Source: Candidatus Scalindua sp. (lineage in GTDB: Bacteria > Planctomycetota > Brocadiia > Brocadiales > Scalinduaceae). From it: DNA of 36,467 nt. Positions 1-36,467 of this stretch are shown in pieces. The notes beneath the pieces were generated by a model. It was not told where the DNA came from and ran no database searches. It saw nothing but the letters and a program-made list of their open reading frames with translations. The translations under genes and the position numbers were made by a program. Position 1 is the first letter of the stretch, and each line of letters begins with the position of its first letter. Location: contig JAIQZU010000057.1 of NCBI GenBank assembly GCA_021776915.1, forward strand, positions 1-36,467, written 5' to 3'.

Positions 1-165
1 TGAACGATATCGCCCGAATGACACGCTACTTGCCTTCCTTGAATCCCTATAGATTATGCCGAACAGCCGCGCCGGAAAGACTGGTATCTCAATGCCTGTA
101 GTATCCGGCGCGGCATAATCACGGGTGCCGCATAATGCGTGTTATGCCGCATTCGGCATAACGCT
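1..165. repeat. Cluster of TTATGCSG/CSGCATAA half-sites with long inverted repeat
   Basis: Five copies of an eight-base word (TTATGCCG or its complement CGGCATAA/CCGCATAA) lie at about 54-61, 111-118, 128-135, 142-149 and 154-161. Positions 125-135 and 142-152 form 11-base arms matching at 9 of 11 positions around a 6-base spacer (TGCGTG), the geometry of a Xer/dif site; E. coli dif has similar CATAA and TTATG inner ends. A separate perfect 11-base inverted repeat (GCCGCGCCGGA, 66-76 with 104-114) encloses 27 bases. The cluster ends where ArdC homology begins (about 163), so it marks a rearrangement point. That it is a tyrosine recombinase or transposon resolution site is inference. Confidence 0.5.
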
Positions 166-462
166 CATTCAACAGGAAATAAAAATCGTCTTGAGCGCGA
201 TCTTTCCGGTAAATTCGGCAGCGAAAAATATGCTTTTGAGGAGCTGGTTGCAGAGCTTGGCAGTGCCATGATTTGCGGCACCATCGGCCTTGAGCAAAAA
301 CCCCGCGAGGATCATGCCCAATATATTAAGGGATGGCTGACCCGCCTGCGCAGTGATAACAAATTCATTATTCAGGCCGCCAGCAAGGCACAGAAAGCAG
401 CAGACTACGCGCTTGAAAGTGCCGCACAGGCAAACCAGCTCCTAGCCGTAGCCGCAGAGTAG
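139..462 (+). pseudogene. ArdC C-terminal fragment (zincin-like domain)
   Basis: The reading frame matches the C-terminal part of ArdC, an antirestriction protein with an N-terminal ssDNA-binding domain and a C-terminal metallopeptidase-like domain. Recognisable landmarks are HSTG, then RLERDLSGKFGSE, the EELVAELGSA block and an AxxxAQxAADY end. Homology begins at about base 163; upstream there is an in-frame stop (133-135) and repeat-rich DNA. The HExxH zinc motif is broken: HNAH stands where HExxH followed by TG is expected. The first codons (GTG at 139) are therefore probably not native. About two thirds of the gene are missing. An intact ardC 5' end occurs at the other end of the window (36300). 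Truncated and probably non-functional. Confidence 0.75.
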
Positions 463-474
463 GAGACAAATACA

Positions 475-504
475 GGAAGGGCAGGGTTTTAATCCTGCCC
501 TTCC
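475..504 (+). terminator. Hairpin after ardC fragment
   Basis: Perfect 11-base arms GGAAGGGCAGG and CCTGCCCTTCC around an 8-base loop, 12 bases after the ardC stop codon. There is no strong T-run, so termination efficiency is uncertain. Confidence 0.55.
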
Positions 505-566
505 CTCATAAATGAATTCCTCGAAAAAATTTCGCCACACGGTGTTGCCACCGCGCGGCGCTCTTT

Positions 567-776
567 TTAAAACGGTGACACATGGCCATAAAGCTTTGGT
601 ACAGCCACCGGCTTCTTTTGTTCTTCAATCAGCACCCGGCGTTGTCGTTCTTTACGGTGCCTCTTTTCTTTCCGGTCGGCATCATCATCAAGAATGATGA
701 ACAGCACGAACCAGACAAGCATATTGAAATAATCATTTTGCGAAGCGGCGGTAAAACTGGTTGTGAGCGATAACAT
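567..776 (-). CDS. Small single-pass membrane protein
   Basis: A 69-residue protein starting at an ATG preceded by AGAGGAAG with 5-base spacing. A longer in-frame version (to 854) is less likely because it lacks that ribosome site. Residues about 19-31 form a hydrophobic helix (NMLVWFVLFIIL), followed by an acidic patch (DDDAD) and a very basic stretch rich in Arg, Lys and Glu, ending in VPKLYGHVSPF. This suggests an inner-membrane protein with a charged cytoplasmic tail. Function unknown. A nearly identical 29-base copy of its 3' end occurs at 35643-35671. Its leader hairpin (794-814) resembles the leader of the gene at 16622-16801. Confidence 0.5.
   Translation of the reverse strand: MLSLTTSFTAASQNDYFNMLVWFVLFIILDDDADRKEKRHRKERQRRVLIEEQKKPVAVPKLYGHVSPF
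571..599. repeat. 29-base direct repeat, copy 1
   Basis: Matches 35643-35671 at 28 of 29 positions, in the same orientation. Read on the minus strand both copies encode PKLYGHVSP followed by one residue and a stop, so this is a duplicated gene 3' end. The two copies lie near opposite ends of the window. Confidence 0.7.
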
Positions 777-793
777 GGGATCTTCCTCTTTCG

Positions 794-814
794 AGGCCCG
801 ACCAATCCGGGCCT
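794..814. promoter_or_regulatory. Leader hairpin upstream of small membrane gene
   Basis: Arms AGGCCCG and CGGGCCT around a 7-base loop, just upstream of the ribosome site of the minus-strand gene 567-776. Read on the minus strand the core GGCCCGGATTGGTCGGGCC is closely matched upstream of the gene at 16801. It could also act as a terminator on the plus strand. The rest of 777-1084 shows no convincing gene. Confidence 0.4.
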
Positions 815-1084
815 TTCTTGGACCCGCGCACCGCATGTTCTGAAATTCCCGCACCCCGTATGGGGCCGTAACGGCAGAGAAGGAGCGCTCTTACGCGCTT
901 GCCGCTTAAAAACTTGAAGACATGCTAAAAACGAGGGTTGAAAGGCCCCTGGCCCGAGGCCGAAGAGGAGAAGACAATGGATCACAGGCGGTTAATCGCC
1001 TGCCAGACGTTTCCATAATATTAACCCTTAAGGGTAAGAATGAAAGGAGTGCAACTTTAGGTTATATGGAAAAGAGAGAGTGTC

Positions 1085-1861
1085 ATGAAGATGGATTTTG
1101 GAGAACGGCGCAATGCCCGCATTGAACGCTACAAAGACAAAGCTGAAAAAAATAAACAGAAATCAGAGGATTTGTTTAATGCAGCCGCTTCAGAAGTGGA
1201 GCAAATCCCTATGGGCCAGCCCATTCTTGTTGGCCACCACAGCGAGAAAAAACACAGGAATGCTTTAAAACGCCATGACAATAAAATGCGCAAAGCTTTT
1301 GATGCCAGTCAAAAGGCCGACTATTACGACGATAAAGCAAAGGCCGCAGAGAATAACACGGCTATTTATGCCGATGATCCCGAAGCGACCACAAGGCTGG
1401 AAGTAAAAATTCAGGAAGCACAAGAAACTCACAATAAAATGGTAAAGGCCAACAAGCTTGTCCGACAGGGCGACACAGTAGGATTAGAACACCTTCTGGG
1501 CAAGAAGATTGCCGCCGCAATCATGAAGCCGGATTATATGGGCCGGGTCGGTTTCCCGGATTACAAGCTTAAAAACAGCAATGCCAATATCCGCCGCATG
1601 AAACAGCGGCTTGAGGATTTGGAAACAAGATTTGAGCAGGAAAGTATCGAATATGAAATCAACGGCACCCGTGTCGTGGAAAACGTCGAAGATAATCGCC
1701 TACAAATATTATTTGAAAGCAAACCACCGGAAGATGTTAGGGCCAGGCTAAAAACCAATGGTTTTAAATGGGCAAAATCCGTAGGCGCATGGCAACGCCA
1801 TCTTAATGACGGTGCCCGCCATGCCGCAGAACGCGCTTTGAAGCCGGATGAAGACCAATAA
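1085..1861 (+). CDS. DUF3560 domain plasmid protein
   Basis: The N-terminal part (about residues 8-95) matches DUF3560, a plasmid- and phage-associated domain: ERYKDKAEK, then the signature GQPILVGHHSEKKHR and a KADYYDDKA block. The middle (about 95-185) is charged and helical. The C-terminal 40 residues (RLKTNGFKWAKSVGAWQRHL) resemble the wHTH-like tail often found after DUF3560. At 258 residues it is of usual length. The ATG at 1085 follows a purine-rich GAGAGAG sequence. The biochemical role of DUF3560 is not established; DNA binding is a guess. The 3' 100 bases of this gene are repeated at 2306-2405 as part of a tandem duplication. Confidence 0.8.
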   Translation: MKMDFGERRNARIERYKDKAEKNKQKSEDLFNAAASEVEQIPMGQPILVGHHSEKKHRNALKRHDNKMRKAFDASQKADYYDDKAKAAENNTAIYADDPEATTRLEVKIQEAQETHNKMVKANKLVRQGDTVGLEHLLGKKIAAAIMKPDYMGRVGFPDYKLKNSNANIRRMKQRLEDLETRFEQESIEYEINGTRVVENVEDNRLQILFESKPPEDVRARLKTNGFKWAKSVGAWQRHLNDGARHAAERALKPDEDQ

Positions 1862-1880
1862 ACAGCAAAGGATTCCCTTC

Positions 1881-2279
1881 ATGCACTATATTCTGATTAA
1901 TAAAGAACCGGTCCCTTGTGATGACGAGGATTTATGGCAAAGTTGGTTGAAGAAATCAAACCCGCAGGTCGCTCTTACCCAAGAGAATGGCTTTAAAATT
2001 GAAACAAACTTTTTGGGTGTCTGGATCAATCTCGATGAGCAATTAAATGAATCGCCCCTCTTCTTTCGGACCATAGTGTATGACAAGAACTGGAAAGTAT
2101 TAAAGATGGCTTTCTGGACAACATGGGAAGAAGCCGAAAGGGAACACCGCGTCATGGTGGAAAAATATATCAAGAAACCTCACCAGACTGTTATCAATAA
2201 AGATATCTATTTAATACCAAACCTTATTGGGTGGGAAAGCCCATATCTGAAATTTGTAAAAATTATAAAACCCTGTTAA
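1881..2279 (+). CDS. Small conserved plasmid/phage protein, duplicate copy 1
   Basis: Begins MHYILINKEPVPCDDEDLW and contains PLFFRT and WTTWEEAEREH. I recognise the pattern of a small, uncharacterised phage/plasmid family (Met-His-Tyr-Ile-Leu start, a VPCDD block, a late TWEEAE motif), function unknown. The ATG at 1881 is preferred over an upstream in-frame start at 1848, because the upstream one overlaps the DUF3560 gene and the paralogue at 2424 starts at the same residue. It has about 30 extra C-terminal residues compared with copy 2, apparently where the duplicated block ends. Confidence 0.7.
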   Translation: MHYILINKEPVPCDDEDLWQSWLKKSNPQVALTQENGFKIETNFLGVWINLDEQLNESPLFFRTIVYDKNWKVLKMAFWTTWEEAEREHRVMVEKYIKKPHQTVINKDIYLIPNLIGWESPYLKFVKIIKPC

Positions 2280-2305
2280 ATCAATAAAATTCTCAAGCCC
2301 AGTAT

Positions 2306-2405
2306 TTTTAAATGGGTTCTGATCATAGCCACATGGCAATGCCACCTCACTGACGGTGCTCACCATGCCGCAGAACGCCCTTTGAAACCGGATAAAGACA
2401 ATTAA
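2306..2405 (+). pseudogene. Remnant of DUF3560 gene 3' end
   Basis: This stretch repeats the last 100 or so bases of the DUF3560 gene (1762-1861) with scattered changes, including the GGCAAYGCCA and CATGCCGCAGAACGC segments, but has no reading frame of its own. It is the left end of a duplicated block of about 410 bases. Confidence 0.7.
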
Positions 2406-2423
2406 ACAGCGAAGGAATATCCC

Positions 2424-2741
2424 TTGTATTACATCTTGATTGATAAAGAACCGGTCCCTTGTGATGACGAGGATTTATGGCAAAGTTGGTTGAAAAAATC
2501 AAACCCGCAGGTCGCTCTTACCGAAAGATACGGTTTTAAAATTGAAACGGAATTCATGGGCCGTTCTATTGTCTTTTGTGAAGAGGATATCGACAATACG
2601 CCCCTCTTCTTTCGGACCATAGTGTATGACAAGAACTGGAAGGTTTTAGATATGAACTTCTGGTCAACATGGGAAGAAGCGGAAGTGGAACATCAAGCCA
2701 TGGTAAAAAAATACATAAAGAACAAGCCTCAAAAAAAATAA
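2424..2741 (+). CDS. Small conserved plasmid/phage protein, duplicate copy 2
   Basis: A 105-residue paralogue of the product of 1881-2279. The first 33 residues (after the start) are nearly identical, including PVPCDDEDLWQSWLKKSNP, and so is the PLFFRTIVYDKNWKV segment. The start is TTG at 2424, preceded by GAAGGAA; copy 1 uses ATG at the aligned position. The middle has diverged (GRSIVFCEEDID here), while the late WSTWEEAEVEH motif is kept. Its C-terminus is short and Lys-rich, closer to the normal family length than copy 1. Function unknown. Confidence 0.7.
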   Translation: MYYILIDKEPVPCDDEDLWQSWLKKSNPQVALTERYGFKIETEFMGRSIVFCEEDIDNTPLFFRTIVYDKNWKVLDMNFWSTWEEAEVEHQAMVKKYIKNKPQKK

Positions 2742-2886
2742 AACCAGAATAATATCTTTACCGCGCCTGCAATAGCGCGCCACAGCTTTTATCTGTCCTA
2801 AATTCCCTAAATTCTATCAGGTTTTTTTCTTTGCATCCGCTGGGTCTAATCCCATAAAGGTACCAAATCCGCCACCGGAAGGCAAA

Positions 2887-2915
2887 AAAAGAGGCCGCTT
2901 TAAGCGGCCTCTTTA
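2887..2915. terminator. Bidirectional terminator
   Basis: Arms GAGGCCGC (2891-2898) and GCGGCCTC (2904-2911), extended by A/T pairs. On the minus strand it is followed by a run of seven T, making it a strong terminator for the response regulator gene; on the plus strand it is followed by TTTAAGTTTT and can close the 1085-2741 unit. Confidence 0.8.
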
Positions 2916-2949
2916 AGTTTTGGAGTGTTGAGGAAAACTATTTTTCCAC

Positions 2950-3390
2950 TTAAATAATTTTAATTCCGGGGTTTTCAATTTTTTGAACATCCAACCCACA
3001 GCTTTGAAAAATTGAAAAAAGTTTCTCTACCGTCACTTCTGATTTAAGTAAAAAGAAGTTCCCGCCGCATGCTTTCACCTCTTCCTGAACCAAGGAACTG
3101 CCGAATTTTGTAACAACGATTAAAGGAATGTCTGGGGTAATACGCCGCATTTCTTTTACTGTGGCAGGTCCGATACTATCTTCAATATTAAGGTCAAGAA
3201 AAATAAGATCAAAATCCCCTGCCCGTAAGGCTGATTCGGCCCTTTTTATACTCTTTTCATTTTTTATGTCGATGAGAGAAAAATTCTCTTTTAAAACCTC
3301 AGTGAAAGCTTGAACAAAACCGAAATCATCGTCAATAAGAAGAACCCGTTTTTCCGCATCGCTGTCGCCAAAGGTAATTTCTTCTTCCAT
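2950..3390 (-). CDS. Single-domain response regulator (CheY-like receiver)
   Basis: A 146-residue protein that is one receiver domain. The acidic triad (D20-D22), the phospho-acceptor D66 in FLDLN, T94 in VVTKFG and the conserved K116 in LLKSEV are all present, so it should be phosphorylatable. There is no output domain, and no histidine kinase is encoded nearby, so its partner is probably elsewhere in the cell. The ATG is preceded by GAGAAAGAG. It is transcribed divergently from the XRE gene at 3694, with a structured 300-base region between them. Confidence 0.85.
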   Translation of the reverse strand: MEEEITFGDSDAEKRVLLIDDDFGFVQAFTEVLKENFSLIDIKNEKSIKRAESALRAGDFDLIFLDLNIEDSIGPATVKEMRRITPDIPLIVVTKFGSSLVQEEVKACGGNFFLLKSEVTVEKLFSIFQSCGLDVQKIENPGIKII

Positions 3391-3533
3391 TTTTTCTCTT
3401 TCTCGTTAAACCCATCCTCCCGACCATAAAACGATTATTTTAATAAAACAATAAGCTTCGGAAATACTCCTGCCGCTCTTTATTCCTTTTATAAAACTTG
3501 CACACCAAGATATTTTCCTCTACCTATTTTCCC

Positions 3534-3679
3534 GTTCTAACTCTCTTCGGATTGCCACGGCCTTATGGGCCGGATGGCAGTGCTATGTCCAGGGCTTCGG
3601 CCTAAAATGCTGCGCCTTCGGTAATCCGAGGGTTAGAACCGTCCGGCTCACCAGGTCCGGGCTTGTTGTACCCCGGACC
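3534..3679. ncRNA. Structured intergenic region / likely leader of XRE gene
   Basis: GTTCTAAC (3534-3541) pairs with GTTAGAAC (3632-3639), and CGGATT (3548-3553) with AATCCG (3623-3628). Inside lie CGGCC/GGCCG and AGG-GCTTCGG-CCT hairpins. A further hairpin GGTCCGGG/CCCGGACC (3654-3661, 3672-3679) sits directly before the ribosome site of the gene at 3694. The remaining bases from 3391 show nothing clear. Whether this is a regulatory RNA leader or a DNA-level element cannot be decided from one copy. Confidence 0.4.
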
Positions 3680-3693
3680 CAAGGACAAAAAAA

Positions 3694-4059
3694 ATGGTTA
3701 AAAGAGGCACTAATGAAATTGACAAACACATCGGTCAGAAAATCCGGGAGGCAAGATCAAAAAAAGGATTTACACAGGAAAAACTAGGAGAACATCTTGA
3801 ATTGACTTTTCAGCAGATTCAAAAATATGAAAAAGGTGCCAACCGCGTATCCGCAAGTCGTCTCTATCTCATCAGCAAATTTTTGAACCAACCATTAACT
3901 TATTTTTTTAACGAACCGGAAGAACATTGGCCGGAAACCCCTGACAAGGATTTTATAACCTGGCTTGCTTTTTATAATCAGTTGCCTAAATTTATGCGTA
4001 AAAATTACCTGGAAATGGGGAAAAACCTGGTCCGGCTATCAGAAGAAAATCAATCCTGA
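3694..4059 (+). CDS. XRE-family transcriptional regulator
   Basis: A 121-residue protein with an HTH_3 domain at about residues 11-66: GQKIREARSKKGFTQEKLG, then TFQQIQKYEKGANRVSASRL. This FQQIQKYEKG pattern belongs to a large alphaproteobacterial family of cro/C1-like repressors. The C-terminal half is a short helical region, not a peptidase or sensor domain. The ATG is preceded by AAGGAC plus an A-run and a strong hairpin. It probably controls itself or the divergent response regulator; targets are unknown. Confidence 0.85.
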   Translation: MVKRGTNEIDKHIGQKIREARSKKGFTQEKLGEHLELTFQQIQKYEKGANRVSASRLYLISKFLNQPLTYFFNEPEEHWPETPDKDFITWLAFYNQLPKFMRKNYLEMGKNLVRLSEENQS

Positions 4060-4067
4060 TTAAGAAC

Positions 4068-4472
4068 CTACCGGCCCCTTCCATCGTCCCGGCCTTTTTC
4101 TTTTTTCACAACCCCTTCAGACCTGTAAATTTCTTTTATATGTTCATCAAATATTTTATCGAGCCTGGCCATTTCAAGCCGGTTATTGTCAGCAACATTT
4201 CTTATAGCCCGCCGTTCAACATCCTTTTTACTAAACTTGTCCCATTTGGCCTGTGCCGGTTCCAGTTTCGCTTGGGGTTTTCCCTCGGTGATCTTCTTTA
4301 TCTCTTTGGCCAGATCCTCATCCCGTCGCTTTTTCTGTTCAAACCACTTATCGGTTTTGGCCTCCCCTTTCCTTCTTATCAGCTCGAAAACTTTAAGCCG
4401 TCCCTCTTCTGAAAGATTTTTCTCTTTCCCTTTCCCTGATTTTTCAAATTCACGGGAGATGTCATCAACCAT
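4068..4472 (-). CDS. Lys/Glu-rich hypothetical protein
   Basis: A 134-residue, highly charged, helical protein that I do not recognise. The start is taken at the ATG at 4472 because TGAGGTGG lies 4-6 bases upstream; the in-frame TTG at 4484 is part of that ribosome site. It contains KKRRDEDLAKEIKK and ends in a basic tail KKEKGRDDGRGR. A similar basic, Gly/Arg-rich end occurs in the minus-strand protein at 27420-27974. It converges with the XRE gene, with only 8 bases between the two stops. Confidence 0.55.
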   Translation of the reverse strand: MVDDISREFEKSGKGKEKNLSEEGRLKVFELIRRKGEAKTDKWFEQKKRRDEDLAKEIKKITEGKPQAKLEPAQAKWDKFSKKDVERRAIRNVADNNRLEMARLDKIFDEHIKEIYRSEGVVKKEKGRDDGRGR

Positions 4473-4521
4473 AAGCCACCTCAAGAAAAGGTTACTTAAA
4501 CGTTATTTTGATTTGAGTTGT

Positions 4522-4770
4522 TTAGGTTTTATGGTTTCTTTCAATATCCAGATAAGCGCAATACCCGGCAAAACCCACAAGCCCAATGTTAAGGATTATC
4601 TGACCCCAAAAGGGAAGCCCCACAATCCATGCCCAGATTGCACCCGATATTTCCGGGCCTGTCATTTCATCCAGAGTTAGCTCTACCAAAAAAATCACAC
4701 CCACTAATAGCAGCGAAGCCATTCCAAATGATTTAAGATAATGCGGATGGGAGAAATTTTTAAAACCCAT
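4522..4770 (-). CDS. Small two-helix membrane protein
   Basis: An 82-residue protein with two predicted membrane helices, about residues 17-31 (MASLLLVGVIFLVEL) and about 44-72 (IWAWIVGLPFWGQIILNIGL and following). Short charged ends flank the helices. The ATG follows AAGGAAG with acceptable spacing. It is upstream of the 4472 gene and downstream of the coupling-protein operon on the same strand, and could be a minor part of a transfer or entry-exclusion function, but there is no motif to prove this. Confidence 0.5.
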   Translation of the reverse strand: MGFKNFSHPHYLKSFGMASLLLVGVIFLVELTLDEMTGPEISGAIWAWIVGLPFWGQIILNIGLVGFAGYCAYLDIERNHKT

Positions 4771-4881
4771 ATCTTCATCTTCCTTTTTTCGCTATAGAAG
4801 CCCGGTGAGCGCTCTAAAGCCTTCTATGGTAATTTCCCCATAAAAAAGCTGTCCAGGAGGCTTAAAAGAGAAAGAAACCCA

Positions 4882-5460
4882 TTATTCATGGATAAAAACC
4901 CAGTTATCTCCTTCCCACTCGATCTTTAGAAGAAGCGGGATCATTTTCTGGAGCATTTCCTGCGCATGATCTTGAGGGCTTTTATTATCTAATATGCAAA
5001 AAGGCTTAAAAAAATGAAAATCCAGCCATCGGACTTTTTTTAAATCATCTTTATTTTCTTCACTCTGATTGGGACCAGGGGAAAATAATACATCTTTTAC
5101 ATTTTTATGATGATCTACCCCCCAACTCATATCACCATATTCAACAAGGAAGCTCTCGCTTGTCTCGGCTTTCCAGCAACCATCATTAAATAAAACCCAG
5201 CCTTGCCGGGTTTCGGGAACAATCGTCAGCTCGACCACATACAGCACTTCACCGCAGGAAGGACAATTCCCCCACATCATAGCCGGGTAAAACCGGGAAT
5301 CATCAAAGTCTCCCGCCACCGTTACCGTATCACCGTCCACCAGTTGCATGGTTACAAGTTCTTCTTTACAGGCCGGACATACAGATTTTGGACAAGGCCC
5401 CTCCCTCTTTATAAGCGTTCCTGTAAAGGAATTTTTTCCTTGAAATTCTTCTTTACTCAT
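4882..5460 (-). CDS. Zinc-ribbon-like hypothetical protein
   Basis: A 192-residue protein. The N-terminal half has two CxxC pairs (CPAC at about residues 28-31 and CPSC at about 66-69), the spacing of a treble-clef or zinc ribbon. The C-terminal half has no family I recognise; it is rich in Trp and Phe and looks globular. It is the last gene of an operon, 8 bases after the AAA+ gene stop, with AGGGAG before its ATG. Co-transcription with the coupling ATPase and AAA+ gene suggests a shared role in DNA transfer, but this is inference from position only. Confidence 0.6.
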   Translation of the reverse strand: MSKEEFQGKNSFTGTLIKREGPCPKSVCPACKEELVTMQLVDGDTVTVAGDFDDSRFYPAMMWGNCPSCGEVLYVVELTIVPETRQGWVLFNDGCWKAETSESFLVEYGDMSWGVDHHKNVKDVLFSPGPNQSEENKDDLKKVRWLDFHFFKPFCILDNKSPQDHAQEMLQKMIPLLLKIEWEGDNWVFIHE

Positions 5461-5468
5461 TCGGCTCC

Positions 5469-8400
5469 CTAATCATCAATATCAGAAATAATGTCAGACG
5501 GTCGGGCTATATCTTCAGGGTGTAAAAGTTTCTTTTGGCTTTTTGAACGCTTCATTCTAGCCTTTGCTCTTTCTGCACATTGTTCATAGAAATATTTAAC
5601 AGCGCGGCTATTCCTGAAATATTCTCCCCGATTATCATAGATTTTATTTAGGTTTTTTTCGGCTTTATCTTTGGCCGCATCCATAAGCTGGTAGCCGTTC
5701 ATCTTGCAATGTGCAAGGAAAATTTTATTTAAAGCCGCCGGTTCGATGTCCGGGAAATTGATGGTCCTGTCGAAAGCACTGGCAAGGGCCGGATGGGCCC
5801 TTAAAAAGCGCTCCATTTTTTCAGGATATCCATGTAGGATCACCATAAATTGACCCTCATATTCTTTCATCATACTCATGAGCTTATCAATCCCTATCTC
5901 CGCAAATTTCCCGTAAGTATCTTCTGTTAAATCATGGATATCATCAAAAAACAGAATCCCGCCCAAAGCCTCCCTAATTTTCTCTTCGATAAGGGAAACC
6001 ATTTGTTCCCCCAGATATTCTCCGCCATTGTCCCCCTCATAACCTTCAAGATCATTAATCGGATATATTTCAATAAAATTACGATTATCCAAAATCCCCT
6101 TTACTGCAAAAACTTGTCCAATAACCCTTGCGAGGGCGGTTTTCAATGTGCCAGGATTTCCGGCAAAAACCATGTGAGTGCAATGTTTCTGTTCAAAAAA
6201 TATTTTTTCTAATTCATTTTTTACACCCTCAATCCCGACCATCTGATCAAAAGCGTTCCGCAGGTTTGGTGCCGTTAAATCTTCATCCTTGCTAGCCCCC
6301 AAATCACCAATGACCCCAAGATCATGAGCAGCAGCCTTAATATCTTCTTCCCGAATTACCATCAGTTCTTCATTGGATATATGTTCTGGAGCTGTCCTTT
6401 CATTCTGTTGTTCTAATATTTGTTCAAAAAAATTTCTAACTGTCCGGCCATTAGCAAACATTTCCCCCGGTGTACTCAGAATTTTCGCAAACGCCATTTT
6501 TGTTATTTTTTCTGCGCCGGGTCCCAATGAATAATTTTCATCCTGGCACAATTTAAGAAAAATAAGCATGGTTTCTTCAAGGGTATAATCCGGGAAATGG
6601 ATTTTTAAGGGCACCCGGCTTTTTAATCCCGGATTGCTTTTTAAAAATTCTTCCATTTCATCTTTATACCCCGCCAGAATACAAACAAATTTCCCTCTTT
6701 TATCCTCCAGAGCCTTGTTTAAATGATTGACAATAAGTTCCCCATCTGGATCATGGCCGCTCTTAGAACGGTAAAGCCCGTACGCTTCATCAATAAAAAG
6801 AACGCGCCCCTGTGCTTTATCTATAACTAACTTCAGTATTGCCTCTGTATGTCCGGTAAATGGTCCCACCATATTGGACCGGTCCACTTCCAAAACACCT
6901 CTTTTTGTTACCACCCCAATGTCATAAAGAATATCAGCCATGATCCGTGCCACTGTGGTTTTTCCGCTACCAGGATTGCCGGTAAACATCATATGGTAAG
7001 CTTTATTTTTACTCCCTCCCATGAATAACTTTTTTCGCCGCTCCCTATGTTTAATGCCCGCAATCAAGGTTTTCACCTGTTTTTTTACGCTTTCAAGCCC
7101 GATCATCTCATCAAGTTCATTTTGAGGGTCGCCTTGTTTTCTATAGCTAATTTCGGGAATAGAATTCTCAAACATTGTTTTCTCGAAACTAGGCTTTTTT
7201 TCTTCCTTCTTTTTTTTGGGTTCTATTTTTTCCTCTTCTTCGGGTTCTATTTCTTCTTCCCCTTCATCAGCTACATCAGAATCAAATTCATCATCATTAG
7301 AATAATTACGGTCCCATTTTGGAGGTTGTTTTGGGTCTTCTTCATCCTCAGAGCCAGGTCTAAGACCCCTTTTCGATAGTGTAGCTACGGGCGGCACTTC
7401 AGGTATGGGCAGGGGCTTAGTGACGGGCGGCACGGTTTCGCTCTTCTTTCTATTTCTGCTAAAAAAAATAAAGCCTATAAAAACAAAAAGGACCAAAAAT
7501 AAACTACCGCCATATATTGAAAGATCACCCCACGCGGGATTATCATCTATCACTTTTTGCGCTGAATCTTCCATGCTTCCCGGAAGATCAGGCATTATAT
7601 TAATGCCTGCAATAATCAAAATTAAAACGGTCAGAATGATACAAACCAGTTGGAGAGCATGCCAAGGATTGTCATAGGGAAAAAGATGCCCCAACCTTAT
7701 TCTTTCAAGAATACGTCGTTTTGTCTTGGGTCCTGCAATACTCTTATTATTTTTTATGTGCCAGAAAAGAAAACCAACTGACAGGAGAATGATAATCGAG
7801 CGAGTTCTGTGCGTCACCCCCCAAAAATGCTCAAAATCATTAAACAAGTGTTGTTTAAAAAGTATTAGGTCAATTTCAATTATCAGGCCCGGTAAGGGAT
7901 TGCTGTTAAATCGAAACAGTTGAAAAAAGGCAAAAGCCACAATAACGGTCCCGCCAACAGCAAGAACCTTTTTCAAATTTTTTGGCGGTCCTGAATTTCC
8001 CTTATTATTTTTTATCCATAAGAAAATAAAAACAACAAACAGGAAGCCGAGAACACAACGGATTTGTCCAGTGGCATCCAAAGCATCCGAATAATTTTTA
8101 ACCAGGTCTCGGTTAAAAAGTATTATTTCAACTTCGACTTTAAGCTCGGCAAAGGGATGGCTAGACACGAAGAATTCAATAAACGAAAATGCCCCGATGA
8201 TAATTCCAACAACAGCAAGAGGCTTGTTCATAGAATTTTCCTTTCCGCCCTGCCCTCCCGTTTCAGGAATAGAAATTTCCCCCTCCTTTACCTCTGCATT
8301 TTCTTCCTTTTTCCCGCCAACTGACCGCCGTCCTGCATAAGGATCTTCTGCTTTTTCTTCCTGTGGTCGAAAATTTTTCATGTACTCATCAACACCCTTC

Positions 8401-8948
8401 AGGCGATTGCTGAGCAATTGCGCGTTTGACTTTCCATGCATATCAGGAAAATTAAACTTCCCATGAACATGTACTAAAAAAACATGGTAACTATCCCGGT
8501 AAATCCTCTCTACCGTGCCCTTCTTTTGCGGATCAGGATTGCTCCGGGCCACACCATCATCGTGTTCTTCGGCGGCTGCCCGCTCGTGAAGCTCCATATC
8601 AAAGCTGTGCGCCACTTTCCTGTCAAAATCCGTCCAGCCCCCTTTTCCATGTCGGAAGCGCATTAATTGTTCGGTGAAAACGACCTCAAATGGGGTTTTA
8701 AATGATAAATAGCTCTGGCGGCAGATAATGGACAAAATAATAGTCCCCAAACCAGCCCCTACAACCTCACCGAAAAAAAATCCCGCAGCTTCCCCGGCCA
8801 TCCATCCGATCACACATCCGCTAAGACCGCCGAGCACCAAAAAATAATCACTCGTTTTTATTTGCTGAGGGGTTATATAAGAACCCTTTATCACCACCTG
8901 ATCATTTTCAATCCGGGTGGGAGGCCAGCCTTGAAATTGTCGGCTCAT
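5469..8948 (-). CDS. Membrane-anchored double AAA+ ATPase (CbxX/CfxQ type)
   Basis: A 1159-residue protein. Hydrophobic segments lie at about 36-76, 243-261, 298-312, 328-345, 384-398, 432-452 and 480-497. Residues about 243-323 and 328-408 are an imperfect internal repeat, each ending in WIKNNK/HIKNNK. An acidic/Lys-rich linker (about 530-590) leads to two AAA+ domains of the CbxX/CfxQ (SpoVK/EccA-like) type. AAA1 (about 610-850) has GNPGSGKT (657-664), LFIDEA (D720, E721) and the likely arginine finger R778. AAA2 (about 895-1120) is degenerate: GNPGTLKT (930-937), FFDD instead of DE (1002-1003), and no Arg matching R778. The start overlaps the coupling-protein stop by 4 bases (ATGA). Such ATPases remodel protein complexes; a role in DNA transfer is inferred from the operon. 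Confidence 0.8.
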   Translation of the reverse strand: MSRQFQGWPPTRIENDQVVIKGSYITPQQIKTSDYFLVLGGLSGCVIGWMAGEAAGFFFGEVVGAGLGTIILSIICRQSYLSFKTPFEVVFTEQLMRFRHGKGGWTDFDRKVAHSFDMELHERAAAEEHDDGVARSNPDPQKKGTVERIYRDSYHVFLVHVHGKFNFPDMHGKSNAQLLSNRLKGVDEYMKNFRPQEEKAEDPYAGRRSVGGKKEENAEVKEGEISIPETGGQGGKENSMNKPLAVVGIIIGAFSFIEFFVSSHPFAELKVEVEIILFNRDLVKNYSDALDATGQIRCVLGFLFVVFIFLWIKNNKGNSGPPKNLKKVLAVGGTVIVAFAFFQLFRFNSNPLPGLIIEIDLILFKQHLFNDFEHFWGVTHRTRSIIILLSVGFLFWHIKNNKSIAGPKTKRRILERIRLGHLFPYDNPWHALQLVCIILTVLILIIAGINIMPDLPGSMEDSAQKVIDDNPAWGDLSIYGGSLFLVLFVFIGFIFFSRNRKKSETVPPVTKPLPIPEVPPVATLSKRGLRPGSEDEEDPKQPPKWDRNYSNDDEFDSDVADEGEEEIEPEEEEKIEPKKKKEEKKPSFEKTMFENSIPEISYRKQGDPQNELDEMIGLESVKKQVKTLIAGIKHRERRKKLFMGGSKNKAYHMMFTGNPGSGKTTVARIMADILYDIGVVTKRGVLEVDRSNMVGPFTGHTEAILKLVIDKAQGRVLFIDEAYGLYRSKSGHDPDGELIVNHLNKALEDKRGKFVCILAGYKDEMEEFLKSNPGLKSRVPLKIHFPDYTLEETMLIFLKLCQDENYSLGPGAEKITKMAFAKILSTPGEMFANGRTVRNFFEQILEQQNERTAPEHISNEELMVIREEDIKAAAHDLGVIGDLGASKDEDLTAPNLRNAFDQMVGIEGVKNELEKIFFEQKHCTHMVFAGNPGTLKTALARVIGQVFAVKGILDNRNFIEIYPINDLEGYEGDNGGEYLGEQMVSLIEEKIREALGGILFFDDIHDLTEDTYGKFAEIGIDKLMSMMKEYEGQFMVILHGYPEKMERFLRAHPALASAFDRTINFPDIEPAALNKIFLAHCKMNGYQLMDAAKDKAEKNLNKIYDNRGEYFRNSRAVKYFYEQCAERAKARMKRSKSQKKLLHPEDIARPSDIISDIDD

Positions 8949-10444
8949 TGAATAACCTTAAATTTTCCTTTGAAGTGTGGATAGAGCGGGCTTTTACCAT
9001 CGTGATAAACCACTCTTTGCAGAATGATAGGATCAAGATGGGGCCAGAGAATAAGCTGTCTGCGCAATTCATCTTCACGGGCAAAATGGTGCCCTGCTTC
9101 CGCCGCCGTCATCAGCGGGTGAATTTCATAGCTAAAAGCATCACTACTGGAAGCCCCTTGCTGGCCATAGCTCTCGCGCCGCACCTTCAAAGAAGTCTTT
9201 CCCAGACGCTTTTCAATAAAATCAAGGGTTGTCAGATCATTATTGCCGAAGAACTGAATAATCCCGGCATTGCCCATAAAGGTTTCCCATCGGTCGCTGT
9301 AAAGAGTTTTGAGCTGGCTTAAATCCTGAATGATTGGCCAGAGTTTTACCCCAAATCCGGCAATTTGCCCGGCGGCATCTTCAATCTGTTTCATATGGCC
9401 GAGAACAGGAAATTCATCGAGACACAGAAGCACAGGCGGATAAGGAATAGTTTTTTCTCTTTCCATGGCTTCCAAAGTCAAATTGACAAACATCCGAAGC
9501 CATCGGTTACAGGTGCCCATCCTGCCAGCAGGTAGGCACAAATAAATAGTCATTCCATTACGGGCGGTCTTCAGCTCAGATAAATCAAAATCATGCTTTT
9601 GCAAGACACTTTGCATGGACCCATAGCCCAGAAATCTAATATGCCGCCGAATGGTGGAAAGAACACTGCCCTTTTCATTCGGCGGTCTTTCATCAAAATC
9701 CATGGCCGCTGCCTTTATCGCATCACCAATTTCCTCTTGAATTAAATTTTCTGCATTATGGTACATCTCTTGAATAAGCTGATTTAAAGGCCCCTCCCCT
9801 TCATTCAATGAATCTTTTCCAAGGCTCAATTCCCGGTGAACTGTAACCAAATCTCGTATTCCTTCAAAACCACCATAGGTCACGACATGGAGAATTACGC
9901 CTTCAATAAAAGACTTCGCACTGTCATCCCAATGAGGGTCCGAATGGTGACTACCAGCCACCAAAGCATCAGAAATCAAACCGGCATCTTCTAAAATTGT
10001 CGGATTATCGGGTGTCAGGATGGAAAGCGGATTAAAGCTGGCCCGGTAGGGTTTTACCCATTCCGCTGTGCGGTTGAAAGGATCGAGAACGCAGACCTTC
10101 TGCCCTAATCCCTTAGCTCTCTGCAATGCGGTGATGCTGGCCAGCTCCCCTTTGGGATCAATGACAAGGACGCTACCCTGGTAATGGATCAAATTCGGAA
10201 TAATAACGGAGACACCTTTTCCGGCCCGTGATCCCGCCACGGTGATCATATGCCGGTCATCCTTAATCCCGATAAGCTGATGTCCCACAGCACCAAGAAG
10301 GATGCAATCCGGACTATATTTTAAGTTATCGGCAATATCGGCAGGATTTGCCCAGGCTGCATTGGGTATGGATTCATCTTCCTTTTTTCGCTCAAGGACC
10401 CCTCTGGGAATGCCGGAAAAAATACTGGAAACCCTGTTCTCCAT
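8945..10444 (-). CDS. TraG/VirD4-like coupling ATPase
   Basis: A 499-residue type IV coupling protein homologue, the ATPase that brings relaxase-bound DNA to a conjugation channel. Walker A is GSRAGKGVS (71-79, Lys76), followed by IIPNL and VIDPKGE; Walker B is LLCLDEFP (D343, E344). The usual pair of N-terminal membrane helices is absent, so it is shorter than VirD4/TraG and presumably soluble. The neighbouring AAA+ membrane protein might supply the anchor. GGAGGAAGGGAG precedes the ATG. First gene of a three-gene minus-strand operon. No VirB4, VirB11 or other channel genes were seen. Confidence 0.9.
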   Translation of the reverse strand: MENRVSSIFSGIPRGVLERKKEDESIPNAAWANPADIADNLKYSPDCILLGAVGHQLIGIKDDRHMITVAGSRAGKGVSVIIPNLIHYQGSVLVIDPKGELASITALQRAKGLGQKVCVLDPFNRTAEWVKPYRASFNPLSILTPDNPTILEDAGLISDALVAGSHHSDPHWDDSAKSFIEGVILHVVTYGGFEGIRDLVTVHRELSLGKDSLNEGEGPLNQLIQEMYHNAENLIQEEIGDAIKAAAMDFDERPPNEKGSVLSTIRRHIRFLGYGSMQSVLQKHDFDLSELKTARNGMTIYLCLPAGRMGTCNRWLRMFVNLTLEAMEREKTIPYPPVLLCLDEFPVLGHMKQIEDAAGQIAGFGVKLWPIIQDLSQLKTLYSDRWETFMGNAGIIQFFGNNDLTTLDFIEKRLGKTSLKVRRESYGQQGASSSDAFSYEIHPLMTAAEAGHHFAREDELRRQLILWPHLDPIILQRVVYHDGKSPLYPHFKGKFKVIQ

Positions 10445-10921
10445 CTCCCTTCCTCCTCAGAAATTGCATACCGATTGGGATTCTATCATATAAAACAGTC
10501 CCTCTGGTCCGCCCCTTGATGGGATGATTTAGGACGTTTTCTACCTTGCCGGTTCTGATCCCTTTAGTATCAATCCGGGAAGTTTCTGGTTGATTTCTTT
10601 TCCCTGCTTCCCGCAACCCCGGTCCCAGTTTTTTTTGCCATCCTCATTGATATCGTGTCCGCCTTATGGGACATGCCCTTTGAAACACGCTCTGGTCTTC
10701 CCTGTTTTCCCCGTTAGCAACTTTTCCTCATTTTTCAGGCCGTCCGACATAAATGCCAGCTTTACCTTTGAATGGACCACCCCGCGTCACTTTTTCAACC
10801 CATCTTCCGCCGCTACGCGGTCTCCCGAGAAGAGGGTGAAAAATCTCCTTATCGGTGCGGTTTTTCCCTGTTCAAAGGCTGACATAGGGCCAGCCAAACA
10901 TGAAAATAAGGAGAAACTAAA
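10445..10921. other. Intergenic region with structured leader
   Basis: This gap separates the divergent coupling-protein operon and the small plus-strand gene at 10922. It must hold both promoters, but I see no clear -35/-10 pair. The right half folds: CCTTTGAA (about 10764-10771) can pair with TTCAAAGG (about 10873-10880), and inside it TTTTTCAACCC with GGGTGAAAAA. This resembles the long structured leaders before other small genes in the window. No convincing coding frame. Confidence 0.35.
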
Positions 10922-11161
10922 ATGACTAACGAAAACACAGAAACTAAAACAGAAGACCAGAACAAGGGCAAAAAACCATCCCATATCGTCTACCACGTCA
11001 CAAATTTTGGCAAGGATGACAAGAATTCCAAATGGGATGCAATCGGAGCCGCCTGGGAGCATAAGGACGGAAAAGGCTTCAACGTTGAATTAAAACTCTT
11101 CCCGATTGATGGAAAATTGAGCATCCGTCCCCGGAAGGTAAAAGAGGAAAACGCCTCTTAA
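10922..11161 (+). CDS. Small conserved alphaproteobacterial plasmid protein
   Basis: A 79-residue protein with a charged N-terminus and a core of KPSHIVYHVTNFG, WDAIGAAWEHKDGKGF and a late GKLSIRP. I recognise this as a small plasmid-borne family in alphaproteobacteria (pattern: YxV, W..IG.AW.HKDGKGF), resembling DUF736-like proteins, with unknown function. AAGGAG lies 8 bases before the ATG. It is followed by a strong terminator at 11185-11212 and preceded by a structured leader. Confidence 0.7.
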   Translation: MTNENTETKTEDQNKGKKPSHIVYHVTNFGKDDKNSKWDAIGAAWEHKDGKGFNVELKLFPIDGKLSIRPRKVKEENAS

Positions 11162-11184
11162 ATCTTCTCTAAAATTTGGAACGG

Positions 11185-11212
11185 TGCGGGCCTTCGGGTC
11201 CGCATTTTTTTT
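11185..11212 (+). terminator. Rho-independent terminator
   Basis: Arms TGCGGGCC and GGTCCGCA around a TTCG tetraloop, followed by eight T. A textbook terminator 23 bases after the stop of the gene at 10922. Confidence 0.9.
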
Positions 11213-11236
11213 ATGAAACAAAAAGGAAATGAGAAA

Positions 11237-11539
11237 ATGCCTGTATCAGATTGCGATAACTGTGGAGCCACATACCATTGGAAATGGGAAGAGGCTTTCG
11301 AGAAATTTGGTTTTGGTGACGGCGACGGCCAGGTGGAAACATGGCAGGTTGAAGCCCTACTGACCGAAGCCGGATTTGAGATTGAAGTTAACTAGTGGGG
11401 GTTACACAACACCGTTATTACCTCTATTAAAAAAGATGGGAATGAACACATTCCCTTTAAAGATTGTGCCCACGGTTACGACGACCCAAAGGACTATCTT
11501 CCGAAAGAAATCATCCAACTCCTGGATAAAGAACTCTAG
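11237..11539 (+). pseudogene. Small conserved plasmid protein interrupted by in-frame TAG
   Basis: The frame starts at ATG 11237 (GGAAATGAG upstream) with MPVSDCDNCGATYHWKWEEAF and GFGDGDGQVETW, meets TAG at 11393-11395 after EIEVN, then continues in the same frame for 47 codons (WGLHNTVITSIKKDG, then GYDDPKDYLP, EIIQLLDKEL) to TAG at 11537. From memory of this alphaproteobacterial family the two parts are one protein, with the second half following directly. The amber codon could be CAG mutated to TAG. The second half shows no decay, so a recent nonsense mutation, readthrough or amber suppression are all possible. TAG ends other genes here, so general recoding is unlikely. Function unknown; a CxxC near the N-terminus may bind metal. 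Confidence 0.7.
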
Positions 11540-11562
11540 GAACAATAAATCAAAATACCAAC

Positions 11563-11594
11563 AAAAGGGCGGGCCTTTCTGGTTCGCCCTTTTT
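11563..11594 (+). terminator. Rho-independent terminator
   Basis: AAAAGGGCG (11563-11571) pairs with CGCCCTTTT (11585-11593) and runs into T residues. It closes the 11237-11539 unit. Confidence 0.75.
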
Positions 11595-11702
11595 CTCATT
11601 TTGAGACAATCTTTGTTTACCTAATCTTAAGGATAGTTTTCTACCATAGGTAGTATGCGGGCCTGAAAAAGCCATTTTTCACCAAGCCCGGATATTACGA
11701 AA

Positions 11703-11731
11703 ACCTTCTCTTCTGAGAAGGTCTGTTTTTT
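11703..11731 (+). terminator. Terminator hairpin
   Basis: ACCTTCTC and GAGAAGGT around TTCT, followed by CTGTTTTTT. No gene immediately upstream; it may end readthrough or a short untranslated RNA. Confidence 0.65.
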
Positions 11732-11740
11732 AACATTGAG

Positions 11741-11776
11741 AAAGGGAAGGACCGCGTACTGGTCCTTCCCTTTTTT
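11741..11776. terminator. Strong bidirectional terminator
   Basis: Perfect 13-base arms (AAAGGGAAGGACC / GGTCCTTCCCTTT) around a 7-base loop, followed by more T. Together with the two terminators before it, it insulates the mobilization operon from upstream transcription. Confidence 0.8.
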
Positions 11777-12125
11777 ATTTTGCAACGCAAAATGGGGGGA
11801 GACCCCCGGAACCGTGTCGGTTCCTCCCCCCGTAGTCAAAGTTGGACAGCATACAAAAATTATGGTAAAGTCCCTAAACTCCCATAAATAGAGTATGATA
11901 GAATACAGCAGTTATGACTACTGCAAGTTGTGCACGGTCTGCCAAAACCTAACGGTTTTTTCATCCTTTCCGTGCTAACTTGTCCAAGGGAGTTGCTGCG
12001 CCTCCCGTTGGAAATCCCTCAGCAGTAGCGTCCTTATCGGACGCTTTTAGAGCGCTTCCGCCTCTAAAAACTCAGGACCAGAGAGTGCGCCTCTGGAACC
12101 GCTTTTGGCGGGGAAAGAAGGATCT
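11777..12125 (+). other. Probable oriT and mob leader region
   Basis: A 350-base non-coding stretch before mobC, where oriT normally lies in MobC/relaxase plasmids. It holds GCAGT-7-ACTGC (about 11908-11924) and three consecutive hairpins near the end: GCGTCC-TTAT-CGGACGC, TTTTAGAG-9-CTCTAAAA and CCAGAG-7-CTCTGG (about 12080-12096). The last contains AGTGCGCC, reminiscent of the RSF1010-type nic core. Assignment of the nick site is not possible from sequence alone. Confidence 0.4.
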
Positions 12126-12497
12126 ATGTCGGAAAAACGACAGCGCAAAATTCGGGTTACTATCCGCCTCAATGAGGCCGAAGCAACCGAATTAAATAAC
12201 CGGGCCGAAAACCAAAGTCTTACTTTGGCCGGTTATTTTCGCTCTGCCGTTTTAAACACTCCTCCCCCGCCCCAATCCCGCCGACCACCCGTTGACAAGG
12301 AAATCCTTGGTCAACTGCTCGGCAAGATTGGCCGCATTGGCAACAACATTAACCAGCTTGCGCGGGTTGCCAATGCCGGATCATGGCCAGATAGCCAGCA
12401 GCTTAATTCGGCGTGTGACGATATCCAGGAGATACGTCACACCCTCATGCTGGCCCTCGGCACCGACCCGAAAATAGAGCCTCGGTCTGGCCCATGA
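12126..12497 (+). CDS. mobC: MobC-like mobilization accessory protein
   Basis: A 123-residue protein with an N-terminal ribbon-helix-helix-like segment (RKIRVTIRLNEAEATEL) and the MobC signature GKIGRIGNNINQLARVAN at about residues 67-84. MobC proteins bind oriT and help the relaxase open the nick site. The start is set at ATG 12126 because AAGAAGGA lies just upstream; an in-frame TTG at 12105 is less likely. The stop overlaps the relaxase ATG by 4 bases (ATGA), so the two are translationally coupled. Confidence 0.85.
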   Translation: MSEKRQRKIRVTIRLNEAEATELNNRAENQSLTLAGYFRSAVLNTPPPPQSRRPPVDKEILGQLLGKIGRIGNNINQLARVANAGSWPDSQQLNSACDDIQEIRHTLMLALGTDPKIEPRSGP

Positions 12498-13867
12498 TCC
12501 TGAAAGGCTCTCAACGGGGAGGTGGCCGCGCTCTCGCCCGCCACCTTCTCAACACGAAACACAATGATCATGTTGAGGTCCACAACATCCGTGGACTAGC
12601 CGTTGAAACCCTTGGGGCTGCTTTTTTGGAGATCGAGGCCGTCTCCAAAGGCACACGCGCTACGCAGCCCTTTTTTGCCGTTGCCTTCAACCCGCCTGAA
12701 ACCGCAAATATCTCTATCGAGGAATTTGAGGCAGCCTTTGCCGCCGTGGAGCAGAAGCTTGGTCTACAAGACCAACCTTGCGCGTTTGTTTTTCATGAAA
12801 AGGAAGGCCGCCGTCATGCCCATGCCGTCTGGTCCCGGATTGATGTGGATCAAATGAAAGCCATCCCGATGAATCATTTCAAAATGAAGCTTCAGGATGT
12901 CAGCCGGGACCTTTTCATCAAGCTGGGGCTTGAAATGCCAAAAGGCCTGAAAAACAAAAAAGACCGCGATCCGCTCAATTATGATCTTCCTGTATGGAAT
13001 CAGGCCAAGCGCCTGAAGGAAGATCCCCGTGACCTCAAAGAGGTCATTCAGAACGCCCTTAATTCCTCGGACGGACTTAAAGGCTTCCAGAACGCATTGG
13101 AAGCACAAGGAATGCTACTTGCCAGGGGAGATAAAAAACCCTTTGTCATCATCCACCACACAGGCGAACTCCTCTCAATGAAGAGTTATTCGGGTCTTAG
13201 AAAAAAGGAGCTTTTAGCCCGGCTTGGTTCCCCGGACAAGCTTCCTTCCGTGGAGCGGGCCAAAATAACCATGCAGGCCCGGATGACAGCGAAGGTGAAA
13301 CAAACCCTTCTCACCATCCGGAAAAAGCAAAGACAAGCCTTAAAACCATTAAACACCACCCGCAATGAAATGAAGGTCCGCCATGGCGAAGTCAGAACCA
13401 CCCTAAAACAGGCCCAGGATAAACGATGGAGCCAGGAGGAATTGCAACGAGCCAAACGCCTTCGCAAGGGCCTTATGGGCCTTTGGGATCGCATGACCGG
13501 GAAAAGAGGTAAAGTTTCCCGCCAGAATAAACAGGAGGCTGAGGAAGCCTTAAAACGCGATAAAAAGCAAAAACAAGACCTCATCAACAAACAAATGAAG
13601 GAAAGACGGGTCTTACAGAAGGAATTTAAAAAGCTCTACAAAAACCACAGACAAGAAATTACCCGCTTCCGCTATGATATGGGCTTCCTCATAAAAATGC
13701 AGAAAGCCTCTGAAAGAGCCGAAGGCCGTACCGATCAAATCAAGTTGAAAGACCATTGGAAGGAAAAACCTGATAAAGATCGGGAACCAAAAAAAGATAA
13801 GGGACAAGGCCGCGAACGGACAAGGGAAAGACCCAGAGGCCCCGGACGGGGACCAGGAAGGGGCTAA
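12494..13867 (+). CDS. mobA: Relaxase / mobilization nuclease
   Basis: A 457-residue relaxase, which nicks oriT and pilots the strand in transfer. The histidine triad is visible: H101 in FVFHEKEGRR, then H108 and H110 in RRHAHAVW. The N-terminus MILKGSQRGG and the HFKMKL and KGLKNKKDRDP blocks fit the relaxase family common in Rhodobacterales/Rhizobiales plasmids. The first 30 residues hold no Tyr; the NDHVEVH segment offers His26 as a possible nucleophile, as described for MobM of pMV158. The C-terminal 200 residues are a Lys/Arg-rich coiled coil ending in a Gly/Arg/Pro tail. Second gene of mobCA. Confidence 0.9.
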   Translation: MILKGSQRGGGRALARHLLNTKHNDHVEVHNIRGLAVETLGAAFLEIEAVSKGTRATQPFFAVAFNPPETANISIEEFEAAFAAVEQKLGLQDQPCAFVFHEKEGRRHAHAVWSRIDVDQMKAIPMNHFKMKLQDVSRDLFIKLGLEMPKGLKNKKDRDPLNYDLPVWNQAKRLKEDPRDLKEVIQNALNSSDGLKGFQNALEAQGMLLARGDKKPFVIIHHTGELLSMKSYSGLRKKELLARLGSPDKLPSVERAKITMQARMTAKVKQTLLTIRKKQRQALKPLNTTRNEMKVRHGEVRTTLKQAQDKRWSQEELQRAKRLRKGLMGLWDRMTGKRGKVSRQNKQEAEEALKRDKKQKQDLINKQMKERRVLQKEFKKLYKNHRQEITRFRYDMGFLIKMQKASERAEGRTDQIKLKDHWKEKPDKDREPKKDKGQGRERTRERPRGPGRGPGRG

Positions 13868-13889
13868 TCCCCTATCCTACCGTTGATAA

Positions 13890-14115
13890 TTATTGAACAC
13901 ACTCCACTGCGTCATAAGACGTATTATTGGTCGTGCCATAAACGCAACAAGCCAATGCACCTGCATCCTCACACCAAGTTTGACAAGCTCCCCTATCAGA
14001 TCAGGTTTGCCGGTAGCTGAGGTAGAGACAGAACCCGAGCAGGATACTTTTTTATCAACCACCCGAAGACCACAAGGAAACTTTAAAAAAAGAATACTCC
14101 AAACTGATCCAGCGC
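13890..14115 (-). pseudogene. Decayed copy of secreted Cys-rich paralogue
   Basis: On the minus strand one frame reads CAGSVWSILFLKFPCG then VDKKVSCSGSVS, matching the middle of the paralogues at 14182-16078; after a frameshift near 14000 another frame gives GACQTWCEDAGALACC, then SYDAVECVQ and a stop at 13890, matching their C-terminal Cys block. The N-terminal part and signal peptide are missing. This is the broken downstream end of the array. The rest of 13868-14181 shows no gene. Confidence 0.7.
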
Positions 14116-14181
14116 ATATTTAAATGATATTAAAAGTTCTACCCAAATGATGCCGTAATTCCATACTATAACAGTAAAGCA

Positions 14182-14802
14182 CTAATAAACGGGCTGGGTC
14201 GGTAGTATCACGCATTTTGCAGCGTCAGTACCAACAGATGTCGTCGTATTATATGTTGTACAAGCCGTGTATCTTCTGCACGTGGTTGTTCCGGCAGTCC
14301 ATTGACACGCAAGACCGCCATTTGAATCACAATTTGCCTGACAGGTCGCTTTATCCGCAGCACTAAAATTTGAAAACCCGACAGAACCGGAACAGGAAAC
14401 GGCCTTATCAGCTTCCCATAAAGCACATGGTGCTTTTGCAAAAAGAATATCCCAGACTGCACCATCGCACATTTTCAAAAAGCCTGCAGAATCGTACATA
14501 ACCAATCCCGCTTTCGTCCCATCACAAACATCGGCTGTATCGCTAAACTGGAAAGACCCACTGCCGCCGCCACCGGAAACAGACGGACAGCTCCAGCCTG
14601 TTCCATCCCACTGCAAACCATTACTGGCTCCTGTACAATTGATAACTTTCTTGGACAGCCAGTTTGTTCCATCACAAAATTTATGCGTTCCCGCCGCAGA
14701 AAAATATTCGATCGCCCCCTCATTCGCGGCCGGAGATGTACATGCAGCAAAAGAGGGCGCTGCAGATACCAGAAAGAAGAATGTTACAATCAATATTCTC
14801 AT
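14182..14802 (-). CDS. Secreted Cys-rich repeat protein, paralogue 1
   Basis: A 206-residue protein starting at ATG 14802 with a signal peptide (MRILIVTFFFLVSAAPSFA, cleavage before ACTSP). A longer in-frame upstream extension to 15090 only overlaps the next gene and is rejected. The mature part has a first block CTSPAANEGAIEYFSAAGTH and CDGTNW, a CTGAS/LQWDGT/GWSC linker, a Gly/Ser stretch, a second similar block ending CDGAVWDI, and a C-terminal Cys-rich region (SCSGSV, CQANC, ACQW, CRRYTAC). The CDGTNW-type repeats occur in large alphaproteobacterial surface or tail-like proteins; the function is unknown. The many Cys point to disulfides outside the cytoplasm. Confidence 0.75.
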   Translation of the reverse strand: MRILIVTFFFLVSAAPSFAACTSPAANEGAIEYFSAAGTHKFCDGTNWLSKKVINCTGASNGLQWDGTGWSCPSVSGGGGSGSFQFSDTADVCDGTKAGLVMYDSAGFLKMCDGAVWDILFAKAPCALWEADKAVSCSGSVGFSNFSAADKATCQANCDSNGGLACQWTAGTTTCRRYTACTTYNTTTSVGTDAAKCVILPTQPVY

Positions 14803-14818
14803 ATTCTCACCGCTTCCA

Positions 14819-15430
14819 TTACCATTGACACCAGGCCACATCGTAGTCAGTATTGCTTGAAGGAACCCATGTGCCACAAGATGTCGTCGTTCTACATAAA
14901 GAAGATAGCTTATTCCATTCGCATGCCATGGCGGCCTCTGCTTCACAAGCAGCCTGACATTCTGCTCTGGTGGTATGTGGGCCGCCAGAAGTCGGACCTG
15001 AAGCCACACCTCCTGAACAAAATGCTCTCTTATCCACTTCCCAATTGGCACAATCAAACTTGGAAAAAATAATAGTCCAGCTTGTTCCATCGCAAACTTT
15101 TAAAAAACCGACACTATCATACAGGAGCACCCCTTCATTACCGGCATTACAAACATCGCCCGGATCGTTAAACTGGAAAGAGCCACTACTACCACCACCG
15201 GATATAGCCTGACACGTCCAGGCCGTCCCATCCCACTGCAAGGCATTACTGGCACCAGTACACGTCGTGGGCAGGTATGGAAACCAATTTGTCCCATCAC
15301 AAAACTTATGCGTTCCTGCCGCAGAAAAATACTCAATCGCGCCGGCATTCGCCGCTGGAGAAGTACACGCCGCAAAAGAGAGGGGTGGGAATAACAGAAA
15401 GAGGAAAACTGTTAAAACCAATATCTTCAT
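14819..15430 (-). CDS. Secreted Cys-rich repeat protein, paralogue 2
   Basis: A 203-residue protein with signal peptide MKILVLTVFLFLLFPPLSFA. The ATG at 15430 is preferred over 15463: GGAAATGG lies upstream and the signal peptide then has normal length. The order of parts is the same as in paralogue 1: CTSPAANAGAIEYFSAAGTH, CDGTNW, LQWDGTAWTC, a Gly/Ser linker, SFQF, then LYDSVGFLKVCDGTSW, and a Cys-rich C-terminus (CQAACEAEAAMACEW, CRTTTSC). The C-terminal region differs most, as if it were under different selection. Sixteen bases upstream of paralogue 1. Confidence 0.75.
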   Translation of the reverse strand: MKILVLTVFLFLLFPPLSFAACTSPAANAGAIEYFSAAGTHKFCDGTNWFPYLPTTCTGASNALQWDGTAWTCQAISGGGSSGSFQFNDPGDVCNAGNEGVLLYDSVGFLKVCDGTSWTIIFSKFDCANWEVDKRAFCSGGVASGPTSGGPHTTRAECQAACEAEAAMACEWNKLSSLCRTTTSCGTWVPSSNTDYDVAWCQW

Positions 15431-15463
15431 AACAGGCCATTTCCTTTTTAAAAAAACAAGCAT

Positions 15464-16078
15464 CTAATAAACACATCTCACAGAATCATAATCCCCGTTT
15501 GCGGTCGTATTATAAATATCACAAGCAAAATATCGCGTACATACGGATGTGCTTATCTGCCACTGACAAGCAACGACAGATAGCCCTTCACAATTGGCCT
15601 GGCATGTAGGTTTATCAGCCATTGCCTGACCGCTGGAAGACGATGAACCACCACAGCTCACTTTTTTGCTAACCTCCCATAAAGAACAAGGAGGGGGGCC
15701 TCCTGCCAGTGTTTGCCAGCTTGTTCCGTTACATATAACCAGCGTCGCTGCCGAATCATAAAGAATGATACCTTCATTACCGGCATTGCACGCATCTCCA
15801 GCGTCGGTAAACTGGAAAGAACCGCTACTGCCGCCACCGCCTACGGCCTGACAACTCCAACTGGTGCCATCCCATTGCAAGGCATTACCTGCTCCGGTAC
15901 AACTGGCCGGCAGATGGGCAAGCCAATTTGTGCCATCACAGAATTTGTGCGTATTTGCCGTAGAAAAATATTCGATCGCCCCCTCATTCGCAGCCGGAGA
16001 TGTACAGGCAGCAATAGCATCAAGCGGCCAAAGAGCTAGAAACCCTCCTAGAATTCCAAAAATGATTAATTTATTCAT
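15464..16078 (-). CDS. Secreted Cys-rich repeat protein, paralogue 3
   Basis: A 204-residue paralogue with signal peptide MNKLIIFGILGGFLALWPLDAIA. It keeps CTSPAANEGAIEYFSTANTH, CDGTNW, LQWDGTSWSC, a Gly/Ser linker (GGGGSSGSFQF), LYDSAATLVICNGTSW and the Cys-rich end (SCGGSSSSS, CQANCEGLSVVACQW, CTRYFAC). Its signal peptide resembles that of the protein at 16156 (FLALWP versus FLALGP), so the upstream gene belongs to the same unit. First of the three intact copies in transcription order. Confidence 0.75.
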   Translation of the reverse strand: MNKLIIFGILGGFLALWPLDAIAACTSPAANEGAIEYFSTANTHKFCDGTNWLAHLPASCTGAGNALQWDGTSWSCQAVGGGGSSGSFQFTDAGDACNAGNEGIILYDSAATLVICNGTSWQTLAGGPPPCSLWEVSKKVSCGGSSSSSGQAMADKPTCQANCEGLSVVACQWQISTSVCTRYFACDIYNTTANGDYDSVRCVY

Positions 16079-16155
16079 AACTAAATTCCACTACTTTCAA
16101 CGATAAAGGAAAGAAATTTAATCGAATAGGAAAGGGCAAAAAAGACACATCCAAA

Positions 16156-16413
16156 TCATCCACCTTCCTTTTTTGTGTTTCCAATGTCGGTAATCGAACC
16201 CGTAAAGTCTATGTCACCATTCACATGAATGCCTTTAGCATCAATCAGGACGACCTCCTTCTTGTCAATAACGATCCGCACAACACCGGATTTTTCATCT
16301 TCAATGATTTGAACACGGTCATGGCTCGTTTCCTTGGCATCCTCAGCAAATACTGCAACCGGCCCAAGAGCCAGAAACCCCATTAAAATCCCTGAAATGA
16401 TTAATGTTTTCAT
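16156..16413 (-). CDS. Small exported protein upstream of secreted array
   Basis: An 85-residue protein with a signal peptide (MKTLIISGILMGFLALGPVA, cleavage near VFA-ED). The ATG at 16413 follows AGGGGA with 7-base spacing; an in-frame ATG at 16434 lacks this. The mature part has alternating hydrophobic residues (VVRIVIDKKEVVLIDAKGIH) and ends GDIDFTGSITDIG, a pattern seen in beta-rich tail or adhesin-like repeats. It is the promoter-proximal gene of the secreted array. Function unknown; an external or periplasmic beta-structured subunit is plausible. Confidence 0.65.
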   Translation of the reverse strand: MKTLIISGILMGFLALGPVAVFAEDAKETSHDRVQIIEDEKSGVVRIVIDKKEVVLIDAKGIHVNGDIDFTGSITDIGNTKKEGG

Positions 16414-16572
16414 ATTTAAGTCCCCTACTTTCAATCATATAGATCAAACGTAACTGAAATACTAAGAGCAGGCAACTGCCACCATTTCATGACTGGGATT
16501 AGGAAATAAAATCACTCAAGCCACCAAAACGCGGTGGCCCGTCAGGTTCTTAGCCCCCTACCCTAACAAAGA

Positions 16573-16607
16573 AAAACCGCTCGCGGGATCGACCCTTGAG
16601 CGGTTTT
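16573..16607 (-). terminator. Rho-independent terminator (minus strand)
   Basis: AAAACCGCTC (16573-16582) pairs with GAGCGGTTTT (16598-16607); on the minus strand it ends in TTTTTCTTTG. It lies 15 bases after the stop of the gene at 16622. A weaker hairpin GCCACC/GGTGGC sits at 16520-16538. Confidence 0.8.
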
Positions 16608-16621
16608 GAGGTTTAAAGGGA

Positions 16622-16801
16622 TTAAATACCCATGCGACGCAAACAGCGTGCCCGACTGATATTATCCAGATTGGCGAGAGCGTTACGTCGATCCGGCGTC
16701 CCCTCCCCTGTCTGAGCCAGCTTTCGGGACATCTTCCAAAAAAGAAGGCTTAATTCATATTCGGACTGGTTTGAAAGTTCGTTATTTGTAATCAATTTCA
16801 T
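16622..16801 (-). CDS. Small hypothetical protein
   Basis: A 59-residue protein with ATG at 16801 preceded by GAGGAG and an A-run; an in-frame upstream start at 16861 has no ribosome site. It contains MKLITNNELSNQSEYELSLL and ends in RARCLRRMGI, looking like a compact helical protein. I do not recognise the family. Its leader carries the same GGTCGGGCC hairpin core as the gene at 567-776, and it has its own terminator, so it is a stand-alone transcription unit. Confidence 0.55.
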   Translation of the reverse strand: MKLITNNELSNQSEYELSLLFWKMSRKLAQTGEGTPDRRNALANLDNISRARCLRRMGI

Positions 16802-16842
16802 TTTTTTCTCCTCTATTTTTTGGCCCGACCATCGAGCCTTTG
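16802..16842 (-). promoter_or_regulatory. Leader with GGTCGGGCC hairpin
   Basis: Read on the minus strand, GGCTCGATGGTCGGGCC precedes the GAGGAG ribosome site. It matches the leader of the gene at 567-776, with a G-T pair replacing a G-C pair in the stem. Confidence 0.4.
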
Positions 16843-17069
16843 TTGACCCCACAGCACACAATCACAGGGCAAAGGTTCGTGGATCGGGTTTTAGGAAAAA
16901 GAGAAACGAGGAAAAAATAATGATGGCTTTTTAACACCGGACACGAAGGAGAAGGGTTTTAACGGATAAGGAAGAATGATCTAAAGAAAGGGTACAGACA
17001 GAGCGGAGAAGAAGCGCTATAAACAATCACAGGGAAATATCCGCGCCCTGCCCTGCCGGGTTTTAAAAT

Positions 17070-17395
17070 AAAAGAACTTAAATATTAAATTTTTGAAAAA
17101 CTTTAATCCTTCAATATTAAAAAAAGGAAAAAAGAAGGTTTCTATAAACTTTAAAATTGCAAATATTGAAAATTGAAAAACTATGGTTCTTATGAGCTTT
17201 AATACTTAAAATATTGTGTTTTTAATTATTGAAGATTTTATATTTTTGGGTAATAAAATTCCTTGCTTTTGAAATGTTTGAATTGTAAACTCATAAAGAG
17301 TTGAAGTTCTTTGTTTTTTCAGGACTTCCATTCGCAATTCCTTAAGTTTTTAAATTCTTGAAAACTTCAATCCTTCAAAACTTTGGTTCTTTAAA
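17070..17395 (+). other. AT-rich region with degenerate repeats, putative parS
   Basis: Upstream of parA the DNA becomes strongly AT-rich and repetitive. AATCCTTCAA occurs twice (about 17105-17114 and 17369-17378), TTGAAAA(A)CT several times, and GGTTCTT at about 17185 and 17385. Type Ib partition systems (small ParA plus RHH partner) commonly have their centromere just upstream of parA, so this is a candidate parS and operator. Bases 16843-17069 hold nothing I can name. Confidence 0.45.
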
Positions 17396-18088
17396 ATGGA
17401 TATAATTGCCCTTCTAGCACAAAAAGGCGGGACCGGAAAAACCACTCTGGCCTTATCCCTTGCCGTGGCCGCCGTCAAAAAAGGAAAGCGCGTAGTGATA
17501 CTCGATCTCGACCCGCAGGCTTCCGCAACCAACTGGAAAGACCGCAGAAAAGCAAAAGCCCCCGCTACATTTTCAGTACAGCCGAGTCGCCTGACGCAAA
17601 TGGTAGAGGCGGCCCGCAGCAAAGGAGTTGATCTACTGATAATCGACACCCCGCCTAAATCCGAATCAGCGTCCCTGGCCGCAGCGAAAGCGGCAGATTT
17701 GGTCATTATTCCCTGTAGGCCCCAGATATATGACCTTGAAACGATCCCGGCCACAAAAGACATTATCGGCCTGGCCGGAACCAAACGGGCAATGGTGGTA
17801 CTGAATGCCGTGAATGTTCAGGGTCAACGCCATATAGAGGCAAGTAATATTATCCGCAAAAAACATGATTTGCCCGTAGCGCCTTTTCTATTCGTACAAA
17901 GAGCGGCTTTTGGGGACGCTCCCAATGAAGGCTTGACCGCACAGGAACTTGAACCGGAAGGGAAGGCGGCCCAGGAAATAAGCAAACTTTATAATTTTAT
18001 TATTCAAATTTTTCAAACCTTGAAAAAGGAAGATTTACAAAATCTGCCAAAAGAAGAACCGTTAGCAAGAGAGGAACAACATGCCTAG
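17396..18088 (+). CDS. parA: ParA-family partition ATPase
   Basis: A 230-residue small ParA ATPase, which segregates plasmid copies by forming gradients on the nucleoid. The deviant Walker A is KGGTGKTT (10-17) with both signature lysines, K10 and K15; DLDPQASA follows at 37-44 and LLIIDTPP is the Walker B region. There is no N-terminal HTH, which places it in type Ib. The C-terminal 25 residues form a charged tail. No clear ribosome site precedes ATG 17396, so initiation may be leaderless or weak. It overlaps the downstream RHH gene by 8 bases. Confidence 0.92.
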   Translation: MDIIALLAQKGGTGKTTLALSLAVAAVKKGKRVVILDLDPQASATNWKDRRKAKAPATFSVQPSRLTQMVEAARSKGVDLLIIDTPPKSESASLAAAKAADLVIIPCRPQIYDLETIPATKDIIGLAGTKRAMVVLNAVNVQGQRHIEASNIIRKKHDLPVAPFLFVQRAAFGDAPNEGLTAQELEPEGKAAQEISKLYNFIIQIFQTLKKEDLQNLPKEEPLAREEQHA

Positions 18089-18416
18089 AAAAAGTTTGGA
18101 AGATGTAATGGATCTGGATGAAACCTTAAGTGAAATTGCAGGCCAGGGTAAAAAATCCGCCACAGTAGTCGAAGAACCCGTGGTACTGAAACAGGTCAAG
18201 GCAACAAAATCCGATAAAAGCAAAGCCGATAAGAAAAAGCCCGATCTGGCGGAGATAAAAAAAGTGAATATTACCGGTTATTATGACCCGGAAGTTAAAT
18301 CATCCCTCCGCATGGTCCAGGCAAAAACCGGAAAAAATATTCAGAGCCTTTTGGCCGAAGCCTTAAATGATCTTTTTGCCAAACATAAAGTTCCGGAAAC
18401 CGCGCCCAAAATTTAA
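18081..18416 (+). CDS. Ribbon-helix-helix partition partner (ParB/ParG-like)
   Basis: A 111-residue protein. Residues 1-60 are charged and likely disordered, as in ParG, where such a tail touches ParA. Residues about 64-105 (KKVNITGYYDPEVKSSLRMV, then TGKNIQSLLAEALNDLF) are a ribbon-helix-helix DNA-binding fold. Overlap with parA and gene order fit a type Ib parAB operon in which this protein binds the centromere and represses the operon. Not homologous to the large ParB/KorB HTH proteins. Confidence 0.8.
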   Translation: MPRKSLEDVMDLDETLSEIAGQGKKSATVVEEPVVLKQVKATKSDKSKADKKKPDLAEIKKVNITGYYDPEVKSSLRMVQAKTGKNIQSLLAEALNDLFAKHKVPETAPKI

Positions 18417-18451
18417 ATCCGCCGTTTTTCAATAATTGATTCGGCGGATTT
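18415..18451 (+). terminator. Hairpin closing parA operon
   Basis: AAATCCGCCG and CGGCGGATTT with a 17-base loop, starting in the stop codon region of the RHH gene and followed by ATTG. A plausible terminator though the loop is long. Confidence 0.55.
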
Positions 18452-18703
18452 ATTGACCGAAAGGGTAGGGGACCTGAAATTTAAAAGGAAAAAAGCCAAG
18501 GAGATTAGCGGCTTGCAAAGCCCTATGCAACAAAGGGTTGTAAAGAATACAAAAGTACACCAAAATAAATTAGCCCAATCGGGAAGACAGCCTTCTCAAA
18601 GGCTTACCCGGTCGGGCTTGTAAAACCACAAACTATCGGCCACAATTTTAATCACTTCGATTATTCAGTAACGCAACATTCAAAGGAGTTCTACCACATC
18701 CAC

Positions 18704-18812
18704 AAAAAAAAAGGCCGGGCAAGGACCCGGCACTTTCATAAGGAATACTTAAATCTGTCAGTTTAAGTTTCCTTCATTTTAAAATTCTTTGCAAGCATTT
18801 CTTGCAATAAGT
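18704..18812 (-). ncRNA. Candidate small RNA, copy 1
   Basis: Read on the minus strand the segment gives three hairpins: TTGCAAG-5-CTTGCAA (18789-18807), AAGGAA-ACTTAAA pairing with TTTAAGT-A-TTCCTT (18740-18774), and GCCGGG/CCCGGC (18714-18731) followed by nine T, a good terminator. No gene on the minus strand reads into it, so it looks like an independent RNA of about 95-110 bases. A second copy lies 290 bases away. The 5' end is estimated. Confidence 0.5.
18789..18807. repeat. Dyad TTGCAAG-5-CTTGCAA, copy 1
   Basis: The 19-base sequence TTGCAAGCATTTCTTGCAA occurs here and, identically, at 19080-19098. Perfect 7-base arms. Either hairpin 1 of the candidate small RNA or a protein-binding operator for the replication region. 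Confidence 0.7.
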
Positions 18813-18995
18813 TTTTGTATCTCAAAATAGATTTACATAACACAAATCAGGTTTCAAATAATGATAAAAAGCCCGGCAATCCACAGGCTTTCCACCGAAT
18901 CAGTTGTAAGCATAGAAAAGTTCGATCACACTTTAAGAATACCGAATCCGGTATCACGATTTTTTAAACCAACCAAGGGAGAACAATCCGCCTAG

Positions 18996-19105
18996 AAAAA
19001 GAAAAAGCCGGGCAAGGCCCGGCGCTTTTCGAGGAATTCTTTAATCTCACAAATTAAGTTTCCTCTATTTTAAAGATCATTGCAAGCATTTCTTGCAACA
19101 GATTT
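18996..19105 (-). ncRNA. Candidate small RNA, copy 2
   Basis: Same layout as copy 1: TTGCAAG-5-CTTGCAA (19080-19098), a middle stem starting AGGAAACTTAA, and the terminator GCCGGG/CCCGGC (19007-19023) followed by TTTTTCTTTTT on the minus strand. It is antisense to the leader of the gene at 19160 and so could be a counter-transcribed RNA affecting it. Alternatively the TTGCAAG dyads are operator sites. The rest of 18452-19159 shows no gene. Confidence 0.5.
19080..19098. repeat. Dyad TTGCAAG-5-CTTGCAA, copy 2
   Basis: Identical to 18789-18807; lies 62 bases before the start of the winged-helix gene at 19160, a natural operator position. Confidence 0.7.
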
Positions 19106-19159
19106 CTATTGCCTAATTCCAGGCGGGTTTTCTCCTTAACACCTTAAGGAGAAACCACG

Positions 19160-19828
19160 ATGCATATGATGACACCAGCTTTTAATACACCTGAATATTG
19201 GCAGGCTGTATCAAAAGGCATGATCACTTGGAAAGAAGCAGAACAGGCCCAGGCCAAGTATGAGACCCGCAAGAGGCGGTCTTTACAAACCTGCCATCGT
19301 TTCACGCTAGCCGAACGTGAACGCTTTGCAGTGCAGGAAACAAAAGCCTATATCCCGGAAATGTCATCACGCATGGATCGCGACAGAAATTTATACGCTG
19401 AAGCCCGCACCGTAGCGCGCCGCTGCATGGAATGGGCCTACAGAGAGAACAGGGGAGGGCGCACGATCATGACTACAGTCGGCTATATTGCCAAAGCCAT
19501 TGGCAAAAGTCCGCGCATGGTACAGCGTTATTTAAGAAATCTTGAAAAAGAAGGGTACCTGGAAATAAAGATAATGCGCAACGCGGCAACAGGAATGGTC
19601 CAATGTCTTGAAATTGCCCTGTCAGCAACACTTTTCCCGGAACATCACAAAAAAAGCTGGCCTAAAAAGCTAGGAAAACCGGATACGACATCCATGTCAC
19701 ACACTCAGATTCATATAAATTATATAAAGGAAAGTTCCTTTGAATGGGCCTTAAGATGCATGAACGGAGTCTGGGATAGTTTCTCCAAAAACACCCAACC
19801 CCTATTTATGGAAAAATTTTCGACCTGA
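19160..19828 (+). CDS. Winged-helix DNA-binding protein of replication region
   Basis: A 222-residue protein. Residues about 104-140 (TVGYIAKAIGKSPRMVQRYL followed by NLEKEGYLEI) form a clear winged-helix HTH of the type found in plasmid and phage replication proteins. The N-terminal part has WQAVSKGMITWKEAEQAQ and an Arg-rich stretch; the C-terminus is unremarkable. AAGGAG precedes the ATG. It lies between the parA operon and repA, with the twin TTGCAAG dyads upstream, so a role as replication accessory or copy-number regulator is plausible but not shown. Confidence 0.65.
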   Translation: MHMMTPAFNTPEYWQAVSKGMITWKEAEQAQAKYETRKRRSLQTCHRFTLAERERFAVQETKAYIPEMSSRMDRDRNLYAEARTVARRCMEWAYRENRGGRTIMTTVGYIAKAIGKSPRMVQRYLRNLEKEGYLEIKIMRNAATGMVQCLEIALSATLFPEHHKKSWPKKLGKPDTTSMSHTQIHINYIKESSFEWALRCMNGVWDSFSKNTQPLFMEKFST

Positions 19829-20014
19829 AAAGCCAAAAAATCGAAATTGAACTATCCTAGCTTCCCCATCAAAGGCCGGAGCTTATTTAAACTATCGCAA
19901 GATTGCTTGGCAGGAACGCAAAAGGCTAAATTTAAAATTACTATGTAAATAGTTGGGCTGAACCGAACCCATGTGGAAGTAGAGCAGGGTACTTGCTAAT
20001 CTAAAAATAAATTC

Positions 20015-20977
20015 ATGACCGACAAAAAACAAAATTCCTTTCCCGGTTTTTTAAAACTGGCTGAGAGTTTACCCAAAATCAAAAAGCCGGACGAAAATAT
20101 TATCCGGCTCCTGGACAAGGCCGAACTCATCAGGAACGGGGATCTTGGTGAAATCCTCTATCAACACACCGTTTTTTGTCAGACAGGTTTGCCATACCGC
20201 GATCCCGGCCCGAATGTGGTAAATTGGGACCGCTTTCAGGGTTACGCATCACTCCGCATCAGGGCAGGGGATATCTTTGACCAACCATCCGGCAAATGGC
20301 AACCGGTCGGCTTACCCTTCGGGCCAAAGCCGCGCCTGATTCTTCTGTACCTGAATGCGGAAGCCCTGCGCACCGGCTCCCCGGATGTAGAAGTCGAAGA
20401 CAGTCTCACAGGTTTTGTCAAACGGATCGGCCTTCCCTCAAAAGGCAAAAACATTCGTGTCATAAAAGACCAGCTCTCCCGTCTCTCCACAGCAGAAATC
20501 AAACTCTCCATGCAGTTTAATGACCGGGTTCGCCAAACGCAGGGTCATATCGTCAGCGGCTTTGATCTCTGGTTTCCAAAACACGAAAATCAACGGGTTC
20601 TCTGGCCAACAGTCGTGACCCTTTCACAGGAATATTTTAAGAGCCTCATCAACCATGCGGTGCCGCTCTCGGAAAATGCCATTATGGGCTTGCGCAATAA
20701 CGCCCTGGCTCTGGATGTTTATTCCTGGATGGCACAGCGCCTTCATCGCGTGCCCAGAGACCGTGCTCAATTCATTGCCTGGGCAAGAGTGAAGGAACAA
20801 TTTGGTCCTGACTATGGCCGTATGGATAATTTTAAAAGGGTCTTCCGGGGTGTGCTCAAAAAAGTCCGGCAGGCTTATCCGGACAGCCGGTTTAAGATCG
20901 ACAAAAGAGGAATGACCCTCTTCAACTCACCCTCGCCGGTGCCGAAAAGATACTATTCACTCCCGCAAAACGCTTGA
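20015..20977 (+). CDS. repA: RepA replication initiator (RepA_C family)
   Basis: A 320-residue plasmid replication initiator. Typical features are VNWDRFQGYASLRIRAGDIF (about 70-88), GLPFGPKPRLILLYLNAEAL (about 99-118) and the RepA_C core VTLSQEYFKSLINHAVPL through ALALDVYSWMAQRLHRV (about 201-246). This family binds iterons and loads helicase. Three iterons with the family's ACGACCCYTTTGTAG pattern lie right after the stop codon, which fits. No good Shine-Dalgarno is seen before ATG 20015 (a weak A-rich leader), suggesting low expression. The 186 bases upstream (19829-20014) hold no recognisable element. Confidence 0.92.
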   Translation: MTDKKQNSFPGFLKLAESLPKIKKPDENIIRLLDKAELIRNGDLGEILYQHTVFCQTGLPYRDPGPNVVNWDRFQGYASLRIRAGDIFDQPSGKWQPVGLPFGPKPRLILLYLNAEALRTGSPDVEVEDSLTGFVKRIGLPSKGKNIRVIKDQLSRLSTAEIKLSMQFNDRVRQTQGHIVSGFDLWFPKHENQRVLWPTVVTLSQEYFKSLINHAVPLSENAIMGLRNNALALDVYSWMAQRLHRVPRDRAQFIAWARVKEQFGPDYGRMDNFKRVFRGVLKKVRQAYPDSRFKIDKRGMTLFNSPSPVPKRYYSLPQNA

Positions 20978-20989
20978 CCCTCTATGACT

Positions 20990-21170
20990 CAAAACTGTGG
21001 AAAACCTTGTGAATTCAGGGTTTTATCCACGACCCTTTTGTAGGGCAAATTCACGACCCCTTTGTAGTAAAAACCCGGAAAATTACGCGACCCTTTTGTA
21101 GGACAAGCCTATAGTCTTTAAAGACCTATAATAAATAACCTATAGTAGCCACAGCTTCGCTGTGGAAAAA
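20990..21170. other. Origin of replication: iterons and DnaA boxes
   Basis: Three direct repeats ACGACCCYTTTGTAG lie at 21029-21044, 21053-21068 and 21087-21102 (the last begins GCGACC). DnaA-box-like sequences are TGTGGAAAA (20996-21004 and 21161-21169, complement of TTTTCCACA) and TTATCCAC (21022-21029). An AT-rich stretch with CCTATA repeats (21108-21145) could be the melting site. A CCACAGC-TTC-GCTGTGG hairpin is at 21149-21165. Confidence 0.8.
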
Positions 21171-21499
21171 GGACCCTTTCCTGACGGAAAGGCCCAATAC
21201 TTCCGGGCCGACAAAAGAAAATATCAACGTGCTCGCTTCTGTCAAAAAGTGGGTCCTCGCCATGCTCGTTTTTTTAAAAACACAAAAAAACTGCGCGTGG
21301 CTCCGGTCCCGCCTGCGGCGTTTTTGACTTTCGCTGTGCGCGTCGATTTATTAAAAGTGTCGGCTCCGGAGGAATGTCAGCATTCGTCTCTCCAAAGGAA
21401 TAAAGTAAAAAAATAACAAAACACCGGGGCGGCGTGATATTCTACGACCTGCGTAGAATGTAGAACTTACACCCTTATCAACCCAAATTTTTTAAAACC
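21171..21499. other. Non-coding stretch with operator-like dyad
   Basis: One open frame spans 21162-21416 but its composition (Arg/Lys/Pro runs, no start signals) looks non-coding. A perfect dyad ATTCTACG-ACCTG-CGTAGAAT is at 21439-21459, upstream of the HigA gene at 21500, and is a good candidate for its operator. No Shine-Dalgarno is visible before that gene. Confidence 0.5.
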
Positions 21500-21829
21500 A
21501 TGGCGAACTGGAAAAAGCCAATTCATCCCGGAGAAATATTGGCAGAGGAGCTGAAAGAAATCGAATTAAATCCACTTCAACTGGCCGAGCGTTTGTTTGT
21601 ACCGGACAACCGGATTTACCACATCCTCGACGGCAAACGCGGCATTACCGCCGATACCGCTCTACGGCTTGGCCGGTTTTTTGAAACCGGCCCGGAATTC
21701 TGGCAGAACCTGCAAAAAGCCTACGAGCTGGCCAAGGCCTTTGAGAAAGCAGGGGAGGGCATCAAGAAAATAAAACCATACAAGAAGCCCAGAGGCAAAA
21801 GACCAAAACAAAAAGAGCTGAAATTTTAA
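21500..21829 (+). CDS. HigA-like antitoxin, orphan
   Basis: A 109-residue XRE protein. It has the HigA signature IHPGEILAEELKEIEL followed by LAERLFVPDNRIYHILDGKR and a late LGRFFETGPEFWQNLQKAYE. HigA is the DNA-binding antitoxin of HigBA systems and normally follows higB, but no toxin frame lies upstream. It has a Lys-rich tail (KPYKKPRGKRPKQK), of which a damaged copy can be read after the gene at 22634. The perfect dyad at 21439-21459 is its likely operator. It may be an orphan regulator or may cross-talk with the pair just downstream. Confidence 0.8.
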   Translation: MANWKKPIHPGEILAEELKEIELNPLQLAERLFVPDNRIYHILDGKRGITADTALRLGRFFETGPEFWQNLQKAYELAKAFEKAGEGIKKIKPYKKPRGKRPKQKELKF

Positions 21830-21838
21830 AATAAGGCC

Positions 21839-21855
21839 TTGACATGTGTTGTCAA
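21839..21855. promoter_or_regulatory. Promoter/operator of Gp49-like TA pair
   Basis: TTGACA, usable as a -35 box, forms the left arm of a dyad with TGTCAA (21850-21855), followed by another TGACAAC. This is a likely autoregulatory operator of the pair starting at 21874. No clear -10 was found. Confidence 0.45.
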
Positions 21856-21873
21856 ATATGACAACATCTTCTT

Positions 21874-22221
21874 ATGTTGGAGACTGAAAGAGACATTGAA
21901 TGGATCGCTACTGCCCTGAAGGACTTTAAAAAATTTCCGGAAAGCGCACAAAGAAAAATTCTTGTGGCTCTAACCGATGCGGCCCAGGGCGCAACCGCCG
22001 ATATTGCCAAACCCATGAAGGGGCTAGGGGCGGGAGTTTTTGAAGTGGCCCTGAAATACAAGACCGATGCTTACAGAACAGTGTATGCGGTCCAGATTGA
22101 TAAAAACATATGGGTCATCCATGCTTTTAAGAAAAAATCAAAAACGGGAAAGAAAACCCCAAAGCAGGAAACCGACCTGATTAAAAAGAGAATTAAGATT
22201 TTGAAGGAGATGTTGAAATGA
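21874..22221 (+). CDS. Gp49/HigB-like RelE-superfamily toxin
   Basis: A 115-residue protein of the phage Gp49-like/HigB group: RDIEWIATALKDFKKFPES, GLGAGVFEVALKYKTDAYRT and VIHAFKKKSKTGKKTPKQE are its typical parts. Such toxins cut mRNA on the ribosome. The promoter-proximal place of the toxin and the 4-base ATGA overlap with the XRE gene after it are the classic layout. There is no strong ribosome site before ATG 21874. Confidence 0.85.
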   Translation: MLETERDIEWIATALKDFKKFPESAQRKILVALTDAAQGATADIAKPMKGLGAGVFEVALKYKTDAYRTVYAVQIDKNIWVIHAFKKKSKTGKKTPKQETDLIKKRIKILKEMLK

Positions 22222-22562
22222 CCAAAGACGATAAAATCGAAGTGGTACATGGAAGCGGGAATGTTTTCCGCGATGTGGGATTCCCAAATCCAGACGTGGA
22301 ACAGGCCAAGGCTATTTTGAGCGCCCAAATTATTAAAGCCCTCGACAGCCGGAAATTGTCTGTCCGGAAAGCACAAGCTCAAACCAAAGTACAGGCGGCG
22401 GATTTTTCTCGCATCCGGAACGCAGACCTTAAAAGATTCACCATTGATCGGCTCATGACCATTCTAGGCAAGCTAGAGCCAGAGGCGGACATTAACATGA
22501 AAATACGGCTTCCGGCGAAACGAAAAGGGCAGGGCAGGGAACAGGCTTCCATTAATTTATAA
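22218..22562 (+). CDS. XRE antitoxin of the Gp49-like pair
   Basis: A 114-residue antitoxin. FRDVGFPNPDVEQAKAILSA is the hallmark of the HigA-like antitoxins that pair with Gp49 toxins. The HTH is at about residues 36-80 (IIKALDSRKLSVRKAQAQ, then VQAADFSRIRNADLKRFTI). Overlaps the toxin gene by 4 bases. Expected to bind and neutralise the toxin and repress the 21839-21855 operator. The C-terminus ends in a basic tail (PAKRKGQGREQ). Confidence 0.85.
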   Translation: MTKDDKIEVVHGSGNVFRDVGFPNPDVEQAKAILSAQIIKALDSRKLSVRKAQAQTKVQAADFSRIRNADLKRFTIDRLMTILGKLEPEADINMKIRLPAKRKGQGREQASINL

Positions 22563-22633
22563 GATTTCACAATAAAAAAAGCCGGAAATATTTTTGACGT
22601 TGAAATGTTGGATTACCATTAGGAGATTTTACA

Positions 22634-22900
22634 ATGGCAATGAAAAACCCACCCCATCCTGGCCAGTCCGTAAAGGTTGCCTGTCTGGAGCCGAATGATT
22701 TAACGGTTACAGAAGGGGCAAAAATCTTGGATGTTAAGCGCCAAACCTTAAATAATTTGGTTAATGGAAAAAGCGGAGTTTCGCCGGAAATGGCGATACG
22801 CCTTGAAAAAGCGTTCGGTGGTACGGCCCGCGTGTGGCTTGCTATGCAGGCAGACTACGAATTGGCGCAGGCCAATCAAAAGCGGGTAAGATCAAGGTGA
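22634..22900 (+). CDS. HigA-like protein with damaged tail
   Basis: An 88-residue HigA-like XRE protein: PPHPGQSVKVACLEPND, then AKILDVKRQTLNNLVNGKSG and MAIRLEKAFGGTARVWLAMQ. AGGAG precedes ATG 22634. No toxin gene lies upstream; the HigB gene follows at 22959 and already has its own HigA. After its stop another frame reads KIKVKPYKAPKGKTPP and ends at a TAA near 22955, matching the tail of the HigA at 21500, so the present C-terminus arose by a frameshift. Function as antitoxin is uncertain. Confidence 0.7.
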   Translation: MAMKNPPHPGQSVKVACLEPNDLTVTEGAKILDVKRQTLNNLVNGKSGVSPEMAIRLEKAFGGTARVWLAMQADYELAQANQKRVRSR

Positions 22901-22958
22901 AACCCTATAAGGCTCCGAAAGGAAAAACACCACCGCAAACAGAAGTGAATTTATAAAA

Positions 22959-23243
22959 ATGAAGATCAATAAAATTCGTCATAGAGGCTTGAAGCGGTTC
23001 ATTGAAAAAAACCACGCAAAAGACTTACCCGCTGCAAACGTGGAAAAGATCAGAGATATCATCACCGCTTTACTGGTAGCTGACAACACTGGTGACGTGC
23101 CCACCTTTCCGGGATGGAAGTTTCACAAGCTCACAGGAGACCGAAAAGGGCAATGGAGCATCACTGTATCAGACAATGGCCGGATTACTTTTGAAGCGCA
23201 GAAAAACGAAATACACGACTTAAACTTTGAGGGTTATCACTAA
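22959..23243 (+). CDS. higB: HigB toxin
   Basis: A 94-residue RelE/ParE-fold toxin of the HigB ('plasmid maintenance killer') group: RHRGLKRFIEKNHAKDLPA, then PGWKFHKLTGDRKGQWSITV and the ending NGRITFE. It is expected to be a ribosome-dependent mRNA endonuclease. The stop codon overlaps the ATG of the next gene by one base (TAATG), so the pair is translated together. No strong Shine-Dalgarno before ATG 22959. Confidence 0.88.
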   Translation: MKINKIRHRGLKRFIEKNHAKDLPAANVEKIRDIITALLVADNTGDVPTFPGWKFHKLTGDRKGQWSITVSDNGRITFEAQKNEIHDLNFEGYH

Positions 23244-23536
23244 TGACCAACATAGCCATGACACCATCACATCCGGGTGAGTTCATCCGCAGACAAATTT
23301 TTGAGCCGTACAATCTGACTATTACCCAAGCCGCAGAAATTCTTGAGGTACGCCGTGCTGGGGTATCTGATTTGGCCAACGGTAAAGCCGATCTCTCCCC
23401 GGAAATGGCATTAAGAATAGAAAAAGCGTTCGACGTAAAAATGGATTTTCTTCTTCGGTTGCAGGCCCTATACGAGACGTATCGTATGCGCCAGGCAGGG
23501 GATAAAATCAGCGTAATCCGTTTTCAGCCGGAATAA
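23243..23536 (+). CDS. higA: HigA antitoxin
   Basis: A 97-residue XRE antitoxin: PSHPGEFIRRQIFEPYNLTI, then AEILEVRRAGVSDLANGKAD and MALRIEKAFDVKMDFLLRLQ. It is directly coupled to higB. Closely related to the HigA-like proteins at 21500 and 22634, showing that the region grew by duplication of similar modules. Short acidic/basic tail without the KPYK motif. Confidence 0.88.
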   Translation: MTNIAMTPSHPGEFIRRQIFEPYNLTITQAAEILEVRRAGVSDLANGKADLSPEMALRIEKAFDVKMDFLLRLQALYETYRMRQAGDKISVIRFQPE

Positions 23537-23548
23537 GGATACCAACCC

Positions 23549-23788
23549 ATGAAAACAACGATTCACGGCCAATTAACTTTAGAGCAGCTCTCAGAAGCCC
23601 TGCAAATGGCTATTGCCCAGATGCAGGATGCAGGGATTGAATATGTGCAGGGCATCAATCTTTATTACACGCCCGTCGATATTGACGAACGTGAAGTCAC
23701 AATCTGGGACGATAAATTAAAAAAGGGCCGGAAAGTAGCTCGTGAAAAATTTGAAGTGGAGATTGAAGAAAAAATAGATTTGCAATGA
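23549..23788 (+). CDS. Module protein A, copy 1 (unknown function)
   Basis: A 79-residue protein beginning MKTTIHGQLTLEQLSEALQM, followed by QMQDAGIEYVQGINLYYTP and a charged end. The start follows AAGGA. It is homologous to the N-terminal 45 residues of the protein at 24976-25476: both have a TLE.L..L..A...(M/L)(Q/K)D.G pattern followed by a beta strand. I do not recognise a named family. It is followed by the LPDG-motif gene at 23859, and the same A-then-B order recurs at 24976/25624. Confidence 0.65.
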   Translation: MKTTIHGQLTLEQLSEALQMAIAQMQDAGIEYVQGINLYYTPVDIDEREVTIWDDKLKKGRKVAREKFEVEIEEKIDLQ

Positions 23789-23795
23789 GTCCAAA

Positions 23796-23825
23796 TTGAC
23801 ATAAAACCGCCAAATGGGTTAAAAT
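23796..23825 (+). promoter_or_regulatory. Promoter of LPDG protein 1
   Basis: TTGACA (23796-23801), a 17-base spacer, then TTAAAAT (23819-23825). The same -35, spacer length and -10 recur at 25547-25576 before the paralogous gene at 25624. Confidence 0.6.
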
Positions 23826-23858
23826 GGTAGAAATCAGATTTCCAGAGAGGGCGTAGCA

Positions 23859-24545
23859 TTGACACTCACCATAGGCGAAGAATTCAAAGGGGTTGCAACC
23901 CCAACTCAGGAATTAGCCAGAAAACTTCTTAGCCTGGCGAGCGCCGATAATGATTCCATCATAACCGGTATGAAATCCACGAAAGGGCAGGGGAGCAACG
24001 CGGGTAAAGCAGAAAAAGTGAAAAGTGATCAATTTGCCCAATGGTTCCAGCAGCAATCCCTCGAATATCAGCAATTATACAACGACACATGGAGTGACCT
24101 GCAAGACGCGCAAAAAGAAAACGCGGAAGAGCTGGACCGCGTAAACCGCGAACTGAAAAAAATCAAAGACAGCATCAAAGAGATGAATGAAAACGCCCAT
24201 AAACTCCCGGACGGTACGGCAGTTTATTTCACAGAGGATCATTCAGCCGCCTATACGGCGGATGGTCTTAAGTTGGAAGATGACGAGATAGGGAAGCTTG
24301 CATGGAATGATAAAGCTAGACCTTGGGAAGAATTCGATGCCAAAGACAAAGAACGGGACAAAAAAGAAGCGGAACGGGACGGACGATTAGAAACCAAGGC
24401 AAAGCTCGATGATTTCGAAAAGGAAATGCAAGAGGGCCAACCCACAGAAGAGCGCCTAAAAGAAATCAGGAACGACTTTGATAACGATTTTGCAGAACTA
24501 GAAGCTCCCAAAAACCAGAATATCAATCCAGCACCAGCTAATTAG
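23859..24545 (+). CDS. Module protein B, copy 1: coiled-coil protein with LPDG motif
   Basis: A 228-residue protein starting at TTG 23859 after AGAGAGGG. Residues about 58-112 are a coiled coil. Then comes a block shared with the protein at 25624: AHKLPDGTAVYFTEDHSAAY (113-132), a DG.(K/P)L turn, and a W-containing end (AWNDKARPWEEF, about 148-159). The C-terminus is a second charged coil and a Pro/Asn-rich tail. No signal peptide and no membrane helix, so probably cytoplasmic or exported by another route. Function unknown. It has its own promoter at 23796. Confidence 0.65.
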   Translation: MTLTIGEEFKGVATPTQELARKLLSLASADNDSIITGMKSTKGQGSNAGKAEKVKSDQFAQWFQQQSLEYQQLYNDTWSDLQDAQKENAEELDRVNRELKKIKDSIKEMNENAHKLPDGTAVYFTEDHSAAYTADGLKLEDDEIGKLAWNDKARPWEEFDAKDKERDKKEAERDGRLETKAKLDDFEKEMQEGQPTEERLKEIRNDFDNDFAELEAPKNQNINPAPAN

Positions 24546-24557
24546 AAAGGTATTTAT

Positions 24558-24908
24558 ATGAAATACTTCATAGCCCTTATTCTGGGTGTGCTTCTCTATG
24601 CGCCCGGTCCTGCCACCGCTATAACCGGCCAGGACGTGATGGAAAAAATGTCAAAGGACCAACGACATGGCTATTTTTCAGGCTTGGTGGACATGGCTAT
24701 TCAAATTTATCATGTTGAAGGTCAACATCAAAAAAGGACCTGTATAAGCGAGTGGTTCTATGAAAATCCAGAATCTGGAAAAGAATGGGATCAAATTTTG
24801 GATTTATTTGAAGCTTACCCCGAAAAAGAAGCCACGGCGATCATGTATGTGCTTTTGAAGCGCCAGTGCTGGAAGAAGCTCAAACACGCCGAGGGCAGCA
24901 CGAAATAA
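24558..24908 (+). CDS. Small exported protein (Rap1a/Tai-like pattern)
   Basis: A 116-residue protein with a signal peptide (MKYFIALILGVLLYAPGPATA). The mature part has VMEKMSKDQRHGYFSGLVDM, a Cys in KRTCISEWFY and another in KRQCWKK near the end. The pattern (Gly-x-x-x followed by a helical core, two Cys, AxxxVLLKRxC) resembles the Rap1a/Tai immunity-like family, which is periplasmic, but I hold this only loosely. AGAAAGG precedes the ATG. It sits between copies 1 and 2 of the A-B module. Confidence 0.6.
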   Translation: MKYFIALILGVLLYAPGPATAITGQDVMEKMSKDQRHGYFSGLVDMAIQIYHVEGQHQKRTCISEWFYENPESGKEWDQILDLFEAYPEKEATAIMYVLLKRQCWKKLKHAEGSTK

Positions 24909-24975
24909 TTAAGTCGAATCAATCTCTTGTAATCTTTTCTTGACCGTTTTTCCAGAATCATGCCATTGTCCGGGA

Positions 24976-25476
24976 ATGGAAATAGATTTTAATGATTCAT
25001 ACACCTTGGAAGAACTTTCCGGAGTTTTAAAAAAAGCCTTCTACCAATTAAAGGACGAAGGCGTGACCCATGCTAAAACCGTAAGATTATCTTTAAGGCC
25101 GGGCACTAAAACCCTGACGGCAAAAACTAAATTCTGGAACGATACGGAAGTCCTAGAATATCATCATCCGGCAGAATACGACCACAAACAAGAAGACCCG
25201 AAACCCTTGCATCCGGCCACTAGACCGCCCAGCCAGGATTACATTGAAGCGATAACAAAGGAAGCTGATAAAGAAGTTAAGAATTGGCGTATAGCCACTA
25301 CGACTTGTCTTAATCGGGACCCGCCTTTTAAAGACCGACCGGCCTTGCAGCAAACAGGCCAGTCATTGCAGGACCGGCTTCTGCCTAAGGCTCAATCTAG
25401 AAACGCTAAGCTTCGAAAAGAACTAGGCCTCCCCTATAACGAGAAACATATAATTTCGGCAAGAAAACCACGTTAA
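24976..25476 (+). CDS. Module protein A, copy 2, with C-terminal extension
   Basis: A 166-residue protein; its first 45 residues (MEIDFNDSYTLEELSGVLKK, then YQLKDEGVTHAKTVRLSLRP) match protein A1 at 23549. Residues beyond 75 are an extra region rich in Pro, Arg and Lys (HPATRPPSQDYIEAITKEAD) without a known domain. ATG 24976 is chosen because homology begins there; an in-frame TTG at 24940 adds an unrelated Cys-containing stretch. Ribosome site weak. Followed by a promoter and protein B2. Function unknown. Confidence 0.6.
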   Translation: MEIDFNDSYTLEELSGVLKKAFYQLKDEGVTHAKTVRLSLRPGTKTLTAKTKFWNDTEVLEYHHPAEYDHKQEDPKPLHPATRPPSQDYIEAITKEADKEVKNWRIATTTCLNRDPPFKDRPALQQTGQSLQDRLLPKAQSRNAKLRKELGLPYNEKHIISARKPR

Positions 25477-25546
25477 AACTTTTGCCGTCCCAAGTCATTT
25501 CCCCAAGCAAAGCTTCCTCTTTAATTCCGAACCAAACACGCCTAAT

Positions 25547-25576
25547 TTGACATAATACATTTGTAGGGTTTAAAAT
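25547..25576 (+). promoter_or_regulatory. Promoter of LPDG protein 2
   Basis: TTGACA (25547-25552), a 17-base spacer and TTAAAAT (25570-25576), the same architecture as 23796-23825. Confidence 0.6.
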
Positions 25577-25623
25577 TAACAGTACAGAGAAAAAAGCCAC
25601 AATCTAGAATTTTGGGGTATGAA

Positions 25624-26499
25624 ATGATTGTGAACCTGCAAAATGATTTTGAAAACGCAACAAGTATGGACCCTGTTCAGGGTCCTGCCACAGCCTCTAC
25701 CTCTCGACTTTCTTCCCAACAGTATCTTTATGAAGCGACGCTCGATACCCTCCAGACCAGCCAGAAGGAAATTACAAGGGCAATAAAACTCGCCAATCGT
25801 ACATTAAAGCTCATCAATACCCACCTCGAAGAAATGCGCGAAGCCGCTCATGAGTTACCTGATGGGCGTAAGGTTTTCATGACCAGGGACCGTAGCGCCG
25901 CCTATGATGAGCAGGGCAGGCCATTAACAGAAGAAGAAAAGGACCTGATAGATTGGGACCCGGCAGCGCCTTCATGGGAAAAAAGAGAGGAAACACTTTC
26001 AAGCAAAAAAAATGTACTAGATCAATATAAAATTCTTCAAAAACATTACGGACGGCTTAACGAATTTAATAACGAAATGGAAGGACAGAACCTTTCTCCA
26101 AAACTCCTTCATAAATTCCGCCACGAAGCCCGGCTTATGAAGGTTGAAGCAAACGCCATTGAACAAAACCAACTCGCCCCGACATGGGAAGAAATGCAGG
26201 CGGAATTGGCAAAGCGGGATATGGTCCTGAACCAACACACGCAACTTAGGGAAAATTACCAGAATGTTATTGACTTAAAAAGCGAATTGAAAAAAGCAAT
26301 GCAGGCCACCGAACCTCTTCATCACCATCAACACGACTTACCAAAACCCTCACCCACTCAGGAGTTCAACCCCATAGCGGTAAAACCGGGCCTTAAACCG
26401 GCTTTCGCTTTTAACCAGGCATCAACGGGTGCAGAACCCGAACCGCTCCCGGAAAACAGGGAAGAACACCCATCCCTGGACGGCCCAAAACCCTCTTAA
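25624..26499 (+). CDS. Module protein B, copy 2: coiled-coil protein with LPDG motif
   Basis: A 291-residue paralogue of the product of 23859. ATG 25624 follows GGGG with 6-base spacing. A coiled coil at about 32-75 leads to the shared block AHELPDGRKVFMTRDRSAAY (75-94), then GRPLTEEE and WDPAAPSWEKRE. A second long coiled coil (about 125-240) and a Pro-rich, His-containing tail follow. No signal peptide or membrane helix. Function unknown; length differences lie outside the shared block. The word AAAAGCCACAAT lies 20 bases upstream of its ATG (25592-25603). Confidence 0.65.
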   Translation: MIVNLQNDFENATSMDPVQGPATASTSRLSSQQYLYEATLDTLQTSQKEITRAIKLANRTLKLINTHLEEMREAAHELPDGRKVFMTRDRSAAYDEQGRPLTEEEKDLIDWDPAAPSWEKREETLSSKKNVLDQYKILQKHYGRLNEFNNEMEGQNLSPKLLHKFRHEARLMKVEANAIEQNQLAPTWEEMQAELAKRDMVLNQHTQLRENYQNVIDLKSELKKAMQATEPLHHHQHDLPKPSPTQEFNPIAVKPGLKPAFAFNQASTGAEPEPLPENREEHPSLDGPKPS

Positions 26500-26581
26500 T
26501 AAGGGTAAAGTGAGCATAGCTGTCATATGACCTCAAATTAAAAAATAAAGTATTTATTAGGATTCTTTTAGTCTTTACAGG

Positions 26582-26600
26582 GTTATGATTGTATGATAAC
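26582..26600. promoter_or_regulatory. Operator-like dyad of TumE/TumA-like pair
   Basis: GTTATGATTGTATGATAAC is symmetric at 7 of 8 positions about its centre and contains TATGAT, usable as -10. It ends 10 bases before ATG 26610, a position suited to autoregulation by the antitoxin. Confidence 0.45.
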
Positions 26601-26609
26601 CTTGTTGCC

Positions 26610-26981
26610 ATGAGGGGTAAAAAGCGTCATTCAGGCCTAGATAATCTCCTGGACCTGGATGGCCAGGTTCTTGTTATTGATCCTAATGGAAAATTTTGGG
26701 TCAAGTTTTCCGTTAAAAAAGTAAAACCAATACCAGAAAAACCACATGGTTTGGACTATTCCCTAACCCTTCATGATGGAACCGGCCAACGTTTAATAGG
26801 CTTTGATAATGCTCATGCGGTTCAATCAGGTTCAGGCCCCGGAGCAAAGAGAAAAAAGGAATTTGACCATAAACATAGCCACCGCACAATCAAACCCTAT
26901 GAATATAAGAGTGCGGCTGATTTGTTAACAGATTTTTGGGCTGAAGTGGATAAGGTGTTAAAGGCAAAAGGAGTAATCTGA
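26610..26981 (+). CDS. TumE-like toxin (DUF6516)
   Basis: A 123-residue protein of the DUF6516 group, named TumE in toxin-antitoxin contexts. Typical features are LLDLDGQVLVIDPNGKFWVK, KPHGLDYSLTLHDGTG, LIGFDNAH and a late FDHKHSHRT and KPYEYKSAADLLTDFW. Start chosen at ATG 26610, because an in-frame TTG at 26589 lies within the promoter-like dyad. Its stop overlaps the next ATG by one base (TGATG). Mode of toxicity is not clear from the sequence. Confidence 0.75.
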   Translation: MRGKKRHSGLDNLLDLDGQVLVIDPNGKFWVKFSVKKVKPIPEKPHGLDYSLTLHDGTGQRLIGFDNAHAVQSGSGPGAKRKKEFDHKHSHRTIKPYEYKSAADLLTDFWAEVDKVLKAKGVI

Positions 26982-27361
26982 TGAAGACGTTAAAAATAGG
27001 AATTTCAAGTTATGAGACTATGAAAGCTCGTACAATGGCCATTGCTAAAGGGGAAAGAAAACCAAAACGTGGAGAACCCAAGATTTGGTTTACCTCCATG
27101 GAATCCTTTTCCAAGGTTCTTTCAGATCGAAATAGATCCCTACTAAGGCTCATTGTTGAAGCTCAACCAGAATCCCTGGCAGAACTGGCAAAACTTTCTG
27201 GGAGGGCTAAGTCTAATTTATCTCGAACGCTCCGCACCATGGAAGGATATGGCCTTGTGCGTCTTGACAAAAAAGCTGGTGGAAAAATTGTTCCCCGTGT
27301 CCCATACGAAGATATTGTCCTGGATGTACCAATCAAGCCCTATGAACCAATTGGGGCTTGA
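26981..27361 (+). CDS. TumA-like antitoxin / HTH regulator
   Basis: A 126-residue winged-helix protein partner of the TumE-like toxin. The HTH is at about residues 50-100: LLRLIVEAQPESLAELAKLS, SNLSRTLRTMEGYGLVRLDK, a MarR/ArsR-like pattern. AAGGAG lies upstream within the toxin gene. Expected to bind the dyad at 26582-26600 and neutralise the toxin. Ends in VPIKPYEPIGA. Confidence 0.75.
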   Translation: MKTLKIGISSYETMKARTMAIAKGERKPKRGEPKIWFTSMESFSKVLSDRNRSLLRLIVEAQPESLAELAKLSGRAKSNLSRTLRTMEGYGLVRLDKKAGGKIVPRVPYEDIVLDVPIKPYEPIGA

Positions 27362-27419
27362 TTAAAGTATTTGAAACATTTTAAGACCGTCAATTTCCGT
27401 ATGATACATTATCACCTCT

Positions 27420-27974
27420 TTACCGCTCCCGGCCTTGATCCCGGTCTATATTTTTTTCAGCTTTCTCCTTGCTTTCCTTCCCGCCACCAAACATCCTGGC
27501 CCGTTCCTCGTCAGCTTTTTTTCTAATCGCCTTACGTTCTTCATCACGGTCTATATTTTTTACAGGACCGCCTTCCCTTTTCTGATCTAAAGACAAATCA
27601 GGAAAAGGGGATAGCCCGTGTTCAGCTTCCACAAACTGTTTTGCTTCACGCTCCGTTCCTTGAATTTCCACGGACCCGAAATGTTTGCCATTTAAAATAG
27701 TCGCACTAAAACCCTTCTCATCCTTCAATGGTTCTAAAAACCCGGCCAACTTCCCATCAATTTTAAGCAAGATTTTTCCCGCATTGTCTTGAACCCACTC
27801 TTTCCTTTCTTCCGCCTCTAGCGCTAATTCACGGTCTTTTACCAATAATTCTGTGCAGCAATCCCGCGCATGTTCCTGATCCGCGCTTAAGCCCTTTTCT
27901 AAAGAAATATCATTAAGAACTTTTTCAGCTTTTTTAAGAGTCTCCCTGACTTCTTGAGACAACCGTTCCTTCAT
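27420..27974 (-). CDS. Charged helical protein with NIDRD repeats
   Basis: A 184-residue protein rich in Lys and Glu, with AGGAG before ATG 27974. Residues about 1-60 are a long helix; residues about 68-120 look globular (ILLKIDGKLAGFLEPLKDEK, SATILNGKHFGSVEIQG); the tail repeats KNIDRD twice and ends GRER. It converges on the TumA-like gene. A related basic, Gly/Arg-rich tail ends the protein at 4068-4472. I do not recognise a family. The tail looks suited to binding nucleic acid, but this is only an impression. Confidence 0.55.
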   Translation of the reverse strand: MKERLSQEVRETLKKAEKVLNDISLEKGLSADQEHARDCCTELLVKDRELALEAEERKEWVQDNAGKILLKIDGKLAGFLEPLKDEKGFSATILNGKHFGSVEIQGTEREAKQFVEAEHGLSPFPDLSLDQKREGGPVKNIDRDEERKAIRKKADEERARMFGGGKESKEKAEKNIDRDQGRER

Positions 27975-28025
27975 AGAAATTTCTCCTATTTTCTTTTCTT
28001 TAAAGCTTCAATGCCACAATAGAGC

Positions 28026-28307
28026 ATGACCTATTATACCTATTTGCTGATGAGTGAGAATGGAAAGACCTACGCCGGACAGACAAAGAACCTGAAGCGC
28101 CGCCTGAAGGCTCACAATGATCCGGATAATAAAGGTTATACCAGAGGTCGCAAGTGGTATTTACTCGCCGCCTGGCCCTTTGAAACCCGTTACGAAGCCC
28201 TGGTCTTTGAAAGAGGCCTGAAAGTCTTCAAACTCCGCCGCAGGATCATCGAAAATCATCCACGAACTCAGATCTTATTAGATCGCCACGATATCAATCT
28301 TTCCTGA
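28026..28307 (+). CDS. GIY-YIG nuclease domain protein
   Basis: A 93-residue single-domain protein of the GIY-YIG superfamily. YTYLLMSENGKTYAGQTKNL carries the two signature strands (here YTY and YAG for GIY and YIG), followed by LKRRLKAHN with the conserved Arg, and ALVFERGLK with the conserved Glu. Members cut DNA or repair intermediates; single-domain forms are widespread and mostly uncharacterised. The ribosome site is weak. It lies alone between the divergent gene at 27974 and the restriction-modification operon. Confidence 0.85.
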   Translation: MTYYTYLLMSENGKTYAGQTKNLKRRLKAHNDPDNKGYTRGRKWYLLAAWPFETRYEALVFERGLKVFKLRRRIIENHPRTQILLDRHDINLS

Positions 28308-28406
28308 TTCATTTTAGGACAAGCCCGAAGCCGGGTACCCCGCTTGCATAAAAAATATATTAAAAAGACCAACTAAAAAGCCTCCAGGAAATTCTGTCTT
28401 GCCTCT

Positions 28407-28428
28407 CATTCTGTTGTATGTCAGAATG
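28407..28428. promoter_or_regulatory. Operator dyad of restriction-modification operon
   Basis: Perfect arms CATTCTG (28407-28413) and CAGAATG (28422-28428) with an 8-base spacer, 25 bases before the GTG start of the methyltransferase. C5-methyltransferases with an N-terminal HTH (M.SsoII, M.EcoRII) repress their own promoters through such dyads. Confidence 0.6.
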
Positions 28429-28453
28429 TCAAAAATATTCCCAGGAGGGCAGG

Positions 28454-29749
28454 GTGGCAAAAAGAAAAGATCGTAACGAGTTTTCCAAACTTATTGAAAA
28501 AACAGGTCTTTCAAAAGAAGAAATTGCTGAACGCTCAGGGTACAATGTAAGAACAATATATCGCTGGGAAGCCGGTGAAACCTCACCCAGAAAGCCTTTT
28601 CTTGAATGGCTCCGCAAGCAAGCCGAACAAAATGGTGGTATTCAGAGACTGTCTCCACCAGGTTTTACCTTTATCGATCTTTTTGCAGGAATAGGTGGTT
28701 TACGAACCGGTTTTGAGCGGATTGGTGGAAAATGTATTTTTACAAGTGAATGGGACCTGGCATGCCGCAAGACCTATCAGGCTAATTTTCCCTGCGATCA
28801 TCCCGTGGAAGGGGATATTACTGTTATACCGGAAGAAAATATTCCCGCGCATGATGTCCTTGTTGCAGGTTTTCCCTGCCAGCCATTTTCTATAGCAGGA
28901 GTATCCAAAAAAAATGCCCTTGGAAGACCCCACGGCTTTTTATGTGAAGCTCAGGGCACATTGTTTTTTGATGTGGCCAGAATTATTGCTCACCACAATC
29001 CATCGGCGTTTCTCCTGGAAAATGTCAAGAACCTGCTCAACCATGACAAGGGCAACACCTTCCGCGTAATCCGCAAAACTCTTGAAAAGGATCTTGGTTA
29101 TCATATCGACTGGCGCGTGATTAACGCTAAAGGTTTTGTTCCACAAAACCGGGAAAGGATATTTATTGCCGGTTTTCGCCGGGATACAGGGTTTGATTTT
29201 GGAAAACTGGTGCTTCCTCAAGAAGCCGAGTGGCCCAAAATGTCAGCCATCCTTCATTCGGAAGACGGTTCCGAAACAGAAGAAGCTCCCTACACTGTTG
29301 GTACAAAAGCAAGGGTTAATCCAAAATATACGCTTTCGGACAAACTCTGGACCTACCTTCAAGACTACGCCAGAAAGCACAAGGCAAAAGGGAATGGTTT
29401 TGGCTATGGCCTTGTTGGCCGGAACGATGTAGCAAGAACCCTGTCTGCCAGATACTATAAGGATGGCTCCGAAATTCTGATTAAACAGCGGGGTAGAAGG
29501 CCCCGCCGCCTTACACCTAGGGAATGCGCACGCCTTATGGGTTTTGACAAGCCTGGAATGTCATCTTTTCAGATACCGGTGTCAGATACCCAAGCCTACA
29601 AACAATTTGGAAATGCCGTTGTTGTTCCCGTTCTGGAAACCGTTGCCAATCTCATTCAACCCCATATCTATAATGTTATGCACCAGGATTCCCGCCAGCA
29701 AAATCTTTTCAATGGAAAAGAAGTAGAATTGCTTTCCGGCCATGGTTGA
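28454..29749 (+). CDS. DNA (cytosine-5-)-methyltransferase, Dcm/EcoRII type with N-terminal HTH
   Basis: A 431-residue enzyme that methylates cytosine; by similarity to Dcm and M.EcoRII the site is probably CCWGG. Start: GTG 28454 with AGGAGG 5 bases upstream; ATG 28418 is also open but lies in the operator. Residues about 8-54 are an XRE-type HTH (KTGLSKEEIAERSGYNVRTI). Motif I is FIDLFAGIGG, motif IV GFPCQPFS with catalytic Cys142, motif VI ENV (Glu189), motif VIII QNRERI, motif X QFGNAV. The GRPHGFLCEAQGTLFFDVAR and RRPRRLTPRECARLMGF segments are characteristic of the EcoRII group. Overlaps vsr by 8 bases. Confidence 0.93.
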   Translation: MAKRKDRNEFSKLIEKTGLSKEEIAERSGYNVRTIYRWEAGETSPRKPFLEWLRKQAEQNGGIQRLSPPGFTFIDLFAGIGGLRTGFERIGGKCIFTSEWDLACRKTYQANFPCDHPVEGDITVIPEENIPAHDVLVAGFPCQPFSIAGVSKKNALGRPHGFLCEAQGTLFFDVARIIAHHNPSAFLLENVKNLLNHDKGNTFRVIRKTLEKDLGYHIDWRVINAKGFVPQNRERIFIAGFRRDTGFDFGKLVLPQEAEWPKMSAILHSEDGSETEEAPYTVGTKARVNPKYTLSDKLWTYLQDYARKHKAKGNGFGYGLVGRNDVARTLSARYYKDGSEILIKQRGRRPRRLTPRECARLMGFDKPGMSSFQIPVSDTQAYKQFGNAVVVPVLETVANLIQPHIYNVMHQDSRQQNLFNGKEVELLSGHG

Positions 29750-30212
29750 TATTGTTTCTCCCGAAACCCGTAGCCGGATGATGGCAGGTATCCGTGCCAA
29801 GGATACAAAACCGGAATTGATAATTCGCAAGACATTACATGCTCATGGTTTCAGGTATCGCTTGCATGATAAAAATCTTCCGGGAAAGCCAGACCTTTCC
29901 TTTCCACGCTACAGGGCCGTAATCATGGTACATGGTTGTTTCTGGCACGGGCACAACTGCCACCTGTTCAAATGGCCCTCATCAAGAGAAGAATTCTGGC
30001 GAAAAAAAATTAAAAGAAACCGTGAAAAAGATTCCGAAACCCTTGTTACTCTCCATGATACAGGATGGCGTGTCATGACAATCTGGGAATGCGCCCTGAA
30101 AGGCCGAACCCGCCTTCCCCTTGATAAAATTACCCAGGACATGTCCACCTGGTTGCAATCGGATCAAACAAGTCTGGAAATCATGGGAAACAAAAGAAAG
30201 ATCGCCGAATGA
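29742..30212 (+). CDS. vsr: Very short patch repair endonuclease
   Basis: A 156-residue Vsr endonuclease, which nicks T:G mismatches arising when methylated cytosine is deaminated at Dcm sites. Visible features are SRMMAGIRAKDTKPELIIRK, GKPDLSFPRYRAVIMVHGCF (with the metal-binding Asp in PDL) and CFWHGHNC. It overlaps the methyltransferase gene by 8 bases and the endonuclease gene by 4, so all three are translated as one operon. This matches the dcm-vsr order in E. coli, here with the endonuclease added. Confidence 0.93.
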   Translation: MVDIVSPETRSRMMAGIRAKDTKPELIIRKTLHAHGFRYRLHDKNLPGKPDLSFPRYRAVIMVHGCFWHGHNCHLFKWPSSREEFWRKKIKRNREKDSETLVTLHDTGWRVMTIWECALKGRTRLPLDKITQDMSTWLQSDQTSLEIMGNKRKIAE

Positions 30213-31432
30213 AAGAAGGTTTTCTCTCAAATTATTTTGAAGGTGTTTCGGCCAAGCGGCTTAGCGCGGTTGAAGCTGACCCTGGCAGGTCAAACCAGCA
30301 CGAGTTTAACGGTGTAAAAAACCTGAAAAAACTTTTTGGACAGGGCAGACTAACGGATTTTCCGGCCCGCTTTCTGTGGCTCGGGGAAGAGAACGAGGGC
30401 CTGTCTGAAGATTCCTTGGTAACCTGGTATGATTCAAGGGAAAAACACCCGACACGGACGGAACACCGACTTTATTTTAAAACTAATCCTGTCATGGAAA
30501 TGGCCCGTGAGGGCGATCTCCTTGTAGTTGCCAGAAGACCTGGAAATGAATTGATGATTATTGTGGCCAGCAAAAACACAACTGTTGAAAACCAGTTGCT
30601 CTGGCTTTTTGGCGTACCGGTTCAGATTGGAACAGGCTTTGAATTTCTGGATATTGAAGATAAAAAAAATATGGAGGTCGATTTTGCGGCCCGGTTTATT
30701 CTGGAAGAACTCGGCATCGAAATCGAAGACCCGGAGTCTTCCCGGTTTGACGCATTGCTGGAACCGTTTCAGGGCAAGTTTCCCAAAACTATGGAATTTT
30801 CTGCTTTCGCCAGAGAAACACTCCCTGATGTTACTCCCCACGATGGACCAGACGTAGCTTTGATAGCCTGGATAGACCGTGAAGAAAAATTGTTCAGACG
30901 GCTGGAACGCTATATAGTTTCAGAACGTTTGAAGCAGGGTTTTATCGAGCCTGATGGCGCAGATGTTGACGGCTTTATCAGTTTTTCTCTGAGTGTTCAG
31001 AACCGCCGGAAGTCAAGGGCGGGTTATGCGCTTGAAAATCATATTGAAGAAATTTTTCGTTCCCTGTCCATTCGCTATGACAGGGAGGCTGTAACGGAAA
31101 ATAATGCCAAACCGGATTTTCTTTTTCCAGGAAAAAATGAATATCATGACGGGGCGTTCCCGGATATTAACCTGAACATGCTCGGAGTAAAGTCTTCCTG
31201 CAAAGACAGGTGGCGGCAGGTTCTTTCCGAAGCGAACCGGATACCGGACAAACATCTTTTCACACTGGAACCCGGAATCAGTGAAAACCAGACCAATGAA
31301 ATGGTTGCCCAGAGGCTTCAACTGGTCCTTCCCAAAAGCCTGCATTCAACCTACCGGCCTGCACAGCAAGAATGGCTTATGGATCTGAATGGATTTATTG
31401 ATCTTGTCAGGGAACGTCAGGAAAGTAATTAA
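30209..31432 (+). CDS. EcoRII-like restriction endonuclease
   Basis: A 407-residue type IIE-like enzyme. The C-terminal half matches the EcoRII catalytic domain: SVQNRRKSRAGYALENHIEE (about 262-281), KPDFLFPGKNEYHD (301-314, Asp303), LGVKSSCKDRWRQVL (Lys328, Lys332, Arg334) and a late LFTLEPGIS. The N-terminal half (about 1-175) is a different, effector-type domain rather than a close EcoRII-N match. Expected to cut unmethylated CCWGG and usually to need two sites. Starts with a 4-base overlap with vsr (ATGA). Appears intact, since the catalytic residues are all present. Confidence 0.88.
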   Translation: MKEGFLSNYFEGVSAKRLSAVEADPGRSNQHEFNGVKNLKKLFGQGRLTDFPARFLWLGEENEGLSEDSLVTWYDSREKHPTRTEHRLYFKTNPVMEMAREGDLLVVARRPGNELMIIVASKNTTVENQLLWLFGVPVQIGTGFEFLDIEDKKNMEVDFAARFILEELGIEIEDPESSRFDALLEPFQGKFPKTMEFSAFARETLPDVTPHDGPDVALIAWIDREEKLFRRLERYIVSERLKQGFIEPDGADVDGFISFSLSVQNRRKSRAGYALENHIEEIFRSLSIRYDREAVTENNAKPDFLFPGKNEYHDGAFPDINLNMLGVKSSCKDRWRQVLSEANRIPDKHLFTLEPGISENQTNEMVAQRLQLVLPKSLHSTYRPAQQEWLMDLNGFIDLVRERQESN

Positions 31433-31555
31433 TAAGACATCCCGTTGATGATAAACCTCAAAAACATTATCTTTCTGTTTTTACAAGGATATACGAAGCC
31501 ACCGTAATTCTGACCTGTCCAAATTGCGTTGAGTATTATCACGCCTATTCCCTTT

Positions 31556-31879
31556 TCACTTTCCGCATTCAAAAAATTCTGCATGGCTGTCATAACCCTT
31601 CCCGGCCATGATCGGTTCGCCACGAAGACCACCCCGATTAGGAGTGCATATTTTATAATGGTTGCTACAATCAAAAATCGCTAACACAGGTTCCTCCCCG
31701 GTTTGATAATACGGAGGCATAGCTTCGCCAACTTCGCACTTAAAATTCTGGCCGTTATGCTTCCATTTAAGCTTCCAAACCCTGTCTTTTAAAACCGGTG
31801 TCTGAACAAATTTGGCAATTCCTTCATAAACACTTTCAGCTTCTTTTTCATCTTGAGCATGGGGCATAAAAAATTTCAT
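31556..31879 (-). CDS. Conserved hypothetical protein
   Basis: A 107-residue protein beginning MKFFMPHAQDEKEAESVYEG. ATG 31879 follows AAGGGA. It has LKWKHNGQNFKCEVGEAMPP and KICTPNRGGLRGEPIM. I recognise a family of small alphaproteobacterial proteins with a (F/Y)xPHAxD start and CTPNRG.xRG.P motif, function unknown. The downstream 31433-31555 region has no gene. The open frame at 31429-31674 on the same strand is a shadow. Confidence 0.65.
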   Translation of the reverse strand: MKFFMPHAQDEKEAESVYEGIAKFVQTPVLKDRVWKLKWKHNGQNFKCEVGEAMPPYYQTGEEPVLAIFDCSNHYKICTPNRGGLRGEPIMAGKGYDSHAEFFECGK

Positions 31880-32023
31880 ATAAATCCCTTTCAAATAATA
31901 TGATTTGTCTCAATCTAAATAAGATTTCACATCTTTAAAATCAAGCATTCCCCCCAATTTTTATGTTTCATGTCCCGATCATTTTCACTCCTTTACTGGT
32001 TTCCCTCAATATTCATGCTTTGT

Positions 32024-32094
32024 AGCCGGGCGCGCCTTCGGTTCAAGGTCCGCTGCGCTCTCCACCTTGACCCGTTCAGCTTTACCACCCGGCT
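32024..32094 (+). ncRNA. Structured leader, copy A
   Basis: Outer stem AGCCGGG (32024-32030) with CCCGGCT (32088-32094); inner stem GGTTCAAGGT (32040-32049) with ACCTTGACC (32064-32072), a T bulged; then CCGTTCAGCT. It lies 46 bases before the DNA methylase ATG. Its sequence family matches copy B at 34835-34939, with different bases but the same pairing in the inner stem. Confidence 0.6.
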
Positions 32095-32140
32095 TATTCC
32101 TCCGCATGTTGAGAAAAACCTAACAGCAAAGGAGATACCA

Positions 32141-32806
32141 ATGTTTACTCATAACCAAATCATTCAAGGTGATTGCATCGAAGTCATGAAATCACTACCA
32201 GATAATACCGTTGACCTTGTAGTTACTGATCCACCATATTTGGTCAACTATAAAGACAGAAGTGGCCGCACCATCAAAAATGATAATTCCCCAGATACAG
32301 TCTTGGATAGTTTTCAGGAAATCTACAGGCTTTTAAAGCCTGACACCTTTTGCATCTCATTTTACGGATGGAACACCGTTGATATCTTTTTCAAAGCTTG
32401 GAAGGATGCCGGTTTCAAGCCTGTAGGCCATATAACCTGGTCTAAAAATTATTCCTCTCACATCGGCTTTCTTAAAGCCCACCATGAACAAGCCTACCTC
32501 TTGGCTAAAGGCAGACCACAACAACCGTCTAATCCTATTCCAGATGTTCAACCTTGGGAGTACAGTGGCAATAAAAACCACCCTACTGAAAAAGCCGTTA
32601 CCATCCTTAAACCTCTTGTGAAATCATTTTCAAAACCAGGAGATCTTGTTCTCGATCCATTTTCCGGTTCGGGTAGTACCTCAGTCGCTGCCAAGTTTAC
32701 AGGCCGCAATTATCTTGGCATTGAGCTTGAGCAAAAATATTGCGATAAAGCTCGTACTCGTTTAGAAGGAGCAGGCCGGTATATGGAATTACTCAAAGCC
32801 GCCTGA
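32141..32806 (+). CDS. DNA adenine/cytosine-N4 methyltransferase, beta class order
   Basis: A 221-residue methyltransferase. The catalytic motif IV is DPPY (30-33) and the AdoMet-binding motif I DPFSGSGST (172-180) is near the C-terminus, the order of the beta class (as in CcrM). ATG 32141 follows AAGGAG at 7 bases; an in-frame extension upstream to 31970 covers the structured leader and is rejected. No restriction partner lies next to it, so it is an orphan methylase, common on alphaproteobacterial plasmids. The recognition site is unknown. Confidence 0.9.
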   Translation: MFTHNQIIQGDCIEVMKSLPDNTVDLVVTDPPYLVNYKDRSGRTIKNDNSPDTVLDSFQEIYRLLKPDTFCISFYGWNTVDIFFKAWKDAGFKPVGHITWSKNYSSHIGFLKAHHEQAYLLAKGRPQQPSNPIPDVQPWEYSGNKNHPTEKAVTILKPLVKSFSKPGDLVLDPFSGSGSTSVAAKFTGRNYLGIELEQKYCDKARTRLEGAGRYMELLKAA

Positions 32807-32828
32807 TCCCATAAAAATATAGAACCTG

Positions 32829-32910
32829 GGCCACCTTCAAACGCTGTAACGTGCACTTCCCGAAAAAACAGCTTGACCGGGTGATTACCGTATTGCAAAA
32901 ACAACAGTAA
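32829..32910 (+). pseudogene. Possible gene remnant
   Basis: A short frame ending in CNVHFPKKQLDRVITVLQ and a stop reads like the C-terminus of a protein, but no start or upstream homologous part is present after the methylase gene. Weak evidence. Confidence 0.25.
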
Positions 32911-32922
32911 AGGAGAAAAGCA

Positions 32923-33219
32923 ATGTTAAAACCTGAACCAATGCAACTCGCACAGATCATTAATAACAAAATTCGTGATCTATACGAAGACGGCGAATTA
33001 TCAGATATCGAGCAGGACGAAGCTTTTGGCTATACATGTGAAGCCGTTTTTGGTTTTAGCCCAAATGAAGTTGAAGGCATCCATACCCACAAGACAGGCA
33101 TAGGTGATGGTGTTTGGTTTCGCTTAAAAGATGGCCGTGTCATTAGTGGCTTCCGTGAGGAAAGCGATCCAAACCCAAACCTTTACGACGCGGTATCCAC
33201 TCAAACAATTCTGAAATAG
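32923..33219 (+). CDS. Small acidic hypothetical protein
   Basis: A 98-residue acidic protein; AAGGAG precedes ATG 32923 by 7-8 bases. It contains AQIINNKIRDLYEDGELSD, FGYTCEAVFGFSPNEVEGIH and a basic-poor C-terminus. I do not recognise a family. It follows the methylase in the same direction and may be co-transcribed with it. Confidence 0.6.
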   Translation: MLKPEPMQLAQIINNKIRDLYEDGELSDIEQDEAFGYTCEAVFGFSPNEVEGIHTHKTGIGDGVWFRLKDGRVISGFREESDPNPNLYDAVSTQTILK

Positions 33220-33299
33220 TGCTCAAATAATTCCGAACTTAATAGGGAATAAAAACAGTAATGTAGACTCATTTAAAAATTTTCTTTAGAATAGAAGTT

Positions 33300-33551
33300 A
33301 TGAGCAACGAAATCGAAGATATTGTTATTCCTATCCTTCAAAACATCCAGGGTGATTTGGCTGTGGTGAAAACCGATATTGGGGTATTGAAGGAAAATAC
33401 CGGGAAAATCGACCTCCGTTTAAAGGCGGTCGAATCTCATATGTCCGGTTTTATGTCCACGTCAAAATATTTTGAAGCGGAAATGGATGAATTGCGGGGT
33501 CGGGTCGAAGATTTGGCAAAAGACCATGACCCTGATAACCCGCCAACCTAG
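33300..33551 (+). CDS. Small coiled-coil protein
   Basis: An 83-residue protein that is one long coiled coil (ILQNIQGDLAVVKTDIGVLK, LDLR-type heptads) with an FMSTSKYFEAEMDE break and a Pro-rich end. It resembles a small alphaproteobacterial family with 'LQRIQDDLAxVKxD' starts, function unknown. No strong ribosome site. Confidence 0.6.
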   Translation: MSNEIEDIVIPILQNIQGDLAVVKTDIGVLKENTGKIDLRLKAVESHMSGFMSTSKYFEAEMDELRGRVEDLAKDHDPDNPPT

Positions 33552-33587
33552 ATTGCCCCTCTTCCCGTTTTAATTTCCGCTTTTAGC

Positions 33588-33600
33588 AAAAGCCACAATA
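33588..33600 (+). repeat. Word AAAAGCCACAATA, copy 1
   Basis: Forms a perfect 13-base inverted repeat with 33645-33657, the latter abutting the recombinase ATG. Further copies of the 12-base core are at 33672-33683 (inside the recombinase gene), 25592-25603 and 7932-7943. A 15-base version (33586-33600) recurs at 7930-7944. Confidence 0.65.
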
Positions 33601-33644
33601 GCAAGACATTGAAAATAAAGGTTTTTTCGGCTTTACTTTTATGT

Positions 33645-33657
33645 TATTGTGGCTTTT
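33645..33657 (-). repeat. Word AAAAGCCACAATA, inverted copy at recombinase start
   Basis: Read on the minus strand it is identical to 33588-33600 and ends at the base before ATG 33658, so a protein bound here would block translation or transcription start. Likely an autoregulatory or recombinase-binding site. Confidence 0.6.
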
Positions 33658-34377
33658 ATGAAGGATAAAGGAAAAGCCACAATTGAAAATGAACCCTGGA
33701 ACAAGGGAAAAGCCGTCGGGCAAATGACCCCGTTTAACCCGGATCAGGCCGATCTCATCCGCACGATATTAAAATCCGATCATGCAACTTTCACCGAAGA
33801 AGCCGCAAACCACGCGGCAAATAATAAATCATCAAAATCTAAAACCGCATCCCGAAAAGCCCTTGGTGCGCTCCGCGACCTCGCCATGTTCAATACCGGA
33901 ATTGATACCATGCTCCGGGCCTCTGATCTTTTAAAGCTCCGCGTCATCGACGTGGCCGATCATGAAGGCAACATCATAGAAGAATTTTCCATCCGGCAGA
34001 AAAAAACCAAAAATCCACAAGTTGTTGCGCTTTCTCACAACAGCCGGGAAAGTTTGAAAGCCTGGATCAGTGCCACCGGAAAATCTTCAGAGGATTTTCT
34101 GTTCACCAGTATAGGCAACCGCAACAACGGCGGGCCTCTATCTCGCAACCAGTACGCCAATCTGGTTAAGAAATGGGCCAGCCATGCCCGCCTCGATCCC
34201 AAGCGCCACAGCACCCACTCCATGCGCCGGTCCAAATCTGCTGCCGTCTACGAGAAAACTCACAACTTACGCGCCTGCCAGCATCTTCTCGGCCATAAGA
34301 GCATTGCCAGCACCGCTTCCTATCTGGCCGTAGACCAACGTGAAGCCCTCGACCTCGCCAAAAAGATAAAAATTTAA
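33658..34377 (+). CDS. Compact tyrosine recombinase
   Basis: A 239-residue site-specific recombinase/integrase. The catalytic residues are all visible: Arg87 in MLRASDLLKL, Lys116 or Lys118 in RQKKTKNP, His187 and Arg190 in HSMRR, His213 in LLGHKS and Tyr222 in SYLAVD. The N-terminal core-binding domain is short (about 70 residues) compared with XerC/D or phage integrases. ATG 33658 is chosen; an in-frame GTG lies at 33649. No attachment site is obvious next to it; the AAAAGCCACAAT repeats and the half-site cluster at 1-165 are candidate targets. Confidence 0.88.
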   Translation: MKDKGKATIENEPWNKGKAVGQMTPFNPDQADLIRTILKSDHATFTEEAANHAANNKSSKSKTASRKALGALRDLAMFNTGIDTMLRASDLLKLRVIDVADHEGNIIEEFSIRQKKTKNPQVVALSHNSRESLKAWISATGKSSEDFLFTSIGNRNNGGPLSRNQYANLVKKWASHARLDPKRHSTHSMRRSKSAAVYEKTHNLRACQHLLGHKSIASTASYLAVDQREALDLAKKIKI

Positions 34378-34381
34378 AACT

Positions 34382-34690
34382 TTAATTGTCCATTGTGGTA
34401 ATCAAAACGGCCCGATATGCAACGCCAGCCTTATCAATTCGTTCAACAAAACTGTCCGCAGCAATTTTCCTTCCTATATGGTCCTCCAATTCATGTAGGT
34501 TTTGTTTATTTAATTCAGAACCCATGTTATCTTCCCACGCTTCTTCTGAAATATGAATGATCAGCTTTTTCCCGCCAACAGTAACCTTAAATCTTAATTC
34601 CGAGTTCGTGAAATCATCTTCTATCTTTTCAAATATCATTTGCAATATTTCCTTCTCTTGCTTTGTAACCTCTACTGAAAACAAGTCCAA
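34382..34690 (-). CDS. Small hypothetical protein
   Basis: Up to 102 residues from a TTG at 34690; ATG 34639 (85 residues) with GAAGGAAA upstream is an alternative start that I find about equally likely. It contains KKLIIHISEEAWED and ELEDHIGRKIAADSFVERID, a pattern faintly like DUF1488, but this is not secure. It ends four bases after the recombinase stop, convergent with it. Confidence 0.5.
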   Translation of the reverse strand: MDLFSVEVTKQEKEILQMIFEKIEDDFTNSELRFKVTVGGKKLIIHISEEAWEDNMGSELNKQNLHELEDHIGRKIAADSFVERIDKAGVAYRAVLITTMDN

Positions 34691-34834
34691 CCTACAAGTC
34701 AGCTAAGGGACCGTCAAGTTTTGGAAAACGGCCTTGTACCGTCCCTCTGATGCCTATTCATCCGTTCTTGCTTGCGTTTGGTTGTAACCCTCATTCCCAT
34801 CACTTTTCCGGTTTTCTTAAATTTAATGCCTCAT

Positions 34835-34939
34835 AGCCGTGCGCGCCTCCGCGTCAATGGGCTGGCCCGCTCCATTCGCCTGCCGGCAGGACGGCAGGCT
34901 CCCGTGTGGCCCATGACCCGTTCAGCTCATGCACCCGGC
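34835..34939 (+). ncRNA. Structured leader, copy B
   Basis: AGCCGTG at 34835 and CACCCGGC at 34932-34939 correspond to the outer stem of copy A. The inner stem is GTCAATGGGC (34853-34862) with GCCCATGAC (34909-34917), one A bulged, and an added hairpin GCCTGCCG/CGGCAGGC (34878-34885, 34892-34899). The GACCCGTTCAGCT segment is shared exactly with copy A. It ends 43 bases before the DUF3768 ATG. Confidence 0.6.
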
Positions 34940-34982
34940 AAGGTTTTCAGCATTAAGAAAACCTTCAAACAAGGAGATGGTT

Positions 34983-35312
34983 ATGAACAACACAAAACGC
35001 ATTGCAGAATTAAATGATATTTGCCGGAAGGCCCTGGGTGTCGGTGGTCGTTTTTATCAAACGCAGGGAATTTCTTCCCTGCCTTTAGAGGACCAGTCGG
35101 CCATTCGTGAAAAGTTGGAACGTTTCAATGTTTTTACCGAAAACAATGATCCTCATGGTGAGCATGATTTTGGTTCTTTCGACCACAACGGTCAAAAAAT
35201 CTTCTGGAAGATCGACTACTACGCACCGGATATGGAGCATGGCAGCGAAGATCCCGCCGATCCGTCAAAGACGGTTCGCGTTCTTACCCTCATGCTGGCA
35301 GAGGAGTATTGA
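34983..35312 (+). CDS. DUF3768 plasmid protein
   Basis: A 109-residue protein of DUF3768, a small plasmid-associated family of unknown function. Typical parts are RIAELNDICRKALGVGGRFY, FTENNDPHGEHDFGSFDHNG, KIFWKIDYYAPDM and the ending TLMLAEEY. ATG 34983 follows AAGGAG with 7 bases; in-frame upstream starts run through the structured leader and are rejected. Followed 3 bases later by the next gene. Confidence 0.85.
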   Translation: MNNTKRIAELNDICRKALGVGGRFYQTQGISSLPLEDQSAIREKLERFNVFTENNDPHGEHDFGSFDHNGQKIFWKIDYYAPDMEHGSEDPADPSKTVRVLTLMLAEEY

Positions 35313-35315
35313 GCC

Positions 35316-35627
35316 ATGGCCGGTGATCGTCAAACACACGAATTTAGCTGGCGCGGTATTACTGTCCGCGTCAGCTATAGCCCGGACTGGCTTAACCTGT
35401 CCGATCCGGCTATGGAAGTCGCCCACCTGGAAGTCAATTCCATCAATCCAGACCGTGCGCCCCTGCCCTTCACTGAAACCGGCTACAAGTCGCATTTCAT
35501 CCATCCGGATGAAATCGAACATGCCGGAGGGCCAGAGGCTTACGCCCGCGCCTGGCTCGATCACGCCGCGCAATCCCCGACCTGGATCAAAAAAGAAGAA
35601 GTTGCAAAGCAACTGTCTCTTTTTTAA
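35316..35627 (+). CDS. Conserved plasmid hypothetical protein
   Basis: A 103-residue protein beginning MAGDRQTHEFSWRGITVRVS. It has HLEVNSINPDRAPLPFTETG and YKSHFIHPDEIE, followed by a helix with WLDHAA. I recognise the common alphaproteobacterial plasmid pattern (RGI.(V/I)..Y.P, APLP.TETGY.SHF), function unknown. It starts 3 bases after DUF3768, so it is co-translated with it. Confidence 0.7.
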   Translation: MAGDRQTHEFSWRGITVRVSYSPDWLNLSDPAMEVAHLEVNSINPDRAPLPFTETGYKSHFIHPDEIEHAGGPEAYARAWLDHAAQSPTWIKKEEVAKQLSLF

Positions 35628-35642
35628 AGGACGATTTTTTAT

Positions 35643-35671
35643 AACGGTGAAACATGGCCATAAAGCTTTGG
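35643..35671. repeat. 29-base direct repeat, copy 2
   Basis: Matches 571-599 at 28 of 29 positions. On the minus strand it encodes PVPKLYGHVSPL and a stop at 35639-35641, matching the C-terminus of the protein at 567-776; the rest of that gene is absent here, so this is a gene remnant. Confidence 0.7.
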
Positions 35672-36299
35672 AACCGGTAGCACTCCCCTACCCCGGATTT
35701 TCCGTTTTTCTCATCAATCTTAAAAAAAAATGACCTCCCAGGAAGCCCATAGAGCGTGTTTTCCGCCCTGCCCTATATGTTTGTATCCCCGAAATTCGGA
35801 GTTCCTTTCAGTGATGCCCTTTCCACCGGGTTTTATCAGGATGGAAAAATTACTTATAAAAACAGCAGAGCCGCAAAGATTGATCCAAATTAAAAAACAC
35901 TTTTAGATTTGTCTTTCTTTCTAATCTGTGGGGAAAAGCATTTCCCCTGGTCTTAACCAGTCCGGGGATCCGGCAAACCGGATTCTCGCCCTGTTTTCGA
36001 CACACCCCTTTCTAGCGGGGATGCCCCGCAACGCCCCGTCTATGGATGGACTTTTCGGCCAGGTCATAAATGACCTGGCCAAAGTCCGCCACATCTATTT
36101 TTCTCCTAAGGGCGGTGCCCTCGCGCCCGCAATCCACTCCCCAACCTTCCGCGCCCAGAAAAAGCCTGGGCTTGTGCAGGCCGGGCGATCCCCCTCGGAT
36201 TGCGCTTGCTACCCCCCTCTCCGTCCGAGAGCCAGGGTTGCATGTATGCGCCCCTTCTCAATGAGGGGCAGAGCAAAACAAAATAAAGGAGAACTAAAA
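35672..36299 (+). other. ardC leader with long hairpins
   Basis: No gene is convincing in this stretch. Hairpins include GGGGAAA-AGCA-TTTCCCC near 35931, ATCCGG-CAAA-CCGGAT near 35968, and a long one at 36048-36087 (GGCCAGGTCA-TAAA-TGACCTGGCC with an outer GGACTTT/AAAGTCC). Further on, GCAATCC pairs with GGATTGC, and GCCCCT with AGGGGC just before the AAGGAG ribosome site. A long structured untranslated leader of ardC is the simplest reading. Confidence 0.4.
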
Positions 36300-36467
36300 A
36301 TGTCAGATAAAATTTATCAGATCGTTACAGACCAGATCATCAAACAACTGGAACAGGTAGATCAAGCCGACTATAACCAGCCGTGGTTTTGTGTCGGGCA
36401 CTCTCCCGTTAATTTACGCGGTACGGCCTACCGTGGAATTAATCATATTCTTTTATCCCATTCCGGT
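36300..36467 (+). CDS. ardC: ArdC antirestriction protein, N-terminal part (cut by window end)
   Basis: The first 56 codons of an ArdC-like protein: KIYQIVTDQIIKQLEQVDQA then WFCVGHSPVNLRGTAYRGIN, the N-terminal ssDNA-binding domain. AAGGAG lies 8 bases before ATG 36300. ArdC protects incoming plasmid DNA from restriction. The frame is open to the window end. The C-terminal fragment at 139-462 could be a second copy or the other side of a rearranged ardC, but the two ends do not join in frame (the first codon after the junction would be TGA). Confidence 0.85.
   Translation, partial: MSDKIYQIVTDQIIKQLEQVDQADYNQPWFCVGHSPVNLRGTAYRGINHILLSHSG

Follow-up and report, generated by a model that had tools for sequence, protein, structure and literature searches.

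Two genes of the window (the whole stretch of 36,467 nucleotides analysed here), encoding an N6/N4 DNA methylase and a DUF3768 protein, are each preceded by an inverted repeat of similar sequence, which raises the question of what these two elements do and on which strand they act. A preliminary description had taken them for structured RNA leaders. The features concerned are as follows:

32025-32093, minus strand: element 1, a nested hairpin with outer arms 32086-32093 and 32025-32032 and inner arms 32064-32070 and 32043-32049
32052-32058, minus strand: apical mini-hairpin GC-GCA-GC (GNA triloop) of element 1, inside GGAGAGCGCAGCGG
32041-32046, minus strand: putative -35-like TTGAAC of element 1, in the 3' arm of the inner stem
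32019-32024, minus strand: putative -10-like TACAAA of element 1, at the foot of the hairpin, spaced 16 nt from the -35-like box
34836-34939, minus strand: element 2 (type III), outer part as in element 1 and apex different, with inner arms 34909-34917 and 34853-34862
34878-34899, minus strand: longer hairpin GCCTGCC...GGCAGGC of element 2, replacing the mini-hairpin
34852-34857, minus strand: putative -35-like TTGACG of element 2, in the stem
34830-34835, minus strand: putative -10-like TATGAG of element 2, at the foot of the hairpin, spaced 16 nt from the -35-like box
32141-32806, plus strand: N6/N4 DNA methylase gene downstream of element 1 (Pfam N6_N4_Mtase, 2e-35)
34983-35312, plus strand: DUF3768 gene downstream of element 2 (Pfam DUF3768, 1e-33)
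12494-13867, plus strand: relaxase gene (Pfam Relaxase, 9e-13), the direction of which makes minus the inferred transferred strand

The sequence blocks that the preliminary description had reported as shared are all present, in the same order, in both elements: TAGCCG(G/T)GCGCGCCT at 32023-32037 and 34834-34848, GACCCGTTCAGCT at 32069-32081 and 34915-34927 (exact in both and with no other occurrence in the window), and ACCCGGC ending at 32093 and 34939, each time in elements 1 and 2, respectively. The alignment of the two elements scores 79.1, compared with 40.8±4.3 and a maximum of 65.4 for 2000 dinucleotide-preserving shuffles, and no place in the whole window matches element 1 better than element 2; the similarity is real. 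It was also rightly noted that the element is common to unrelated plasmid genes and that the inner stems differ in sequence and retain pairing in both copies. A bulge as a common feature did not hold up, element 1 having a 1x1 mismatch (T·C on the plus strand, G·A on the minus strand) and element 2 a single bulged base. Two copies by themselves would be weak evidence of covariation; this evidence is provided by the wider hairpin family. Elsewhere in the window, genes for a C5 methylase and an EcoRII-C-type restriction enzyme lie upstream of element 1 (28418-31432), and an ArdC N-terminal domain at the contig end (36300-36467) together with DUF3560 near the start (1085-1861) suggests a circular plasmid cut there. 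No copy of the hairpin family was found before the window's ArdC-domain or DUF3560 gene.

The family was reached by blastn with both elements and then with copies met along the way. Its core, in the sense of the window's minus strand, is a stem closing GGAGA(GCGNAGC)GN, which is present on other plasmids too; two subtypes lie one extra C apart, and the apex is longer in a third, that of element 2. Seven other copies, the window excluded, were used to build a model (R1), which detects element 1 at 32035-32078 on the minus strand (32.1 bits, E about 1e-6) as its top match across the window's whole genome; a further model (R2) was built with the window among its copies and so necessarily matches it. 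A search with a 20-base pattern gave 55 matching stretches in genome contigs (Holosporales, Spirochaetes, Opitutaceae, Microbacteriaceae, Gracilibacteria, Bacteroidales and others) and three in viral contigs; two further viral scans returned 22 stretches and 1 stretch, with stems only in the three already known and in one weak case. Element-2-like sequences are present on alphaproteobacterial plasmids, a 53-nt query of this type matching 44 plasmid records (11 with at least 80% of the query length covered), with a weak tail to the list. Generally, the non-Holosporales genomes examined carry one or two copies each; 385 genomes of the Methylorubrum class hold a single clear copy, which lies in the centre genome, and in the 75 genomes of the class to which the window's host belongs, nothing matched apart from the window and one weaker case (E 0.01). 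In E. coli genomes, the 34-nt consensus had no match. Matches in a phage collection fell, among those listed, in Vibrio phage endolysin-type genes and were judged chance coding matches, and a Streptomyces match (L005) was likewise set aside as chance.

Several records are peculiar in their arrangement. Types ii and III occur together on one plasmid (L003 3001-3450, NZ_CP033509, NZ_CP058352), and the window pairs types i and III. The 2953-bp plasmid p5 (L006) has a degenerate core copy and only RepA and MliC genes annotated. The 18,228-bp record of Thiothrix unzii pTunz4 (L149) holds the same gene order twice and may be a dimer, and the linear record of a Xanthobacter dioxanivorans plasmid (L153) contains relaxase, T4CP, methylase, RepA and ParA blocks twice.

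The preliminary description had asked for a search for covarying copies beyond the window, and such copies exist. Among 26 of them, 99.1% of cells are paired, five of the seven stem pairs show change on both sides, and none of 500 shuffles was as good, the inner four pairs being under-tested because the sample was partly picked by a pattern fixing AAGG/CCTT. This pattern bias was avoided for the loop by leaving its three bases free in Holosporales, where it reads GNA, with N variable, in 136 of 142 copies among the matches listed (one chance-like G098 match set aside; these are repeat copies and not independent). In about 81 copies of one Holosporales genome and in 7 of another, A-T replaces G-C as the first mini-hairpin pair. 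DNA mini-hairpins with a GNA loop and two or more G-C pairs are known to be extraordinarily stable (PMC4686876).

In both elements, either strand can pair, and folding is better for the minus strand under RNA and DNA parameters alike (four of four comparisons). Across 38 non-redundant copies, after correction for composition, the stem mismatches on the GNA strand are G·T rather than A·C (26 vs 8, p 0.003) and purine-purine rather than pyrimidine-pyrimidine (45 vs 12, p 0.0007). Mismatches, folding energies and the GNA mini-hairpin identify the window's minus strand as the one that folds.

On plasmids, this strand can be compared with the one that is transferred. The relaxase gene is by convention usually the last to be transferred and reads away from oriT (PMC11541004); hence, its direction gives the transferred strand, and the oriT side was inferred in this way in all plasmids compared. 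On 15 of 17 plasmids, folding strand and inferred transferred strand coincide (p 0.0023), with the plasmids and repeat copies not all independent. Eleven of these (plasmids or contigs) were assessed in retrospect; in nine the strands agree (the window, L148, L150, L151, L152, L153, L154, L010 and L081), and L015 and L155 (pRA2) have the opposite orientation. Six more were picked by the hairpin alone from the matches to the 53-nt query, and all six agree, the relaxase direction having been predicted before the relaxase was viewed and the prediction written down only afterwards; three Methylobacterium plasmids carry similar copies and so weigh less than three. On the Salipiger and Yersinia plasmids, the copy lies far from the inferred oriT and would enter late, outside the leading region.

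The same strand preference is seen in single-stranded DNA phages. Three Microviridae-type contigs or prophages, one encoding a Phage_F capsid protein (L040) and two a Microviridae-type replication protein (L041 and L051 (Devosia)), have the hairpin on the coding strand, these genes all lying on the strand that bears GGAGAGCGNAGCG. In Microviridae, the packaged strand is the coding strand, which places the hairpin on the virion strand in all three.

The position relative to genes is also directional. The next annotated gene lies in the predicted direction at 24 of 27 copies (p 5e-5, hand-tabulated), mostly at a distance of 40-220 nt; three annotated copies (L010, L150, L152) have no gene there. 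The genes concerned include methylases, DUF3768, antitoxins and small unknown genes, and ssb follows one copy (L055) and lies near another (L081). The GNA strand carries TTGAC or a similar sequence in its 3' arm and a -10-like hexamer at its foot; with such a stem -35-like box and foot -10-like box, a single DNA strand would supply both strands of the promoter, as it does in Frpo, a single-stranded promoter considered below. The pairs read TTGAAC-16-TACAAA in element 1, TTGACG-16-TATGAG in element 2, TTGAA(C/G)-15-TAAAAT in two phages and TTGAC-19 to 21-TATAAT in Holosporales, the spacing thus being 15-16 in the window elements and the gokushovirus-like copies versus 19-21 in Holosporales. Enrichment of -10-like boxes is confined to the predicted side (8/1000 outside Holosporales, 0/1000 within) and is supportive rather than a blind test, since the scoring weights and the 13-21 spacing range were set after examples had been seen. 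A good -10-like match is absent from many alphaproteobacterial copies. Two related Bacteroidales copies (two sequences) have nnnTTTG in this place, the motif that Bacteroidetes promoters carry.

Three Holosporales genomes (G077, G081, G101) contain 36, 48 and 86 dispersed intergenic copies, which have no clear gene orientation and fit no gene or strand rule; they look like an amplified repeat. Often a second hairpin around TATAAT then follows (e.g., L044, L047).

We favour, at a probability of about 0.58, the reading that the hairpin is a compact, sequence-unrelated counterpart of Frpo, namely a promoter and/or primer site on the transferred single strand that would serve the early expression of establishment genes. 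The transferred strand of the mobilizable plasmid (minus in the window) would fold each hairpin while single-stranded in the recipient, with the inner stem providing a duplex -35-like box, the foot an unpaired -10-like box and the very stable GNA mini-hairpin a cap. We infer that host RNA polymerase would bind there and copy the strand 5' of the hairpin into an early mRNA for the downstream establishment gene; a primer for second-strand synthesis might also be made, and conversion to duplex DNA would turn the promoter off. As the transcript would start at the foot, downstream of the hairpin, the latter would act as a promoter rather than a leader.

The original proposal, that the downstream mRNA begins with a structured 5' leader RNA, draws on the position before start codons and on the pairing of the plus strand as well, but mismatch types, energies and the GNA cap all favour the minus strand, which is absent from the mRNA, and Rfam matched no family at gathering score. 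Below that threshold, up to E 10, there were only weak, implausible miRNA- and snoRNA-type matches, taken as chance. A leader is, hence, highly improbable. Of the earlier proposal, the selected structure stands, with covarying copies elsewhere, while the RNA leader gives way to a fold of the opposite strand as single-stranded DNA; the suggested tie to entry into a new host is plausible. Equally little credence is given to a double-stranded operator, in which a plasmid repressor would recognise the palindrome: the inverted repeats that precede several genes on one plasmid would suit it, yet a duplex site leaves the strand asymmetry, the conserved triloop and the cross-phylum occurrence unaccounted for.

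Two further alternatives start from the hairpin as such. It may be a single-strand initiation site only, recruiting primase or a primosome for second-strand synthesis with no role in gene expression. The strand that folds, the strand that is transferred and the ssDNA phages all agree with this, and it accounts for the copies lacking a gene in the predicted direction and for the 2953-bp plasmid; however, neither the upstream-of-gene position of most annotated copies nor the one-sidedness of the -10-like boxes is predicted by it, and we consider it rather unlikely. A dispersed REP-like mobile hairpin, carried by plasmids without a role of its own, would explain the numerous Holosporales copies with their unclear orientation, but not the low copy number in most other genomes or the consistent direction relative to relaxase and genes; sharp repeat boundaries were not seen in the plasmid copies inspected, unsystematically, and this explanation appears improbable. 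Beyond the transferred-strand promoter favoured here, it is conceivable, at somewhat less than even odds, that one compact ssDNA hairpin, read by conserved host machinery, provides conjugative plasmids and ssDNA phages of several phyla with a start signal.

Among known systems, Frpo of plasmid F, reportedly described by Masai and Arai in 1997, is the closest in layout. In F and its relatives, Frpo1/Frpo2 (ssi) are transferred-strand hairpins upstream of leading genes such as ssb (PMC9849209; PMC11541004). There, the two arms combine into -35 and -10 boxes, as the -35-like and -10-like boxes of the present hairpin may do, and the direction relative to oriT would be the same in both systems; in contrast, the F region folds as a roughly 330-nt structure without the GNA core, while the present hairpin measures about 70-105 nt and occurs in several phyla. 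No sequence similarity to Frpo was found in F 48.0-67.5 kb, where R2 finds nothing and blastn gives chance-level matches only. Searches for Frpo have relied mostly on resemblance to five established examples and close derivatives of these (PMC11541004). With a short hairpin of distinctive signature, early-expressed plasmid genes, many of them of unknown function, could be identified in further phyla, and single-stranded transcription could be tested beyond enterobacteria. Likened by description, three other systems share individual traits with the hairpin. The complementary-strand origins of Microviridae (G4, phiX174) are intergenic hairpins on the virion strand, as here. In IncN plasmids, too, several leading-region genes are preceded by a common control sequence, the CUP elements of the ArdK regulon, which work as double-stranded promoters under a repressor. 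The promoters of the phage N4 virion RNA polymerase are, as here, small ssDNA hairpins with a stable short loop, their reader being the phage polymerase.
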